NCBI GenBank assembly: GCA_025454925.1
Contig: JALONM010000006.1
Location: forward strand, 62,001-126,000
Direction of reading: 5' to 3'
Length of the DNA: 64,000 bases
Origin: Cytophagaceae bacterium
GTDB taxonomy: Bacteria; Bacteroidota; Bacteroidia; Cytophagales; Cytophagaceae
Shown here: in pieces, positions 1-64,000 of the stretch
How positions within the stretch are numbered: the first letter of the stretch is position 1
How the letters are laid out: the number at the start of each line of letters is the position of its first letter
Program-made: the position numbers and the translations under genes
Notes under the pieces: model-generated
Seen by the model: only the letters and a program-made list of their open reading frames with translations
What the model was told of the DNA's origin: nothing
Database searches by the model: none

Positions 1-1075
1 TTACTCGTTTACCATTACTTTCCATGTCGCCCTGCTGGAAATAAGCCGCAAAGCGATGCATGTACTGGTCGTAAGGCAATATGGCATGTGTTTCACTTCC
101 GAAAAAGTTGTTGTACCAAATGCCCAGCAAGGCTAATAATACGGGTATGTTTTGTTCGTAAGGAGATGTGCGGAAATGCTCGTCCATATCGTGCGCGCCA
201 TCCAATAACTCACGGAAATTCTGGAATCCTATGGATACCGCAATGGATAATCCAATGGCAGACCACAGCGAATAACGGCCACCTACCCAATCCCAGAATT
301 CAAACATATTGTTGGTGTCGATACCAAACTTCGCTACTTCAGTAGCGTTGGTAGACAAGGCCACAAAATGCTTGGCAACATGCGAAACTTCCTGCGCCGA
401 CTGTAAAAACCAATGACGTGCGCTTTCTGCATTCGTTATGGTTTCCTGAGTAGTAAAGGTTTTGGAAGCAATAATGAAAAGTGTCGTTTCCGGATTTAAT
501 CCACGCAAAACTTCTGAAATATGCGTGCCGTCTACGTTCGACACAAAATGCACCTTTGGTCCGCTATGTCCGTATGATTTTAGTGCTTCCGTTACCATTA
601 ATGGTCCTAAGTCCGAACCGCCGATTCCTATATTAACTACATCACTGATGCTTTTTCCGGTATATCCTTTCCAATCACCACTGCGAACTTTCTCCGAAAA
701 CTCCTTCATCTTGTCCAACACCGGATGAATTTTTTTCATCACATCTTCACCGTCTACCGTAATATGCGAAGCCGATGGATTCCGGAGGGCTACATGCAAT
801 ACAGACCGGTTTTCTGTGGTATTTATTTTTACCCCTCCAAACATACTGTCTATGGCTTGTCTCAGGTTACTTTCATGAGCCAGTTGTATCAGCACGCTGC
901 GGGTCTCTTCGGTAATTCTGTTTTTGGAATAATCCAACAGAATGTCATTGAACTGAATCGAAAATTTACTGAAACGTTGTGGGTCCTGATCAAACAAATC
1001 GCGCATTTGCAAACCGGATACAGTTTGGAAGTGCGCTTCTAATCGCTGCCAACTTGGTAAAGACGTAGGTTTCAT
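1..1075 (-). CDS. pgi: Glucose-6-phosphate isomerase, 5' part only
   Basis: The first 358 codons of phosphoglucose isomerase, which interconverts glucose-6-phosphate and fructose-6-phosphate in the cytoplasm. The gene is read from an ATG at 1075 and runs off the left edge. Recognisable segments are the sugar-phosphate isomerase (SIS) motif [10 protein letters not shown], then SKTFTTQET, the [11 protein letters not shown] signature and [11 protein letters not shown] close to the edge. The family is about 550 residues, so roughly the last third is outside the window. The start [12 protein letters not shown] fits the usual N-terminus. No partner gene is adjacent; the next gene is 230 bp away on the same strand. 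The frame is intact as far as it goes. Confidence 0.95.
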
Positions 1076-1307
1076 GAATAGAATTTTTTTAGTGTTATGC
1101 TTCGCAGATACCCCAGGGGACTGCGATAGACCGTAAATGTAAGGAATATTTCAAGAGATAAAAACCAGGAAATTCGACTCTTTTTGGCAGGTAAATCCAA
1201 TACAAAAATCCTATAATTGAACACACAGGCAGAGGAGCCTGTGCTGACATCGCAAGGCTTATAGATGGGCAATGAGGGACGTTTGAGCACTTAGCCTTAG
1301 CCAAAGC

Positions 1308-1826
1308 TCATACGCTTTTAGGTAGGGTATTACGTTTTTTGCGTTCCGATCTAAATTTCCATACATGCCACCCAATGCCCGCCAGCATGCCAATCACCCC
1401 ACCAATTTTTGCAAAATTATTCATCTGTACTACTTTCCTGAATGCTTCCTGATCGCCAATATCGGGATAGCGAAGTCCGGAGGCCTGAAGAGGAATCCAA
1501 AAGCCAAGCACGGCAAATACAGTAGCCAGAAAAAGTGAGATCAAAAAGCTTTGTAAGGTTACTTTCCATTGCTTGCTCAGGCCATCGTGAAATAAGCCCA
1601 CCAATCCGAGTACTGTACCCAATATCAATCCTATAGTCCAGGTATTGGAAAATCCAGACTGTGCAACTTCCCAGCGCAAGGAGGGCGATTGTTCCGAAAC
1701 ACCCCGCACCTTTATAAAAAAATCGGGGGAAATGAAAAACGTAAATTGATCGAACAAAGCACCATACAGTCCTCCCAACAAAGGAGCCAAGAGTATAAAT
1801 ATTGCAGCTAGTAAATATTTCTTCAT
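1308..1826 (-). CDS. Small integral membrane protein, unknown function
   Basis: A 172-residue protein that I do not recognise. It has a hydrophobic N-terminus (residues 4-26), which may be a signal anchor, and further hydrophobic segments near 62-80, 90-113 and 137-153. This suggests a four-helix inner-membrane protein with a basic C-terminal tail (KFRSERKKRN). The loop at about 28-58 would face the periplasm. It lies between pgi and the divergent GH8 gene without close spacing to either. Length, the start at MKKYLL and the hydrophobic pattern support a real gene, but no function can be assigned. Confidence 0.75.
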   Translation of the reverse strand: MKKYLLAAIFILLAPLLGGLYGALFDQFTFFISPDFFIKVRGVSEQSPSLRWEVAQSGFSNTWTIGLILGTVLGLVGLFHDGLSKQWKVTLQSFLISLFLATVFAVLGFWIPLQASGLRYPDIGDQEAFRKVVQMNNFAKIGGVIGMLAGIGWHVWKFRSERKKRNTLPKSV

Positions 1827-2024
1827 TCGTAACTTTTTTGTTCTGTTTATGCTCTTACGTAAAATGCCAAAAAATGATCAGTTTGCCTTACATAGGCTGC
1901 TAACAAGGTATTGAATTATGCAGTAACTTGTGGTGATTTTTGTATTTCACGGTTGTAAGAAGAGAGTCTTGCCTTCTTAGAGATTCGGCAAAAAGCAAGA
2001 CAGGTGGCTTAGTGATAAAATTTA

Positions 2025-3785
2025 ATGAGGGATTTATATACATTCGTTAAAAGAGCAAAAGTCGTGGGCTTTGCGATGGTTTTGCCATTTATTCTGGGCA
2101 AGGTGTTGGCGCAGCCTGCTGCTTCTTTTTCGCAAGCCAAAAGGCCGCTGGGCTCTATGTCTCAATTAGGGAGTCCTTACAAAGGAGGACAATTCCCTAC
2201 TTCTCTACCACAAGGAAAATACGATCCTGGCAAAGGGCAATTTGGCGTGTCTCAGCATGCTTACCTGGCCTATCTCGATTGGAAAAGCGGCTATACACAA
2301 GCGTGCAGCGATGGTACCATCCGCGTGCTTTACGACGACCCGGCGCGTACAGTGTCCGAAGGCATAGCCTATGGAATGCTGCTGGCAGCCTACGCTGCAG
2401 ACAAAACACTTTTTGACGGTTTGTGGAATTACTACAAAAAAAATTCAGTCACGGGCAAAGGCATCATGGGCTGGAACCGTCAAGGCTGCACGCACACCGA
2501 TGCAGGCATGTCGGGCAATACAGGGGCCACCGATGCCGAACTGGATGCCGCCATGGCACTGCTGGTGGCAGCCTGTCAATGGCCTGATGCCACCAATCCT
2601 TTTGTTTATAGCACCGAAGCTACCAATCTGATACAAGCCATTAAAACCTACGAAATTCATCCTACCACCTTCCAAACACTCAACGGCGATAGCTGGGGAT
2701 CCGGCAATACCTGTCGCAACCCAAGCTATTTTTCCCCAGCGTACTATAAACTTTTCGCAAGGCATGTTCCTGCCGATAGTACCTTTTGGGCTAATGAGGT
2801 AGTAGACGCAAGCTATGAGCTCCTCAATGCCAATCGCCATCCCTCAACCGGACTGGTAAGCAATTGGAGCAATACCGGTGGCGTTTCCAATGCTTGCAAC
2901 GGCCCTAATGAATATGGGTACGACGCCTGCCGCAATCCCTGGCGCATGGCCACCGATGTGCTTTGGCACCGCGATCCCAACGCCACCGGAATGATGGTGC
3001 TCTTATCAAATTGGCTCAGCGGATACGCCAATAATTGCGCAGGACCCATTGCACAAAATGCAGTCAATCCAACCGTCGGCGAATTCAACAATGTCTTATT
3101 CGCTTCTACCTGGGCCATGGGAGCCATGGGCGGACACCGCAGCAATCTGGTTAAAGATTTTTACAACCGAATCTCCAAAGAAGGAGATGGGGGATATTTC
3201 GGAACTACTCTTAAAACAATCGCCTTGTTTTTCATGACAGGAAATTTCTGGAACCCCTACGAACCCTTACTCTTCGCTACCGTTAAAGAAAAATCGATTA
3301 GTCAAAACCTCGGAACTGTGAACCTGCAGTGGACCACCGAATGGGAACAAAATGTGGATTCAATAGAAGTTTATTTTTCTGCCGACGGTCTTTCTTACAC
3401 AAAAGTTTCTTCCCTTAAAGCTGGGCAAACTTCTTATGGCCTTCAGGAAATTCGTTACATCAACCTTACGGCTTATTATCAACTTCGCATCAAAGATACA
3501 TGGGGTAACAGTCGCGTACTCGAAACAATATCTGTAAACCGTTTCGATCCCCTGGAGTTAGAATTTTATCCCAATCCTACTACTTCAGAAATTTCGCTAT
3601 TCGCTTCTTTTCAAGAGGAATCCTTAGACATTGAAATTCGCGATGCTTTTTCCCGAAAAGTAGACACCTGGAAGGTCAACGCCCATACCCTGCAAAAATT
3701 CCAGGTAAATTGGCCAAGTGGTATGTATTACATAGGAGCCATTTACCAAGGCGAAAAAGTCTTCTTTAAACTCCAAATTCAGTAA
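2025..3785 (+). CDS. Secreted glycoside hydrolase family 8 enzyme with T9SS sorting domain
   Basis: A 586-residue secreted endo-glycanase. A signal peptide (about 1-30, ending LGKVLAQ) precedes a GH8 (alpha/alpha)6-barrel domain at about 35-415. E112 in TVSEGIAYGM is the expected general acid. ATDAELDAAMALL (from about 168) is the family signature with Glu where Asp is usual. D300 in YGYDACRNPWR is the likely base or substrate-binding Asp. A fibronectin-like or immunoglobulin-like stretch (about 425-505) leads to a type A sorting domain (about 512-586, starting LEFYPNPTTSE), so the enzyme is probably exported by the type IX system. GH8 members cleave cellulose, xylan, chitosan or licheninan; the substrate cannot be told here. 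A second GH8 gene lies at 57436-60036. Confidence 0.93.
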   Translation: MRDLYTFVKRAKVVGFAMVLPFILGKVLAQPAASFSQAKRPLGSMSQLGSPYKGGQFPTSLPQGKYDPGKGQFGVSQHAYLAYLDWKSGYTQACSDGTIRVLYDDPARTVSEGIAYGMLLAAYAADKTLFDGLWNYYKKNSVTGKGIMGWNRQGCTHTDAGMSGNTGATDAELDAAMALLVAACQWPDATNPFVYSTEATNLIQAIKTYEIHPTTFQTLNGDSWGSGNTCRNPSYFSPAYYKLFARHVPADSTFWANEVVDASYELLNANRHPSTGLVSNWSNTGGVSNACNGPNEYGYDACRNPWRMATDVLWHRDPNATGMMVLLSNWLSGYANNCAGPIAQNAVNPTVGEFNNVLFASTWAMGAMGGHRSNLVKDFYNRISKEGDGGYFGTTLKTIALFFMTGNFWNPYEPLLFATVKEKSISQNLGTVNLQWTTEWEQNVDSIEVYFSADGLSYTKVSSLKAGQTSYGLQEIRYINLTAYYQLRIKDTWGNSRVLETISVNRFDPLELEFYPNPTTSEISLFASFQEESLDIEIRDAFSRKVDTWKVNAHTLQKFQVNWPSGMYYIGAIYQGEKVFFKLQIQ

Positions 3786-3838
3786 AAACGCTTTAGTTTT
3801 TACCTTTTTGCTCTGTCTTCCCTAAGGAGATAAATACA

Positions 3839-3866
3839 AAAGGCCCGGTAATCTTTCCAGGCCTTT
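3839..3866 (+). terminator. Hairpin after GH8 gene
   Basis: A 7-bp perfect stem (AAAGGCC at 3839-3845 with GGCCTTT at 3860-3866), extendable by GG/CC across one mismatch. It lies about 55 bp after the GH8 stop. There is no strong T run, so the terminator reading is tentative. Confidence 0.5.
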
Positions 3867-4124
3867 CGTTGTTATAAGTTGATTGAGAAATTACTCAAAA
3901 TTACTTAAATGAATTGAGACTCAGATAAGTGTTTAATCGTAACAGTCGAAATATTTTGTTACGTATTTATACGTAATAGGTAATTTAGATTTATTTAAAT
4001 ATTGTAAAAGTTATATATTTTGGCTTTGTTATTAAGATGTAATAGTATTACTACGTATTTTATCGTCTCACGATTAAGCCAATGTTAAAGGGTTATTGAG
4101 CTCGTTTTTCATTCGGCTTAATGC
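3867..4124. other. Non-coding gap, AT-rich
   Basis: Part of the 730-bp convergent gap between the GH8 gene and smpB. No gene is seen. It contains a small palindrome (TTACGTA 3959-3965 with TACGTAA 3970-3976) and a short hairpin around 4112-4127. The remainder of the gap holds the repeat copies listed next. I looked for tmRNA (ssrA) because smpB is adjacent and did not find its conserved ends. Confidence 0.6.
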
Positions 4125-4312
4125 CGACTTTTGTACATAAAAGCGAAGTGTACAAGTAGTAAAGTTCATGGAGCCATGACTGATAATTTCGACATGGAAA
4201 ATGATGGGCTTAGAAAAGAATTTCGTCTGTTCGATTCCTGTAAAAGCTCTCGGTTATAGCTAATGTTTCTCAATAAAAGAAATTCTATTAAGAAATTAGG
4301 GTTTAATAGAAA
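4125..4312 (-). repeat. Dispersed repeat family B, copy 1
   Basis: On the minus strand this segment aligns by eye with 40912-41064. Shared blocks (given on the plus strand here) include GCTTAGAAAAGAATTTC, TCGATTCCT and AAATTAGGGTT. An internal imperfect hairpin (4266-4275 with 4286-4295) occupies the position of the perfect 13-bp hairpin in the 41-kb copy. Confidence 0.65.
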
Positions 4313-4331
4313 GTAGGAATAAAAATAATAT

Positions 4332-4404
4332 GGGCGGCTTATCTGGCTATCACTTCAAGGCCACGCGCTGTGCGCGCGGCGCTTTCCGTTCTATCCAGGC
4401 CGCT
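4332..4404 (-). repeat. Structured repeat family A, copy 1 (short form)
   Basis: Read on the minus strand: box A GGATAGAACGGAAAGC, a 9-bp hairpin with one mismatch (4360-4368 with 4372-4380, loop of 3), box B CTTGAAGTGATAGCC, then AGCCGCC at the end. Same plan as the copy at 38227-38302. Box B is the most diverged of the four copies. Confidence 0.75.
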
Positions 4405-4513
4405 CCTGCTTTCATAGCCGGCTGCTTGGGTATCTGTATCAGGCTACCATCTGGGCGTAGCAGCGATAGTCGTTCATAACTCAGTTCTTTCGTATTTTTT
4501 ATCTGGGTAAAAA

Positions 4514-4969
4514 CTATTCGAAACGCATTTCACGCTCTATGTCCCGCTTCTTAATGTCTTCGCGTTTGTCGTACATCTTCTTTCCTTTTGCCAGGGCGAT
4601 TTCAATTTTTGCAAATCCGCGGTCATTAATAAAGATGCGGCTTACCGCAATAGTAAGTCCTTTTTCTTCCGACTTTTCCTTGAGTTTGCGCAGTTCCGTT
4701 TTCTTTAATAACAACGTGCGATCTCTTTTCGGATCATGGTTGTAAACGTTCCCATAAGCATAAGGAGAGATTTGTAAATTTTTCAGCACCAATTCATGCT
4801 CGTGGAACACACAATACGAATCAGTGAGATTGGCATTGCCCAGCCGTATGGATTTTATCTCCGTGCCAGTAAGGCAAAGCCCCGCAATGTATGTGTCGAT
4901 AAAATGATAATCGAAACTTGCGCGACGATTTCTGATTTGAATATTCTTGTCAAATTTCTCTTTGGCCAT
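4514..4969 (-). CDS. smpB: SsrA-binding protein SmpB
   Basis: The 151-residue tmRNA-binding protein that brings SsrA to stalled ribosomes for trans-translation. Conserved parts are the N-terminal NRRASFDY, the GTEIKSIR segment, LLLKKTEL and the basic tail KGKKMYDKREDIKKRD, where the C-terminal helix of SmpB mimics the tRNA anticodon arm. I place the start at MAKEKFDKN (4969); a longer in-frame start exists at 4984 and overlaps the tsaD stop as TAATG, so translational coupling with tsaD is possible with either. The ssrA gene itself is not seen in the window. Confidence 0.94.
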   Translation of the reverse strand: MAKEKFDKNIQIRNRRASFDYHFIDTYIAGLCLTGTEIKSIRLGNANLTDSYCVFHEHELVLKNLQISPYAYGNVYNHDPKRDRTLLLKKTELRKLKEKSEEKGLTIAVSRIFINDRGFAKIEIALAKGKKMYDKREDIKKRDIEREMRFE

Positions 4970-4983
4970 TTTTTTACAATACA

Positions 4984-5985
4984 TTAAAATTCCAATCGAG
5001 GATCCGGGGTCACAAATTGATCCGCAAATACCCCTGCTTCTAGTTTAAAAGAGGCCGCCATGGCAATCATGGCCGCATTGTCCGTGCAATACTCAAACGC
5101 TGGAATATGCAGTTGCCAGGCATGTTTGTCAGATAGTTCCTGCAAGGCTTTTCGCAGGCCTTTATTGGCCGATACGCCCCCGGCAATGGCAATGCGGGTA
5201 ATACCTGTTTGCTTTACTGCCAGGTGTAATTTTTCAGTCAACATTCCAATCAAGGTATGTTGCATACTGGCACAAATATCCGCCATATTATTTTCCTGAA
5301 AAGAGGGGTCCTCCATAGTTCGCTTGCGCATGAAATATAAAAAGGCGGTTTTAATTCCACTAAACGAAAAATTTAAGCCGGGTGCCTCGGTCGAAGGAAA
5401 CTTAAATGCTAAAGGGTTGCCTTTAGATGCCCACTGATCGATCATTGGGCCACCCGGGTACGGCAGGCCAAGCATTTTGGCCGTTTTATCAAAGGCTTCC
5501 CCCACGGCATCGTCTTGCGTTTGGCCCAATACCAGCATGTCGTCAGCAGCGTTTACCTGCACCAATTGAGTGTGCCCGCCGCTCACGGTAAGGCAAATAA
5601 AGGGAAAGCCGGGCGGTTGGGGATCTAGGAAGTGAGCTAGAATATGCGCTTTCATGTGATCCACTTCAATCAAGGGAACATTCCAGGCTAAGGACAACGA
5701 TTTAGCAAACGAAACACCTACCAGCAATGAGCCTAACAATCCGGGCCCTTTGGTGAAAGCCACCGCTTGTATCTCTTTTTTTGTTATATTAGCCTGTTGA
5801 ATCGCTTGATGCACAACGGGTACTATATGTTGCTGATGCGCTCTTGATGCCAATTCAGGAACGACCCCCCCGTATAATTCATGCACTTTCTGGCTTGCCA
5901 CAACATGAGACCGCAATTTGCCGTTGTATAAAATAGCGGCAGAGGTGTCGTCGCACGAAGATTCAATCGCCAGAATAACGCTCAT
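4984..5985 (-). CDS. tsaD: tRNA N6-adenosine threonylcarbamoyltransferase TsaD
   Basis: A 333-residue TsaD/Kae1/Qri7 ATPase-fold enzyme that transfers the threonylcarbamoyl group to A37 of ANN-decoding tRNAs (t6A). It starts MSVILAIESSCDDTSAA; the metal-binding HMKAH (H110 and H114), SGGHTQLV and the late CTDNAAM Asp are all present, and the length is typical. It heads a two-gene operon with smpB. Its start codon is 5 bp from that of the divergent tamB-like gene, so the promoters of each must lie within or very near the other's coding sequence. Confidence 0.96.
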   Translation of the reverse strand: MSVILAIESSCDDTSAAILYNGKLRSHVVASQKVHELYGGVVPELASRAHQQHIVPVVHQAIQQANITKKEIQAVAFTKGPGLLGSLLVGVSFAKSLSLAWNVPLIEVDHMKAHILAHFLDPQPPGFPFICLTVSGGHTQLVQVNAADDMLVLGQTQDDAVGEAFDKTAKMLGLPYPGGPMIDQWASKGNPLAFKFPSTEAPGLNFSFSGIKTAFLYFMRKRTMEDPSFQENNMADICASMQHTLIGMLTEKLHLAVKQTGITRIAIAGGVSANKGLRKALQELSDKHAWQLHIPAFEYCTDNAAMIAMAASFKLEAGVFADQFVTPDPRLEF

Positions 5986-5990
5986 GTAGT

Positions 5991-8900
5991 TTGAAAAAGA
6001 TTATTAATTGGAAGGCAAAGGTAGTAAAAGGATTAATGAAATTAATCCTTAATTTATCTCTGCTCTTTGTAATCTTAATCATTTTACTGATTTCACTGGT
6101 GCAGCTCCCGGCTTCCCAGCATGTTCTGATCAACAAAGCCAATACTTTTCTTTCTGAACAATTAGGATTTACCATTACCGTAAAAGGAATTTACATCGAT
6201 TGGTTCGATGAAATCGCCTTGGTTGGGGTAACCTGTATTGACCCTGAAGGTGGAAAGATGGTGTACCTCGACGAAGCAGAAGTGGATTATACCATATTGT
6301 CCCTTTTTCGCGGAAAATTCAATATTGATAACATCGAACTCACCAATGGCGAAGTAAACCTCGTATGGTATAAGAATGGTACAGAAGTAAATTTTGCAAA
6401 ATTAATCTGGAATATTCAGGAACTTACAACACCTTCTAGTCCCGATCCCAACCGCAAGCCTGTTCCCTTTGATATCGGCCGCTTCACCATCAACAATGTG
6501 CGTTTTTCGTATCATGATCAACGCTCTCCCTATTTGCCGGATGGGATGTTTGATCAGAATCATTTTACGCTCGACAGCATTTATGGATTAGTAAGTAAAT
6601 TTAAAACCATACGTGATACCGTTGAACTAAGAGCCAGACACCTCCAGGTAAAGTTGCTTGAATCCCACATCCGGCTTCATGAATTGTCTACAGATTTTCG
6701 CCTCACCAAAAACACAATTGAATGCAGCGATTTATATGCCCGGCTCGGCGATTCTTTCGTAGGTGATTATTTAAAATTTACCTTCGACTCGTTAGCACAC
6801 CTCAGTGATTTCAATCACAAGGTTACCATCCATGCCAGACTTAGAGAATCCTCTGTATTTGTAAAAGATCTGGCGCATTTCGCGCCTCCGCTATCTTCCT
6901 TTAACGATACCTGGAAAATAAACGCAGACGTAGATGGTACTGTAGACAGATTGAAAATTAGTCACCTGAATGCTTACTTCGGAAGGAATGGAAACCTAGC
7001 CGGAAACTTGACTTTTACAGGTTTGCCCAAGATCGACAGTACCTACATGAAGCTGCAGTTCTCGCGTATCAAAGTGTTTAGCAGCGATCTTGAACAATAC
7101 ACAGGACCGGTAGTGGATAATTTCCTCGATAAGTTTGGTAGAATTGAAGGCGATGGTCGATTTATCGGCTTGGCATCCAGGTTTAAAGCATTGGGTAATT
7201 TCGAAACCTCCCTAGGATATTTAAAAACAGATGTCAATTTTAATGTAAATGCCGTCAATAAAAACGCTTCGAGTTATAAAGGATATTTACAAACAAAAAA
7301 TTTTCAGATCGGTGATTTGCTAGGGTATGGTTCCTTTGGCGAAATGGATATGGAAGGCACTATAGATGGCTACGGCCTGTCCTTGAAGGAATGTAAACTA
7401 AGTCTTGATGCTGATTTTTCAAAATTTGTAATCAATGGATATCCTTACCAACATATCTCCACGCAAGCCAATTTAAAGGATCACTTTTTTGACGGAATCA
7501 TTAGTGTTAAAGATTCCAATTTTAAACTTGAAGCAGAAGGGACCATCGACCTGGCAATGTCAGGCGAGGAACGGTTTGATATCAAAGGGGAATTAGAACA
7601 TTGGGATCTGCATAAAACTAAATTCAGTGCGCAACCCGCTGCGTTTGCCACTACCTTCGATTTTGATTTTATAGGAACAGACCTGGATAAGGTAATGGGA
7701 GATGCGACCCTTATGAATTCAGACCTGAATCTGGAAGATAAAAATCTACAGTTAAAATTTGCTCAGCTCTTTATTGTAAACAATGATCCTAATCGTTTTA
7801 TAAGATTGAATTCCGATTTTGTAAACGGCCAGGTAGGTGGTACATTCAAGTTATCTACACTGCTCAACGATTTACCTCGTCTGTATCAGGAATACAGCCT
7901 GTTTGTTTCCAACGAGAAAAAATACATTGAAGAATACTATCGAAAGCGAGGTAAAATTGCTTCTCAAAAGTATAAGCTGGATTATAACTTCCATTTCAAA
8001 CGCATCAATCCTCTGTTGGATATCTTTTTGCCAGGAACCTATATGGCCGATAATGCCAGAATGGAAGGTAGTTATAGCTCGGGCTATACCAGCATTCTTA
8101 ATACCTATATTACGTTCGATACATTGGTTCATCAAGGCCACGAAATTCGAAACGGTATGTTGGATATTTCAACATCCAAAATTACAGATAGTTCTGATGT
8201 GCTTGCTTCTTTTATCATTTCTTCCGCCAGTCAGGAATTTAAATCGCTTATCCCTACCGAGCGTCTGCTTATTGAGGGGGTTTGGGCAAAAAATAAAATT
8301 CAGTTCAGCTCTAGCATCAAACAAAAGTCGGCCGATAACCGCATCGCTGTATCGGGCGTGCTGAGCCTGATGGAAAAAGGAAAAATGTTAGAATTAAAAA
8401 ATTCTTATGCCATGTTGCTTGGCAAACGCTGGGCAGTAAAAGACTCCAATCAGATTTATTTTAATGCGGAAACCATAGATTTTACCAATTGCAAATTGGG
8501 ATATAATAACAATACCATTTTTGATATGTCTGGTTCTGTATCCAGAAACAGGAGTAAAGACGCGGTATTGCGCATTACCGGCTTTCAGTTGGAAAATCTA
8601 AATCCATTGCTGGACTATAAATTATCCGGTGTACTCAATGCAAAAATTAGAATGCGGGATATTTATCAATCGCTTGATTTTACAGGGCGTGTGGTTGTGG
8701 ATAGTCTGGCTGTCGATAAATTCTATATCGGGGATGTTAAAGGGAAAACAGACTGGGTGAACGAAAATAAAGCCCTGAATGTGTTGTTGGATGTAACCCG
8801 CGATAATACCACCATTATTAATACCATCGGGAAAATTTTTCCAGGAACGGAAACTAAGAAAACCGATGTATTGCTGATTGCAAATTTAAACAAAGCCAAC

Positions 8901-10586
8901 CTCTCTATTTTGAGTCCTATACTTTCCGGGGTAATGAGTGAACTCGACGGTGTGGCCACAGGTAAGTTAACCATCCGAGGGGCACCTTCCGATTTACGTG
9001 TAAAAGGCGATGTTAAAATTCGCGATGGTTCTTTTAAAATAGACTATTTAGGAACACGGTATTTTGTAAACGACGCGATCTATTTTGACGATGGTGTTAT
9101 CGGATTTCATAAGTTAAAACTCCTCGATAAGCGAGGAAATACAGGGGTTTTACAAGGCGGAATTTACCACGATGGATTTAAGGATTTTCTGGTCGATATT
9201 TCCGGTGAATGTAAAAATTTCAATGTTCTAAATACCAGTGAAAAAGATAATGAATTGTATTACGGAGAAGCCTATGCAACCGGTAAGGTTGGAATGATAG
9301 GAGCGTTTGACCATTTGAAAATTTCTGCGACACTTAAAACAGAAAAAGATACTCGCATTTATATTCCTATAGGTAGTTCGGGCGATGTAACACAAAGTGA
9401 ATTTATTCGCTACAAGGTGCGTAATAAAATACATGCCCTAAAAGATAGTTCTAAACCTTCTGCTGTAGAAGTTGATTTAAATCTTGAAATTACCGAAGAT
9501 GCTTATTCAGAAGTTATTTTCGATAAGCAAGCCGGAGATATCATTAAAGCCTGGGGGGAGGGCAACCTGAATATGAAGGTAGATACACGCGGTGATTTTT
9601 TAATGGTAGGTGGTATCAATATCAAAAAGGGACAATATAACTTTACGCTGGCAGGCCTCATTAACAAGGCTTTTAAAATTGACCCCAAAAAGGAAAATAC
9701 CCTCACATGGAATGGAGATCCGTTTGCAGGGGTGGTGAATATCCATGCTTCGCACCTGGTGCAAACTTCGTTAAAGCCAATTGTAACCGATACCTCTCTC
9801 CACAAAAGACCCGAATTGCAACGCAAGTACGATACCTATGTGCTGCTGAATGTGAAGGGACCCATGCTAAGCCCGGAAATTACGTTAGGTTGTTCTACGC
9901 TTGCCAATATACAGGATCCCGCCATTAGTTTGCCTGTAAAAAATTACATGGACATTTTACAAACCAACGACCAGGAATTAAATAAGCAGGTGTTTAGTTT
10001 GATTATGATGCGACGTTTTTCTGCTCCCAATAGTTTTAGCGGTGGTAGTATTGGAGGAGGTGCCACACTCACAGAATTATTTTCAAACCAGTTGTCTCAT
10101 ATCTTATCTCAGGTAGATGAAAATCTTGAGGTAAATGTAAATCTCCAGAATTTAAACCGCGATGCGTTGAATGCTATGCAATTGCGTTTTACGTATACAG
10201 CGCTTGATGGGCGCTTGCGTATTTCCAGGGAAGGAAGTTTTCAAAATGTACAAAATTCCAATCAGGCTAATATTAGCAATATTGCCGGTGAATGGACGGT
10301 AGAATATTTAATCAGTGAGGACGGTAGACTACGTTTGAAATTGTTTAATAAAATTCAGAACAATAGTTTGGTTTCAAGTTTAAATACAGCTACCAATACT
10401 TCTGCCGGTTTCTCCATGATGCATACCCAAAGTTTTGATTCTCTTTCTGAATTGATTGGAGGCAGAAGAAGAAGAAAACAAAAAGAAAAGGAGAAAAAGG
10501 AAAAAAGCATTATCATAAATATTAATCCGGAAGAGGAAGATAATTCTGGTTCCGGAGAAAATAATTCATCGGAAAAAAAGCCTTGA
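5991..10586 (+). CDS. TamB-like translocation/assembly protein (DUF490)
   Basis: A 1531-residue AsmA/TamB-family protein: one N-terminal transmembrane helix (about 19-41) followed by a very long beta-rich periplasmic region and a C-terminal DUF490-type domain (about 1080-1470). Such proteins bridge the inner and outer membranes and are implicated in outer-membrane protein insertion or phospholipid transport. Bacteroidota tamB often sits beside tsaD, as here. The last 55 residues are unusual: RRRRKQKEKEKKEK followed by an acidic Ser/Asn-rich tail. An alternative start at 6036 (MKLILNLSLL) has AAGGA just upstream and would leave room for a promoter. No TamA partner is in the window. Confidence 0.88.
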   Translation: MKKIINWKAKVVKGLMKLILNLSLLFVILIILLISLVQLPASQHVLINKANTFLSEQLGFTITVKGIYIDWFDEIALVGVTCIDPEGGKMVYLDEAEVDYTILSLFRGKFNIDNIELTNGEVNLVWYKNGTEVNFAKLIWNIQELTTPSSPDPNRKPVPFDIGRFTINNVRFSYHDQRSPYLPDGMFDQNHFTLDSIYGLVSKFKTIRDTVELRARHLQVKLLESHIRLHELSTDFRLTKNTIECSDLYARLGDSFVGDYLKFTFDSLAHLSDFNHKVTIHARLRESSVFVKDLAHFAPPLSSFNDTWKINADVDGTVDRLKISHLNAYFGRNGNLAGNLTFTGLPKIDSTYMKLQFSRIKVFSSDLEQYTGPVVDNFLDKFGRIEGDGRFIGLASRFKALGNFETSLGYLKTDVNFNVNAVNKNASSYKGYLQTKNFQIGDLLGYGSFGEMDMEGTIDGYGLSLKECKLSLDADFSKFVINGYPYQHISTQANLKDHFFDGIISVKDSNFKLEAEGTIDLAMSGEERFDIKGELEHWDLHKTKFSAQPAAFATTFDFDFIGTDLDKVMGDATLMNSDLNLEDKNLQLKFAQLFIVNNDPNRFIRLNSDFVNGQVGGTFKLSTLLNDLPRLYQEYSLFVSNEKKYIEEYYRKRGKIASQKYKLDYNFHFKRINPLLDIFLPGTYMADNARMEGSYSSGYTSILNTYITFDTLVHQGHEIRNGMLDISTSKITDSSDVLASFIISSASQEFKSLIPTERLLIEGVWAKNKIQFSSSIKQKSADNRIAVSGVLSLMEKGKMLELKNSYAMLLGKRWAVKDSNQIYFNAETIDFTNCKLGYNNNTIFDMSGSVSRNRSKDAVLRITGFQLENLNPLLDYKLSGVLNAKIRMRDIYQSLDFTGRVVVDSLAVDKFYIGDVKGKTDWVNENKALNVLLDVTRDNTTIINTIGKIFPGTETKKTDVLLIANLNKANLSILSPILSGVMSELDGVATGKLTIRGAPSDLRVKGDVKIRDGSFKIDYLGTRYFVNDAIYFDDGVIGFHKLKLLDKRGNTGVLQGGIYHDGFKDFLVDISGECKNFNVLNTSEKDNELYYGEAYATGKVGMIGAFDHLKISATLKTEKDTRIYIPIGSSGDVTQSEFIRYKVRNKIHALKDSSKPSAVEVDLNLEITEDAYSEVIFDKQAGDIIKAWGEGNLNMKVDTRGDFLMVGGINIKKGQYNFTLAGLINKAFKIDPKKENTLTWNGDPFAGVVNIHASHLVQTSLKPIVTDTSLHKRPELQRKYDTYVLLNVKGPMLSPEITLGCSTLANIQDPAISLPVKNYMDILQTNDQELNKQVFSLIMMRRFSAPNSFSGGSIGGGATLTELFSNQLSHILSQVDENLEVNVNLQNLNRDALNAMQLRFTYTALDGRLRISREGSFQNVQNSNQANISNIAGEWTVEYLISEDGRLRLKLFNKIQNNSLVSSLNTATNTSAGFSMMHTQSFDSLSELIGGRRRRKQKEKEKKEKSIIININPEEEDNSGSGENNSSEKKP

Positions 10587-10731
10587 TTTTCTAATCAACC
10601 ATACCCAATAGAATAAAATCGTTCGTGTCCCAACCTTAGCCGCGTCTTTTGTAAGCTTTTGGGCTGCCAAGTATGCTTTTCTAAAATCTATAATCCAGCC
10701 ACACGGTCACTGGTTCTAAACTAATTAGGGG

Positions 10732-10739
10732 TAGTTTTG
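10732..10739 (+). promoter_or_regulatory. Possible -7 box for the photolyase gene
   Basis: TAGTTTTG fits the Bacteroidota -7 consensus TAnnTTTG and ends 26 nt before the photolyase ATG. No clear -33 TTTG is seen about 19 nt upstream, so confidence is low. Confidence 0.35.
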
Positions 10740-10765
10740 TTTTATTCAGAATAGAATTTACGGGC

Positions 10766-12061
10766 ATGTCAATAGCAGTTTTTTGGTTTCGACGCGATCT
10801 AAGGGTAGAAGATAATGCAGGATTATACCAGGCCCTTACGTCTGGGCTTCCTGTGCTTCCTGTTTTTATTTTCGATACCACCATCCTCCGGAAGCTGGAA
10901 GATAAAACAGATCCACGAGTAACCTTCATTCATCAGTCCTTGCAAGAACTACATCAGATTTTCAGCGCGCATGGTTCGGGATTGCAAGTGTATACCGGGG
11001 AACCCTTGGAGGTTTGGATGGAGTTACTGGAACGATATCCGGTAAGCAAAGTGTTTGCCAACCATGATTATGAACCCTATGCAAGGGAGCGAGATGAGTT
11101 GGTGCGTCAATACTTGCAGCAGAAAGGGATTTCCTTCACTACATGCAAAGATCATGTGATTTTTGAAAAGGATGAAATACTATCCGACCAGGGGATGCCT
11201 TACAGGGTCTACACTCCGTATAAACGAAAATGGTTGGCAAGTCTTCGTGAACCAATGCTTGCCCCGCATCCCTCCGAAAATCATTTGCATCAACTTCGTG
11301 CAGGTTCAGGACACTTGCCTGATCTGGCATCTATTGGATTTAGGAAGTCACTCATTTCTCTGCCAACAAGAGAAGTTAAGCAAGGTTTAATCAGAACCTA
11401 CGATCAATACAGGGATTTTCCAGCCATGGATGCAACCTCCAGGCTGGGTATTCATTTTCGTTTTGGAACCGTCAGCATTCGCGCCAAAGCCCGCAAAGCG
11501 ATGGCACTTAACGAAGTTTGGTTAAGTGAACTCATCTGGAGGGAATTCTTCATTCAATTGATGTTTCACTTTCCAGCGGCCATGCGCAATGCCTTTAATT
11601 CCAAATTTGAGCAAATACCCTGGCGAAACAGCCAAGAAGATTTTGAACGCTGGTGCCACGGACAAACAGGGTATCCATTGGTGGATGCAGGTATGAGAGA
11701 GTTAAACGCCACAGGACACATGCACAATCGCGTTCGAATGGTGACGGCTAGTTTTTTGACCAAACATCTGCTTCTCGATTGGCGTTGGGGCGAACAATAC
11801 TTTGCTTCCCGTTTATTGGATTTTGAATTAGCTTCCAACAATGGAAACTGGCAATGGTGTGCCGGTACAGGAGCTGACGCTCAACCATACTTCAGGATTT
11901 TTAATCCCTATAATCAACAGGAAAAGTTTGATAAAGAATTGAAGTATGTACGCAAATGGGTTCCTGAATTTGGTACTCCGGTGTACCCCGCTCCCATGAT
12001 TGATCATAAATTGGCAGTTGCAAGAACCAAAGAGGCTTTTTCTATATTGGCGAAACGATAA
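10766..12061 (+). CDS. phrB: Deoxyribodipyrimidine photolyase
   Basis: A 431-residue class I CPD photolyase that splits cyclobutane pyrimidine dimers with blue light and FADH-. The N-terminal antenna domain (about 1-130) starts IAVFWFRRDLRVEDN. The FAD/DNA domain carries RLGIHFRFGTVSIR, WREFF, HNRVRMVTASFL and NNGNWQWCAGTGADAQPYFRIFNP-type signatures, which hold FAD-contacting residues and part of the Trp electron-transfer chain. Length is normal for a bacterial photolyase, slightly short of the 470-residue E. coli enzyme. It follows the tamB-like gene by 180 bp and appears to be transcribed alone. A cryptochrome role cannot be excluded, but the motif set favours repair. Confidence 0.93.
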   Translation: MSIAVFWFRRDLRVEDNAGLYQALTSGLPVLPVFIFDTTILRKLEDKTDPRVTFIHQSLQELHQIFSAHGSGLQVYTGEPLEVWMELLERYPVSKVFANHDYEPYARERDELVRQYLQQKGISFTTCKDHVIFEKDEILSDQGMPYRVYTPYKRKWLASLREPMLAPHPSENHLHQLRAGSGHLPDLASIGFRKSLISLPTREVKQGLIRTYDQYRDFPAMDATSRLGIHFRFGTVSIRAKARKAMALNEVWLSELIWREFFIQLMFHFPAAMRNAFNSKFEQIPWRNSQEDFERWCHGQTGYPLVDAGMRELNATGHMHNRVRMVTASFLTKHLLLDWRWGEQYFASRLLDFELASNNGNWQWCAGTGADAQPYFRIFNPYNQQEKFDKELKYVRKWVPEFGTPVYPAPMIDHKLAVARTKEAFSILAKR

Positions 12062-12073
12062 GCTTGTAAAGCA

Positions 12074-12973
12074 CTACCACAAAGGTTCTCCGTACACACC
12101 ACGGCGACGATCAAAGACCAAGGTAGGAAACGGAACTTTAAATACGTTGAGCGCAAACAACAACGATTTTACCCATTTGTTTTTACTGGGTATCTTTTCA
12201 GTATCAATGTCCAGGCTAAGATACCATTGACGGTAGGCGCGGTATCCCGCTTGTTGGTTTTCGGAAGGAGTACCATATACCATTTCATGGGCTCCATTGC
12301 CCACTGCGACATTTAGCCATGCCGGAAATTTCCGTTCTTTAAAGAAAATTCGCTTGAGGTTAGCAGAAAGCCAATACGTTTGTCCGTTATAATCTTTCAG
12401 CATGCGCTGACTGGGTGAATCTCCAAGTATATTCGGCCTTAATGAGGCATAAGGACTTGCCCGGTAAGAATATTTTAATTGAATTGCCACTTCATCCCAC
12501 GCCATGTATTGACCCAGCACCAAGGCCGAGCCCAAAGTGTTGGCCGCTAAATCTCCAGCTGATGCGCCATAGGCCGCCGAGAAACCATCCAGGATCTCTA
12601 TAGGTGTCTGGAAAATAAATCCGCTGAAACTTCCGTACCATATTGCTTTCTTTCTAGGCATTCCAGTCCACTCCAGCAATCGTATACCAAGCCGACTTTC
12701 ATGAAAAGCGGTAGTAGCATGTCCGATTTTATCAATCTGCATCCATTCATGATTGTCGTTAAAAAAGTGGAAAGAACTACGGGCTTGGTTTTTGTACCAC
12801 AATTCAGAAAGCGCAATCAGGCTTCCAGTATACGCTGCGGCTGTGCCGCCGGCAACCACCCACAACCGTTTTGGATTAAAGGAAGCTTGAGTGCTGTCGC
12901 ACCAAGCGGTGCGAACACACATGCTCAACGCCCACAAGAAAAATATAAGACGCATGGCTCGCAGATTTTTCAT
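12074..12973 (-). CDS. DUF2279 exported protein
   Basis: A 299-residue protein with an N-terminal signal sequence (about 1-27, hydrophobic LIFFLWALSMCV) and the DUF2279 pattern: DKIGHATTAF, a WYGSFSGFIFQTPIEILDGFS segment (FSAAYGASAGD follows) and a later DLAANTLGS. The family is predicted to be periplasmic or outer-membrane associated; its function is unknown. The ATG overlaps the stop of the upstream Smr-domain gene (TAATG), so the two are probably translated in a coupled manner. A start at Met7 is also possible. Confidence 0.8.
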   Translation of the reverse strand: MKNLRAMRLIFFLWALSMCVRTAWCDSTQASFNPKRLWVVAGGTAAAYTGSLIALSELWYKNQARSSFHFFNDNHEWMQIDKIGHATTAFHESRLGIRLLEWTGMPRKKAIWYGSFSGFIFQTPIEILDGFSAAYGASAGDLAANTLGSALVLGQYMAWDEVAIQLKYSYRASPYASLRPNILGDSPSQRMLKDYNGQTYWLSANLKRIFFKERKFPAWLNVAVGNGAHEMVYGTPSENQQAGYRAYRQWYLSLDIDTEKIPSKNKWVKSLLFALNVFKVPFPTLVFDRRRGVYGEPLW

Positions 12974-13911
12974 TAGCGTATTTTTACTTTGGTTGCTCCA
13001 TACCCGAATTTTTCTTTTGCAGCATCTTCAAAATATTTAATGCCTTTGGTTTGTGATAAACGTTTGTGAAGTTCATTTTTCAAAATACCGTTACCCACCC
13101 CATGTATAAATATGATTTCTTCCATGTTGTGCACCAAGGCCGCGTCCAGGGCTTTCTGGAAGGTGTCTAATTGTAGCTTGAGTTTTTCGCTATTTGATAA
13201 TTGGGTCTCGTTGCTTAGTTTTTCAATATGTAAATCAACTGGAGACATAGGCCTTCCGGGGCGGTTGTTGTCAAGGAGGTGTTCACGGTTCTCATTCAGC
13301 GCATGTTTCAGCGCTTCCAGTTTTAGCGTCTCTTTTTCTACTTCCAGGGCAAACAGGTAGCCGTTTTTTTGGAGTAACGGCAGCATCGCTTTTCGCTTAA
13401 AAAATGTATCTGCTTTAAAATGAAAGGAGACTTCAAACGGCTTCAGGTATGGGAAAGATTTATTTTTATAACGAAGACCTTGTAAAGCCACTTCAGGCCA
13501 ACTACTGAATGACTCCAGGTTTAATTCAAAAATCTTTTCAGCCTTTTGCGCATGTACCAATCCACTGAATAGGAAATTCGCATCGTCGTTGCCTTGCTTG
13601 CTAACGCAAACCACTTGGACGTGATACGTTGTATCATTAATCAAATAAAAGGAGTGGATGTTGTCGTTGAAAGGGTGCACACCAAGCCATAAGCCCGTTC
13701 CTTCCTGGGTTTGCTCTGGTACTTCTTCTATGCCTTTATCGGCATGAAGATATTCCGATTCTGCCTTGGAAACCACTACGACTTCTTTCATTAATACCGG
13801 TATTCTGAAGCCATCTTCGATTTCAATTTCCACCTGTTGTTGCGGAAGAATACGAATAATGCGTCCTTCCTCTCTTCCATGGATCATTCGTACTTTATCA
13901 CCTGGTTTCAT
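12973..13911 (-). CDS. DUF2027 and Smr-domain protein
   Basis: About 312 residues. The N-terminus (MKPGDKVRMIHGREEGRI, then IPVLMKEVVVV) is the small beta-barrel start of the DUF2027 family, and a middle beta-rich region follows. The C-terminal 80 residues form an Smr (small MutS-related) domain with VDLHIEKL and FIHGVGNGILK, the conserved LDLHG-like and HGxGxG motifs of a nuclease fold. The molecular role in Bacteroidota is not established; Smr domains elsewhere act on DNA junctions or mRNA on collided ribosomes. I chose the ATG at 13911 over one five codons upstream because it begins the conserved segment. It is coupled to the DUF2279 gene. Confidence 0.85.
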   Translation of the reverse strand: MKPGDKVRMIHGREEGRIIRILPQQQVEIEIEDGFRIPVLMKEVVVVSKAESEYLHADKGIEEVPEQTQEGTGLWLGVHPFNDNIHSFYLINDTTYHVQVVCVSKQGNDDANFLFSGLVHAQKAEKIFELNLESFSSWPEVALQGLRYKNKSFPYLKPFEVSFHFKADTFFKRKAMLPLLQKNGYLFALEVEKETLKLEALKHALNENREHLLDNNRPGRPMSPVDLHIEKLSNETQLSNSEKLKLQLDTFQKALDAALVHNMEEIIFIHGVGNGILKNELHKRLSQTKGIKYFEDAAKEKFGYGATKVKIR

Positions 13912-14057
13912 AGTCTGTTCTCTCAATTTAGAATGTTTGCATCCTCATGTTCAGCCCGCTATCTAATGTTAGAATGCCAGCGAATACAGGATTTCTAGGA
14001 TATTAAAGGTACGGAATCGCAGGCAATTATTTACCTGGCTACGGGTCTTTTTGAGTA

Positions 14058-15320
14058 TCAGGGATGGTTGGAAAATTGAATGCGAATCTCGTGCAGCGTT
14101 TCTTTGTTTTGATATTGGATATGAAATTCCTCCATGCTACAAATCTTTTTCACAATGGCCAGCCCTAGCCCAATAGATTCAGCATGCTGCCCACTTTTTT
14201 GAAATCTTCCAAACATGAGTTCCGCCGGTTTTTGAAGAGGATTGCCAGTATTGGTTATGACGAATTCGCTAGCATGCAATTGCACGCTCAGTTTTCCTCC
14301 AGGAATATTATGCTTGATAGCATTCGAAACAAGGTTGCTGAATAAGATTTCTATAAGAACAGGGTTTGAAAAGATTCGGACATCCTTATCCAAGTCCGCC
14401 AATAAAGTAATTTCTTTTTCTTTCAGATTATCGCTGTGGATTTCCAATATATCTTCAAGCAGTGGGGCGAGCTGAATGGTACTGGTTTCTGAAAATTGTC
14501 GGTTTTCTATTTTGGAAAGCAAAATAAGCCCCTTGTTCAAATTGCTAAGCCGTTTAATGGTTTCAAACATTGCTCCAATCAATTCCATTTCTTCCGCTTT
14601 CAAATGCGGCGACTGAATAAGTAGTTCCAGCTTGTTTTTTAGAATGGCCAAAGGCGTTTGCAATTCATGCGAAGAGTTTTCATTGAATTCTTTCTGACTT
14701 AAATAATCGCGGTAGATTTTTTCGGTCATCTTCTCAATGCTTTCGCTCAACTCATTAAACTCAGTGATGTCGTTGTGCTGGTATGGTATGACTTTAGTTT
14801 TTTCAAAATCATACCATTTTATTTTTTCCAGTATATCGTAAAAGGGTTGCCAGGTATACCGGTTTACAAAGTTGTTGACCAATAATACACCGACCAGAAA
14901 TATAAGGAACAGCCCAATCTGGGCCGGCAAAATGGCATTGAGCAGACTTTCTGCCTCTTCGAGCGATTGTTTGATTTTGATTTCATAGTATTGACCCTGA
15001 TGCTCGTAAATGCTCGTTAACTCGCGGTAGTCAATTTGTTTGTCCTCTGCCATTCCCCTGATGGTTGCATATTGATCTTGCATGTTTCCGGAAGGAGCAG
15101 AAGTTTTTTTTATGATAATATTTTCCGAAGGTTTTAATTCCTCTATTATAACCTCGTATTTTAAATTGTCTATCAATTGAAGTTTTTCCTGATGGATGGC
15201 CTCATCGATAGAATCAAGCAATACCACGCGAATCACATAGTAAAAAACCACAGTGCCTAGTCCGAAAATGAAAAGGGCGAATACGAGATAAAACCGGGCT
15301 GCTTTGTATATGAGTTTCAT
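14058..15320 (-). CDS. Sensor histidine kinase
   Basis: A 420-residue membrane histidine kinase. TM1 at about 10-32, a periplasmic sensor of about 100 residues (33-130), TM2 at about 131-150, a short linker, a dimerisation/phosphoacceptor helix with H218 in NENSSHELQTPLAIL, then an HATPase domain with N box EILFSNLVSNAIKHN and G box GLGLAIVKKIC. The architecture resembles CusS/CreC-type kinases. No response regulator is adjacent; the only OmpR-type regulator in the window is about 14 kb away (29012-29683). The signal is unknown. Confidence 0.93.
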   Translation of the reverse strand: MKLIYKAARFYLVFALFIFGLGTVVFYYVIRVVLLDSIDEAIHQEKLQLIDNLKYEVIIEELKPSENIIIKKTSAPSGNMQDQYATIRGMAEDKQIDYRELTSIYEHQGQYYEIKIKQSLEEAESLLNAILPAQIGLFLIFLVGVLLVNNFVNRYTWQPFYDILEKIKWYDFEKTKVIPYQHNDITEFNELSESIEKMTEKIYRDYLSQKEFNENSSHELQTPLAILKNKLELLIQSPHLKAEEMELIGAMFETIKRLSNLNKGLILLSKIENRQFSETSTIQLAPLLEDILEIHSDNLKEKEITLLADLDKDVRIFSNPVLIEILFSNLVSNAIKHNIPGGKLSVQLHASEFVITNTGNPLQKPAELMFGRFQKSGQHAESIGLGLAIVKKICSMEEFHIQYQNKETLHEIRIQFSNHP

Positions 15321-15530
15321 TTTGTACTAGAATAGGCATACATTCTGATTTTCCAGAACCGAAGCTACCAATAGGAATACTATCTTTCAGTGGCTTGGAA
15401 AGGCTCCTGGGTGGCGATTTAGCACGTTCATTTCCGCACCCTATGAAGGTTGCGCAGGAAATACAGAATTAAGTGTCGTTAATTTTTCATTAAAGTACAG
15501 CTACTACCCTTAAAAAACCAAGAATTGAAA

Positions 15531-15538
15531 TATATTTG
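15531..15538 (+). promoter_or_regulatory. -7 box immediately before the SRPBCC gene
   Basis: TATATTTG is a perfect match to the Bacteroidota -7 consensus. It ends only 4 nt before the ATG at 15543, which would give an almost leaderless mRNA. No convincing -33 box is seen. Confidence 0.45.
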
Positions 15539-15542
15539 TACT

Positions 15543-15977
15543 ATGAAGTTTCAGATTCAAGAATCCATAAAGGCCAGAATCGGAGACGTTTTTGATCAGC
15601 TCCTGAATATAAACGAACGGCACACTTGGTTACCTGCCTTTAAGCGGGAAGATCAGGGTGACCCTAAGGTTGTGCAGGGTGCCCAGGTTACTTCCAGCTA
15701 CGCACACTTAACTGCTTACCCATGCATTGAACAATACGTGCGGGTGGTTAATAATAAAGAAATTGCCGCTCATATTGAAAGTCCGAAAGGTAAATGGATC
15801 ATTTACATTATTCTTGTTGAAACTTCCCCCAATACCACCTCAATGACGCTAATGGCAGAATTACAGCCTTCCGCCTGGCTTTCCTCTTTATTGCTTTGGT
15901 TCGAATCTGGCAAACTAGAACTCTATGCCACCGAACTAATGCAACGATTTAAAAATCACATGGAGACTCAGGCATAA
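15543..15977 (+). CDS. SRPBCC (START-like) family protein
   Basis: About 144 residues with the hydrophobic-cavity fold pattern of the polyketide cyclase/dehydratase SRPBCC superfamily: an N-terminal strand (MKFQIQESIKARI), helix DVFDQLLNINERHTWLP, central strands and a long C-terminal helix (ELYATELMQRFKNHME). Such proteins bind small hydrophobic ligands; no ligand can be proposed. The start at 15543 is preferred to one six codons upstream because the -7 box lies between them. It is convergent with batA, 17 bp apart. Confidence 0.75.
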   Translation: MKFQIQESIKARIGDVFDQLLNINERHTWLPAFKREDQGDPKVVQGAQVTSSYAHLTAYPCIEQYVRVVNNKEIAAHIESPKGKWIIYIILVETSPNTTSMTLMAELQPSAWLSSLLLWFESGKLELYATELMQRFKNHMETQA

Positions 15978-15994
15978 AACTCCTAACCATTGAG

Positions 15995-17038
15995 TTAATC
16001 TTCCAGAAAGTTATTCAGAAGAGTAGTACGCAGTGCCAACCAGATGCTATAAAAAAGTAAACTCCAGTATAAATACACAAAGTAAAAGTCTTTTGTATCC
16101 TTGAATCTATTTTCAAGAATTTTCCCTTTTTCCATTTTATTAATTTGAAGAAAAATGGAAGTTAAGGTATTCGTATCGTCGGCGCGGAAATAGGAACCTC
16201 CGGTAACGGCTGCAATTTCTTTCAAGCTTACTTCGTTTAAATGCGATTGCACTAATTGTGCCTGGCCACTGGAGTCTCTGCTCATGCGCACAGGACCGTT
16301 TTGTCCGATGCCAATGGTATTGATGCGTATGGAATATTGTTTGGCAAGTTTGGCGGCTACTATGGGATCTAAAATTCCAGCTGTATTTTCGCCATCACTG
16401 AGCAAAATCATTACTTTGGAAGGATTTCCCGAATCGCGCAGACGATTGATTCCTATGCCGATCGCATTGCCTAATGCGGTGCCGTTCCAATCCAAGGTGT
16501 TTTTGTTGATTTCACCAATCTGTCTGCTTACTAATTGCAGGTCTGCACTAAGCGGAGAAACAGTAACGGCCTCCGAGCCAAACACTACCAATCCGATGCG
16601 ATCGTTTCGCCGGCCGGCTATAAATTTTTTGGCCACTTCTTTGGCTGCTTCCAGCCTGTTGGGTTTTAAGTCTTCCAGCTGCATGGATTCAGAAACATCC
16701 ATTACCAGCAGAATGTCCATGCCTTCCAGTATTTGTTCAATTTTTTCGTTGACACTTTGAGGACGCGCCAAGGCTACCAACGCCAGCATCAGGGTAAGGA
16801 CTTTAAAACTAACCGGAATCAGGCGCAAAAATTGAATGAGATTGCTGCGGTGGTGTTCACTTTTTTCCAAGGCCACATCGAATCGTGGGCGAAGCGGTAA
16901 GTAGAATATCCATCGCAGAATAAATAAAATAGGAACCGCAGGAACCAGGAACAATACAATACTATTATCCCAATGGAATTCACGAAGAACAGAAGGTGAA
17001 AACCAATGCCAGCTATACCAGTCCCAATTACCTTCCAC
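15995..17038 (-). CDS. batA: BatA-type VWA-domain membrane protein
   Basis: A 347-residue inner-membrane protein: TM helices near 27-47 and 73-92, a von Willebrand A domain (about 108-300) with the metal-ion site DVSESM and LLSDGENT, and a C-terminal TM (about 317-337). BatA proteins of the Bacteroides aerotolerance cluster work with DUF58 proteins and MoxR ATPases, probably in envelope stress or metal-dependent protein assembly. It is the last gene of a three-gene operon; its start overlaps the upstream gene by 11 bp. BatB to BatE and MoxR are not present here. Confidence 0.88.
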   Translation of the reverse strand: MEGNWDWYSWHWFSPSVLREFHWDNSIVLFLVPAVPILFILRWIFYLPLRPRFDVALEKSEHHRSNLIQFLRLIPVSFKVLTLMLALVALARPQSVNEKIEQILEGMDILLVMDVSESMQLEDLKPNRLEAAKEVAKKFIAGRRNDRIGLVVFGSEAVTVSPLSADLQLVSRQIGEINKNTLDWNGTALGNAIGIGINRLRDSGNPSKVMILLSDGENTAGILDPIVAAKLAKQYSIRINTIGIGQNGPVRMSRDSSGQAQLVQSHLNEVSLKEIAAVTGGSYFRADDTNTLTSIFLQINKMEKGKILENRFKDTKDFYFVYLYWSLLFYSIWLALRTTLLNNFLED

Positions 17039-17918
17039 GCTGCAACTCCTCTCTGATGCGTTTGTATTCCATGGTTGAAAACTTACCTAGAAAATCCAGC
17101 AAATCCACTGTGTTATCCGAAATTTCGCCTTTGTAAATGGAACGGTCAATTTCCTGGAGGTTCTTTTTTAAATCATCCTGGTTGTATAAACTTATGATTT
17201 CCGTGGTGGTATACGTATAGATGGGTTCGTCTTCCAACTTAGATAAATATTCTTTCCATACTACCAGAGCCTTTTCAATGTTGGCTATGTTTGGGTTTTC
17301 TTCACAGGTATCTTTCAACTGGTTAAACTCCCGTATGAATTGAATATGGTTTCGGTAAATATTATAGAGTCTGTAATTACGTATGACCGAAGCCCCCAGA
17401 AATTTATAGAGCATCCAGGCTATTGCGCTCAAACCTGACAGTGTAAGAATAAAGTAAGGATAATTAAATTGAGTGCTGACAGGAAAATAGGTAAAGTTGT
17501 TTTTGAGTTCAATGGAATGCTGTCCGGCTTTCAGGTATTGATGCAGGTGCAATTGATCGGGTATGGCTTGTACCCGTGCCGTATCTTCTTCATAAATTAT
17601 AGTAACCGGGAGGCCTAGTTCTAGGGTTTCCCTGATTTCAAAGGTACGCAAGGTGTATACAACACTGTCGTAACTTAAAGTATCTTTGGTGGTAGTGGGG
17701 TAAAACTCTTTTGAAATAAATTCGAAAGGTCCGTAGCTGGAACTGGAGTCGGGAAAAAGAATTTCCAGGTTTTTGTGATGGCGACAGGCAAGGCTATATC
17801 GCGTCGGAGCGCCCAGCTTGGCGCTGTCTTCCAGAAAAAAACCACGTGGAGGCTCCAGGAATTGTCCGGATGCAGCCAGCGATGCCAATATCAAAATACT
17901 AAGAAGATAAATGCGCAT
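17028..17918 (-). CDS. Single-pass exported membrane protein in the Bat operon
   Basis: A 296-residue protein: signal peptide (about 1-18), a beta-rich periplasmic region, one TM helix (about 154-176) and a helical cytoplasmic tail. It occupies the position that DUF4381-like or BatD-like proteins hold between DUF58 and VWA genes in related operons, but I see no diagnostic motif. It overlaps both neighbours (11 and 20 bp), so it is certainly translated as part of the operon. A role in the same envelope complex is inferred from context only. Confidence 0.75.
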   Translation of the reverse strand: MRIYLLSILILASLAASGQFLEPPRGFFLEDSAKLGAPTRYSLACRHHKNLEILFPDSSSSYGPFEFISKEFYPTTTKDTLSYDSVVYTLRTFEIRETLELGLPVTIIYEEDTARVQAIPDQLHLHQYLKAGQHSIELKNNFTYFPVSTQFNYPYFILTLSGLSAIAWMLYKFLGASVIRNYRLYNIYRNHIQFIREFNQLKDTCEENPNIANIEKALVVWKEYLSKLEDEPIYTYTTTEIISLYNQDDLKKNLQEIDRSIYKGEISDNTVDLLDFLGKFSTMEYKRIREELQRGR

Positions 17919-18774
17919 TTCTGACTCTGAATAATTTTACGAGTTTAGGTACATAATCTTCTGAGGTATCCACCCAGAGGTAATTCGCTTTGTTTTTTTT
18001 GCAAATTTCTTCCAGGAGATTTCTTTTCTCATCAAAAGAACGAGCAATTCTGTTCCTGAATCTTTTAGAGGAGGAATTCACCCAAATGGTTTTTTTTATT
18101 TCTTTGTCGTACAATGGGATGATTCCCAATTTAGGGAAATTAAATTCACGTCGGTCCGATAAATGAATGACTACCAAATCGTTTCTACGGGCAAGTGCCA
18201 CCAGGTTGGGTTCAAATTGTTCGTCGATGAAGTCTGAAATAAGTATCACCACACTTTTTCGCTTGATCAGGTTTAAGGCAAAGCGAATGGCTTTATTTAA
18301 GTTCGTGCGTATCGATTTGCTCTGCAATTCGAACATTCTTAGTAAAATGTTGTAGATATGTTTAATGCCTTTGTCGGGCTTAATGTAGAGTTCCTTCTGG
18401 TCGCTGAAACAGATCAATCCAACATGCGAATTTTCTTTCATCGCCGACATTGCCAATACACCAGTTATTTCTTTGGCCAATTCAATTTTCTTCTGGCCAC
18501 TTCTTCCGATTTCCTGTGAACCACTTACATCGAGAATAAAGAATACAAATTGTTCTTTTTCTTCCCGGAAGTTTTTAACAAATGTACCGTGTCCTTTCGC
18601 ACTTACGTTCCAGTCGATGGCACGAACGTCGTCCCCATACTGGTAATCGCGAACATCCGCAAACTCCAGCCCCGAGCCTTTAAATACGGATTGAAAATTT
18701 CCATGCATCCGGCTGTTAATAGTTCGCCGAATCTGTATTTCAATTTTTCTTAGTTTACGGAGAATTTCCTGCAT
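17899..18774 (-). CDS. DUF58 domain protein
   Basis: A 291-residue protein with the DUF58 hallmark GLEFADVRDYQYGDDVRAIDWNVSA near residues 35-60 (core DVRDYQYGDDVR), followed by a VWA-like fold with FILDVSGS and VVILISDF. It is the first gene of the operon and normally works with a MoxR AAA+ ATPase, which is absent directly upstream: the divergent gene there is ruvB. It is presumably cytoplasmic. A distant moxR outside the window is likely. Confidence 0.88.
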   Translation of the reverse strand: MQEILRKLRKIEIQIRRTINSRMHGNFQSVFKGSGLEFADVRDYQYGDDVRAIDWNVSAKGHGTFVKNFREEKEQFVFFILDVSGSQEIGRSGQKKIELAKEITGVLAMSAMKENSHVGLICFSDQKELYIKPDKGIKHIYNILLRMFELQSKSIRTNLNKAIRFALNLIKRKSVVILISDFIDEQFEPNLVALARRNDLVVIHLSDRREFNFPKLGIIPLYDKEIKKTIWVNSSSKRFRNRIARSFDEKRNLLEEICKKNKANYLWVDTSEDYVPKLVKLFRVRNAHLSS

Positions 18775-18890
18775 TTGGTCAGGAAGTTACAAAAATCTAC
18801 GCGGGTGTCAAAGCTTGCAAAGCTATTCCCAACGGCCCTGTTTAATAAGATAAAGAATGGATGGCTTCGATAATCTCCCGGAATAAGACA

Positions 18891-18920
18891 TTTGCCCCTC
18901 GGAAAAAATGCGTAAATTTA
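18891..18920 (+). promoter_or_regulatory. Candidate promoter for ruvB-queG
   Basis: TTTG (18891-18894), an 18-nt spacer and TAAATTTA (18913-18920), close to the Bacteroidota pattern TTTG-N19-TAnnTTTG. The ruvB ATG is 4 nt downstream, so the transcript would start at or next to the start codon. Confidence 0.45.
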
Positions 18921-18924
18921 CTGT

Positions 18925-19953
18925 ATGCGCGAAGATTATTTAAAATCCGACGACGAACATTTTTCACCTACGGATAAAGAGGTGGAGAAGGCTTTACGGC
19001 CTCTGAGTTTTGATGACTTTACCGGTCAGGATAGAATCGTTGAAAACCTTAAAATCTTTGTGAGTGCTGCCCGGCAGCGGGAAGAAGCGCTGGATCATGT
19101 TTTGCTGCATGGCCCTCCGGGATTAGGAAAAACTACCCTTTCTCATATTATAGCCAATGAGCTGGGATCATCGTTAAAACTAACTTCCGGACCGGTATTA
19201 GAAAAGCCGAGTGATTTGGCCGGATTGCTTACGAATCTCGATAAAAATGATGTTTTGTTTATCGATGAAATTCATCGCCTGAATCCTGTCGTGGAGGAAT
19301 ATTTGTATTCTGCCATGGAGGATTATAAAATAGACATCATGTTAGATTCGGGTCCGAATGCCCGCACCATACAAATCGGATTAAATCCTTTTACATTGAT
19401 AGGTGCCACCACCCGGGCAGGTTTGCTTACGGCACCGCTCAGGGCTCGCTTTGGCATTAATGCGCGCTTAGAATATTACGATGCGAAATTACTTACTTCC
19501 ATTGTGCATCGTTCTTCTGCTATTTTACAAACTCCAATTGTAGACGAAGCGGCATTCGAGATTGCACGAAGAAGTCGCGGTACTCCTCGTATAGCTAATA
19601 ATTTATTACGACGTACCCGCGATTTCGCCCAGGTAAAAGGAAATGGCACCATACAGTTGGAAATTGCCCGCATTGCGCTGCAAGCCTTGAATGTGGATGC
19701 ACACGGTCTCGATGAAATGGATATCCGTATTCTCACGACCATCATTGATAAATTTAAAGGTGGTCCGGTAGGCCTCACCACCATTGCCACCGCCTGCGGC
19801 GAGGAAGCGGAAACCATTGAAGAGGTATACGAACCTTTTCTTATTATGGAAGGCTATATTCAACGCACCCCCAGGGGAAGAGAAGCCACGCAGAAAGCCT
19901 ATCAGCATCTGGGCAGGAAACAATCGGGGAAAACAGGCACGCTGGAATTTTAG
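18925..19953 (+). CDS. ruvB: Holliday junction branch migration ATPase RuvB
   Basis: A 342-residue AAA+ motor that drives RuvA-bound Holliday junction migration. [12 protein letters not shown], Walker [10 protein letters not shown], Walker [11 protein letters not shown], sensor 1 [19 protein letters not shown] and the C-terminal winged-helix domain ([16 protein letters not shown]) are all present. Length is standard. It heads a run of same-strand genes (queG 2 bp downstream, DUF2459 4 bp after that). ruvA and ruvC are not in the window, which is common in Bacteroidota. Confidence 0.97.
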
Positions 19954-19955
19954 CT

Positions 19956-20903
19956 ATGCTGTCAAACTCATACCAGGGCTTGAGCCTATCGCAACGCATA
20001 AAATTAAAAGCACTGGACTTAGGCTTTGATTATTGCGGAATTTCAAAAGCTACGTTTCTAGAGCAGGAAGCTCCCCGCCTGGAGGAGTGGTTAAAACGCG
20101 GATATCAGGGCTCCATGGCATGGATGGAAAATCATTTTGACAAACGCCTGGATCCTCGCAAACTAGTGGAAGGAGCGAAGAGTGTCATTACCGTTCTCCT
20201 TAACTATTACCCGGAACAAACCCTCCAAGGTAATTTGAAAATTTCCCGCTATGCTTATGGTGATGATTACCATCAGGTGATAAAGGAAAAGCTGGCCGCA
20301 TTGTTAGCTGAAATACGTGCTCAGGCAGGAGAGGTGCAAGGCAGAGCCTTTGTAGATTCGGCGCCCGTTATGGATAAAGTATGGGCTGAACGCGCAGGAG
20401 CCGGTTGGGTTGGAAAGAACGCCAACCTGATTGTAAAAAAGGGAGGGAGTTATTTTTTTATAGGAGAATTGATCCTCGATTTGGAGCTGGATTACGATGG
20501 GCCCATCGGAGATTATTGCGGAACGTGCCGGCGTTGTATGGATGCCTGCCCTACCCAAGCCATCACCGAGCCATACGTGGTCGATGGTAGTAAGTGTATC
20601 TCCTATTTGACCATCGAATTAAAAGATCAGATTAACGAAACGTTTCAAGGGCAAATGGATAACTGGGTGTATGGTTGTGATGTTTGTCAGGAAGTTTGCC
20701 CATGGAATAGATTTGCTCAGGCACACCAGACTCCGGAGTTTTTGCCCTCTGAAGCCTTGCAGCAATTGTCCAGTCAGGATTTTAAAGAAATAACGGAAGA
20801 GTTGTTTAAAACCGTTTTTAAAGAAAGTGCCGTGAAGCGAACCAAATGGAAAGGGTTTGTGAGAAATATTAGTTTCGTAAATTCCGGTAGTAACGAAGTG
20901 TAA
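19956..20903 (+). CDS. queG: Epoxyqueuosine reductase QueG
   Basis: A 315-residue cobalamin- and [4Fe-4S]-dependent enzyme that reduces epoxyqueuosine in tRNA to queuosine, the last step of the pathway. The ferredoxin-like part has [15 protein letters not shown] and [11 protein letters not shown], supplying two 4Fe-4S clusters; the N-terminal region has the [11 protein letters not shown] and [13 protein letters not shown] segments. Shorter than the approximately 380-residue E. coli protein, as in many Bacteroidota forms lacking the C-terminal HEAT-like extension. Its start is 2 bp after the ruvB stop, so it is co-transcribed. queE lies at 27507-28121, so two steps of queuosine synthesis are in the window. 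Confidence 0.93.
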
Positions 20904-20907
20904 AGGT

Positions 20908-21624
20908 ATGGATCAACGGGTGCAACAGTTTGTGGATTTTTTTCGAAGAAAGTGGAAATCCTGGTTTCGTTTCTTAGGATGGGTGCTTGTAATTCCATGC
21001 ATCGTTGTGGCAATCTATTTTGTGTCGGCAGGAATAGGGACGCTCTGGCCAATCAATGGGGCATTCCCTGAGGAAAATGAAAATTCCGTTCTCATTTTTG
21101 TTCGTAGCAATGGAGTGCATACGGATTTGGTAGTACCGGTTGAGTCTCCACAATATTCCTGGAGGCGTCAACTGGATCTTTCATTGTTTAAGCATCCGAA
21201 CGCGCCATACCTGAGCATAGGTTGGGGAGATAAAGGCTTTTATTTGCATACGCCGGAATGGAAAGATTTAAAATTTTCTACAGCATGCAAAGCGGCTTTC
21301 TGGCTTTCTACTTCTGCGATGCACTTAAGCACCAGCGCCATGCCGCTAGAGTCGGAGACTTGCAAGCCCATACGTCTCAGTCAGGAGCAATATCAATCCT
21401 TATGTCAATACATACATAAGCAATTTCAACGAAACGAAAATCAACAAGTATTGCCTATTCATGGTCATCACTATGCTGGTTCCGATGATTATTTTTTTGA
21501 AGCCGAAGGGACTTACAGTTTTTTAAATACTTGTAACTGCTGGGCCAATAATGGACTGAAGGCAGCTCGTGTAACAACCGCAGCCTGGGCGCCATTTGAT
21601 TGGTGTATTTTTTATCATCGATGA
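20908..21624 (+). CDS. DUF2459 (TIGR02117-type) membrane-anchored protein
   Basis: A 238-residue protein with one N-terminal TM helix (about 20-45) and a periplasmic domain containing SNGVHTDLVVPV, SIGWGDKGFYLHTPEW and the C-terminal NTCNCWANNGLKAAR. These conserved Cys/His-bearing segments mark the DUF2459 family, whose function is unknown. It begins 4 bp after queG and is probably co-transcribed with ruvB-queG. Family members are around 200-240 residues, so it is complete. Confidence 0.82.
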   Translation: MDQRVQQFVDFFRRKWKSWFRFLGWVLVIPCIVVAIYFVSAGIGTLWPINGAFPEENENSVLIFVRSNGVHTDLVVPVESPQYSWRRQLDLSLFKHPNAPYLSIGWGDKGFYLHTPEWKDLKFSTACKAAFWLSTSAMHLSTSAMPLESETCKPIRLSQEQYQSLCQYIHKQFQRNENQQVLPIHGHHYAGSDDYFFEAEGTYSFLNTCNCWANNGLKAARVTTAAWAPFDWCIFYHR

Positions 21625-21660
21625 ACGTGATGGATATTGTAACTAAATGTGCTCTTCGCA

Positions 21661-22185
21661 ATGAAAAAGATTCTAATGATACTGGCCTCTGAACGTTTTA
21701 GAGATATCGAATACATCACACCTCGCGCATTTTTCGAAGCCGCGGGTTGTGAGGTACATACCACCTCTACTACGTTGAAGAGTACCGGAAGATTCGGTTT
21801 TCAGGTCCATCATCCCATGGTGCTTTCTGATGTGAAGCCCGATGATTACCAAGGTGTTTTTTTAGTAGGAGGAATCGGATCCTTGCAATACCTGGAAGAC
21901 GAACAGGCTAAGAAAATTGTCCATTCATTTTATGTGCAAAAGAAGCCGGTTGCGGCCATCTGTGCAGCTCCCAGAAATTTATTGCATTGGGGAATGTTGA
22001 AAGGGAAAATGGTAACCGGGCACAACGGTGACGGAAGTTTTTATGCTTTTGCGTTGCAGCATGGAGCGCATCCTATGGTCGAACAAACTACGGTGTTTGA
22101 TGGCGGTATTCTAACCGGTAATGGTCCGGAAGCATCGGAAGAATGTGCTTTGAAATTTTTGGATTTATTGCAAGAAGCCAACTAG
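21661..22185 (+). CDS. DJ-1/PfpI family protein
   Basis: A 174-residue class I glutamine amidotransferase-like protein. The nucleophile-elbow Cys is in AAICAAPRNLL (about C101), preceded by VFLVGGIGSLQYL; the C-terminus has TGNGPEASEECALKFLDLL. Family members are chaperones, deglycases or glyoxalases, and the exact activity is not predictable. I start at MKKILMILAS (21661); a Met four codons upstream is also in frame. The stop codon sits in the loop of a perfect 16-bp inverted repeat that probably terminates transcription. Confidence 0.88.
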   Translation: MKKILMILASERFRDIEYITPRAFFEAAGCEVHTTSTTLKSTGRFGFQVHHPMVLSDVKPDDYQGVFLVGGIGSLQYLEDEQAKKIVHSFYVQKKPVAAICAAPRNLLHWGMLKGKMVTGHNGDGSFYAFALQHGAHPMVEQTTVFDGGILTGNGPEASEECALKFLDLLQEAN

Positions 22186-22200
22186 GCTTCTTGCAATAAA
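22164..22200. terminator. Perfect 16-bp palindrome spanning the DJ-1 stop codon
   Basis: Arms at 22164-22179 and 22185-22200 pair perfectly around a 5-nt loop (AACTA, which with the next G includes the TAG stop). It lies between convergent genes and is symmetrical, so it could act for both strands. There is no U tract after either arm. Confidence 0.7.
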
Positions 22201-22215
22201 CCAGAGTGGAACTAC

Positions 22216-22926
22216 TTATTGAGCTTCTAGTTTTGCTCCGCCACTGGTGCTTACATCGCGTTGCGATGGGTTGCCTTTGTAGGCTAGTTTACTGCCTCCG
22301 GATAAGCGGACTTTGAGTTGATTGCTTACTTCTATTTCCCCTTTGGATCCTCCCGAACCATCTGCATTCAAAGATGCAGTCTTCAGTCCAAAGGCCTGTA
22401 GCTTGGCTCCACCACTCATATTCAAATTGAAATCTTCGGCGGTTCCCTCCAGCGAAATCTTGGCACCTCCGCTGATTTCTGCCTCAATAGTGGAGTATCG
22501 GAAGTTGCCTTCGATTTTGCCACCACCACTGGCTTCCAGTGCAAGACGATTTCCGCTGAAGACTTCGCTGCTGAAGGAGGCTCCTCCTGAGGCATCCAGG
22601 CCTTGTAATTCCGGCATGGTGATTTCCACTTCAATGGGCTGATCGCAATGGCAATGTTTCCAGTGTAATTTAAAGCGCAAGGTTTCACCCGATTGATCTG
22701 CCACGATGTCGTTGAGAATTCGCTCTTGTGCAGTGATTTTTACACTGTAAACGTCTCCTTTTCGGATGCGGACATGAAAGTTTCCGCCTGCTTCAATGTT
22801 TTTAAATCCTGATCGCTCCATTGTTTTTGATTCCATCTCGCGGGAACCGCCACCGCATTTGCGACAAGAGCTTAGGCTTACCAATATAAAGGCTGCTAAT
22901 AATGTAGAAAATGGTATAAGTTTCAT
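22216..22926 (-). CDS. DUF2807 (GIN-domain) lipoprotein
   Basis: About 236 residues. A lipoprotein signal (MKLIPFSTLLAAFILVSLSSC) puts it in the envelope. The mature part is a DUF2807 right-handed beta-helix with repeated GGASF/GGGKI/GGAKI/GGSK turns (SGG motif about every 20 residues), typical of putative auto-transporter adhesin 'head GIN' proteins. The function is unknown; a surface-exposed structural or adhesive role is inferred. The start at 22926 rather than 22953 gives a normal signal peptide. It appears monocistronic and convergent with the DJ-1 gene. Confidence 0.85.
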   Translation of the reverse strand: MKLIPFSTLLAAFILVSLSSCRKCGGGSREMESKTMERSGFKNIEAGGNFHVRIRKGDVYSVKITAQERILNDIVADQSGETLRFKLHWKHCHCDQPIEVEITMPELQGLDASGGASFSSEVFSGNRLALEASGGGKIEGNFRYSTIEAEISGGAKISLEGTAEDFNLNMSGGAKLQAFGLKTASLNADGSGGSKGEIEVSNQLKVRLSGGSKLAYKGNPSQRDVSTSGGAKLEAQ

Positions 22927-23113
22927 AGTTGTATTCATTTGAGTGTATGACAAAGGCAGTAGAGTGAACCCCTATGTCGGCAAAAAAAAAATCTGGCTGT
23001 TGCCCAATTGCCAATCAAATTCATGGAGGCGATTACGCACTATTCAAGCTTGTAGTTCGAGGTAAAACTTCTTGATTTTGTGTACCTTCGTACTCTTTCC
23101 GTGATAAATAGAA

Positions 23114-23791
23114 ATGCGTATGATTCGATTGTATAAAAAGTACAAGAAGTGGATGTGGACGATCGTGGGAGGAACTTTTTTAATCATGCTCCTATGTCAG
23201 TTCTGGGTGTGGCAAGTTTCCTCCGGTCATCTCTTTCATCGTGTCGAAGACTTGCCATCTGCCTATACCGTCATGGTGTTGGGAGCCCGGGTGCATCCTT
23301 CGGGTCCTTCCATCATTCTGCGCGATCGTCTGGATAAAGCCCTGGAAGCATACCGCAGGGGAAAGGCCAAACGATTTCTTCTCACGGGCGATCATGGGCA
23401 AAAGGAATACGATGAAGTCAATGCCATGATGGATTATTTGGTGAAAAAAGGAGTTCCTTCCAGCGATATTTTCTTGGATCATGCCGGCTTTGATACCTAT
23501 AATTCCATGGCCAGGGCAAAACAAATTTTTGAAGTAGATTCACTGGTAGTAGTAACACAGGAATTTCATTTGGCACGCAGCGTGTTTATCGCGCGCAGCA
23601 AAGGCCTGCATGCTGTTGGGTTGGTAGCAGATAAAAATCCCTATAAAACGATTTATTATTTATGGTTCAGGGAATCTCTGGCACGCGTAAAAGCCTCTAT
23701 GGAAGTGTTGTTTCAACAATCGCCCGTTTATTTAGGGGAGAAAATACCGATTACCGGCGATAGCCAAAAAAGTTACGACCAGAAGCGTTGA
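23114..23791 (+). CDS. SanA/YdcF-like DUF218 membrane protein
   Basis: A 225-residue protein with one N-terminal TM helix (about 13-34) and a DUF218 domain: YTVMVLGARVHPSG, LLTGDHG, FLDHAGFDTYNSMARAK and VTQEFHLARSVFIA. This matches SanA (vancomycin exclusion) of Enterobacteria, an inner-membrane protein affecting envelope permeability. A TACCTTCG box at 23083-23090 may be its -7 element. The AT-rich ATPase-HNH module begins just beyond its stop, on the other strand. Confidence 0.87.
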   Translation: MRMIRLYKKYKKWMWTIVGGTFLIMLLCQFWVWQVSSGHLFHRVEDLPSAYTVMVLGARVHPSGPSIILRDRLDKALEAYRRGKAKRFLLTGDHGQKEYDEVNAMMDYLVKKGVPSSDIFLDHAGFDTYNSMARAKQIFEVDSLVVVTQEFHLARSVFIARSKGLHAVGLVADKNPYKTIYYLWFRESLARVKASMEVLFQQSPVYLGEKIPITGDSQKSYDQKR

Positions 23792-23905
23792 ATAGTAGAC
23801 CTTCTCTTGAGCCAACACTTACAATAGTTTCTGGTGTTGTTGACATTCTCTATGCTATTCTGATTGGTTAATATAATTATTTATTATCGTATTTTTTAAA
23901 GCCTG

Positions 23906-24964
23906 TTATTTTTCAGAAAAAAACTTTCTTAAATTTTCCAATAAACCTGTTTCTTCAGCTATATCTCTTTTCAGCTTAGAAAGAACGGTTTTTCCGAAAT
24001 CTTTAGGATCAAGATGACTTTGAAATAGTTGAACATATAGTTCTTCTTTGCTGTTGTACAATCCATCCAAACTTTTATATAAACCCTTCAGAATAGATTT
24101 GTTGTAATGCCTGCAAGTATTATAAAGCTGAATAACTTCAGGATAATGTTCCTTGTAAATTTCATTCAATTTAAACAATGAAATATTACCCTCTGCTTGT
24201 CTTGAATAGGGATAAGATACATCAGTATGGTCTTCCAAGAATAAGTTATCTTTAACGTATTTTTCTAGACCATTCTTTGGAATTCCATCCACAAGTTCAC
24301 CTTCTTTGATAAATCGAAATTTAAATTCCGTCTCAAATCCACTTATAACTGGATGAAGATGAGAATTTATGTCAATATGGGTTTTACCTTTAAGTGTACT
24401 GTTGCAGGTATAGCAAGAAGGGATTAGGTTATAAAGTGAAAGTGCTAGAAACGGATATTTGCCTTTATCGTAAAAGTGATCTAATGTTGGTCGAGTAATT
24501 AATTCATTTTCGTTAACAACAGTAAAAGTAAAGTTTCGATTACAATATGGACAAACTCGTATATCTAACTTTTCACAAAATGTGTACGCGTTCCATTGCC
24601 ATAAATCTTTTCTTATAAAATTTGTATATGAGAATACCTCATTTAATTGTGGCTTAATTGTTTCAATGATTCGGTGAAAGGGATAAGTATTTTCAAAATC
24701 AAATATTACGTCTTTTATTGTTTCCGGCTTACCGATTAGAATTTTATCAATGTTTTTAGATAGAAATGAATAAGTTCCTTTTGTGTGAACGAAATTTATA
24801 TGCTCTAGAAGATTACTATAGGTATTAATTGTTCGGTCTTCAGAATGCCAATGATCGAGTAAATCGTTAATTTTGTTTTTAAGTTGATCAACAATTCTTT
24901 GTTTGAAAAACTCCAAATGTTGCTTCTCCAGCGCTTGATATTTCAAACTATCTATTCTTATCAT
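23906..24964 (-). CDS. HNH endonuclease of a Septu-like ATPase-HNH module
   Basis: A 352-residue protein. A zinc knuckle CPYC (C138, C141) precedes the HNH core: LDHFYDKGKYPFLALSLYNL (D162, H163, N179) and IPSCYTCNSTLKG (C184, C187, N188), a Cys4-zinc HNH nuclease. The N-terminal 130 and C-terminal 150 residues are helical and not recognised. It overlaps the ATPase gene upstream by 17 bp, so they form a two-gene operon. An ATPase plus HNH pair of this order is the plan of Septu (PtuA-PtuB) anti-phage systems; this nuclease is longer than typical PtuB. Base composition is clearly more AT-rich than in the flanking genes, suggesting acquisition. Confidence 0.82.
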   Translation of the reverse strand: MIRIDSLKYQALEKQHLEFFKQRIVDQLKNKINDLLDHWHSEDRTINTYSNLLEHINFVHTKGTYSFLSKNIDKILIGKPETIKDVIFDFENTYPFHRIIETIKPQLNEVFSYTNFIRKDLWQWNAYTFCEKLDIRVCPYCNRNFTFTVVNENELITRPTLDHFYDKGKYPFLALSLYNLIPSCYTCNSTLKGKTHIDINSHLHPVISGFETEFKFRFIKEGELVDGIPKNGLEKYVKDNLFLEDHTDVSYPYSRQAEGNISLFKLNEIYKEHYPEVIQLYNTCRHYNKSILKGLYKSLDGLYNSKEELYVQLFQSHLDPKDFGKTVLSKLKRDIAEETGLLENLRKFFSEK

Positions 24965-26564
24965 TTTTTTTAGCTAGCATTTCATTCAATTTATTTCGAA
25001 TAAGCGGCTCACCAATAAGCGCTATAATTTGGCTGATAGTTTTGGAATTAATAGAAGGGTCATCGCAAGTTCCATCTTTGATAAATTTAATACAGTTCTT
25101 GATTTTCGACTTGGCAAAATCCCCTATAAATGCTCCTTCAATAAAGAAAGCATCTTCGTACAAGGTTCCTATGTTTTCCGCAAATGTTCTTTGTTGACGT
25201 ATTGCAACATCGGACTTGTTTCCTCTTTTCATAAAAATTACATTTTTATTTGGAATGTCAGATAGTTGTAATGGTGAATGAGTTGCAATAAAGAGTTGGA
25301 TTTTTGTCGTTGGGAAGATTTGATTAAAGGCTTTCAAGATTTCATTAAATAATCCGATTTGCCAAATCGGGTGTAAATAAATATCTATTTCATCTATCAT
25401 AACCCAAATCTTATCTGCATTTCTAAAATTCCACTTTTTGGAGTATAAGCTAGAGTAAATATTTAGATATTGTTGTTGACCGGTACTTAATCGATTACGA
25501 AATTTTATAAATGTATCATATTTCATGTTACTAAAGGGAGTTAAATTTCTCACAAATTGTAAACATTCATATGGCTCCATTTGCCATTGCATTAATATAA
25601 TGACATCATATAAGCTCGTACCAATACTGGCATTTGTACTAAGCATTCTTACACTAAATTTTTCTGAATTAAGGAAATCGTAAAGCGTTCGAAAATGTTT
25701 TACAAAATCAAAAGAAACTTCCTCTTCAATTGAATCTAGAAAATTCTTAACAGTATCTGCACTTTTAATCGAATTAAGAATGATCTCGTGAGCATTTTCA
25801 TTATCTATTTTGCCATTACAAACGATAACAACAAGTAAAACTTCTGCAAGTATTGTTGTATCTTCAATATTGAAACGGTCATTTGAGCTTTCATTCTTTG
25901 AATTAGTAATCCTATTCAGGAGACTTTTAATCCATAATGAATTTGCTATTTTTTTATAATTTGAATCAGATGTATTCTCCTGATTGAATAAATCTAACCA
26001 AACATCAACTGAATATTGCATCTCTCCAAAATGTGGGTGATCACCATAATCATTTAGAAATTGTAGTTCCTGTTCTATAAATCGTTGATCCTTACTTACA
26101 CTTAAAGAAATATTCGATTCTTTCGACCAGAACATAGATTCACTCCTGTCATTATGAAGAATAATCTTGTTCAAATTGTTGAACCATACTACATTTTGTC
26201 CTTCTCCAAACGGTCGTTCTTCTACTTTTATCCCATCTATTAGAATCTTTTTGCCGTGTGGTCGAAAAAAGATTATCTCACCATTTTCGTTCTTTACCAA
26301 GTACATCCCTCGAAAATGAATATTACCCCCAACAAAATTGTATATGGACTTAAGAATAGTCGATTTCCCCACTCCATTTTCCCCTACTAGAAAGGATACA
26401 TTAATAATATGATCACCAAAAAAATCTTTGATGCGTCGATTATATTCCGTTATTGTTAGCTTATTGTTTTTTTCGTCAAAATTGAATTTGTATTCATCTG
26501 AGAATACAAATTCTTCATTTTGCAAACCTCGATAATCAAATACGTAGAGATATAGTAGTTCCAT
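24948..26564 (-). CDS. ABC/SMC-type AAA ATPase of the same module (PtuA-like)
   Basis: A 538-residue ATPase: Walker A GENGVGKST (61-69), an ABC-like signature RLSTGQQQYL (about 357), Walker B WVMIDEIDIYLHP (about 385) and the switch motif ATHSPLQL (about 428), i.e. the AAA_21/OLD-like fold without a long coiled-coil arm. No TOPRIM domain is seen at the C-terminus, which argues against an OLD-family nuclease. The partner nuclease is the downstream HNH protein. Such ATPases usually gate their effector nuclease during infection; that is inference here. AT-rich like its partner. Confidence 0.85.
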   Translation of the reverse strand: MELLYLYVFDYRGLQNEEFVFSDEYKFNFDEKNNKLTITEYNRRIKDFFGDHIINVSFLVGENGVGKSTILKSIYNFVGGNIHFRGMYLVKNENGEIIFFRPHGKKILIDGIKVEERPFGEGQNVVWFNNLNKIILHNDRSESMFWSKESNISLSVSKDQRFIEQELQFLNDYGDHPHFGEMQYSVDVWLDLFNQENTSDSNYKKIANSLWIKSLLNRITNSKNESSNDRFNIEDTTILAEVLLVVIVCNGKIDNENAHEIILNSIKSADTVKNFLDSIEEEVSFDFVKHFRTLYDFLNSEKFSVRMLSTNASIGTSLYDVIILMQWQMEPYECLQFVRNLTPFSNMKYDTFIKFRNRLSTGQQQYLNIYSSLYSKKWNFRNADKIWVMIDEIDIYLHPIWQIGLFNEILKAFNQIFPTTKIQLFIATHSPLQLSDIPNKNVIFMKRGNKSDVAIRQQRTFAENIGTLYEDAFFIEGAFIGDFAKSKIKNCIKFIKDGTCDDPSINSKTISQIIALIGEPLIRNKLNEMLAKKNDKNR

Positions 26565-26961
26565 TAAAAATGAAAAAATGTCTTCTTAAGATAGAAAAAT
26601 ATTTTCGCAGAACTATTTCGTTAGCTTTTTAATTCAAATGCTGTTCGAGATTTGTAATTTCGAATCCAGGGAATGTTTGTTTAGTTGGTTCTCCATGTTG
26701 GTAAGGGGGCGTCAATAAACAAAAATAGCGGATTTCAGCCGCCAGTCATTCAGTATAAAGTCGTAATTGGATTCGGATTAAAGTACTAATTTGTGAGATT
26801 TAAGAGTTTGTCGTCTGCATTTGAATTTGTCCGATTAAAGGATGGGTAGGATTTCTTTCAGAATAAAATTGTCTGATAAATCCTTTCATTTGGAGAATCC
26901 TAGTTCAGGAATTTTAAGGAGAGTCAATTAATTATTAAAAATTAAAATCCATCAGCTTGCA
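26565..26961. other. Non-coding gap beside the ATPase-HNH module
   Basis: 397 bp with no gene longer than about 60 codons and no RNA or repeat that I recognise. It must hold the promoter of the ATPase-HNH operon. It contains a short GC-richer patch near 26700-26745 inside AT-rich sequence. No flanking direct repeats or integrase are visible. Confidence 0.5.
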
Positions 26962-27486
26962 TTACTCAAATTGCCCCAGGTACGAATTGCCTTCCCCACA
27001 AAAATCAAGTAGCTCTCCGTTTTTCAGAATTAATTCGCAACCATGTTCAGTTTCCCATTCCGGATAAAACAACATGCGTACAAACCGGTGTTTGCTAGGA
27101 CTGTCTTCTTCTATGGAAACTTGCACCAGATTTGCCTTTGAAAAAGCGTCTTCGGGTGTTTTTATTCCAAAAGTCCGGAGGTTTGCTACTTGTTCAGTTT
27201 CTCCTTCCAGTATGTCAAATCCGTAGGAAATATATTCGCAACATTCCAGGCAGTGTTGGTAGAGAAGGCGCTCCATTAAGTCTCTGCTGCGTTCCGTGAG
27301 ATTCAGGAAATCTTGCACGCTGGCCACCATCTTGTCTGAAATGATGTGCTCAGTGTATTTCAATTGCAACGGAGACGTGTAAAGCATCAGCACAACTTTC
27401 TTGTTGAAAAAAGGTGAGTCTAGCAGAAGTTTACCTTCCGTCCAGATGCTGTTCAATAGAATATCGTTTCTGCTGATGGTGTTCAT
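26962..27486 (-). CDS. Unknown 174-residue cytosolic protein
   Basis: I do not recognise this protein with confidence. It has no signal or TM segment. A Cys-containing middle (YQHCLECCEYISYG) and a C-terminal FYPEWETEHGCELILKNG are the most distinctive parts; the W-E-x-E-H-G motif resembles C-termini of some DUF6985-like or immunity-type proteins, but this is a weak resemblance. It starts 20 bp after the queE stop and is likely the last gene of the response regulator-folD-queE operon. The start at MNTISRND (27486) is chosen over upstream in-frame Mets that lie inside queE. Confidence 0.7.
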   Translation of the reverse strand: MNTISRNDILLNSIWTEGKLLLDSPFFNKKVVLMLYTSPLQLKYTEHIISDKMVASVQDFLNLTERSRDLMERLLYQHCLECCEYISYGFDILEGETEQVANLRTFGIKTPEDAFSKANLVQVSIEEDSPSKHRFVRMLFYPEWETEHGCELILKNGELLDFCGEGNSYLGQFE

Positions 27487-27506
27487 GGAAAGTAAGGGAG
27501 CGCGTA

Positions 27507-28121
27507 CTAAGGGATGTTCATGTATTTGTGCAATTGCAGGGATACTTGCCATTGCGGATGGGCCATGCAATATTCTGTGATTAGCGGAATCATTTCCTCC
27601 CGTTTCGACCATTCCGGTTGCAGGTACAATTGACAAGCCGGCGAAACTTCTTTGGCATACTGTTCTGCGAATTCAAAATCCGATTTGTGGTAAACGATTA
27701 CTTTGAGTTCGTTGGCTGCGCTAATCACAGAAGGGTGGGCGGGTTTGAATTTTTTGGGAGAAAGACAAATCCAGTCCCAGGTGCCAGAAATTGGGTAGGC
27801 TCCTGAGGTTTCGATGTTGGTGCTGAATCCCGCTTCCAGTAGGGCGAGTGTGAGGGGTTGTAAATCGTACATCAGCGGTTCGCCGCCGGTAATTACCGCA
27901 AGCCTGGCCGGAACTTTGTTCGCTGAAGCAACAATATCACTTACCAATACCTGTGGATGGTCGGATGCCTCCCATGATTCTTTTACATCGCACCAGGGGC
28001 AGCCTACATCACAGCCAGCCAGCCGTATGAAATAGGCAGCCTGGCCTTGGTAATACCCTTCTCCCTGAAGCGTATAAAAAGCTTCCATCAGAGGGTAACG
28101 TACATGGTCCTGCATTTCCAT
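27507..28121 (-). CDS. queE: 7-carboxy-7-deazaguanine synthase QueE
   Basis: A 204-residue radical SAM enzyme converting 6-carboxytetrahydropterin to 7-carboxy-7-deazaguanine, an early step to queuosine. FYTLQGEGYYQGQAAYFIRLAGC leads into the cluster motif CDVGCPWCD (CxxxCxxC), then VITGGEPLMYDL and LSPKKFKP, all diagnostic. The start codon overlaps the folD stop by one base (TAATG), so translation is coupled. The late-step enzyme QueG is encoded at 19956-20903; queC, queD, queF and tgt are not in the window. Confidence 0.94.
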   Translation of the reverse strand: MEMQDHVRYPLMEAFYTLQGEGYYQGQAAYFIRLAGCDVGCPWCDVKESWEASDHPQVLVSDIVASANKVPARLAVITGGEPLMYDLQPLTLALLEAGFSTNIETSGAYPISGTWDWICLSPKKFKPAHPSVISAANELKVIVYHKSDFEFAEQYAKEVSPACQLYLQPEWSKREEMIPLITEYCMAHPQWQVSLQLHKYMNIP

Positions 28122-29002
28122 TACGGATAAATTTCTTTTTTGGCAGCCTTCAAGGTGTTTTCCAGCAAGGAACAGATGGTCATCAAACCTACGCCGCCAG
28201 GTACCGGTGTGAGGTAGCTGGCCTTGGCAGAAACCTCGTCGAACTTAACATCGCCTTTCAGTCTGAAACCAGATTTTTTGCTTGGGTCTTCCAAGCGATG
28301 AATGCCTACATCGATTACAACGGCACCTTCTTTCACCATGTCGGCGCCTACAAATTCCGCTTTGCCAATGGCCACGATCAGAATGTCGGCCTGACGTGTG
28401 ATCTCTGCCAGATTTTTGGTTTTGCTATGGCAAATCGTTACCGTTGAATTTCCTGGATACGTATTTTTTGACATCAGAATGCTCATCGGAGAGCCTACGA
28501 TGTTGCTTCGTCCAAGTACTACACAATGTTTTCCTTCGGTAGGCAGTTGGTAGCGTTTTAAAAGTTGAGTAACACCATGAGGAGTGGCGGAGACATACGT
28601 TGGCAGTCCGAGTGCCAGCCGGCCCACATTAGCCGGATGAAAACCATCTACGTCTTTGGCAGGATCAATGCTTTGCACCACCTTATCAGCAGAGATATGA
28701 GCCGGAAGCGGCATCTGAACAATCAAACCGTCGATATCGGGGTTGTTGTTGATTTCTTGAATTTTGGCAAGCAAGGCTTCTTCGGAAGTAGTGGCCGGAA
28801 GTTCAATATGGGTAGACGTAAACCCTACACGTTCGCAAGATTTTACTTTGTTGTTTACATAGGTAATGCTTGCTCCGTCGCTCCCAACGATGATTGCTGC
28901 CAGGTGAGGCACTTTGCCACCACGGTCTTTAATGCTCTTTACTTCCTCAGCGATTTCATTCAGAACTTCCTCTGATATTTTTTTTCCGTCCAGTAGTTGC
29001 AT
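28121..29002 (-). CDS. folD: Methylenetetrahydrofolate dehydrogenase/cyclohydrolase FolD
   Basis: A 293-residue bifunctional enzyme interconverting 5,10-methylene- and 10-formyl-tetrahydrofolate with NADP. Signatures: [24 protein letters not shown] with the catalytic Tyr-Lys pair, [40 protein letters not shown] and [11 protein letters not shown]. Complete. A Met two codons upstream (29008) is an alternative start. It follows the response-regulator gene by a few bases and is coupled to queE. Confidence 0.97.
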
Positions 29003-29011
29003 AATCATTTT

Positions 29012-29683
29012 CTATTGAAATCTGTATCCGATGCCGTATACTGTATTCAGGTAATCGGCAGAGCCTGCCTGAATCAGTTTTTTACGCATGTTTTTTATGT
29101 GTGTATAAATGAAATCAAACGAATCGGCCTGATCCATGTGGTCGCCCCAAATATGTTCAGCAATGGAATCCTTGGGAATCACCCTGCCTTTATTGCTGAT
29201 AAAAAATAAAAGCAATTCATACTCTTTACCCGTCAGGGTTATTTCCTTTCCATGTACCTCGACCTTTCTTGCTTCCGGATTAATTTTTATTTCATTAAAA
29301 ATGATATCCGTAGAACCCTCAAAACTCCGACGTCGAATTACTGATTTGATGCGGGCATTTAATTCGGATAAATGAAAAGGCTTAGTAAGATAATCGTCAG
29401 AACCCAACTCCAATCCTTCAATTTTATCGTCCAACGAATTGTTGGCCGAAATAATGATGACTCCGGTTTGTTTTTTTTCTTTTTTGATTGACTTAAGCAC
29501 TTCCAGTCCCGAGCCGTCCGGCAAGTTTATGTCAATCAGAATACAATCATAGCTGTAGTCGTTTACCTTGTCCTGGGCCTCTTTACACGTAGCTGCCGAC
29601 TCGCATATGTAACCTAGGTCGCTTAAATAAGTGACTATTGATTTACGTAATTCTTTTTCGTCTTCTATGATCAGAATTTTCAT
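29012..29683 (-). CDS. OmpR-family response regulator
   Basis: 223 residues. The receiver domain (1-118) has the acidic pair in IIEDEKE, phospho-acceptor D51 in CILIDINLPDGSG and the conserved Lys in YLTKPFHL. The C-terminal winged helix (about 125-223) has LTGKEYELLLFFISNKGRVI and the wing YGIGYRFQ. The start is MKILIIEDEK (29683), not the longer open frame. It leads an operon with folD and queE, an unusual association for a regulator, and no kinase is adjacent. The kinase at 14058-15320 is a possible partner by CusS/CusR resemblance only. Confidence 0.93.
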   Translation of the reverse strand: MKILIIEDEKELRKSIVTYLSDLGYICESAATCKEAQDKVNDYSYDCILIDINLPDGSGLEVLKSIKKEKKQTGVIIISANNSLDDKIEGLELGSDDYLTKPFHLSELNARIKSVIRRRSFEGSTDIIFNEIKINPEARKVEVHGKEITLTGKEYELLLFFISNKGRVIPKDSIAEHIWGDHMDQADSFDFIYTHIKNMRKKLIQAGSADYLNTVYGIGYRFQ

Positions 29684-29876
29684 GCAGGGTATGTAGGCAA
29701 TTACTACCTGATTTTGAAATCTTTTCTTTTGAGTAAAAAAGACAGAATTTCCGGAATAAAAATACAATTAAAAAGACTTAAATACCAGTTGTAAAAATGG
29801 CTGTGGATAATTGAAAGGAAAGGCTGCGGAATTCTGAGGCTAAAGTATGTACCTTTAACCAACATCAAAGAAAAAA

Positions 29877-31175
29877 ATGGGTATGTATACCAGGGTAAAA
29901 GCAGAGCTTCTGACCATTGGCGATGAGTTGTTGTACGGACAAGTATTGGATACCAATAGCCAATGGATGGGAGTGGAATTGGGCAAGCGGGGCATACAAG
30001 TAGTGCGCAAGACTTCCCTGGGCGATGTGCGCGAAGAGATTCTCCAAGCGTTGCAGGATGCCACACGCAGGGCCGATGTAGTCCTCATCACCGGAGGATT
30101 GGGGCCCACTAAAGACGATATTACCAAAAAAACATTGGCCGAATTTTTTAACTCCGGTTTGGTGTTTCATGCAGAGGCTTACGATGCGCTGGAAAAATTT
30201 TTCAGGAGCAGAGGCAAAGAGGTTTCGGAAACCAATAAGTCGCAGGCAGTATTGCCTTCCAACGCAATATATTTGCCTAATACCTGTGGCACTGCACCCG
30301 GCATGTGGTTTGAGGAAAATGGTGTAGTAGTGGTTTCCATGCCCGGAGTGCCATTTGAAATGAAAGAGCTGATGCTTCGGGAGGTGTTACCCCGCATTCA
30401 AAAGCAAAAGAAATTACCGGTTTTAATTCATAAAATCATTCGTACGGTTGGGGTGGGGGAGTCTGTACTTTCAGATATTCTGGAACCCTGGGAAACGGCT
30501 TTGCCCGATAATATGAAGCTCGCTTATCTCCCATCCATTGGAGAGGTAAAGTTGCGGCTTACCTGTCATGGAGATGATCTGGAGACGCTTCAACAGGATG
30601 CCCGCAGGCAGTTGCAAAACATGCTGACGTTGGTGAAGCCTTATGTATTTGCTTATTCTGAAAAGCCCATGGAGCAAGCGCTTGGCGAATTGCTTGTACA
30701 AAGGGGCGTTACGGTAAGTACCGCCGAAAGCTGCTCTGGTGGCTATCTGGCGCATTTATTCACCTCCGTTGCCGGCAGTAGTCAATATTTTAAAGGCAGC
30801 ATTGTGGCCTATCACAACGATGTCAAGCGTTCCATGCTGCAGGTGCCGGATTCCGACATACAGCAGTATGGCGCAGTAAGCGAAGCAGTGGTAAGGCAAA
30901 TGGCACTTCAGGTAAGACAGCGGTTGAATACCGATATCGGCCTGGCTTCTACGGGCATTGCAGGTCCTGGGGGAGGCACAGAGGAAAAACCGGTGGGCAC
31001 GGTTTGGGTTGCTCTTGCTCACGAGCATGGGGTGGTAAGCCGCAAACTGCAGCTTACCGCTCGCAGGGATCTTAATATTCGATTGACCGCTGTGAACTTA
31101 CTCAATTTGCTGCGCCAGGAATTGAACGTTGAAATTTCTGAAGAGGAATTATGGTCTGGTACAGGATTGGATTAA
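29877..31175 (+). CDS. cinA: CinA-like protein (MoCF domain + nicotinamide-nucleotide amidase)
   Basis: A 432-residue two-domain protein. The N-terminal MoCF/COG1058 domain (about 7-175) has LLTIGDELLYGQVLDTNS and ITGGLGPTKDD and is associated with NAD-related pyrophosphatase activity. The C-terminal amidase domain (about 265-420) has VSTAESCSGGYLA and STGIAGPGGGT and deamidates NMN to NaMN for pyridine salvage. The length and domain order are standard. A TACCTTTA box at 29850-29857 may be a -7 element. It stands alone, divergent from the response regulator. Confidence 0.95.
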   Translation: MGMYTRVKAELLTIGDELLYGQVLDTNSQWMGVELGKRGIQVVRKTSLGDVREEILQALQDATRRADVVLITGGLGPTKDDITKKTLAEFFNSGLVFHAEAYDALEKFFRSRGKEVSETNKSQAVLPSNAIYLPNTCGTAPGMWFEENGVVVVSMPGVPFEMKELMLREVLPRIQKQKKLPVLIHKIIRTVGVGESVLSDILEPWETALPDNMKLAYLPSIGEVKLRLTCHGDDLETLQQDARRQLQNMLTLVKPYVFAYSEKPMEQALGELLVQRGVTVSTAESCSGGYLAHLFTSVAGSSQYFKGSIVAYHNDVKRSMLQVPDSDIQQYGAVSEAVVRQMALQVRQRLNTDIGLASTGIAGPGGGTEEKPVGTVWVALAHEHGVVSRKLQLTARRDLNIRLTAVNLLNLLRQELNVEISEEELWSGTGLD

Positions 31176-31302
31176 CCACTTGGAAAAAACAATACTCGGC
31201 TGTGCAAGGTATAAATCCGCATTGGTGGCTTATTCGGACTTGCCTCGGTTCGGTTGTATGACTATATACTTGCTTTTTACAGGAAAGCAGTCAATTTATA
31301 AG

Positions 31303-31331
31303 TTGAAAATTCTTGATTTTCATTAACTTTG
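31303..31331 (+). promoter_or_regulatory. Candidate promoter of the E2 gene
   Basis: TTG (31303-31305), 18-nt spacer, TAACTTTG (31324-31331), a good Bacteroidota-type promoter, leaving a 24-nt leader before the ATG at 31356. Its position makes it unlikely that coding sequence for the missing lipoyl half lies upstream. Confidence 0.6.
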
Positions 31332-31355
31332 GATGTAAAGTGATTTTATTGCACC

Positions 31356-32618
31356 ATGGCGCTTGTTGAAATGGTGGAAGTGGCCACCGATAAGGTGGAT
31401 ACTGAAATACCAGCAACGCATTCGGGTATTTTAAAACAGATACTGGCTGAAAAGGGACAAGTGGTGAAGGTGGGAGCTGTTATTGCCATCATCGAAACGG
31501 AGGCCGATACATCGGTACAACCCAATGCCAAGCCCATTCAGGAAAAGCCGGTGGAGAAAAAAACTCCGGAAACCCAGCCTCCGGTGGAAGTAAAATCCAA
31601 TCCCGTTTCTACTACTACCGTTTCTAAAAGTGCCAAAGGGAAATTCTTTTCTCCCCTCGTATTAAATATTGCCCGACAGGAAAATATTTCCATGACGGAG
31701 CTTGAGCTTATTCAAGGCACAGGTAAAGACGGCAGAATTACTAAATCGGACATATTGCAATTTATAGAACTGCGTAAGTCCGGAAAGCTCAGTCCTCCTG
31801 AGGTTCAGCAGGAGGTAGTAAAAGATGAAACCAAGGAAATGCCGGCCAAAGATCCGGTGAAAGAAGAGCTGAAAGAGTCGGTAAAGCCTGCCACTTCGCT
31901 GTCTGGCAATGTCGAGATCATTGAGATGGATCGCATGCGCAAAATGATTTCTGAGCGTATGCTCGAGTCTAAGCGCATATCTCCACACGTAACTTCTTTT
32001 GTGGAGGCCGACGTCACCAATATTGTTTATTGGAGAAATCGTATGAAAAACGATTTCATGGAACGCGAAGGTGCCGCCCTTACCCTTACTCCTATCTTTA
32101 TCGAGGCGGTTGCCAGAGCTCTTAAGGATTATCCGATGGTAAATATTTCGGTAGAGGGGGATAAGATAATTCGCAAAAAAGACATCAACATAGGCATGGC
32201 TGTGGCCTTGCCGAGTGGTAACCTCATAGTGCCTGTCATTAAAAACGCCGATCAACTCAATCTGATCGGACTTACCAAACAAGTAAATGAGCTGGCGCGC
32301 AAAGCCAGAAATAATAAATTGACGCCCGACGACCTCGCCAATGGAACATACAGCGTTTCTAACGTTGGTTCTTTTGGTAACTTAATGGGAACACCAATCA
32401 TTATGCAGCCGCAATGCGCCATCCTGGCCTTGGGAGCGGTCATCAAAAAGCCAGCCGTGATTGAAACCGACCAGGGAGATACCATTGGCATACGCCACAT
32501 GATGTTCCTGTCGCATTCTTACGATCATAGGGTGATTGATGGATCTCTCGGAGGGATGTTTGTAAGAAGAGTAGCAGATTACCTTGAAAGTTTTGATTTG
32601 AATCGAAAGGTGTTTTAA
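31356..32618 (+). CDS. 2-oxoacid dehydrogenase acyltransferase (E2) with half a lipoyl domain
   Basis: 420 residues of a dihydrolipoamide acyltransferase. The catalytic domain (about 185-420) is intact with DHRVIDGSLGG (H391, D395), and a peripheral subunit-binding domain lies at about 97-138 (FFSPLVLNIARQ...GKDGRITKSD). The N-terminus reads MALVEMVEVATDKVDTEIP: the lipoyl-Lys (K13) and the second half of the lipoyl domain are there, but the roughly 30 residues (MPKMGES...GD.V...) that family members carry between MALVEMV and EVATDKV are missing in frame. One lipoyl domain is therefore probably unfolded or absent. No E1 gene is adjacent; an E3 gene is at 39361. Branched-chain or 2-oxoglutarate substrate cannot be decided. 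Confidence 0.9.
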   Translation: MALVEMVEVATDKVDTEIPATHSGILKQILAEKGQVVKVGAVIAIIETEADTSVQPNAKPIQEKPVEKKTPETQPPVEVKSNPVSTTTVSKSAKGKFFSPLVLNIARQENISMTELELIQGTGKDGRITKSDILQFIELRKSGKLSPPEVQQEVVKDETKEMPAKDPVKEELKESVKPATSLSGNVEIIEMDRMRKMISERMLESKRISPHVTSFVEADVTNIVYWRNRMKNDFMEREGAALTLTPIFIEAVARALKDYPMVNISVEGDKIIRKKDINIGMAVALPSGNLIVPVIKNADQLNLIGLTKQVNELARKARNNKLTPDDLANGTYSVSNVGSFGNLMGTPIIMQPQCAILALGAVIKKPAVIETDQGDTIGIRHMMFLSHSYDHRVIDGSLGGMFVRRVADYLESFDLNRKVF

Positions 32619-32672
32619 TATAGTTTGCTTCAAAGTAACATTTCACTCGAGAAAATCGTGTTAATAAATTTC

Positions 32673-32708
32673 AAAAAAAGCTCCTGATTCTTGGAGCTTT
32701 TTTATTTT
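32673..32708 (+). terminator. Rho-independent terminator after the E2 gene
   Basis: AAAAAAGCTCC pairs with GGAGCTTTTTT around a loop of about 8 nt, followed by further T residues. It is a textbook intrinsic terminator about 55 bp after the E2 stop. Confidence 0.88.
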
Positions 32709-32850
32709 TGGGAATATACTTGGAATACTCAGTTTTGCAACTGACATTTCTACAAAGTAATGAAGCACAATATGAAGAAAGGTCATAGATCGTAGATTTA
32801 TGGTCGTTTCTTTATGGAATGATTTCAATTGAAAAATTAGAATTGAATAT

Positions 32851-33423
32851 ATGATTAGAAAGGTAGCTATACTGGCACTGCTATGCAGTTTCTTCTCCAT
32901 GCATCAAAAACAAAAAGATTTTCATGTTTTAATTGAACAAGGAGGTGTAATAATCACGCCAAACAATGGAGAAATTAATTTAAAAAAAGGAGAATTTAAT
33001 ATCGTATTTGAGTTGAGTGAACCGATGGGTGTGTTGGTTAATGGGTCATTCCAAGAGACTACCTATGAAAGGGCTGTGAAAGGAAAACCTAAATCCGACC
33101 TTCCAGGTTTTGAAAATACGGGCATGGCTGAAGGGCTTTTGAACCCGGACAAAGAAATTTTTATTTCGAACGACGCTCCCAATTATTGGTTTTACGATGA
33201 CAAAGAAAATAACCGATTTAATTCTGTTGAAGTAGTTAATGAAAAATTAATATGTAAAAGAATAATTCAAAACTTTTACGAGGTCGAAACCAAAAAAAAT
33301 ATAAAAGTAGAAAATGTTAGCAAACCTCTTTATTTGGTTTTTATTTCATACAGGCAGGGGAAATCAATTGTCGACGAAATTGAAACTAAAAGAGAATGGG
33401 TTAAAATAAACTGGATAAAATAA
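32851..33423 (+). CDS. AT-rich orphan, probably exported
   Basis: A 190-residue protein that I do not recognise. The first 17 residues (MIRKVAILALLCSFFSM) look like a signal peptide; the remainder is hydrophilic, Lys/Asn/Glu-rich and probably beta-rich (GEINLKKGEFNIVFELSEPMG). The coding sequence is visibly more AT-rich than its neighbours, which hints at horizontal acquisition. It has its own strand position after a strong terminator and is convergent with the fusion gene at 33445, so it appears to be a single-gene unit. Confidence 0.65.
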   Translation: MIRKVAILALLCSFFSMHQKQKDFHVLIEQGGVIITPNNGEINLKKGEFNIVFELSEPMGVLVNGSFQETTYERAVKGKPKSDLPGFENTGMAEGLLNPDKEIFISNDAPNYWFYDDKENNRFNSVEVVNEKLICKRIIQNFYEVETKKNIKVENVSKPLYLVFISYRQGKSIVDEIETKREWVKINWIK

Positions 33424-33444
33424 TTCAATGTAAGTACGCATCCT

Positions 33445-35040
33445 TTATGGTTTTTCCGCCACCAGAATCATTGTAGATACAGGGAATGGCATTGGAGTTA
33501 AGGCGTTTTCTTTTTTACTGAAAAGTGCCACTTTGTTTTGATATCGGTTTTCGATAATCCATGGATTAGCGAAAGCGCTGGATACGGCTGAGATCCGGAA
33601 GCCAGCGTGCCGCATGGCTTCGCACCATTCTTCGTAGGACCAAAAGCAAAACCGCTCGTGCATTTCGCTTTTCCAGTTGTCTGTATAATCTTTTTTAGTA
33701 ATAAATTCGCAGGCGTTCTCCATGCTCAGCACGGCATACTTCTTGCCTTCCAGGTGCTCGAGTCGATAGGGCAGTGTGAATTGGTAATCGTTTCGGAAAT
33801 CTCTGGCAAAGCGACGAAAACGTCCTAGCGTTGAAAGTGTGTTCAGGTATGAACAAAGTTCCTGACGGTCATGTATAGTTTTGTCCCAATCTTCGCTTTG
33901 TCCATCCTGGTCTTGCAGCCACAGGTATACTTCTTCGTTTTTATTGTCCGGTCCTACCACATCGCGATTAATCCAAACACCCCCCGAACATAATTCGCTG
34001 AATCGGTTCCGGATGAAAGCCAGAAGGTCTTCGTGTTTTCCGTACGATTCAATTTCATGCGTTAACGAGGAGGTGATGATGGTATGCATGGATTCCGGTT
34101 GAAATACCAATCCGGAGACTGCATTTTTTTGACTGAAAAAAACATTTGGATTCGCGAACTCACGGTTTACTTTTCGTTGCTGGCAAATTTCAAACAAATG
34201 CCGTGATACTTCAATGCCATAAAAATCCGATTCACGCAGCCGTTCGTCTTGTGTGGCGCATTTGATCCAGCTTCCAACGGCACAGCCAATATCACCGATG
34301 CGTCCAGGTTTTACGAAAGCAGCGGTGTCGTTGTATTTCAATTGGGCAATGTCATCCATCTGCCGCACATACGAGTTGTAATCCCTCGATTCGGTCAAGT
34401 CGCCGTCCTGGCCTATCAACGTATCCTGAAACAATACTTGAACTTTGTAGCCAAGTTTATAACGCGACCAGATGCGGTAGGTCGCCGGATGGATATATTC
34501 GAGAATCTCCGTGTCGGTTTGCCATTGCTTGCCTGCTTGCGCAATTTTTTCTACCAGCGACCAGGGCGAAAGACTGCGGTATTGGTCGGATGTACCAGGT
34601 ACAAGTTCTGCCGGAAGAATGCGGAACCCGAGGCGCTCGTACATGTCGGCCACCGGGGTGGAACACACCACGTAGGTATTGTCTGGTCGCAGGGAGAGCG
34701 AGGCATCGCTTTCGTGCATGATGCGCTTCAGGGTATAGGAAGCAAAATCTTCCGAAGCGCCGATGTCGTCTATCCCAAAAATGAAGGAAGGAATTTCCAG
34801 GTCGCGGCAAAAGTCTTGCAGGGCCAGCGTACGCAGGTAAAAGGGAATTGGGTTTCGACGGGTATTGCTATGATTGGAGGATGTAACGGCTACTATCAGC
34901 GCAGTAATTGGGCCTGGGTAATTCAGGGGTTCGCCATGCTTGTCCGGACTGTTTGCCAAGCCGCCATGGATAAGGCTTGCCAGGTATTTGAATTGAAAGT
35001 CGGTTAGTAAATGATGACGACCGGGAAATAACAGGTACAT
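33445..35040 (-). CDS. Nucleotidyltransferase-like/SAM methyltransferase fusion
   Basis: A 531-residue protein that seems to join two enzymatic domains. Residues 1-200 resemble the HIGH-superfamily nucleotidylyltransferase fold of NMN adenylyltransferases: PGRHHLLTDFQ at the start, ALIVAVTSSNHSNTRRNPIPFYLR (which recalls the NPFTAGER region) and STPVADMYERLGFRI. Residues about 225-520 contain a class I SAM-dependent methyltransferase with motif I IGDIGCAVGSW (248-257), a post-I acidic residue in FYGIEVSRHLF and TIITSSLTHEIESYG. I do not know a characterised protein with this arrangement. It is transcribed alone or with the upstream VWA gene (54 bp gap). The substrate is unknown. Confidence 0.7.
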   Translation of the reverse strand: MYLLFPGRHHLLTDFQFKYLASLIHGGLANSPDKHGEPLNYPGPITALIVAVTSSNHSNTRRNPIPFYLRTLALQDFCRDLEIPSFIFGIDDIGASEDFASYTLKRIMHESDASLSLRPDNTYVVCSTPVADMYERLGFRILPAELVPGTSDQYRSLSPWSLVEKIAQAGKQWQTDTEILEYIHPATYRIWSRYKLGYKVQVLFQDTLIGQDGDLTESRDYNSYVRQMDDIAQLKYNDTAAFVKPGRIGDIGCAVGSWIKCATQDERLRESDFYGIEVSRHLFEICQQRKVNREFANPNVFFSQKNAVSGLVFQPESMHTIITSSLTHEIESYGKHEDLLAFIRNRFSELCSGGVWINRDVVGPDNKNEEVYLWLQDQDGQSEDWDKTIHDRQELCSYLNTLSTLGRFRRFARDFRNDYQFTLPYRLEHLEGKKYAVLSMENACEFITKKDYTDNWKSEMHERFCFWSYEEWCEAMRHAGFRISAVSSAFANPWIIENRYQNKVALFSKKENALTPMPFPVSTMILVAEKP

Positions 35041-35094
35041 AAATCGAACGGTTAGGGCAATGATCCGAATGTATACGAATCCCTCATCAACAGC

Positions 35095-37161
35095 TTAGTA
35101 GCTGCCTTTGTATTTTCGCACGGCCCATTCGGTAACGGCAAGACTCAACAGAATCCAAAATAGCCAGGGTAGTTCCATGGCTTCGGTTAATTCTTCCTGA
35201 CTGTGTAAAATAGGCTTCGGGTCAGAGGCCAGAATAGCCTGTTCCAGCGCGGCAATCCGGTCGCTACGCACGAACGTACCACCGTTTTTCTCGGCTAAAT
35301 TCCGCAGCAGAAAATGGTCTGCGGTCGTTTGTATTGCTTCCAGTTGTGAAGCTTTCACGATGAATTGTCCGTTGGCCGATTCGGTTTTGCCATTCAGCTG
35401 CGTAGAGGCCGTATAGCGGTATATTCCTTCACCCAATCCATTTACGTCAAACCGGTTGTTCGATTCGCCTACGGCAAACTCGTAACTTGTTTTTTCATTT
35501 TTTTCGTTGCGAATCTCAAGTCCTATGCGGTTTCCGTAAATAGGTTGATACAAGTCGTTATAAAGTTCTGCTTCAAATACCACCGATTCACCCAGTCCAT
35601 ATTCCTGTTGTGTAGTTTGAATTCTGAATTTGCGTTTGTCGTTTTTGCCCGATAGTAACTGTGCCGTTTGTGCAAGAAGTTGGTCTACGGCTTCCTGTTG
35701 TTCGTTCAGCACATATTCGTGGTATCTCCACTGCCAAAGCCCTTCGCCGGCCAATACTGCCTGGCGGTACAAGGTGTTGATGGCAAGCAGCGGTCGGTTG
35801 CTGGTTACCGTTCCAATGCGTTGGTATAAGATCACATCGGTTCCTTCTTTCAGCGAATATTCTCCGTAAGGAATCTGCAGGGGCGGCAAATCTTTGAACA
35901 GTGCCTTCTGATTTCCGTCCATCGAATACCTCAGGAAGTTATCGTTGAATGCCGCAGTTACCAGGTCTTTCTGAGCACCACGCGTTTGCAACTGTATTAC
36001 TTTGTTCAGGTTGTTGAATGCGGAAAGATTGCTTTGTCCGCCAAGTATGAAGAATATGGATGTTTCCTGTTGTATGAATTTGTCGAGCAAGTTTTTTGCC
36101 TGTCCGTATGCGTCCGGAAACTGATGGAAAATAACGAGGTCGAAAGACTCTTCTTTCCACGTATGTATGCCGGGAATATGCAGGCTTACCTCGTAGTTTT
36201 CTTTTTTCTCCAGGGCAGCACGAATGGCTTTAATATCGGGGTGTGGAGCTGCGGCCAGGATCAGGATTTTTTCTTTGTTTTCGAGTACCTCCAGGTAGGC
36301 ATGCGATACATTGTTGCGGGTTGTGTATTCGCCCGGTAAAGGCTTCACTTCTACACGATAATGCAACAAGCCTGTTTCGGTGGCAGTAGCCCTGAACTCG
36401 CTGCGCTGCAAACTTTCTTTCCCTTGCAAGGCAAGGAGGTTGGTGGCCAGCAGTTTGTCGCCATTCCAAAGTTGCACCTGCACGGTTTGATTGCCAAAGC
36501 CCTGTTGTTGAATTTCCGCAACAATCGGAAATGTGGAGTTTTTATAGGTAAGCTTGTTATACAACAAACTTTTAATCAGGATATCTTTTTTTGCCACCGT
36601 GTCACCTACACCAATGCCATGGATAGGGTAGCGATAGGTTTGCCAGGAGGGGTCGCTGCCTTGGTTGATAATGCCGTCGCTAAGCACAAGGATGCCCGCC
36701 ACATTCTGGTTTTCGAAATCGTTTTGTGTGATTTTTAGTAAGTCGGAGAGTGAGGTAAACGGATGTTCAGGATTCAATGAATCCAATTGATTGTTTTTTC
36801 CGGAAAGGCTTCGTTGTTGCCAGTCAATGGAGCGGGCCGACAGGGCCTCGCGAAGCTTGCGAAGGTCTTGCAGCCATTGTTGCTGTTGTGCTTTGGAATT
36901 GCCAAAGTCTATGGACTTGGAATCGTCTATGGCCAGCACCACAATAGGATTTTCTTGTGTGGTACGGATGTGTTTTAACAGAGGGCCGAGCAAAAGAAAG
37001 AGTAATAAAGACACCAGCGTAAACCGGAGCGCTGCCAGTCCGTAATTCCACCTTTTGCTCCATGGGCTTTTAGCAGAATAAAGCAGCCAGGCATATCCTC
37101 CCGCCAGAAGAATGCACAAAGGTAGGTACCAAAGGCTGTATTCAGTAATCAAGGTGCCCAT
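35095..37161 (-). CDS. Large VWA-like membrane protein
   Basis: A 688-residue inner-membrane protein: two N-terminal TM helices (about 12-30 and 42-62), a VWA-like segment (about 70-190) with AIDDSKSI in place of a DxSxS site and GILVLSDGIIN, a long periplasmic beta-rich part, and a C-terminal TM (about 664-682) followed by a basic tail. This plan matches BatA-related proteins of Bacteroidota of unknown function. It is not next to DUF58 or MoxR genes; the Bat-type operon at 16-18.8 kb is separate. The metal site is only partly canonical. Confidence 0.82.
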   Translation of the reverse strand: MGTLITEYSLWYLPLCILLAGGYAWLLYSAKSPWSKRWNYGLAALRFTLVSLLLFLLLGPLLKHIRTTQENPIVVLAIDDSKSIDFGNSKAQQQQWLQDLRKLREALSARSIDWQQRSLSGKNNQLDSLNPEHPFTSLSDLLKITQNDFENQNVAGILVLSDGIINQGSDPSWQTYRYPIHGIGVGDTVAKKDILIKSLLYNKLTYKNSTFPIVAEIQQQGFGNQTVQVQLWNGDKLLATNLLALQGKESLQRSEFRATATETGLLHYRVEVKPLPGEYTTRNNVSHAYLEVLENKEKILILAAAPHPDIKAIRAALEKKENYEVSLHIPGIHTWKEESFDLVIFHQFPDAYGQAKNLLDKFIQQETSIFFILGGQSNLSAFNNLNKVIQLQTRGAQKDLVTAAFNDNFLRYSMDGNQKALFKDLPPLQIPYGEYSLKEGTDVILYQRIGTVTSNRPLLAINTLYRQAVLAGEGLWQWRYHEYVLNEQQEAVDQLLAQTAQLLSGKNDKRKFRIQTTQQEYGLGESVVFEAELYNDLYQPIYGNRIGLEIRNEKNEKTSYEFAVGESNNRFDVNGLGEGIYRYTASTQLNGKTESANGQFIVKASQLEAIQTTADHFLLRNLAEKNGGTFVRSDRIAALEQAILASDPKPILHSQEELTEAMELPWLFWILLSLAVTEWAVRKYKGSY

Positions 37162-37192
37162 AGGCGTGTGAATTGGAACAGAGGTGAATAAG

Positions 37193-37226
37193 GACGACTG
37201 TCTGCTTTCAAGCGCAGACAGTCGTC
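37193..37226. terminator. 13-bp perfect hairpin after fabG
   Basis: GACGACTGTCTGC (37193-37205) pairs perfectly with 37214-37226 around an 8-nt loop, directly after the fabG stop and before the VWA gene on the same strand. There is no clear U tract. Confidence 0.65.
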
Positions 37227-37239
37227 ACAGGAAAATATT

Positions 37240-37986
37240 CTAGGTAAGCATGCCACCGCACACTTGCAATACTTGTCCGGTTATGTAGCGCGACATATCC
37301 GAAGCGAGGAAAATAGCAGCATCCGCTACCTCTTCCGGTTTGCCGGCGCGCTTGAGCGGAATACCTTTTTCCCATTCTTCTTTTACTTTCGGATCCAATA
37401 CTTCCGTCATCTCCGTTTCGATAAATCCAGGAGCGATGGCGTTGCAGCGGATGTTGCGGGAACCCAATTCCTGTGCCACCGATTTGGTGAAGCCGATCAT
37501 GCCCGCCTTGGAGGCTGCATAGTTGGCTTGGCCTGCGTTACCACTAACTCCCACTACCGAGGTAATGTTGATTACCGAACCATTTTTTTGTTTCATCATA
37601 AATTTGGTAGCGGCTTTGGTAAGGTTGAAGGCAGATTTCAGATTTACAGTAATTACACTGTCCCACTGCTCTTCTGTCATGCGCATCAGCAAACCGTCTT
37701 TGGTAATGCCTGCATTGTTTACCAATACTTCCAGCGTTCCGAAATCGGCTACTACCTGGTTTACCAATTCTTCTGCAGAAGCATAGATCGAGGCATCCGA
37801 GCGGTATCCTTTTATTTTTGTTCCGAATTGTTTCAGCTCATTTTCGAGGGCTTGACCTTTTTCTACACTGGATAGGTAGGTGAAGGCCACGTTGGCGCCT
37901 TCTTGTGCAAAACGCAAGGCCATGGCGCGTCCAATTCCTTTGGAGGCTCCTGTGATCAATACGTTTTTTCCGCTTAATAAAGCCAT
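37240..37986 (-). CDS. fabG: 3-oxoacyl-[ACP] reductase FabG
   Basis: A 248-residue short-chain dehydrogenase reducing 3-oxoacyl-ACP with NADPH in fatty acid elongation. Cofactor motif VLITGASKGIGRA (TGxxxGxG), LVNNAGITKD, catalytic Ser in NITSVVG and the YxxxK pair in NYAASKAGM; the C-terminal SRYITGQVLQVCGG is typical of FabG. I start at MALLSGKNVL (37986) because the longer open frame upstream has no family counterpart. No other fab gene is adjacent. Confidence 0.94.
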   Translation of the reverse strand: MALLSGKNVLITGASKGIGRAMALRFAQEGANVAFTYLSSVEKGQALENELKQFGTKIKGYRSDASIYASAEELVNQVVADFGTLEVLVNNAGITKDGLLMRMTEEQWDSVITVNLKSAFNLTKAATKFMMKQKNGSVINITSVVGVSGNAGQANYAASKAGMIGFTKSVAQELGSRNIRCNAIAPGFIETEMTEVLDPKVKEEWEKGIPLKRAGKPEEVADAAIFLASDMSRYITGQVLQVCGGMLT

Positions 37987-38226
37987 AAAAATAATATTGT
38001 TAGGTTTGGTAAAATTACAAAGGGTAAAAATAGGGTTTCCCTGCGAAAAAAGAAATTTTAATCCATAGGAGTGGAAAAACCTACTCGCTGCATAGGCTAC
38101 CTCATTCCGGCCATCTGTACTTCTCAACATCTGACTTTTCTCTCAAAAGCAATATCCATGGATCCTGGAGATATTTCCTTTACGTTTTAGTACCCCTGTG
38201 CAGTATGTTTTTATTTTATTTTTTTT
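37987..38226. other. Non-coding gap upstream of fabG
   Basis: First part of an 800-bp gap between fabG and the haemoglobin gene. It should contain the fabG promoter: reading on the minus strand, TACCCTTTG near 38018-38026 is close to a -7 box with one extra spacer base. No gene is seen. The remainder of the gap is mostly repeat families A and B. Confidence 0.45.
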
Positions 38227-38302
38227 GGCGGCTGATCCGGCTATCGCTGCAAGGCACCCGTGGCGCCAGCGCCACGGGAGGCTTTCCGCTCTATCCGGGC
38301 CG
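38227..38302 (-). repeat. Structured repeat family A, copy 2 (short form)
   Basis: Read on the minus strand: box A GGATAGAGCGGAAAGC, a perfect 10-bp hairpin (38257-38266 with 38269-38278, loop of 2), box B CTTGCAGCGATAGCC and an end GATCAGCCGCC. Same outline as the 4.3-kb copy with an unrelated stem sequence. Confidence 0.8.
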
Positions 38303-38489
38303 CAAGGGTAGGTGTTGGTTTGTGCAGTACCGACGCTGGTTGAAATCATCAACGAGATTCTAGAAATGCTTCTGTATTCCTTAGTTTTTGAAGTCGACTG
38401 TTGCAACGAAAATTTCTTGCAAGAACTATCGGTTTGAGATTCGAATCAATATAAGGGCTTGCTACCATTGTAGGCTAGTGTTTGAGTTG

Positions 38490-38705
38490 TACGGTTGTCA
38501 AAAAAACGGGACATGGAATCCTGATTTCTCCATGGTGATTTTTCTGTAGAGAAACGACTCCTAAATTCTAAGGCATCAGAAGGAATCGAAGAGAAGAAAT
38601 CCGTTTCGAAGTCCATGTATTTTAATGTCGGGATCAGCGGCCATGGATCTTGGATCCATGAGCTTTCTCCATCCTGCGTTTCGCTCGGAAAATTTTTTAT
38701 GTTGC
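38490..38705 (+). repeat. Dispersed repeat family B, copy 2 (diverged)
   Basis: Shares AGAAGGAATCGA, GATCCATGAGCTTTCTCCAT and a TGCG-TTTCGCT block with 40912-41064 in the same order and orientation. The internal hairpin arms are degenerate here. It includes a short palindrome around ATCTTGGATCCATG. Confidence 0.6.
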
Positions 38706-38760
38706 CAATCGGGTTACGAACAGGTTGATCAATATCAGTGATTGTGGAATTAAAATCCTT

Positions 38761-38768
38761 TAGATTTG
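38761..38768 (+). promoter_or_regulatory. Possible -7 box for the haemoglobin gene
   Basis: TAGATTTG matches TAnnTTTG and leaves an approximately 17-nt leader before the ATG at 38786. A TTG lies 16 nt upstream, somewhat closer than the usual spacing. Confidence 0.45.
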
Positions 38769-38785
38769 GTTGTAACATACAACGA

Positions 38786-39172
38786 ATGGCTACTATGACG
38801 AAACGGGATATTTCAGATCGACAAGCGGTGGAATTGCTTGTGAATACTTTTTATGAGCAGGTGCAAAAACACGACGTGTTAGGTCCATTTTTTAACGAAG
38901 TGGCCCATGTAAACTGGTCTGCGCATTTACCCAAGATGTATGATTTCTGGGAATTTATTTTGCTGGGCACCGGCAGTTACAAGGGCAATGTATCCAGTCC
39001 GCATGTAGCCTTGCATGCGAAAAAGAACTTGCAGCCTTCCGATTTTGATGCCTGGATTTTCTTATTCAACCAAACCGTAGATGCCCACTTTGAAGGTCCT
39101 AAAGCGGAGGAAATCAAGCAAAGGGCTTCCTCTATCGCTGGCGTGCTCAACTACAAACTGAATGGCGTATAA
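38786..39172 (+). CDS. Group III truncated haemoglobin
   Basis: About 128 residues with the 2-on-2 globin pattern of group III: LVNTFYEQVQKHDVLGPFFNEV, then WSAHLPKMYDFWEFILLGTGSYKGN, with HVALHAKKNL supplying the likely proximal His in the F helix region, and DAWIFLFNQTVDAHFEGP. Such proteins bind O2 or NO in the cytoplasm; the physiological role is not settled. The start at 38786 follows the -7 box; a Met three codons later is also possible. It appears monocistronic. Confidence 0.9.
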   Translation: MATMTKRDISDRQAVELLVNTFYEQVQKHDVLGPFFNEVAHVNWSAHLPKMYDFWEFILLGTGSYKGNVSSPHVALHAKKNLQPSDFDAWIFLFNQTVDAHFEGPKAEEIKQRASSIAGVLNYKLNGV

Positions 39173-39315
39173 GTGCCTGAATAAAAAAAGTTTCTGTATC
39201 CTCAATCAGGCTACTGAAGCCGCCATGCATACCCTGTAGAGAATGCCTGAGTTTCAATGTGGAAGCCACTTTCCGACAAATACCTTTTAAATTTTTCGGT
39301 TTAACCAGAATTATG

Positions 39316-39323
39316 TAGGTTTG
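39316..39323 (+). promoter_or_regulatory. Possible -7 box for lpdA
   Basis: TAGGTTTG fits the Bacteroidota -7 consensus, 37 nt before the lpdA ATG. The -33 region (TTTTTCGG) is a weak match. AAAAAGGA just before the ATG is a plausible ribosome-binding site. Confidence 0.45.
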
Positions 39324-39360
39324 CCCTGCTAAACACACTAATCAAACAAAAAGGATCAAG

Positions 39361-40752
39361 ATGTCGAAATTTGATATCATCGTGGTGGGAAGTGGCCCAG
39401 GTGGCTACGTAGCCGCCATTAGAGCCTCTCAGCTAGGAAAAAAAGTTGCCATCGTAGAACGTGCAGAATTGGGTGGTATATGTCTGAACTGGGGATGCAT
39501 ACCTACTAAGGCCTTGCTGAAGAGTGCTCAGGTGTTTGAATATATCAAGCATGCCTCCGACTATGGAATTACGGTAAGCGATGCCAAAGCGGATTTCAAT
39601 GCCGTGATTAAGCGCAGCCGCGATGTGGCCAGCGGCATGAGCAAAGGGGTGCAATTTCTGATGAAGAAAAATAAAATCGAGGTTATTGCCGGTTTTGGTA
39701 AGCTGAAAGGCAACAAGCAAGTAGAGGTAACGGACGATAAAGGTGGCAAAGCGGTTTATACTGCCGATCATATCATCCTTGCCACCGGAGGACGTGCCCG
39801 CGAATTGCCAACGCTTAAAATCGATGGACAGAAAATTATCGGATACCGTCAGGCCATGGTGTTGGATAAACGACCTGCTTCTATGGTAATCGTTGGCTCT
39901 GGCGCCATAGGCGTGGAGTTTGCCTATGTGTATAACGCCATGGGTACCAAAGTAACCATCGTGGAGTTTATGCCGAACATTGTTCCGGTAGAAGATGAAG
40001 AAGTATCCAAGCAACTGGAAAAAGAATACAAGAAGGCTGGAATCAATATCATGACGAATGCTTCGGTGGAAAGTGTAGACACCAAAGGGGCAGGTTGCAA
40101 GGTGTTGGTGAAAACCAAAACCGGAACTGAAACCCTGGACTGCGATGTTGTATTGTCGGCTGTAGGTGTTATTGCCAACATCGAAGGCATAGGGCTGGAA
40201 GAAGTAGGGGTAGCTACCGACAAAGGCAAAGTAGTGGTGGATGATTATTACAGAACCAATATCCCTGGTATCTATGCGATCGGCGATATTGTTAAAGGTC
40301 AGGCACTCGCTCACGTGGCTTCCGCGGAAGGGATTATTTGCGTGGAGAAAATTTGTGGCCACCATCCGGAACCATTGGATTATAATAATATTCCTGGTTG
40401 TACGTATTGTTCTCCCGAAATTGCTTCAGTCGGCATGACGGAAAAGGCTTGTCGTGAGAAAGGTATCGATATTAAAGTAGGTAAGTTTCCGTTTTCTGCC
40501 TCCGGCAAAGCCAGTGCGGCAGGAGCCAAAGAAGGCTTTATCAAAGTAATTTTTGATGCCAAATATGGGGAATGGTTAGGTGCTCACATGATTGGCGCTA
40601 ACGTTACCGAAATGATTGCGGAAGTGGTGGTAGCTCGTAAGCTCGAAACTACCGGGCACGAAATAATTAAATCCGTACACCCGCATCCTACCATGTCGGA
40701 AGCCATTATGGAAGCTGCTGCTGCTGCCTACAACGAAGTAATTCACCTCTAA
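39361..40752 (+). CDS. lpdA: Dihydrolipoamide dehydrogenase (E3)
   Basis: A 463-residue FAD disulphide oxidoreductase that reoxidises lipoyl groups of 2-oxoacid dehydrogenase and glycine-cleavage complexes with NAD. The FAD motif GSGPGGYVAAIRA, redox-active disulphide GGICLNWGCIPTK (C4 spacing), NAD motif VIVGSGAIGVEFAYV, second FAD motif IYAIGDI and the C-terminal His-Glu pair in HPHPTMSEAIMEA are all present. Complete and typical. The E2 gene with the damaged lipoyl domain is 7 kb upstream on the same strand. Confidence 0.97.
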   Translation: MSKFDIIVVGSGPGGYVAAIRASQLGKKVAIVERAELGGICLNWGCIPTKALLKSAQVFEYIKHASDYGITVSDAKADFNAVIKRSRDVASGMSKGVQFLMKKNKIEVIAGFGKLKGNKQVEVTDDKGGKAVYTADHIILATGGRARELPTLKIDGQKIIGYRQAMVLDKRPASMVIVGSGAIGVEFAYVYNAMGTKVTIVEFMPNIVPVEDEEVSKQLEKEYKKAGINIMTNASVESVDTKGAGCKVLVKTKTGTETLDCDVVLSAVGVIANIEGIGLEEVGVATDKGKVVVDDYYRTNIPGIYAIGDIVKGQALAHVASAEGIICVEKICGHHPEPLDYNNIPGCTYCSPEIASVGMTEKACREKGIDIKVGKFPFSASGKASAAGAKEGFIKVIFDAKYGEWLGAHMIGANVTEMIAEVVVARKLETTGHEIIKSVHPHPTMSEAIMEAAAAAYNEVIHL

Positions 40753-40781
40753 GAAGGTACATTTAAAATTTAATAAATTCC

Positions 40782-40809
40782 AAAAACCTCTGCTTGCAGA
40801 GGTTTTTTT
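40782..40809 (+). terminator. Rho-independent terminator after lpdA
   Basis: AAAAACCTCTGC pairs with GCAGAGGTTTTT, followed by more T residues. A compact GC stem with a U tract about 30 bp after the lpdA stop. Confidence 0.9.
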
Positions 40810-40911
40810 GTTTCTGGCAATTTCCAACTGTTTTTTTATAGAGACGTTTGAGCTATTGGAAACGTCCATGATATCTAGATTCGCGGCTCGACTCCGAATT
40901 GGAAAATCGTA

Positions 40912-41064
40912 GGCATTGAACCCTAATTTTTCAATAGAAATTCTTCTATTGAAAAACGACTAATAAAATCAAGGGCTTGAGAAGGAATCGACTAAAAGAA
41001 ATTCTTTTCTAAGCTCTACGATCCATGAGCTTTCTCCATAGTGCGCTTCGCTTCTATGGAGAAA
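40912..41064 (+). repeat. Dispersed repeat family B, copy 3 (best formed)
   Basis: Contains two perfect hairpins: 13 bp (40927-40939 with 40944-40956, loop ATTC) and 11 bp (41031-41041 with 41054-41064). Blocks between them are shared with the copies at 4.1 kb and 38.5 kb. It lies in the 580-bp non-coding gap between lpdA and the efflux operon. Confidence 0.7.
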
Positions 41065-41120
41065 AGCCGGTTGAAAGAGGGGCTAAGAAAAATGTATGTG
41101 TACATCCATCGAAGTACATG

Positions 41121-41250
41121 GCTGGTTTTGCGTGAGGGATAGAGTGTAAAGCCATGGTGGTGGCGCCTGTAGCGCCACCACCATGGGCTTGCAGCGATAG
41201 CCCGGCCCGAGTGGCGCCTTAGGCGCCATGACGGGACACGCCCAAAATAA
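41121..41250 (+). repeat. Structured repeat family A, copy 3 (long form)
   Basis: GCTGGTTTTGCGTGAG, box A GGATAGAGTGTAAAGC, a perfect 15-bp hairpin (41152-41166 with 41172-41186, loop CTGTA), box B CTTGCAGCGATAGCC, then CCCGGCCCG, a second hairpin centred on TGGCGCC-TTA-GGCGCCA and GGGACACGCCC. The constant parts match the 60.3-kb copy nearly base for base, while both stems differ. Confidence 0.85.
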
Positions 41251-41336
41251 AACCTTGGCGAAAGCTACATGAAGGCAACACTGTGGTTATATAGGTAGCC
41301 GCATCCCCAATGTTACCAATATCTTAGATTCCGGGA
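41251..41336. other. End of the lpdA-efflux gap
   Basis: Short non-coding tail of the gap downstream of the efflux operon. Nothing recognisable beyond AAAATAAAACCTTGG, which continues the similarity to the 60.4-kb repeat copy for a few bases. Confidence 0.4.
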
Positions 41337-42785
41337 TTACGTCCAGCCACCCCCCAAGGCTTTGTAAAGAAGAATTTTAGATTGCTGAAGTGATTGCAGC
41401 AATTGAATTTCATCGAGCTGAGCCCGCAGCAGATGTTGCTGTGCCGTTAACACTTCCAGGTAATTCGATTTTCCGTTTTTGAAAAGTTGATCGGCTATTT
41501 CCATCGAACGTTCCGCCGTTACTACTTGTTGATTTTTTAATACCAACTGTTGTTGCAGCAGGCTAATGTTTTGTAACAGGTAATGCGTTTCTGAATACGC
41601 TTGCAGCCAGGTATTCTGGTACCGCAACAAAGCTTGCTGGTAGGTGGCATCGGCCATTTTCCGTTGGGCTTTAAGCGCACTTCGGTTTATTAAAGGAGCA
41701 CTTAATCCACCCACCAGTGCGTAAGCTATCGATTGCGGGCTTTTAAACAATAACTTACCAGAGAATGCCTGATAACCGCCGTTGGCGGTCAGCAGGAACG
41801 ATGGACGCAAGGCAGCCTTTGCTGAAGCAAGATCCGAATGGCAGGCTTTTAATTCCCAGGTTGCCATACGGATGTCAGGACGGTTTTCTAATAAGCGGGA
41901 GGGGATGTCCCACGATATATTCAAGGGAATGGGCGGGAGTGGATTCGTTTTCTTGATCGGTTGAGGAATTCTTCCGCAGAGAATGTTCAACGCTTTTTCA
42001 AGTTCATTAATCCTTTTTTGAGTTTCTAGTTTTAACGATTTGAATTCAAGCCATTGTACCTGCGATTGCGTGACTGCGAGTTCAGTGGCTTGGCCGGATG
42101 CTTTCTGAAGAGTGATGATTTCTATTGTTTTTTCCTGAACTTCAATTCCTCGTTCAAGTTTCAGAAGAACGTCCTGCAAAGCCTGGAATTCAAAATACAG
42201 GTAGGCTACTTCCGCTACCAGCGATGACGTAACAAGATTTTTACCTTCGATAGAACTGAAGTATCTGGCCTGCGCACTTTTTTTCTGTTGCGAAAGTTTG
42301 CCCCATACATCTAGTTCCCATGAGGTATTCAATCCCGAGTAGTAATCGGGCAGGTGGATGGGTACAAGTTGGTTCGGTAGGATTTCCGTGGCAATATTTC
42401 CCGCACCATCCATCGTATACAATCCAAATTTTCGTTGCGACAGGTTTACGTTGCCCGATATGCTTGGGAATATGTTACCTCTTGCCATTTTATGAACCGC
42501 CCTGTTGTATTCCACTTTCTGCCATATCTCGCGAAGGGTAAAGTTTTGTTCCAGGGAGGTTTGAATAAGTGCCTGTAACGTTGAATCAGAGATAAGATGG
42601 CTCCATGGTTGCGGCACTATACGAATGGAATCTGAAACACGAAGAGTTGAGTCTGACTCATTAAAACGTTCGGGCAGCTGTACTTTCCATTCTTCCTGTT
42701 GGTGCCCGGTATTTAATTTGCACGCATGAAACAGCAAGGAAACAACAAGACCGAAAGTGAAAAAGTAACCTGATCGCATACACAT
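41337..42785 (-). CDS. RND efflux outer-membrane lipoprotein (TolC/NodT family)
   Basis: A 482-residue outer-membrane factor. An N-terminal lipobox (LLFHAC, Cys at about 22) predicts a lipid-anchored, periplasm-spanning trimeric channel. Two OEP repeats of coiled-coil and beta-strand character are seen: LVAEVAYLYFEFQALQDV with long helices, and ENRPDIRMATWELKACHSDLASAKAALRPSF, a hallmark of the family. It is the last gene of the operon membrane fusion protein-pump-channel and lies 3 bp after the broken pump gene. The channel gene is intact. Confidence 0.92.
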   Translation of the reverse strand: MCMRSGYFFTFGLVVSLLFHACKLNTGHQQEEWKVQLPERFNESDSTLRVSDSIRIVPQPWSHLISDSTLQALIQTSLEQNFTLREIWQKVEYNRAVHKMARGNIFPSISGNVNLSQRKFGLYTMDGAGNIATEILPNQLVPIHLPDYYSGLNTSWELDVWGKLSQQKKSAQARYFSSIEGKNLVTSSLVAEVAYLYFEFQALQDVLLKLERGIEVQEKTIEIITLQKASGQATELAVTQSQVQWLEFKSLKLETQKRINELEKALNILCGRIPQPIKKTNPLPPIPLNISWDIPSRLLENRPDIRMATWELKACHSDLASAKAALRPSFLLTANGGYQAFSGKLLFKSPQSIAYALVGGLSAPLINRSALKAQRKMADATYQQALLRYQNTWLQAYSETHYLLQNISLLQQQLVLKNQQVVTAERSMEIADQLFKNGKSNYLEVLTAQQHLLRAQLDEIQLLQSLQQSKILLYKALGGGWT

Positions 42786-42788
42786 GAA

Positions 42789-45700
42789 TTATCGCTTGGC
42801 TGGAAAAAAATTTCTGGTAATGGCATAAAGGCCAGGAACAAGTACGATTCCAAGCAGTGTGCCGAAAAGCATGCCGCCTGCCGCTGCCGCACCTATTGTC
42901 TGGTTGCCGATGGCACCGGCACCAGTGGCGAATAAAAGAGGAAGTAATCCAACAATAAAAGCGAAGGATGTCATCCGGATAGGACGCAACCGGGCCAAAG
43001 CACCTTGCATAGCAGCTTCGGTTGCCGTGTAGCCTTGTTTTTCTTTTTGAATGGCAAATTCAACAATCAGAATAGCGTTTTTCCCTAATAGCCCAATTAA
43101 CATCACCATGGATATTTGAGCATAGATGTTATTTTCAAGGCCAAACAGAAAGAGCGTAAAGAAAGCTCCAAAGATACCGGCAGGCAATGAAAGCAGGACG
43201 GGTATGGGTAGCGAAAAACTTTCGTACTGCGCCGCTAATAACAAGTATACAAAAACGAGGCACACCAACATAATGTAAATGGCTTGGTTTCCAGTTTGAA
43301 TTTCATCCCTTGTTATACCTGCCCAATCGATGTCAAAACCTGTTGGTAGTTGTGATTCTGCTACTTCCCTGATACATTTTATAGCATCTCCGCTGCTGTA
43401 GCCGGAGGCTGGCTCGCCTGTAATTTCAGCGGAAGGATACGTGTTGTATCGAGTTATTTGATCTACACCATACACACGTTCCAAGGTGACGAAATTGGTT
43501 AAAGGCACCATTTCCCCCAATTCATTCTTAATAGAAAGCGTGAGCAAATCTTCAGGCTTGCTTCGGTATTCTGGTAAAGCCTGAACCATCACTTTGTACA
43601 TTTGTCCGAATCGAATAAAATTAGTGGCATATTCACTGCCTAAAAGAGTTTGAAGGGCACTGGTGATGGTCGCATTGGTGACGTGTTTCTGCGCTGCTTT
43701 ATCAGCATCGATATGAATCAGGTATTGAGGGAAGCTGGCATCAAAAATGGAAAAAGCACTGGCAATTTCAGGTCATTTTTTTAGATCGGCTAAAAACTGT
43801 TGGGTTACTTTCTCCATGTTTTTTAAATCTCCTGTTCCGGTTTGATCCAATAAGCGCAATTCGAAACCGCTGGCATTGCCATATCCAGGAACAGCAGGGG
43901 GTGGGAAATATTCGATGCTTGCATCCCGAATGTGTGCAGTTTTTTCTTCTACTAATTGTATGATTTCGGTAATTGATTCTTTTCGGTTTTGCCAGGGTTT
44001 TAAATTGATTAAACAGGTGCCATAGGTTGCCCCTGTGCAATCGGAAAGTACATTGGTTCCAGCGAGTGTGGCCACCGACTCAATGGCTTCTATTCCATCG
44101 CAAGCACGTTGAATTTCATTTACTACCGATTTCGTTCTTTCCAGCGTAGATCCGGATGGTGTAGTGATGCTCGCATAAAACATTCCCTGATCTTCATTCG
44201 GGATGAATCCGGTTGGAAGGACCTTCGATAATAAGCCGGAGCAAAGGCAGAAAAAAAATAAGGCAATCATGGTAATGAAATTCCGTTGCATCAGCCACTT
44301 GAGCGATCCTAAGTAAGTGTTGGAGAATTGCACATACCGTTCATTGAATCGATGAAAAAATTTTTGAAGAAAATTATGATGAGTGCTATGACTGTCGGTG
44401 TGTTTTAATAAGGAAGCACAAAGAGCAGGCGTAATGGTGAGGGCAACGATACCCGATAATACTATGGCTATGGCCATAGTAAGAGAGAATTGTCTGAAAA
44501 AAATTCCAACGGGTCCTTCCAGGAAAGAAGTAGGAATAAAAACGGCTGACATCACCAAGGTGATGGCTAGAATTGCACCACTGATTTCTCGAATCGCGAG
44601 TTCGGTCGCTTTTTTAGGGGTATTGCCAAGTTCCATTTTGGCATGCACTGCTTCCACCACAACTATGGCATCGTCGATCACAATGCCTATGGCTAGCACG
44701 AGAGCAAACAACGTGATCAGATTTAGAGAAAAACCGAAAAGATAAATAAAGAATAACGTGCCGATCAAAGATACAGGAACTGTTAATGCTGGAATTAACG
44801 TAGATCGAAAATCTTGAAGGAAAATGAATACCACCAGCGATACTAATAAAAATGCTTCCAGGAGTGTTTTAATAACTTCGTGAACAGAGGTATCTAAAAA
44901 GCGCGATACATCATAGCTGATGCTGTAGTCCATGCCTTTCAGGAATTTTTGTTTTCTTCAAGTTTCTCTTTTACACGCTGAATTACCTCGGAGGCATTGG
45001 ATCCTGGTAATTGCTTGAGCATAATGGCAGCGGTTGGTTTGCCATTGAGTTTAGCTTCTACATCAAAAAAAGTAGTGCCGAATTCAACGTCGGCGATTTC
45101 TCCTAACTTCAAAATATTTCCTTGTTCGTCCGTTCGGATGGGGATGTTTCGGTATTGATCTTCGGTATTGTATTTTCCTGTATACTTAATTACGTATTGA
45201 AGGTCTTGAGCCGTTTTGTCCGAACTTTCCCCTACTTTTCCCGGCGCAGCCTCTACATTTTGTGCTTGAAGAGCTTCTACAATTTCCTGAGGGGATAACT
45301 GATAGGAGGTAAGTTTGTCGGGTTTCAGCCATATACGCATGGCATATTCTTTAGCGCCCAGGATGTCGGCGTATCCTACTCCTTTTATTCTTTTTAAATC
45401 AAGCAGTACGTGTATGTCGGTAAAGTTGTAAAGGAATTTTTCTTCTAAAGAACTGTCGTTACTGAAGATGTTTACATACATCAGCATACTATTTTCTTCT
45501 TTAGCTATCTTGACTCCATTTTTAATAATTTCTGCAGGAAGTTCGCCCATGACGGCTGATACTCTGTTTTGCACGTTGACCGCGGCTACATCAGGATCGG
45601 TGCCTGCTTCAAAGATAATTTGAACAACACCGACTCCGTCGTTTCCTGCATCAGAAGACATGTATTTCATGCCGGGAACTCCATTGATTGCCCTTTCCAA

Positions 45701-45892
45701 AGGGACAATGCCGGCTTTGGTTACTGTTTCTGCATTGGCTCCTGTGTATTCAATGGTCACATTTACTTCCGGTGGCGCGATGGAAGGGAATTGAGACATG
45801 GGTAATTTACTCAATGCCAGCAGCCCAAGAAAGCAAAGAAGAAGCGATATTACGACAGATAATACCGGCCTTTTAATAAAGCGTAAGAACAT
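42789..45892 (-). pseudogene. RND efflux permease (AcrB/HAE1 type) with two lesions
   Basis: A normal-length pump gene (about 1035 codons) split into three open segments. Segment 1 (45892-44939, 317 codons) starts MFLRFIKRPVLSVVIS and ends EKLEENKNS at a frameshift: restoring one A in the A5 run near 44946-44951 gives ENKKFLKGMDYS and rejoins segment 2 (start at 44933). Segment 2 ends in an in-frame TGA (43775-43773) inside DLKK-stop-PEIASAFSIFD; the frame stays open beyond it through segment 3 to 42789. AcrB landmarks are otherwise present: NLITLFALVLAIGIVIDDAI, TSFLEGPVG, NEDQGMFYA and GLLGKNAILIVEFA. Two independent lesions in one gene favour decay over a single sequencing error. Confidence 0.9.
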
Positions 45893-45928
45893 AGTGTATG
45901 CGTTTTACCTGATCGATTGGTTTCCTGA

Positions 45929-47026
45929 TTACTGTTGCAAACTAATAAGCTGGGGCTTTATTTCTTCGCCTTCCCGGATGGATTGTATGCCTTCAAAAAT
46001 GATTCTGTCCTGTTCAGAAATTCCTGATTCCACCACATAGTACTGTGCCAGACGCAGTCTTGGAATAAAACTTTTTCGAATGACACGGTTGGAAGAGTCA
46101 AGCAAATAGACATACGTTTTATCCTGAATTTCAAAGGTTGATTTTTGAGGAATGAGACATGCTTTTTTTAATCGGTGTGAAATTCTGATTTTACCTGCGG
46201 AGCCGTTTTTTAGAATTTCACCGGCGTTATTGAATCGAGCTCTATAGGAAACTGTACCAGATTTTTTATCGATGTCGGCGATTACTGTTTCGATTTTTCC
46301 GGCAACAGGATATTTTTTTTGATTGGCCATAATCAACTCTACCTGATGCGCTTGATGCAAGGGTTCTTGTTGAGAAAAATTCAACGCTTCTTTTTCAGAA
46401 ATTTTAAAGTATGCAAAAATTTCTAAATTGTCGGATAAGGTAGTGAGTAAAGCCCTTTCCTCTATTAAGCTTCCTTTTTTGTATTGAATCCGATTGATCC
46501 TTCCAGCGAAGGGCGCTTTAATAGCGCACATGGAAATGCGGAGTTTGATGTTGGAAAGTTCTGCCCGCACTTCCAGAATCTGAGCTTTAGCTGCCTCCAA
46601 TTTGGCTTTTGCCATTTCCAGTTCTGATTCGGAAATGATATTTTTTTCTACCAAACGAAGGGTGTTGTCAAGGCTTACTTGTTCCATTTTTTCAGCTGCC
46701 AAGGCATTGGCAAGCTGGGCTTCGGCTTTCGCTAATTCTTGCTGAAAGTGCGGGTTGATTAATTGAAATAAAACTTGTCCTTCTTTTACATAGCTGCCTT
46801 CGTCGGCTAAAATGCGATCCATGTATCCATGCACATGACTTCGTATTTCAATGTTTTGTCTGGATTCTATGTCTGCGACATATTCTGTAAAATAGGTGGT
46901 ATCTTTTATTGTGGGATTAATTATTGGGTATTCTGAATGCAAGGATTCAGATGGGGTTTGCTTGCAGCTCCATAGAATGCAAAGCAATAGCATGTAACAT
47001 GCTAGTTTTCTCAGAAGCATATACAA
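45929..47026 (-). CDS. RND efflux membrane fusion protein (HlyD/AcrA family)
   Basis: A 365-residue periplasmic adaptor. The lipobox LLLCILWSC (Cys at about 21) is followed by a lipoyl-like half motif (IRSHVHGYMDRILADEGSYVKEGQVLFQL), an alpha-helical hairpin (about 95-165), the second lipoyl half (IKAPFAGRINRIQYKKGSLI) and beta-barrel/MP domains. It would connect the pump to the outer-membrane channel. It lies 36 bp upstream of the pump pseudogene in the same operon and is itself intact, so it may now be orphaned or serve another pump. Confidence 0.92.
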   Translation of the reverse strand: MYMLLRKLACYMLLLCILWSCKQTPSESLHSEYPIINPTIKDTTYFTEYVADIESRQNIEIRSHVHGYMDRILADEGSYVKEGQVLFQLINPHFQQELAKAEAQLANALAAEKMEQVSLDNTLRLVEKNIISESELEMAKAKLEAAKAQILEVRAELSNIKLRISMCAIKAPFAGRINRIQYKKGSLIEERALLTTLSDNLEIFAYFKISEKEALNFSQQEPLHQAHQVELIMANQKKYPVAGKIETVIADIDKKSGTVSYRARFNNAGEILKNGSAGKIRISHRLKKACLIPQKSTFEIQDKTYVYLLDSSNRVIRKSFIPRLRLAQYYVVESGISEQDRIIFEGIQSIREGEEIKPQLISLQQ

Positions 47027-47314
47027 TGTTGTTTAGGGAAAGCTCCGGGAGCCTCCATGAGATTGTTTACTACAGAATTGAAAATCTAAGCGGATGCAGA
47101 TCCCTTAGGTATCGTTATCGTTGTGAGGGTTGAAACACCTTTCCAAATAAAATTTTAACCAATTTCTTTATTGGGGTGTTTCTTATTTTTACCCGTTGCC
47201 AATAGCTTGCAGGCAATTCTTCATTCATTTTCTGCATAGGACATGCGTTTAGTACATACCAAGATTGAAGCCTTATGATGAAGGCCATTAGTTAGGGTCG
47301 GGAGACTCTACTAA

Positions 47315-47704
47315 TTAACAGAATGAAGGAGGGTGATCTAAAGGCGAAGGAGCCAATGATCTTAATTGTGAATTAAAATAGGAATGAATATGTATCAGGT
47401 GCAAACCCGAAATGTCAATCAATGCCAATGAGTTAACTAATTCATGAGGAATATCAATTTTCTTAATGAGGTTCTCCGATTCCGAATCGTCGTTTTCAGG
47501 AACCGCATCCGTAAGGTTGAAATATTTTTCCAAAATTAATTCAGAGATACTTTCCATTTCGTTGATAGAAAGATCTTCTTCTAATTCCATGTCATGGTCT
47601 AGGTTGGTGAGTATGTCCGGAGGGTCAATAGAAATATTCACCAGAGATACCACCAGGTAAATCAATATGATTTGCTTTAGCCATATAAAACGGAATCTCT
47701 TCAT
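47315..47704 (-). CDS. Small exported protein at the head of the efflux operon
   Basis: A 129-residue protein with a hydrophobic N-terminus (about 7-25, a signal or anchor), an acidic middle (DHDMELEEDLSINEMES) and a C-terminal SPLDHPPSFC. Small proteins of this kind, ending in a Pro-rich DHPP-like motif, occur upstream of efflux operons in Bacteroidota; their function is not known to me. It is 288 bp upstream of the adaptor gene on the same strand. The gap 47027-47314 has no gene. Confidence 0.6.
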   Translation of the reverse strand: MKRFRFIWLKQIILIYLVVSLVNISIDPPDILTNLDHDMELEEDLSINEMESISELILEKYFNLTDAVPENDDSESENLIKKIDIPHELVNSLALIDISGLHLIHIHSYFNSQLRSLAPSPLDHPPSFC

Positions 47705-48127
47705 TTCATGTAAAGGTAAGCTATTTTTAAGGACACTTGCAAGAGTAATACCATGGAGGTATGAGTCAACGCCCTATTTTCAATATATATTTTTAACCGT
47801 AAAGGCGTTCGTTTGTTTAATCTTCCCGCTAAATTTTAGCGTTTGATTTTTTTTAGTAAAAATGAACTCATCTTTCCTGCGTCTTTTTGGACCTACTTTT
47901 CTAGTAATCCATGGCGGAAATTGAGCAGTTGCGAAATTGAAAACCAACTGGCATAATTCCAAGCCGTATTAGCCGCAGGTAATATGCTTATCCGGTAATA
48001 AGGTTTTCTTGTCTTTTAAATGGAAGGTTCTGTTTATGAGAGTATTAGTTATTTTCATGGATTTGAAATTGTACGAAACCTTCATCCTTTTCAGACGTAC
48101 AAACTCGTTGGAAAGGACTAATAACCG
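47705..48127. other. Divergent regulatory gap between the efflux operon and the SpoIIE sensor
   Basis: 423 bp with no gene. It must carry the promoters of both divergent units. I see a short palindrome around ATACCATGGAGGTAT (47750-47764) and an AAGGA at 48111-48116 upstream of the TTG start of the sensor gene. No family A or B repeat is present. Confidence 0.4.
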
Positions 48128-51100
48128 TTGAAATCATTTTTAGTACATATTTTTTTTGTGTTTCTTTTTTTTGTGATGAATCTGAAGGCAGGTCTCCCGG
48201 ATCCTCCTCCCATATTCATTAATTATCAAATGGAGCAAGGCCTGGCCAACAACTGGGTCAAATCTATTTTACAGGATCACGATGGGTATTTGTGGTTTTT
48301 AACAGCCGAGGGTTTACATAAATTTAATGGTACTAAGTTTTCCATTTATAAATACGAAGCATCCAATCCACAATCATTGCCTGCCAACAATTGTAAATCC
48401 TTATTGGTGGATAAAAACAATGTTATTTGGGTGGGTCATCATTTTGGTATTTCCCGTTTGGATCCGGTAACGGATAAATTTGTAAATTTTACCTATGCTG
48501 CCAACAATCGCGAAAGCCTCCCTTCCAACGATGTTATTTCTCTGAGCAATGCGCCCGATGGTATGATCTGGATTGGAACCGTTGAAGAAGGATTAGCAAT
48601 ACTGGATCCGGAAACGATGGTGATCCGGCGGTTTTCAGATGTTTATCCTGGCTTGTCTGATTTTAAAATCAACACCTTAAAAGTAACTAAGGCCGATCGT
48701 AAACGTCGCATCTGGCTGGGTTCCGGAACGGATGGGTTGAAAATGCTTGATCTTGATACCAAAAAAATCCGGAAGTTTGAAACGCCAGAAATTCCTTCCA
48801 ATAATATCATTACCATTTACGAAGACGATAAAGGTGGAATTTGGTTGGGTACTTTGCACGGAGGTTTGTTAGAGTACGATGAAGCCAAGCAAACGTTTGT
48901 TAAGCACTTATGGAAAGGGAATAAGTCATTGATCGAATCCATTCATTCCATTACTTCCGATAAAAATGGAAAGCTTTGGTTGGCTTGCGAAAATCAGGGG
49001 CTTCAAGTGTACGATCCCATTACTCATGAATTGAAAGATATGGAATATAAAAAGTACGAGCCCAATGGGGTGTCGCATAATTCCATACAAGTGGTTTTCA
49101 GAGATCGCCAACACGATATGTGGTTGGGTACATTTGTCGGCGGCTTGTCGTATTATAAATTCCCTAACAATAAATTCGGTCATTACTTTCATATACAAGA
49201 TGATTCCCGGTCTCTGTTAGAGAACTCTACTATTTGTTTTTTGGAAGATTACAAAGGAGCCTTTTGGGTTGGTACAGATCATGGAGGAATAACACGATAC
49301 AATCCAGATAAATCCATTTCTTACATAGGGACTTATAAGAAAGCGGATATAAAATTGCCAGGTGACGTCATTATAAAATTATACGAATCACAAGATCGTA
49401 AGGTGTGGATAGGATCGTATTATCATGGATTTCAGATTTATGATCAGGAATCAGGTACGTTGGAATCGTATGAAAATATTCAGCTGGATAATGGTAAAAC
49501 AATTTCAGGCTATACGGCTGCGGCATTTACAGAGGACCGTTCCGGCGCGGTTTGGATAGGTACCTGGGGGAATGGAATTATACGCTACGATCGGGTAACA
49601 AAAAAATTCACCCAATTCAATCGGGTAAGTACCCAAGGCAATTTGCCGGGTGATTTTATTTTTTCATTGTTTACGGATCGAGATGGAATTGTTTGGGTGT
49701 CTTGCTCTTCGGGTTTTGTAAAGTTGGTGCCAGAGTCAGAACATTTTAAGATGTTTGTTTCCGAATCAAATAATTCCAAAAGTATTTCAGGGTTAGTAGT
49801 GTTTCATGCCATGGAAGATTCCAAGGGCTATATATGGGTTACTACTGACATGGGACTTAATCGGTATGATAAAAAGGATAATACTTTTAAACGATATCAG
49901 GAGCCCACGGCCTTCCCAAATAATAATTGCTTTAATGTTCAGCAAGATCGCAAAGGTAAGTTGTGGATCTCCTCCAGTAACGGTTTAATTTATTTTGATC
50001 CGGAATCAGAAAAGTATCAAGTGTTTGTGCAGTCGGATGGAATTCAGGCCAGGCAATTTGCCATAAATGCAGGGTATACGCTGCGCGATGGAAGGCTTGC
50101 TTACGGAGGCCTGAAAGGGTTTAATCTGTTCGATCCTGCAACCATCAACATGTTTAGTGTGGCGCCTCCTGTTTTTTGTTATTTGAAGCGCAATGCTGAA
50201 TTTGTAAAACTTCAACATGATAGCACAGTTCAGGTTGATTATGCCCATCGTAACCTTGATTTTTCTTTTTTGGATATTGACTTTAATATGGATAAAGCCA
50301 ACCGGTATTCCTTTATGCTGGAGGGATTTGACAAGGGATGGCGCAATTCTATTAACGACGGACTAGCTACATACACCAATTTGGATGCCGGTTCCTATAT
50401 GTTTAAACTAAAAGTGTATTTTCCAACTATTAATACCACGAAAGAATTTTCATTTCCAGTAATCATAGGAAAACCATTCTGGCAGAAATGGTATTTTAAA
50501 ATATTGCTTTTCGCTTTTATTATTTGGTGTTTGTATCAACTGAATAAATTACGTAACCGCTACTACGAAAATCAAAAACAACAATTGGAATTAAAGATTG
50601 AAAAGCGTACGGCGGAAATTACCTTGCAAAAGGAGAAAATAGAAAGTTTGTTGATGCAGATAGAAGAAAGTTTGGATGTAGCGCAGAATATCCAGCAATC
50701 CTTGCTGCCTTCAGAGAAAAAAATAAAAGAAAGTTTTAGTGATCATTTTGTGATCTACAGGCCACTTGCAAAAGTAAGTGGAGACTTTTACTGGATGTAC
50801 AAAAAGGGAGATAAAATTCTTATAGCCTTAGTAGACTGCACCGGGCATGGCGTGCCCGGTGCGATATTAGCTATGATGGCAAACGATAAGTTGAACGAAA
50901 TCGCCAGAGGTTTTGCTTTTGTATCGGCCTCTGGCTTTTTAAACATTCTTCAAAACGAGTACGGCGAATTGCTAAGGTCCGAGTCGAATGCCTTGAGTGG
51001 CATGGATATTTCACTCTGTGTAATTGATCCGGTAAAGAGTGAACTGCAATTCGCGGGTGCCAAAGCTTCTGTATTTCATGTTGCCGGAGAACAATTGAAA

Positions 51101-51403
51101 GTGTACAAAGGGGCGCGTTTTCCTATTGGTTATTATGAAGGCATTGTGAACGATTTCGGCACAGTTACGACCACTTATAAAAAAGGTGATATGCTGTATT
51201 TGTTTTCCGATGGTGTTATTGATCAGATGGGAGGCGAGTCAAATAGCAAATTCCTGACCTCGCGCTTATCGGCAATGATTAAAGAGATGAATGGAAAACC
51301 TTGTGAGCAGCAACAAGAATTTGCTAGTCAGGTATTGAAAAACTGGATGGGCGATCAACAGCAACAATTGGATGATATTTCTCTGATAGGAATCCGGCTT
51401 TGA
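48128..51403 (+). CDS. Beta-propeller sensor with SpoIIE/PP2C phosphatase output
   Basis: A 1091-residue membrane sensor. Signal peptide (about 1-21); two seven-bladed propellers built from 'two-component regulator propeller' repeats (about 30-690, W-(I/L)-G-T/S motifs every 40-50 residues); a Y_Y_Y immunoglobulin-like domain (about 695-775); a TM helix (about 787-805); a coiled coil (about 815-860); and a SpoIIE-type PP2C phosphatase (about 870-1091) with SGDFYW, VDCTGHGVPGA, FSDGV and DDISLIG metal-binding residues. It probably senses a periplasmic ligand and dephosphorylates an anti-sigma antagonist or similar partner, which is not seen nearby. The only start preserving the signal peptide is a TTG at 48128. 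Confidence 0.92.
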   Translation: MKSFLVHIFFVFLFFVMNLKAGLPDPPPIFINYQMEQGLANNWVKSILQDHDGYLWFLTAEGLHKFNGTKFSIYKYEASNPQSLPANNCKSLLVDKNNVIWVGHHFGISRLDPVTDKFVNFTYAANNRESLPSNDVISLSNAPDGMIWIGTVEEGLAILDPETMVIRRFSDVYPGLSDFKINTLKVTKADRKRRIWLGSGTDGLKMLDLDTKKIRKFETPEIPSNNIITIYEDDKGGIWLGTLHGGLLEYDEAKQTFVKHLWKGNKSLIESIHSITSDKNGKLWLACENQGLQVYDPITHELKDMEYKKYEPNGVSHNSIQVVFRDRQHDMWLGTFVGGLSYYKFPNNKFGHYFHIQDDSRSLLENSTICFLEDYKGAFWVGTDHGGITRYNPDKSISYIGTYKKADIKLPGDVIIKLYESQDRKVWIGSYYHGFQIYDQESGTLESYENIQLDNGKTISGYTAAAFTEDRSGAVWIGTWGNGIIRYDRVTKKFTQFNRVSTQGNLPGDFIFSLFTDRDGIVWVSCSSGFVKLVPESEHFKMFVSESNNSKSISGLVVFHAMEDSKGYIWVTTDMGLNRYDKKDNTFKRYQEPTAFPNNNCFNVQQDRKGKLWISSSNGLIYFDPESEKYQVFVQSDGIQARQFAINAGYTLRDGRLAYGGLKGFNLFDPATINMFSVAPPVFCYLKRNAEFVKLQHDSTVQVDYAHRNLDFSFLDIDFNMDKANRYSFMLEGFDKGWRNSINDGLATYTNLDAGSYMFKLKVYFPTINTTKEFSFPVIIGKPFWQKWYFKILLFAFIIWCLYQLNKLRNRYYENQKQQLELKIEKRTAEITLQKEKIESLLMQIEESLDVAQNIQQSLLPSEKKIKESFSDHFVIYRPLAKVSGDFYWMYKKGDKILIALVDCTGHGVPGAILAMMANDKLNEIARGFAFVSASGFLNILQNEYGELLRSESNALSGMDISLCVIDPVKSELQFAGAKASVFHVAGEQLKVYKGARFPIGYYEGIVNDFGTVTTTYKKGDMLYLFSDGVIDQMGGESNSKFLTSRLSAMIKEMNGKPCEQQQEFASQVLKNWMGDQQQQLDDISLIGIRL

Positions 51404-51438
51404 TGAACCGTTGCAAGAGGAAGGTTCCTAGACTTCCC

Positions 51439-51459
51439 TTTTCTTGTCGGTCAAGAAAA
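51439..51459 (+). terminator. Possible hairpin after the sensor gene
   Basis: TTTTCTTG (51439-51446) pairs with CAAGAAAA (51452-51459) over a 5-nt loop, about 35 bp after the stop. It is AT-rich and without a following U tract, so only a weak terminator candidate. Confidence 0.35.
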
Positions 51460-51567
51460 AAAGTATAAATCAGCATTCAGTAGAATATCTTAACTACTTT
51501 TTACTTACATTCGGTTCGCAGTGCAGTCTGCATTCCGGCATCATTTGCTGCATAAAAATAAAAACGT

Positions 51568-52782
51568 ATGGAATTAATGTCTTCACTAAGGCGTCTGGAT
51601 CAGCTAGAGGCTGCCTTGGAACACAAGGAGCTACATCGGGCAACTTGCTTGCTGATGGATCTGGTGCGCGATTATAGCACCGAGCAGGGATTGCTCCAGG
51701 AAGCAATGGCTATTCGTCAGTATTATAATTCCTGTAAAGTATTAGGAAAGCAGGAATTGGCGCCTCAGGAAACTCAACAGGTGTTGGAACGTTCGGCAGC
51801 ACTGTTCTCAACCATTCAACAATTGCCCCTGGAGAGCCTGGATGCCTCCATGCGTCAAGAATATCCGGTGCGTCCCTTTTTAAAAGCAAATAATATCCGT
51901 AAGACCTATGGAGGGAAAGGAACTTTTGCCTTAGGCCCGGTAGATGCAGTATTGAGTCCTGGTCAAATAACCGGAATCGTGGGAGAAAACGGAAATGGAA
52001 AAACTACCTTACTCCGGATTTTGGCAGGCATGTTGAATACGGATTCAGGGACTCTCGATTATACATTGGCTGGCGAAACCTGCTCCGATCCGTATCTCAT
52101 AAAACAGCGTATTGTCTATATCCCACAACGACTTTCTGCCTGGCAAGGAACCTTAAAAGAGAACCTTCATTTTGCTGCGGCCATACACGGCATTCATGGT
52201 GCCCATAATGAACAGATCGTAGCATTTGTGATTCACCGGATGGGCTTATCCAACTTTGCCAACTTCGGGTGGTCGGAACTATCCAGTGGTTATAAGCTGC
52301 GCTTTGAATTGGCTAAAACATTGGTTTGGTCGCCCTCGATCTTGATCCTGGACGAGCCTTTGGCTAATTTGGATATCAATGCGCAACAGTGGTTGTTGCA
52401 GGATTTTAAACAGTTGGTTTCTTCGTTGCGGCATCCCCTAAGCATTGTGTTAAGTTCACAGCAATTGCATGAAGTAGAACATATTGCCGATAATCTGATC
52501 TATTTGCGAAATGGTCAATGCGATTACAGTGGTCGCCGGCAGGATTTTATGCAACAGCGTTCTTTTAACTTGTTTGAAGTTTCCGGTCGCTTTTCTATCC
52601 ACGATTTGAGAGCTGCCTTGCCTCCCGACTGGGAACTTTCTGAGAAGGGCTCTAATTTTACCATCCGCACTCCATTAAGCATCGATGCTGCTGTATTGCT
52701 GCAGCAATTGTTGGAGAAAAAATTCACCCTGCTATATTTCCGAGACATCAGTACTTCGACCAAACAGCTCTTTCAATTATAG
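51568..52782 (+). CDS. ABC transporter ATPase with an extra N-terminal helical domain
   Basis: 404 residues. The first 100 are a helical extension absent from ordinary ABC-2 ATPases. The nucleotide-binding domain has Walker A GENGNGKT (139-146), Q-loop Q187 in YIPQRLS, signature LSSGY (238-242, usually LSGGQ) and Walker B ILILDEP (258-264). The switch position, normally His, is Gln (SSQQ, Q298). It is followed 5 bp later by a multi-TM protein, probably its membrane partner. Missing the switch His often reduces or abolishes hydrolysis, so this could be a regulatory or asymmetric ATPase. The substrate is unknown. Confidence 0.85.
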   Translation: MELMSSLRRLDQLEAALEHKELHRATCLLMDLVRDYSTEQGLLQEAMAIRQYYNSCKVLGKQELAPQETQQVLERSAALFSTIQQLPLESLDASMRQEYPVRPFLKANNIRKTYGGKGTFALGPVDAVLSPGQITGIVGENGNGKTTLLRILAGMLNTDSGTLDYTLAGETCSDPYLIKQRIVYIPQRLSAWQGTLKENLHFAAAIHGIHGAHNEQIVAFVIHRMGLSNFANFGWSELSSGYKLRFELAKTLVWSPSILILDEPLANLDINAQQWLLQDFKQLVSSLRHPLSIVLSSQQLHEVEHIADNLIYLRNGQCDYSGRRQDFMQQRSFNLFEVSGRFSIHDLRAALPPDWELSEKGSNFTIRTPLSIDAAVLLQQLLEKKFTLLYFRDISTSTKQLFQL

Positions 52783-52787
52783 TTACT

Positions 52788-54344
52788 ATGAGAAAAATTT
52801 TAGACGCCATCACGCCTTCGTTTATATTCAACATGGAGCAGCGATTGCTGCTAAGTTCCCCACTGGCCTGGCAATTTCAATTACCTAGAATTCTCTGGTT
52901 CTGGTTGTTGTTTAGTGCGTTGGGAGTAGTATTTCCATTGTCGATGCAATTGGAAGAAGCCATGAACGGTTATGATATGGAATATCTCGTAACACTTACC
53001 GTTGTGCTGGCTATTCTTCAGTTTTTTTTATTCGGATATTTTTTACTTCAGTTTAATGCCACCAAAAGTTTTATAGAGCGTCGCTGGTGGCATGGTATTG
53101 CAGAACAATTGGTATACGTGTTGGTGATGTTTTTATGCGTATCTCAGTTTTTTATCAACTACTACCTCTGGGAAAGTCGCAAAGCTGGCTATATGACCCC
53201 CGATGAAATTGTTCAGGAGATCAAACAAATCAATCAGGCACGCCACTATTTCATGGCAAAAGAAAATGATTACAAATATTTTTCTTCTAAAAAGCAGTTT
53301 GTGGAATTTATGGATTTTGGCCATAGCATGGATTACTACAACGAAGTGATTTGGCCCGAAGTAAAAGGGTATATGAATTTTGATGAAGAATCGATGAGCT
53401 GGAAATTAAAGCCCAAGTATAACCGCAGTGCGGATGGTCCCAAACTATTTTATATTGGAAGTGAATACATGGGAGATGAATTCACGGAGCCAAGTGAACG
53501 ACTTTTTTCTTCCAATGGATTTTATAGTAGCTCTGGAAAATCCGCCGATTATACTTATCAGGTCCATTCCAAATCTAAACAGCAACGTTTGAAAGAGATC
53601 AAGGATTTTATAAACCTTTTTCACAAATACGAATACGCGCGTTATCAATATTACGAGCCGGTCCAATTTCAATCGGCAGAAGAAATCTTGAAAGCCTATG
53701 AATCAAACATTTTTCAGCCTGTTCTTCTTCATTCTTATGAAACTTCTGAAACTCAATCCCTGAGCTTTTATTCTATTCAAAATGTTCATGAAACGGTTAT
53801 GAACGCCAGACTAGGCATGAAAAGGCACTTACAGGAAGTATTGATTATTTTGTTTATTATCAGTCTTCCTTTTGCATTACTGTTATTTGTATATAAAAAT
53901 ACTACCCTAAGGTCGCTGCTCTTAACTGTTTTAGCCGTGATTTTACTGGCGGTGTTTTCTACATTACTAGCCATTGTTACGAACTTAACGGAGCATTTAC
54001 TCTTGCATGTGCCCTTGGTTGTAGTAGCACTAGGCTTATTGTTTACCCTGAAAAATCAAAAGCAGTATTCGGTGGTTCGAACCATGTTCATGATTGTTGC
54101 GAATGTTTGCTTTGCCATGCTTCCTTTGTACTTGTTTGTTTATGCTACAGAGTATTGGAAATGGTTACAGCTTCCCTATGATTCCTATGAGCATGATTAT
54201 TCGCTGTATGAAGCAAACCGCTATTTTAAGGAAGGCCTTGCCTGGCTTTGCTTTTGGGGGGGGATTGTATTTTATCTATTGGTAGGTACGGTATTCTTTA
54301 AGAAAAAATACGAAGCGAATTGGGCTTTACCCGATAGCAAATAA
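52788..54344 (+). CDS. Multi-pass membrane partner of the ABC ATPase
   Basis: A 518-residue protein with about eight TM helices: three near 33-53, 66-88 and 104-126, then a large soluble region (about 127-340) rich in Tyr and charged residues, then four or five between 345 and 505. The layout, TM-large extracytoplasmic domain-TM, is that of an ABC-2-like permease, but I see no family signature. It is tightly linked to the upstream ATPase gene (5 bp), which supports a two-gene transporter. Confidence 0.8.
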   Translation: MRKILDAITPSFIFNMEQRLLLSSPLAWQFQLPRILWFWLLFSALGVVFPLSMQLEEAMNGYDMEYLVTLTVVLAILQFFLFGYFLLQFNATKSFIERRWWHGIAEQLVYVLVMFLCVSQFFINYYLWESRKAGYMTPDEIVQEIKQINQARHYFMAKENDYKYFSSKKQFVEFMDFGHSMDYYNEVIWPEVKGYMNFDEESMSWKLKPKYNRSADGPKLFYIGSEYMGDEFTEPSERLFSSNGFYSSSGKSADYTYQVHSKSKQQRLKEIKDFINLFHKYEYARYQYYEPVQFQSAEEILKAYESNIFQPVLLHSYETSETQSLSFYSIQNVHETVMNARLGMKRHLQEVLIILFIISLPFALLLFVYKNTTLRSLLLTVLAVILLAVFSTLLAIVTNLTEHLLLHVPLVVVALGLLFTLKNQKQYSVVRTMFMIVANVCFAMLPLYLFVYATEYWKWLQLPYDSYEHDYSLYEANRYFKEGLAWLCFWGGIVFYLLVGTVFFKKKYEANWALPDSK

Positions 54345-54356
54345 AGTTCAGAAATT

Positions 54357-55520
54357 TTACAGGCTTTCTTCGAAGGCTTGCAGCAGTTCCTCTTGCTGCA
54401 GCGAGTAAGGATTGTTTTTGTTTTCGGTTGCAGAAATAATTCGAGGAGCGTCTTCTTTTTTCACCCCATACTCGGAAAGCCTTGGGATGCTGAATTCTTC
54501 CGTATAAGTATGTATTATATCAAGCAACCCATCGGTGTAATATTTATCGCTCTTGTTTTCTTTGCGCAAAAAGAGTTTTCCTGCATATGAAAATTTCTTC
54601 AAACTCCGTGTATCCTTTTTTGCTCTCAGGCGAGAGATGGCAATGGTATTGCAGGAGTGCATCATACGGGCACAAATGATGCCATGTGGAATGGAATACA
54701 ATCCTCCGATGGAAGAGGCAAATCCATGAATGGTTCCCAAGCCGGCATTGGCCAGGCAAATTCCTGACAGCAAGGCTGCATGTGCCATGTGTGCGCGAGC
54801 CGACAAGGAGTCGTGCATTACGGCATGTTTTAATCCCAGGTGAATGCTGAACAAACCACGCTCGGCAAGAGCGTCCGTAAAGGTATTCGCTTGATTGGAA
54901 GTATACGATTCTAAAAGTTGCGTAAAGGCATCCATGCCGCTATAAGCAGTTACCATGGCTGGACATCCCATGTGTAATTCAGGATCTACCAAGGCAATTT
55001 CAGGAACAAAATTGGTATGTCGTAATGATTTTTTAAATCCGTTTTCACCTATGATTGAAAGCACGGCATTTTTGGTGGCCTCGCTGCCGGTGCCTGCCGT
55101 AGTAGGGATAGCGATCATGGGTACTTTTAATCCGGGATGCTGTTGAGTTCCTATCCCTTCCAAATAATCTTGCACCGGCACCTGCAATGGCAACATGGCG
55201 GAGATCGCCTTGCCTGCATCCAAAACGCTGCCGCCGCCAATAGCAAGAATCAGGTCTATCTTTTCAGGATCGTACTGGTTTACAATTGCATCAATATCTG
55301 CCGGACTAGGTTCTTTGGCAATGGATGCTTCTCCTGCAAAGGAGCAATAATGCTGTAATTCTTTATAAAACGTTCCGGCACGAAAGGAATGATGGCCAGT
55401 AACTAGAAGTACATTTTTCCCGAAGCGCGATAGCAATTGCGGAAGTTTGGAGAAATGGCCTGCTCCGAAATGTATTTCTGGACAGGAAGCAAAAACAAAA
55501 GGTTGTAAAAGTAAGCTCAT
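54357..55520 (-). CDS. Iron-containing alcohol dehydrogenase
   Basis: A 387-residue Fe-ADH. The NAD(P)-binding half has LLVTGHHSF and LILAIGGGSVLDAGKAI; the metal-binding half has GMDAFTQLLES and the His-rich GLGTIHGFASSIGGLYSIPHGIICA, which holds the conserved metal-binding histidines. It oxidises or reduces primary alcohols/aldehydes; the physiological substrate is unknown. Its start overlaps the upstream monooxygenase-fold gene by 4 bp (ATGA), so it is the last gene of a three-gene operon with a LuxC-like reductase. Confidence 0.92.
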   Translation of the reverse strand: MSLLLQPFVFASCPEIHFGAGHFSKLPQLLSRFGKNVLLVTGHHSFRAGTFYKELQHYCSFAGEASIAKEPSPADIDAIVNQYDPEKIDLILAIGGGSVLDAGKAISAMLPLQVPVQDYLEGIGTQQHPGLKVPMIAIPTTAGTGSEATKNAVLSIIGENGFKKSLRHTNFVPEIALVDPELHMGCPAMVTAYSGMDAFTQLLESYTSNQANTFTDALAERGLFSIHLGLKHAVMHDSLSARAHMAHAALLSGICLANAGLGTIHGFASSIGGLYSIPHGIICARMMHSCNTIAISRLRAKKDTRSLKKFSYAGKLFLRKENKSDKYYTDGLLDIIHTYTEEFSIPRLSEYGVKKEDAPRIISATENKNNPYSLQQEELLQAFEESL

Positions 55521-55816
55521 CTCGATTCGGGAAAAAGTAATTGTAATGGTTTTCCTTCTCTGGGATTAGCCATCATGGGAGCCACTTGCTCCCGCCATTG
55601 GAGGTAATGTGTCGTTTGTTTATGTGCGGAGGCCTGGTCGGCATGCTCGTATACCTCGTACAACATAAAGTGGCATGGATTTTCCGGATTACGAAGCACA
55701 TCAAACCGGAAATTGCCAAACTCCTGAACCGAGGCTTGATGATTTGTACGTGTGGCTTCGATGAACGCGTCCACAAATTCCGGTTTTACCCAAACATGCA
55801 CCCAGGTGGCATTCAT
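55517..55816 (-). CDS. ABM-fold (YgiN/LsrG-like) protein
   Basis: About 99 residues of the antibiotic biosynthesis monooxygenase superfamily, a small dimeric ferredoxin-like fold. VHVWVKPEFVDAFIEATRTNH, FDVLRNPENPCHFMLYEVYEHADQASAHKQTTHYLQW match the core pattern of YgiN and LsrG (autoinducer-2 degradation). Placed between the LuxC-like and Fe-ADH genes with an 11-bp gap and a 4-bp overlap. I start at MNATWVHV (55816) because the longer frame overlaps the upstream gene. Reaction unknown. Confidence 0.87.
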   Translation of the reverse strand: MNATWVHVWVKPEFVDAFIEATRTNHQASVQEFGNFRFDVLRNPENPCHFMLYEVYEHADQASAHKQTTHYLQWREQVAPMMANPREGKPLQLLFPESR

Positions 55817-55827
55817 ATCGTTAAGGA

Positions 55828-56844
55828 TTAAAGGGAAGATAAAAATTTCATCGTATCTATTCCATCGGCATATTCCCATACGTGCGGCGATTGGGCTTTG
55901 CCAAATGGTGTAGCTCCAGGCCAGAAAGTGCCGGAAGCCACGATGCATTGTAATTTTTGCTGCTGCGTTTGCAAATAATCCTGCAAGGCTTGCACATCGG
56001 AATAACGCTCCACATAAATAACGGCAATCGGGGAGACCAGATCAGTCGTTTCTGTCAGGATCACAAATCCATTATCGAGATGCTGAATGTTTTTGAGCAG
56101 GTAAATAGCCCGGTTGTATTCGTAATTGTTGTTGAATTTGTGGTGGTCTATGATTGGCCTCCAGGTTTCTATTTGTCGAAAGAAAATGCTGAGATCGTAC
56201 TCCTGAGGTATGAAAATTTTAGAGACGTTGCGGCAGCCCAATCCAAAGTATCGGAATAGGTCACTCCCCAGGGCATGAAGTTCGTCTTCTGATTCTTCAC
56301 CGCTTAGAATGGCTACACTAACTCTGTTTTTGCGGATGATGCGTGGTTTATTGGCAAAATAATATTCAAAATGCTTGGCTGTATTATCACTTCCAGTGGC
56401 GATTACGGCATCGGCCGCATTAATTTTATCGACCAGGCTCACCTTGGTGGCAAGCGAGGGTTCCAACGAAAAGAGTTTCTGGAAAATGAACAACATCAAC
56501 ACCTGGTCATCAGAACTTAGTTTTGCCATCAGGTGGTGCCCAGAGGCTAGCACACAGAGCGCATCATGAAATCCGACCAGAGGAATATTACCCGCCATGA
56601 CCACACCGATTTTTTGGGGAGTGCTAACTGGTAATTCAGGATATTGCTGCATCCAGTGCGACAAGTCCTGGTGCCTGAGCATAAGCGCAGTTTGCTCAAG
56701 TGCAAAGCGCACATTGGTTTCCTCGAACCAACGATTTTGAACATATACCTGTTGGCAGAGTTGTTTAATTTCTGCCTCTGGTAGATTCGTTATCTCTTCA
56801 CCAAGGCGCGAAAATACCTCCCATACTGTTGAACCAATTGCCAT
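55828..56844 (-). CDS. LuxC-like acyl-CoA reductase
   Basis: About 338 residues related to the acyl-CoA/acyl-protein reductase LuxC, with an aldehyde dehydrogenase-like fold. IGVVMAGNIPLVGFHDALCVL, VIATGSDNTAKHFEYYF and the strongly conserved DLFRYFGLGCRNVSKIF, which holds the likely catalytic Cys. It would reduce an acyl thioester to an aldehyde, a fitting substrate for the Fe-ADH encoded downstream. A -7-like box (TATTTTTG on the minus strand, 56875-56882) excludes the longer TTG start and supports the ATG at 56844. Divergent from ferredoxin, a common Bacteroidota arrangement. Confidence 0.87.
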   Translation of the reverse strand: MAIGSTVWEVFSRLGEEITNLPEAEIKQLCQQVYVQNRWFEETNVRFALEQTALMLRHQDLSHWMQQYPELPVSTPQKIGVVMAGNIPLVGFHDALCVLASGHHLMAKLSSDDQVLMLFIFQKLFSLEPSLATKVSLVDKINAADAVIATGSDNTAKHFEYYFANKPRIIRKNRVSVAILSGEESEDELHALGSDLFRYFGLGCRNVSKIFIPQEYDLSIFFRQIETWRPIIDHHKFNNNYEYNRAIYLLKNIQHLDNGFVILTETTDLVSPIAVIYVERYSDVQALQDYLQTQQQKLQCIVASGTFWPGATPFGKAQSPHVWEYADGIDTMKFLSSL

Positions 56845-56874
56845 TTTTTTTGTTTTGGGATCTGTACTGAAAGG

Positions 56875-56882
56875 CAAAAATA
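56875..56882 (-). promoter_or_regulatory. -7 box of the LuxC-like operon
   Basis: TATTTTTG on the minus strand, 30 nt before the chosen ATG. A -33 box is not obvious. Confidence 0.5.
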
Positions 56883-56895
56883 CGATAAATAGGTA

Positions 56896-56913
56896 ATTTT
56901 ATTTGAATAAAAT
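56896..56913. promoter_or_regulatory. 8-bp inverted repeat between divergent promoters
   Basis: ATTTTATT-TG-AATAAAAT lies between the -7 box of the LuxC-like operon and the -33 box of the ferredoxin gene and overlaps the latter. It is a candidate operator able to affect both genes. Confidence 0.4.
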
Positions 56914-56932
56914 CAATTTGTACTTATTTTTG
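56902..56932 (+). promoter_or_regulatory. Promoter of the ferredoxin gene
   Basis: TTTG (56902-56905), a 19-nt spacer and TATTTTTG (56925-56932): an ideal Bacteroidota vegetative promoter, about 25 nt before the ATG. Confidence 0.75.
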
Positions 56933-56943
56933 CCCTCTTGAAA

Positions 56944-56952
56944 AAAGGAGGT
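56944..56952 (+). promoter_or_regulatory. Strong Shine-Dalgarno site
   Basis: AAAGGAGGT precedes the ferredoxin ATG with 5-nt spacing. Full anti-SD complementarity is rare in Bacteroidota, where most genes here lack a recognisable site. Confidence 0.7.
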
Positions 56953-56957
56953 TTGTC

Positions 56958-57305
56958 ATGGCGATAATGATTACCGAAGAATGTATCAATTGTGGGGCGT
57001 GTGAGCCTGAGTGTCCAAATACAGCCATTTATGAAGGCGGTGTACAATGGAATTACGCAGGAGGCACGAAGCTTTCGCAAATTGAACTGGAGGATGGATC
57101 AATGGCTGATGCTTCCACACCGATGGAGCCAGTCTCGAATGAATATTACTATATAGTGTCTACCAAGTGCACAGAGTGTATGGGATTCCACGAAGAGCCC
57201 CAATGCGCTGCGGTATGTCCGGTAGATTGCTGTGTAGATGATCCAGACGTTCGTGAAGATGAAGAGACCCTGCTTTCCAAAAAAGCTTGGTTGCACGCAG
57301 AGTAA
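56958..57305 (+). CDS. Two-[4Fe-4S] ferredoxin
   Basis: 115 residues. The first cluster motif is CINCGACEPECP, the second CTECMGFHEEPQCAAVCPVDCC with the expanded spacing of the YfhL/Alvin-type ferredoxins. It is a soluble low-potential electron carrier; its partner enzyme is not defined. The promoter and ribosome-binding site are both near consensus, suggesting high expression. Convention in Bacteroidota places it beside the LuxC-like reductase, but no functional link is proven. Confidence 0.94.
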   Translation: MAIMITEECINCGACEPECPNTAIYEGGVQWNYAGGTKLSQIELEDGSMADASTPMEPVSNEYYYIVSTKCTECMGFHEEPQCAAVCPVDCCVDDPDVREDEETLLSKKAWLHAE

Positions 57306-57327
57306 AATTTCACTTTGCAAAGAAAAT

Positions 57328-57361
57328 AAAAAAACCACTCGTACTCATGAGTGGTTTTTTT
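57328..57361. terminator. Bidirectional intrinsic terminator
   Basis: AAAAAAACCACTC pairs perfectly with GAGTGGTTTTTTT around an 8-nt loop. A 13-bp stem with A and T tracts on both sides, between the convergent ferredoxin and GH8 genes, so it serves both strands. Confidence 0.92.
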
Positions 57362-57435
57362 ATTGGTCCTAATTCTAATATGAGAATTAAAACGTAATCT
57401 CGGGAATAAAAGATTCAACTTTTGCGTAAGATTTC

Positions 57436-60036
57436 TTACTCGGTCTTCACAATTTTTATCAGTTCCATACTTCCGTCTTCGTACTGTACTTGCGCGGAAT
57501 AAATACCATTAGCAAAATTGACTCCTAGTTGCAACAATGCTTCTTTGCTTGCAGGTTCAGTGAACCAAACTTCTTTCCCTGTGGAATTGCGCAGGGATAT
57601 TGATTGTATGGTTTTTTCTGACTGCACAAAAAACGCTTCTTTGCTCGGGTTTGGAGACACGGTCGTCACTTCTTTGATTTGTATTTCCTCTTCACCTGTA
57701 CGTGCACCGCAAACGGTGATGGTCTTGCAATAACTGCTGTACCATGGTGCGTTAGAATAGTTTACACCTACGCAAATTTGTCCACCACTAAAAGTAGTTC
57801 CTGTCGCCACGGTTCCCTGGAAACCAGTTGTAGTGGTGCTTTGAGCAGATCCGGTGTACCACCAGTTGTAGGCGGTAGCTCCTGTGCGTCTAGCACTATT
57901 CAAGGTAAAGCTCATGGTTGAATTGGCAATTCCGCAATCGGGACCTATAATGTCGGCTGTGCCTGCGTTATTGACGGTAAAACTTACATTGCCTGAATTG
58001 CTGCTTGCTCCTTGATTATCGGTAGCACGTGCATATACAGAGTAAGAACCAGGGGCCAGGTTATTCCAGGTAAAATTGTATGGGGCTGTATTGTCTGTAC
58101 CCAATAATGTTGTTCCGGAATAGAAAGAAACGCTACCCACGGATCCATCGGCATCACTGGCATTGGCCGAAAGTACCACGCTGGCAGGAGCCAGGAAGCC
58201 AGCTCCGTTGGCAGGAGCAGTCATTGTTACTTGAGGAGGTGTATTCACATTGGTTTGAGTAACTGAAACCGAAACCGAAGCCGAGTTGGTGCTAGCACCC
58301 TGATTGTCGGTGGCACGTGCATAAATGCTATACGTTCCAGCAGCTACATTATTCCAAGTGAAGGTGTAAGGAGCGGTATTGTCGGTTCCTAACAGGATAG
58401 AGCCCTGGTAAAACGCTACGCTGCTGATGCTACCATTCGCATCGGATGCGTTGGCCGATATGACAATGTTGGCTGGAGCAACCAGGGAAGTATTGTTGGC
58501 CGGTGCAGTAAGGTTAACGGAAGGAGGGGTGTTTCCTTCGTTTACTTTGATGGAAGCAGTGCCGGAAGTACTGCTGGCTCCCTGGTTATCGGTGGCACGC
58601 GCACTAAGTGTATAGGATCCGGTGGGTACATTATTCCAGGTGAAAGAATAAGGGGCCGTATTATCGGTGCCCAGCAGCGTACTTCCGTTAAAGAAAGAAA
58701 CACTGCTTACACTTCCGTCTGAATCGCTGGCATTCGCGCTAATGGTAACCGAAGCCGGTGCGTTGAAATTGGCGTTATTCGCGGGGCTAGTCAGGGAAAC
58801 GGAAGGAGGATTGTTGGTGGAAGTATTGCTTCCTGGCATCCAGAAGTTTCCTGTTTGAACGAAGATTCCGATAACTTGGAGTGTTTTATTAAAATAGTTG
58901 TATGAGGTATGCGAGCGGTTCCTGTTGTACATATCGTTGCAAAACGATTGACGTGCAGCAGAACTAGAGGCGGCAAGCGATTGAGCTCCGATCGGCCCTA
59001 TAAAAGCCCCGTCTTTATAACCCCAACCCGATCCGTCGTGATTCATATTATCGCCTCCTTGAACTTCATTGGCGCCGCCTCTGCGGATCCAGAAATCAGC
59101 CTGGCGGTTGATGATGTTTTGTACCGAAGCGGCAGCACTTCCAAACCACAGTACATCTACCGCCTGACGCCATGGGGCGCGGCATGCATCAAATCCGAAT
59201 TTGTCGGGGGCGGTACCAGAGCCGCTGCAGGACCAACTTGGTGGGCCTTGAGGAGTGCACCAGTTGGTAGATAGTCCGGAGGTTGCATGCGCATTGTTGG
59301 CAAATAAACGTTCGGTTCCAGTTACTACATTGTTCCAGAAGTTATCGTCGGCGTTGCCGTTTGAAGCCATAAAGGTTTTAAACACGCGAGCGTATCCGGG
59401 TGCCTGATACGATGGATTGCGACAGTCGGGATGCCAGAAGTCACCATTAAAGAACGTACCATCGTTAGACGTTTCATGACGTTTGATGGCATTGATCAGG
59501 GCTACGGCATCGGTCCGGTAATTATGAGGAGAGGTGGTGTTAGGCCATTGATGATTGGCAACGATGAGAGCCATGGCTGCATCCAGCTCGGCATCGGTGG
59601 CACCATTTTGTTGGTTCACACTGTTGCATCCATTGATCTTCCAGTGCATAACACCGTTCACATTTCTGAAATTTTTATAATACGCCCAAAGACGGTTGAA
59701 TAAATCTTTATCGGCAGCATAGGCCGAAAGTAACATACCATAGGCAATACCTTCCGAAACAGTTTCCGGGGCCCAGTCTGCTTTTACACGAGCCATGTTG
59801 GCTCCGCAAAGTTCTACATAAGAACTTTTCCAACTGTTGTATTGGGAAGCTGCATCGGTACTTCTTCCATACGCACCGGCGGTGGGAAGATTCGTTGGCA
59901 TCATGCCAAAGGCATAGCCACTATTGGAACCAAAAGGTTTAGTAGCTCCAGAGGGGGTGTTGATTTGAGCCGAAAGCGGCAAAAAGCTTCCCGCTGCAAG
60001 GAGACCCACTAATGTGTTTTTTACAAATCTCTTCAT
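57436..60036 (-). CDS. Secreted multi-domain GH8 enzyme with three Ig repeats and T9SS domain
   Basis: 866 residues. Signal peptide (about 1-23); GH8 domain (about 30-402) with E95 in VSEGIAYGM, D148 in GATDAELDAAMAL (again Glu for Asp after the Asp) and D283 in FGFDACRAPWR; three nearly identical Big-type immunoglobulin domains (about 409-500, 503-593, 599-690); a further domain (about 694-778) with YNWWYTG of the kind often seen in gliding cellulose degraders; and a sorting domain (about 793-866, VSPNPSKEAFF). Cleaves beta-linked glycans, probably cell-bound via T9SS. Only the catalytic and sorting plan is shared with the gene at 2025. Confidence 0.94.
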   Translation of the reverse strand: MKRFVKNTLVGLLAAGSFLPLSAQINTPSGATKPFGSNSGYAFGMMPTNLPTAGAYGRSTDAASQYNSWKSSYVELCGANMARVKADWAPETVSEGIAYGMLLSAYAADKDLFNRLWAYYKNFRNVNGVMHWKINGCNSVNQQNGATDAELDAAMALIVANHQWPNTTSPHNYRTDAVALINAIKRHETSNDGTFFNGDFWHPDCRNPSYQAPGYARVFKTFMASNGNADDNFWNNVVTGTERLFANNAHATSGLSTNWCTPQGPPSWSCSGSGTAPDKFGFDACRAPWRQAVDVLWFGSAAASVQNIINRQADFWIRRGGANEVQGGDNMNHDGSGWGYKDGAFIGPIGAQSLAASSSAARQSFCNDMYNRNRSHTSYNYFNKTLQVIGIFVQTGNFWMPGSNTSTNNPPSVSLTSPANNANFNAPASVTISANASDSDGSVSSVSFFNGSTLLGTDNTAPYSFTWNNVPTGSYTLSARATDNQGASSTSGTASIKVNEGNTPPSVNLTAPANNTSLVAPANIVISANASDANGSISSVAFYQGSILLGTDNTAPYTFTWNNVAAGTYSIYARATDNQGASTNSASVSVSVTQTNVNTPPQVTMTAPANGAGFLAPASVVLSANASDADGSVGSVSFYSGTTLLGTDNTAPYNFTWNNLAPGSYSVYARATDNQGASSNSGNVSFTVNNAGTADIIGPDCGIANSTMSFTLNSARRTGATAYNWWYTGSAQSTTTTGFQGTVATGTTFSGGQICVGVNYSNAPWYSSYCKTITVCGARTGEEEIQIKEVTTVSPNPSKEAFFVQSEKTIQSISLRNSTGKEVWFTEPASKEALLQLGVNFANGIYSAQVQYEDGSMELIKIVKTE
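57967..58812 (-). repeat. Three tandem Ig-domain repeats inside the GH8 gene
   Basis: Period of about 285 bp (95 codons). Each unit encodes SANASD, LLGTDNTAPY, FTWNN and ARATDNQGAS with only scattered differences, so recent duplication or gene conversion is likely. Such repeats can change copy number. Confidence 0.85.
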
Positions 60037-60348
60037 ACCTGTGGTGATTAAGTTTGGGTTTACTTTACCAAGGCAAAATAGAATTGAATTGATAAAAGTA
60101 AAATAAATATTGTTATAGTGATATAATATTTGATATTATAAGCTTGATTTACAGACTTTTGGTTTGATAAATTTTTTAAATTATAATTTATTTTGGTATA
60201 GTTATATTTATATAATTCATTAAATAAAAAGTGGATCAGGTATGCGACAGGTTTTTTTGGTTAAAAAACTAACTTACATTTAGAAAGAGGTTTAACCAGC
60301 ATTTTTCTTCGGATGAATTTCTATGGAGAAATGCCCTTTCACTGCATC
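60037..60348. other. AT-rich upstream region of GH8 enzyme 2
   Basis: About 310 bp without a gene. The part at 60100-60230 is almost all A and T. It must contain the GH8 promoter (minus strand), but no convincing TTTG-N19-TAnnTTTG pair was found. The last 50 bp (TTTCTATGGAGAAA near 60319-60332) resemble the end of repeat family B. Confidence 0.5.
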
Positions 60349-60494
60349 GCTGGTTTCGCGTGAGGGATAGAGTGTAAAGCCTTTGGTGGGGTGGTGGCGC
60401 TGCAGGCGCCACCACCCCACCAAATGCTTGCAGCGATAGCCCGGCCCGCGCCGCGCTTAAGGCGCACGCGGGACACGCCCCCAATAAAATCTTG
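60349..60494 (+). repeat. Structured repeat family A, copy 4 (long form)
   Basis: GCTGGTTTCGCGTGAG, box A GGATAGAGTGTAAAGC, a perfect 19-bp hairpin (60382-60400 with 60406-60424, loop TGCAG), box B CTTGCAGCGATAGCC, CCCGGCCCG, a second hairpin (CCCGCG...CGCGGG) and GGGACACGCCC. Constant parts match the 41.1-kb copy; the stems do not. Confidence 0.85.
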
Positions 60495-60746
60495 AGTTTG
60501 GATACTAAATAAAGGCTTTGCAGTAGTTACAAATTTAGCTGCATAACCGAATGGTAACTATATCCTGGTTTAGGTTTGAATGAACACCTTACGTTTCTGC
60601 TTTCTGGCATGGTCGTGGGTAATAGAAATCGGGTATATCTGGGATTGCTTGTTGAGCATGGTTCTTGTTACGTTTGAAATAAATAAAACCGTATTATTAC
60701 CCTATTGATGAATCTCTTTAGAAGTCTTTTAAATTCGTTCTATCCT
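60495..60746. other. Leader region of the OmpA-family gene
   Basis: 250 bp without recognisable sites. The promoter of the OmpA-family gene must be here or in the repeat. Confidence 0.35.
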
Positions 60747-62249
60747 ATGAAATCCTTTTCCTTTTTTTGCTTGCTCTTGCTAACGATGATGGTGCATGCT
60801 CAAAAGCAAACTGCTATTTGGTATTTTGGTAAAAATGCGGGTGTAGATTTTAGCTCGGGCAAACCTGTAGCCATCACCAACGGTGCGCTTTCTACCGAAG
60901 AAGGCTGCGTGTCGATTTGTGATGCCCAAGGCAAGTTGTTGTTTTATACCGATGGAATTACCGTTTGGAATGCCAATCATGTGCCTATGGGCAACGGCAC
61001 TGGTTTGCGGGGGAATCCTTCTTCCACACAATCGGGTGTAGTAATTCCAAGTCCAGCCTCTCCATCGCAATACTATTTATTTACCGTTGCGGCCACCGGA
61101 GATGCCGATGGTTTGCGCTATTCGCTGGTGGATATGAGCCTGGCAAATGGCATGGGCGATGTAGATACCACCAAGAAAAATGTTTTGCTGCTTACTCCTT
61201 CCACTGAAAAACTGACTGCCGTAAAGCATCGCAATGCTAAAGATATCTGGGTGATTGCACACGAATGGAAATCGGATCTGTTTTATGCCTACTTAGTCAG
61301 TGCCAAAGGGATTTCTACTGCTCCTGTAAAAAGTAAGATTGGCACGATGCACGATGGAAATTCCTTGAATTCTCAAGGGTATATGAAAGCCAATCCCGAT
61401 GGTACCAACCTGGCGCTTGCGCTGGAGGATTCCAATAAATTTGAATTGTTTGATTTTGACAATGCCACCGGTAAAGTTTCTAACCCAATTTCTATTTCGT
61501 TGCCGTATGGAAGTTATCCTTATGGCGTGGAGTTTTCGCACGATGGGTCTATCATGTATGGCTCTGCTGCGGGAACCGGGAAAATTTATCAATGGAATTT
61601 ACAGGCGGGTTCCACACAGGGAATTTTAAATTCTCAGGTAATGGTAGGAGAAAGTCCGGAGCGCAAGTGGATTGGTGCGCTGCAAATTGCCTCAGATGGT
61701 AAAATTTATTTTCCGATTTACAATACATCTTACCTGGGTGTCATCAACGCTCCGGAAAAAGCAGGGTTGGCATGTGGTTATCAAAACAACGTAGTGTACC
61801 TCGAAGGAAAAATGGCACAACTTGGCTTGCCAGGTTTCATACAAGATTATTTTGCCAAAGACCTCACGCAAAAAGTTACCTATTTTAATGAAACCAATGT
61901 GAAAGTAGGGCAACTGTTAATATTGAAGAACATTACCTTCGAGTACGCCAAATATACCTTGCAGGCAAGCTCCTATCCGGAATTGTTGAAAGTAGTGAAA
62001 GTGATGAAAGCGCATCCTGAGTACGCCATGGAATTGTCGGGGCATACCGATAATATTGGCAACAAATCTTTTAATATTGATTTGTCTAAGAACAGGGCAA
62101 ATGCTGTGAAAAATTATTTGGTTTCGCAGGGAATCGAAGCTTCTCGCATTACCGTCAAAGGATTTGGTAGTTCCATGCCGGTAGCGAATAACAACAGCGA
62201 GGCCGGACGTGCCTTGAACAGACGGGTGGAATTTTTAATCACTGAATAG
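60747..62249 (+). CDS. OmpA-family outer-membrane/peptidoglycan-binding protein
   Basis: About 500 residues from the ATG at 60747 (MKSFSFFCLLLLTMMVHAQ, a signal peptide; an upstream Met at 60705 would bury it). The N-terminal 370 residues are a beta-propeller-like region (IWYFGKNAGVDFSSGKPVAI, then LYSLVD/GYMKANPDGTNLALALED-type blades) as in Bacteroidota surface proteins. The C-terminal OmpA domain (about 385-500) has FEYAKYTLQASSYPEL, GHTDNIGNKSFNIDLSKNRANAV and GFGSSMPVANNNSEAGRALNRRVEF, which binds peptidoglycan. Probably an outer-membrane anchor or gliding-related protein; exact role unknown. Confidence 0.9.
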   Translation: MKSFSFFCLLLLTMMVHAQKQTAIWYFGKNAGVDFSSGKPVAITNGALSTEEGCVSICDAQGKLLFYTDGITVWNANHVPMGNGTGLRGNPSSTQSGVVIPSPASPSQYYLFTVAATGDADGLRYSLVDMSLANGMGDVDTTKKNVLLLTPSTEKLTAVKHRNAKDIWVIAHEWKSDLFYAYLVSAKGISTAPVKSKIGTMHDGNSLNSQGYMKANPDGTNLALALEDSNKFELFDFDNATGKVSNPISISLPYGSYPYGVEFSHDGSIMYGSAAGTGKIYQWNLQAGSTQGILNSQVMVGESPERKWIGALQIASDGKIYFPIYNTSYLGVINAPEKAGLACGYQNNVVYLEGKMAQLGLPGFIQDYFAKDLTQKVTYFNETNVKVGQLLILKNITFEYAKYTLQASSYPELLKVVKVMKAHPEYAMELSGHTDNIGNKSFNIDLSKNRANAVKNYLVSQGIEASRITVKGFGSSMPVANNNSEAGRALNRRVEFLITE

Positions 62250-62274
62250 AGAGGAACTACGTTTTTCTTTTGCA

Positions 62275-63069
62275 TTACTTTCGCTGTTCCAAAAGGGCTT
62301 CTATGGCTTGTTCAATATCCCGTTCCGGATACGCAGCAAACCAGTAATAATCGTTTGTTTTATCAAGTATGATTTCTAAGATTTCCGTTGGGATTGGCTG
62401 CATGATGTGTGCGTTGGTGTGAAAATATTCATCCGTAGGACCTCGGTCTAAAAATTGTACCTCTTTACAATAGTCTATGATTTGTGGCGTGGAAGACGCT
62501 TGCAGACGAACTTTCATCATTTCAGTCCAGGCGGAATGATTTGGGTATTCCATCAGTAAACGATGCAGCGTGCGCATTTCAGCATGCCAATATTTTGTAG
62601 GAATCAGGTAGTTTTCTAAAAAGAATTGTCGATGTTCCGGAAGCTTGAGTTGATAGGCTATTTGTGAAATGTATAAGCCGCGCAGCGAGGATTTTTCGGA
62701 GGCACTTACTTGTTGGTGTTGATGCAATACCAGTAATGTGCTAAGCGGTGTTTCGTTTAATGCACTTTCCTGCCAGGCAGCCAGTTCAAGCGATTCCAGC
62801 CTTATGGAGTCGAATAAAAGATCAGATAAGCGTTTTGCCTTTGTTGCGTTGGAATCCTGCCATTCGAGATACTGTTCTTCCGGTAATGGAAACTCTGGTA
62901 ACCTATAGGTTTGCCAGGGCGAAGGAAAATGTTTATTCAGCGTAAATTTCGATTGGTTGTTCGTTTCGGGTACCTGGTATTTGAATTCCGATTTTTTTCG
63001 CATACTGAATAGGTACCAAAAGCCACCCAATAGGCAAAGTGCCAATAGGAATTGTACTGTGCTTTTCAT
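62275..63069 (-). CDS. Unknown single-TM protein
   Basis: About 264 residues. One N-terminal TM helix (LLALCLLGGFWYLF, about 5-20) is followed by a helical, Trp/Tyr/Leu-rich domain (LLFDSIRLESLELAAWQES, LLVLHQHQQVSASEKSSLRGLYISQ). I do not recognise the fold. I start at MKSTVQFLLAL (63069); the longer frame overlaps the upstream gene. It begins 1 bp after the stop of the degenerate-receiver gene, so the two form an operon. Both together are of unknown function. Confidence 0.7.
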   Translation of the reverse strand: MKSTVQFLLALCLLGGFWYLFSMRKKSEFKYQVPETNNQSKFTLNKHFPSPWQTYRLPEFPLPEEQYLEWQDSNATKAKRLSDLLFDSIRLESLELAAWQESALNETPLSTLLVLHQHQQVSASEKSSLRGLYISQIAYQLKLPEHRQFFLENYLIPTKYWHAEMRTLHRLLMEYPNHSAWTEMMKVRLQASSTPQIIDYCKEVQFLDRGPTDEYFHTNAHIMQPIPTEILEIILDKTNDYYWFAAYPERDIEQAIEALLEQRK

Positions 63070-63070
63070 A

Positions 63071-63355
63071 TTACGATGAAAGAATGCGCTGAAGATCGGC
63101 TTGTACGTGCTGTGGATGGGACAGGAGAAATTTACAAGAGGGTTGTACCTTTTGGCAGAAGGCTTGCAGGGAATTTCTGCTTTCTTCTTCCACTCCTCCT
63201 CCAAACAGCAATACATCAAACGAATGATGCTGCACCAGATGCCGCACCTCTTCGTCTGTGGTAGCCCCCATGCATTGGTGTCCCCAACTTTCTATCGATT
63301 TTTTTACTTTTTCAAGAATAGAGGCATGTCTGCCAAGAATGAGTATAGAGGCCAT
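63071..63355 (-). CDS. Degenerate receiver-like protein
   Basis: A 94-residue protein with the outline of a short response-regulator receiver (strand SILILG, helix ASILEKVKKSIESWG, strand FDVLLFGGGVEE). The acidic pair after the first strand is absent (LGRHAS), and the phospho-acceptor position reads G52 in LLFGGG instead of Asp. It also lacks the last helix-strand pair of a full 120-residue domain. It is therefore either a pseudo-receiver or an unrelated Rossmann-like protein. Linked by 1 bp to the anchored protein downstream. Confidence 0.6.
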   Translation of the reverse strand: MASILILGRHASILEKVKKSIESWGHQCMGATTDEEVRHLVQHHSFDVLLFGGGVEEESRNSLQAFCQKVQPSCKFLLSHPQHVQADLQRILSS

Positions 63356-63413
63356 GTTTCAACGGAAATGGACAGATGGAATGTACACATTTTTAGGAAT
63401 ATAATTTCAAAAA

Positions 63414-63998
63414 TCATCCCTGCTTTTTATTCTTGGAAAGGTATTCATCGGTGAAGTGCCCCCGGTGTTTTTCATGGGAAAATTTTTCTGCATTGTAATC
63501 AGAAGAACTGCCCTTGGGAATGGAAAGCGATTTCCATTCTTCCGCATACATTTTACCTAACATTACGATTTGTCCGATATGATAAGGATAATGCGCTAAT
63601 TGTCTGTTAATGGCTTCCATGACGGTATGTCCCTGATGGCGAATGTATACGATGGTACTCAGATCGGAAGCCTTGAGAGAGCGAAGAGCACGGAATAAGC
63701 AATCCCAGCCTTCTTCCCACAAATCCCAAACTTCTTTTTCAGTTGAAACCAATGTTTCAAATTCGGCATCCCGATTACGCCAATCTTTTTCGCCATCGCT
63801 GTTCAGAAAGTCGGTCCAGCGCGATTTCATATTTCCTGAAAGATGTTGCACCACAACAGCAATGCTGTTGGATGCTTCGTTGTATTGGTTGCATAAACAA
63901 GCTTCTGGTATTCTCTTCAGGGTTTGATCCCCCAGGCTTTTATAATATTCAAACTGCTTGATTACACTTGTTAAATAGTTGTCTTGAATTGTATCCAT
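63414..63998 (-). CDS. DUF1572 (DinB-like) protein
   Basis: A 194-residue four-helix DinB/YfiT-superfamily protein. The metal-binding His candidates are in VVVQHLSGNM and AHYPYHIGQIVMLGKM, the usual triad positions. DUF1572 members resemble bacillithiol or mycothiol-dependent transferases but have no fixed function. Complete as seen: the ATG is 3 bp from the right edge, so a longer upstream start cannot be excluded. Confidence 0.87.
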   Translation of the reverse strand: MDTIQDNYLTSVIKQFEYYKSLGDQTLKRIPEACLCNQYNEASNSIAVVVQHLSGNMKSRWTDFLNSDGEKDWRNRDAEFETLVSTEKEVWDLWEEGWDCLFRALRSLKASDLSTIVYIRHQGHTVMEAINRQLAHYPYHIGQIVMLGKMYAEEWKSLSIPKGSSSDYNAEKFSHEKHRGHFTDEYLSKNKKQG

Positions 63999-64000
63999 GG

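Follow-up and report, generated by a model that had tools for sequence, protein, structure and literature searches.

Recent pseudogenes and inactivating in-frame deletions occur in bacterial genomes. The lipoyl domain is built of eight strands with quasi two-fold symmetry, and a pyruvate-type E1 contacts both the turn that carries the lipoyl lysine and the loop joining strands 1 and 2, as described in the available part of PMC6270654. In OdhA, E1o and E2o activities are combined in one chain and a lipoyl donor acting in trans is known (available parts of PMC10415282 and PMC7568260). Here, we describe an E2 gene in a window of 64,000 nucleotides (the whole stretch of DNA that was analysed) from a Cytophagaceae bacterium, whose only lipoyl domain is truncated by an in-frame gap of 93 nt. 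The features of this locus are as follows.

31303..31331, + strand: likely Bacteroidota-type promoter, composed of TTG (31303-31305), 18 nt and TAACTTTG (31324-31331), the box ending 24 nt before the ATG
31356-32618, + strand: E2 acyltransferase gene of a 2-oxo acid dehydrogenase complex with a truncated lipoyl domain, 420-aa ORF
31371..31493, + strand: lipoyl-domain remnant, covering only profile positions 33-73 of 73 of Pfam Biotin_lipoyl (PF00364)
31376..31377 (between the two), + strand: deletion junction at which 93 nt (31 codons) of relatives are absent, placed by comparison with the relatives' loci
31392..31394, + strand: codon of Lys13 in ATDKVD, where lipoylation would be expected, an invariant alignment column
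31644..31757, + strand: complete E1/E3-binding domain (PSBD), Pfam E3_binding PF02817, profile 2-36 of 36
31911..32594, + strand: essentially complete acyltransferase catalytic domain with a SYDHRVIDG motif, PF00198, profile 4-227 of 232, E 4.5e-76
32674-32703, + strand: 11-pair hairpin followed by a T-rich tail, a likely intrinsic terminator found by a terminator scan directly 3' of the E2 gene
39361..40752, + strand: dihydrolipoyl dehydrogenase-like (E3) gene, 463 aa, with a CLNWGC redox motif and intact domains, 6.7 kb downstream of the E2 gene

The 31356-32618 protein has a peripheral subunit-binding domain and a catalytic domain (2-oxoacid_dh) with the HxxxDG motif, here DHRVIDG, both as expected of an E2 component; the at least one complete lipoyl domain that an E2 component should also have is lacking. 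Its N-terminus reads MALVEMVEVATDKVDTEIP, in which MALVEMV runs directly into EVATDKVD. The protein is 70% identical to its orthologue L039, from the MAG Cytophagaceae bacterium SKYG76. Because of the likely terminator at 32674-32703, one of 7 terminator-like sites found in 31100-32900 as against 1.5 in shuffled sequences, the gene looks monocistronic.

The truncation became evident from comparison with related loci. In all 110 relative loci, a MPKMGES-type motif starts at residue 8 and an EVATDKVD-type motif follows exactly 31 residues on; the segment missing from the window E2 comprises the 31 residues between V7 and E8. The 110 loci consist of 80 obtained in a relatives search, which may leave out records very near the window, and 30 from genomes of the family and order (L010-L038 and L132), and they represent 106 distinct proteins and 4 repeats. 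The preliminary description of this DNA had reported a truncated lipoyl domain with both flanks kept, and the truncation is indeed real in the assembly. Its estimate of about 30 residues, or 90-100 bases, gave the right range and is now corrected to exactly 31 residues and 93 nt, while its statement that the first half of the domain is lost holds only approximately, since residues 8-38 are gone and strand 1 (MALVEMV) is kept. It was right that Lys13 is retained, the codon at 31392-31394 being present in ATDKVD. Relatives with the same short N-terminus, which it had named as an observation that would speak against its reading, were absent among the relatives opened.

Searches of the family and the order gave the same picture. 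Nineteen genomes of the family were examined, including that of the window, and an orthologue with the segment was found in 17 of the 18 others; in one of these 17 the orthologue is split between contigs, and its N-terminal part, L132, carries the segment. No orthologue was matched in the remaining genome, whose completeness is 69%. Across the order, 390 genomes were queried with the first 60 residues, and 380 of them had a match. Among the matches listed, the window's own gene alone aligned from query residue 1 and the others aligned from residue 6. The 31-residue spacing was present in all 29 of the loci opened from this search, 10 of which encode proteins already counted above. No second genome of the same genus was present in the genomes covered by the searches.

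A misplaced start codon was considered as the cause of the gap and rejected: an in-frame TGA five codons upstream of the ATG leaves room for no more than four sense codons, and the 187 bases at 31176-31362, which reach from the upstream gene's end to shortly after the ATG, yielded no MPKMGES-like stretch in any of the six frames. The spacing in relatives, the upstream TGA and the absence of the segment upstream all agree with the earlier view that this is an internal in-frame deletion and not a wrong start. A move of the segment to another place in the window was likewise rejected, as tblastn with the L039 segment gave chance matches alone (best E 0.5). The -7 consensus of Bacteroidota promoters is TAnnTTTG. 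This pattern stands at -32 of the window E2 gene; 39 of 80 relatives also have it no more than 80 nt from their start, compared with 2.8% of base-shuffled upstream sequences, in line with the promoter previously proposed for this position. A promoter scan detected no E. coli-type sigma-70 site upstream of the E2 gene on the + strand, which accords with a promoter of the Bacteroidota type. Across the genome, ten matches to the lipoyl family were obtained: the window E2 itself, four full domains (two each in the E2s of contigs C58 and C121) and five others, namely two full domains in short ORFs (160 and 169 aa) and three partial ones in frames of 371-391 aa. Three E2-like matches were found, consisting of the window E2 and the two more distant proteins on C58 and C121, and no second copy of the window E2 gene was seen in the genome search.

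Structure predictions were compared for the full-length L039 and the window E2, using the same 46-sequence alignment in AlphaFold. In L039, the whole lipoyl domain was modelled with pLDDT values of 84-92, and strands at 36-41 and 46-50 flank the lipoyl lysine in a clear hairpin. In the window E2, residues 1-20 scored about 41-43 with no strands beside Lys13 and residues 21-50 scored 67-69; the E3-binding and catalytic regions were mostly well modelled in both proteins. According to strand positions in the L039 model, the lost residues 8-38 (full-protein numbering) span strand 2, strand 3 and half of strand 4, from its start, and strand 1 now abuts strand 4. The remnant is thus predicted not to fold, given the absence of a confident fold in the model, as had been anticipated for the half-domain. 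The loop between strands 1 and 2, which E1 contacts in the pyruvate-type complex according to the available part of PMC6270654, is among the deleted parts. Since there would be no folded lipoyl domain, Lys13 is probably not, or only poorly, lipoylated, and E1 would have no swinging arm to load. We infer that the window E2 cannot work by itself.

Conservation in the rest of the protein bears on the age of the deletion. When positions conserved in at least 90% of relatives were considered, none of the 19 such positions in the lipoyl remnant was changed, intact relatives averaging 0.5 changes and having at most 3. In the E3-binding domain, 2 of 16 conserved positions were changed, a number reached by 3 of 105 relatives; both changes are conservative (F for Y and I for V) and are not read as decay. 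In the catalytic domain, 5 of 127 conserved positions were changed, an extent equalled or exceeded by 21 of 105 relatives. An old deletion accompanied by decay was rejected because the conservation of the remnant is intact. The absence of decay there, in a part of the protein where drift would be expected, indicates that the deletion is recent, or is not real, or that the remnant is under selection.

The genome encodes the partners that an E2 of this kind requires. A fused E1 of 659 aa is encoded on contig C128, separately from the E2, in an open and complete frame, and we propose that it pairs with the window E2. GcvH, of which there is one, and the two other E2s, each bearing two full lipoyl domains, likewise have open frames and full domains. 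With E1, GcvH and the E3-like gene all present, the complex is not visibly being lost gene by gene. The size of the protein and the fused E1 may point to a branched-chain substrate. PDB matches include the 2-oxoisovalerate dehydrogenase E2 (3mae), the best match being a PDH E2. No NCBIfam equivalog reached its cut-off for the window E2 or L039, so the substrate is not proven.

Several other loci were noted along the way. On the minus strand, at 26962-27636 and 27507-28121, the DUF6985 ORF as listed begins at a TTG inside the upstream radical-SAM gene, and its true start probably lies further downstream. An RND (ACR_tran) transporter gene at 42789-45892 (- strand) carries one in-frame stop and, at an A-run, a frame shift, which split it over three ORFs; its neighbours are the genes of an outer membrane efflux protein (41337-42785) and, on the other side, a membrane fusion protein (45929-47026), and it is either a pseudogene or affected by base errors. 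A split acyl-CoA reductase was considered at 55517-56877 and rejected, as the region reads as two separate genes. Just beyond the window's right end, at 126640-127729 of contig C5, adjacent frames of 330 and 287 aa match Transket_pyr and, weakly, E1_dh; we take them to be probably a split transketolase.

The preliminary description had named three outcomes, namely an inactive complex, a different lipoyl protein serving as donor, and a local collapse of the assembly, and each is weighed here. We favour, as the probable explanation, a recent 93-base in-frame deletion that caused loss of function in a known enzyme and was caught before further decay. On this reading the gene's product forms the core (E2) of a 2-oxo acid dehydrogenase complex, probably one for branched-chain substrates in which the fused E1 of C128 takes part, and its sole lipoyl domain has lost strands 2 and 3 and the beginning of strand 4. 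The unfolded remnant would leave the lysine not, or poorly, lipoylated, and E1 would find no swinging arm. The short E2 may still form the core and bind E1 or E3, but would not complete the reaction by itself. Two observations temper this loss-of-function reading, namely that the deletion is in frame, which happens by chance in 1 of 3 cases, and that the 19 conserved positions are unchanged; both would also fit an E2 that still functions, or an artefact of assembly. The artefact, whereby the 93 bases of a full-length gene dropped out during assembly or gap closing or through chimaeric reads, is rather unlikely in our judgement, though it deserves serious attention. In its favour, the sequence comes from one draft assembly in 135 contigs, decay is wholly absent from the remnant, the partners E1 and E3 are intact, and, of the two RND lesions nearby, the one at an A-run could be a sequencing error. 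Against this, the reading frame is kept, and the ends of the segment share no repeat longer than 3 nt in the 80 relatives (no match in 40 of them, 1 nt in 10, 2 nt in 27, and the full 3 nt in the other 3), leaving repeat collapse without a substrate. Short-read repeat collapse is unlikely because of these short matches, and a repeat-driven assembly collapse is disfavoured as judged from the relatives' segments, which here take the place of the lost sequence of this species itself. The broken RND gene, about 11 kb from the E2 gene, indicates that lesions occur in this genome or in its assembly, and it cuts both ways for the E2 deletion. A weak control also speaks against general assembly error: 31 window proteins were scanned with Pfam, 5 had no match, and besides the E2 and the split RND none of the matched proteins was taken as missing a chunk of a conserved domain. 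In this control, partial matches (LuxC, 51-241 of 401; photolyase FAD_binding_7, 1-153 of 203; and a few weak ones) were tentatively put down to divergence, and the match tables do not show internal gaps.

Two further explanations would have the short protein still at work. By analogy with actinobacterial OdhA, the short E2 could be functional and receive a lipoyl arm in trans from the PDH or OGDH E2 or from GcvH. The intact core and binding domains are consistent with this, as are the two other E2s and the one GcvH in the genome, and OdhA provides a precedent (available part of PMC7568260). Nevertheless, we consider it very unlikely, since no relative opened shares the short N-terminus, the window E2 is not fused to an E1 as OdhA is, and a kept half-domain with every conserved residue unchanged would have no role. 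The specific case of an independent and very young trans supply outside Actinobacteria, in which the E2 borrows the lipoyl domains of the pyruvate or 2-oxoglutarate complex, appears slightly more improbable still, and trans supply to the window E2 is in general possible but unsupported. Alternatively, the remnant might be a working minimal lipoyl domain, for example through two half-domains pairing across neighbouring subunits. Lys13 and all 19 conserved remnant positions are unchanged, and the quasi two-fold symmetry of the lipoyl fold (available part of PMC6270654) could accommodate such an arrangement, yet the monomer prediction shows no confident fold in the remnant and the loop that contacts E1 in the pyruvate-type complex, according to the same part of PMC6270654, is deleted; we give this explanation hardly any credence. 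Taking all readings together, the deletion is probably real in the organism.

If so, nature would have knocked out the swinging arm of an E2 that is intact in other respects, and the gene could help to show what an armless core still does and whether complexes share lipoyl domains. If it is an error, annotation by the catalytic domain alone would call the gene intact. A literature search, covering titles and the openings of abstracts with few subscription papers, returned no E2 described as having this half-domain deletion. Like OdhA/KGD, an E1o-E2o fusion that uses a lipoyl-lysine in trans, the window E2 has an acyltransferase domain yet carries no complete lipoyl domain itself. Unlike OdhA/KGD, it is unfused, the 659-aa E1 being encoded separately on another contig, and it stands alone among the relatives opened and keeps a half-domain. 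With the L039-type E2s of Bacteroidota it shares the N-terminal heptad pattern, the E3-binding domain, the catalytic domain and the lipoyl lysine, and it differs from them in the loss, between V7 and E8, of 31 residues present in every relative opened. Ordinary recent pseudogenes and inactivating in-frame deletions likewise show a clean small deletion in a conserved gene with no further decay. From these the window E2 differs in nothing essential; its reading frame is kept, so that the protein can still be made.
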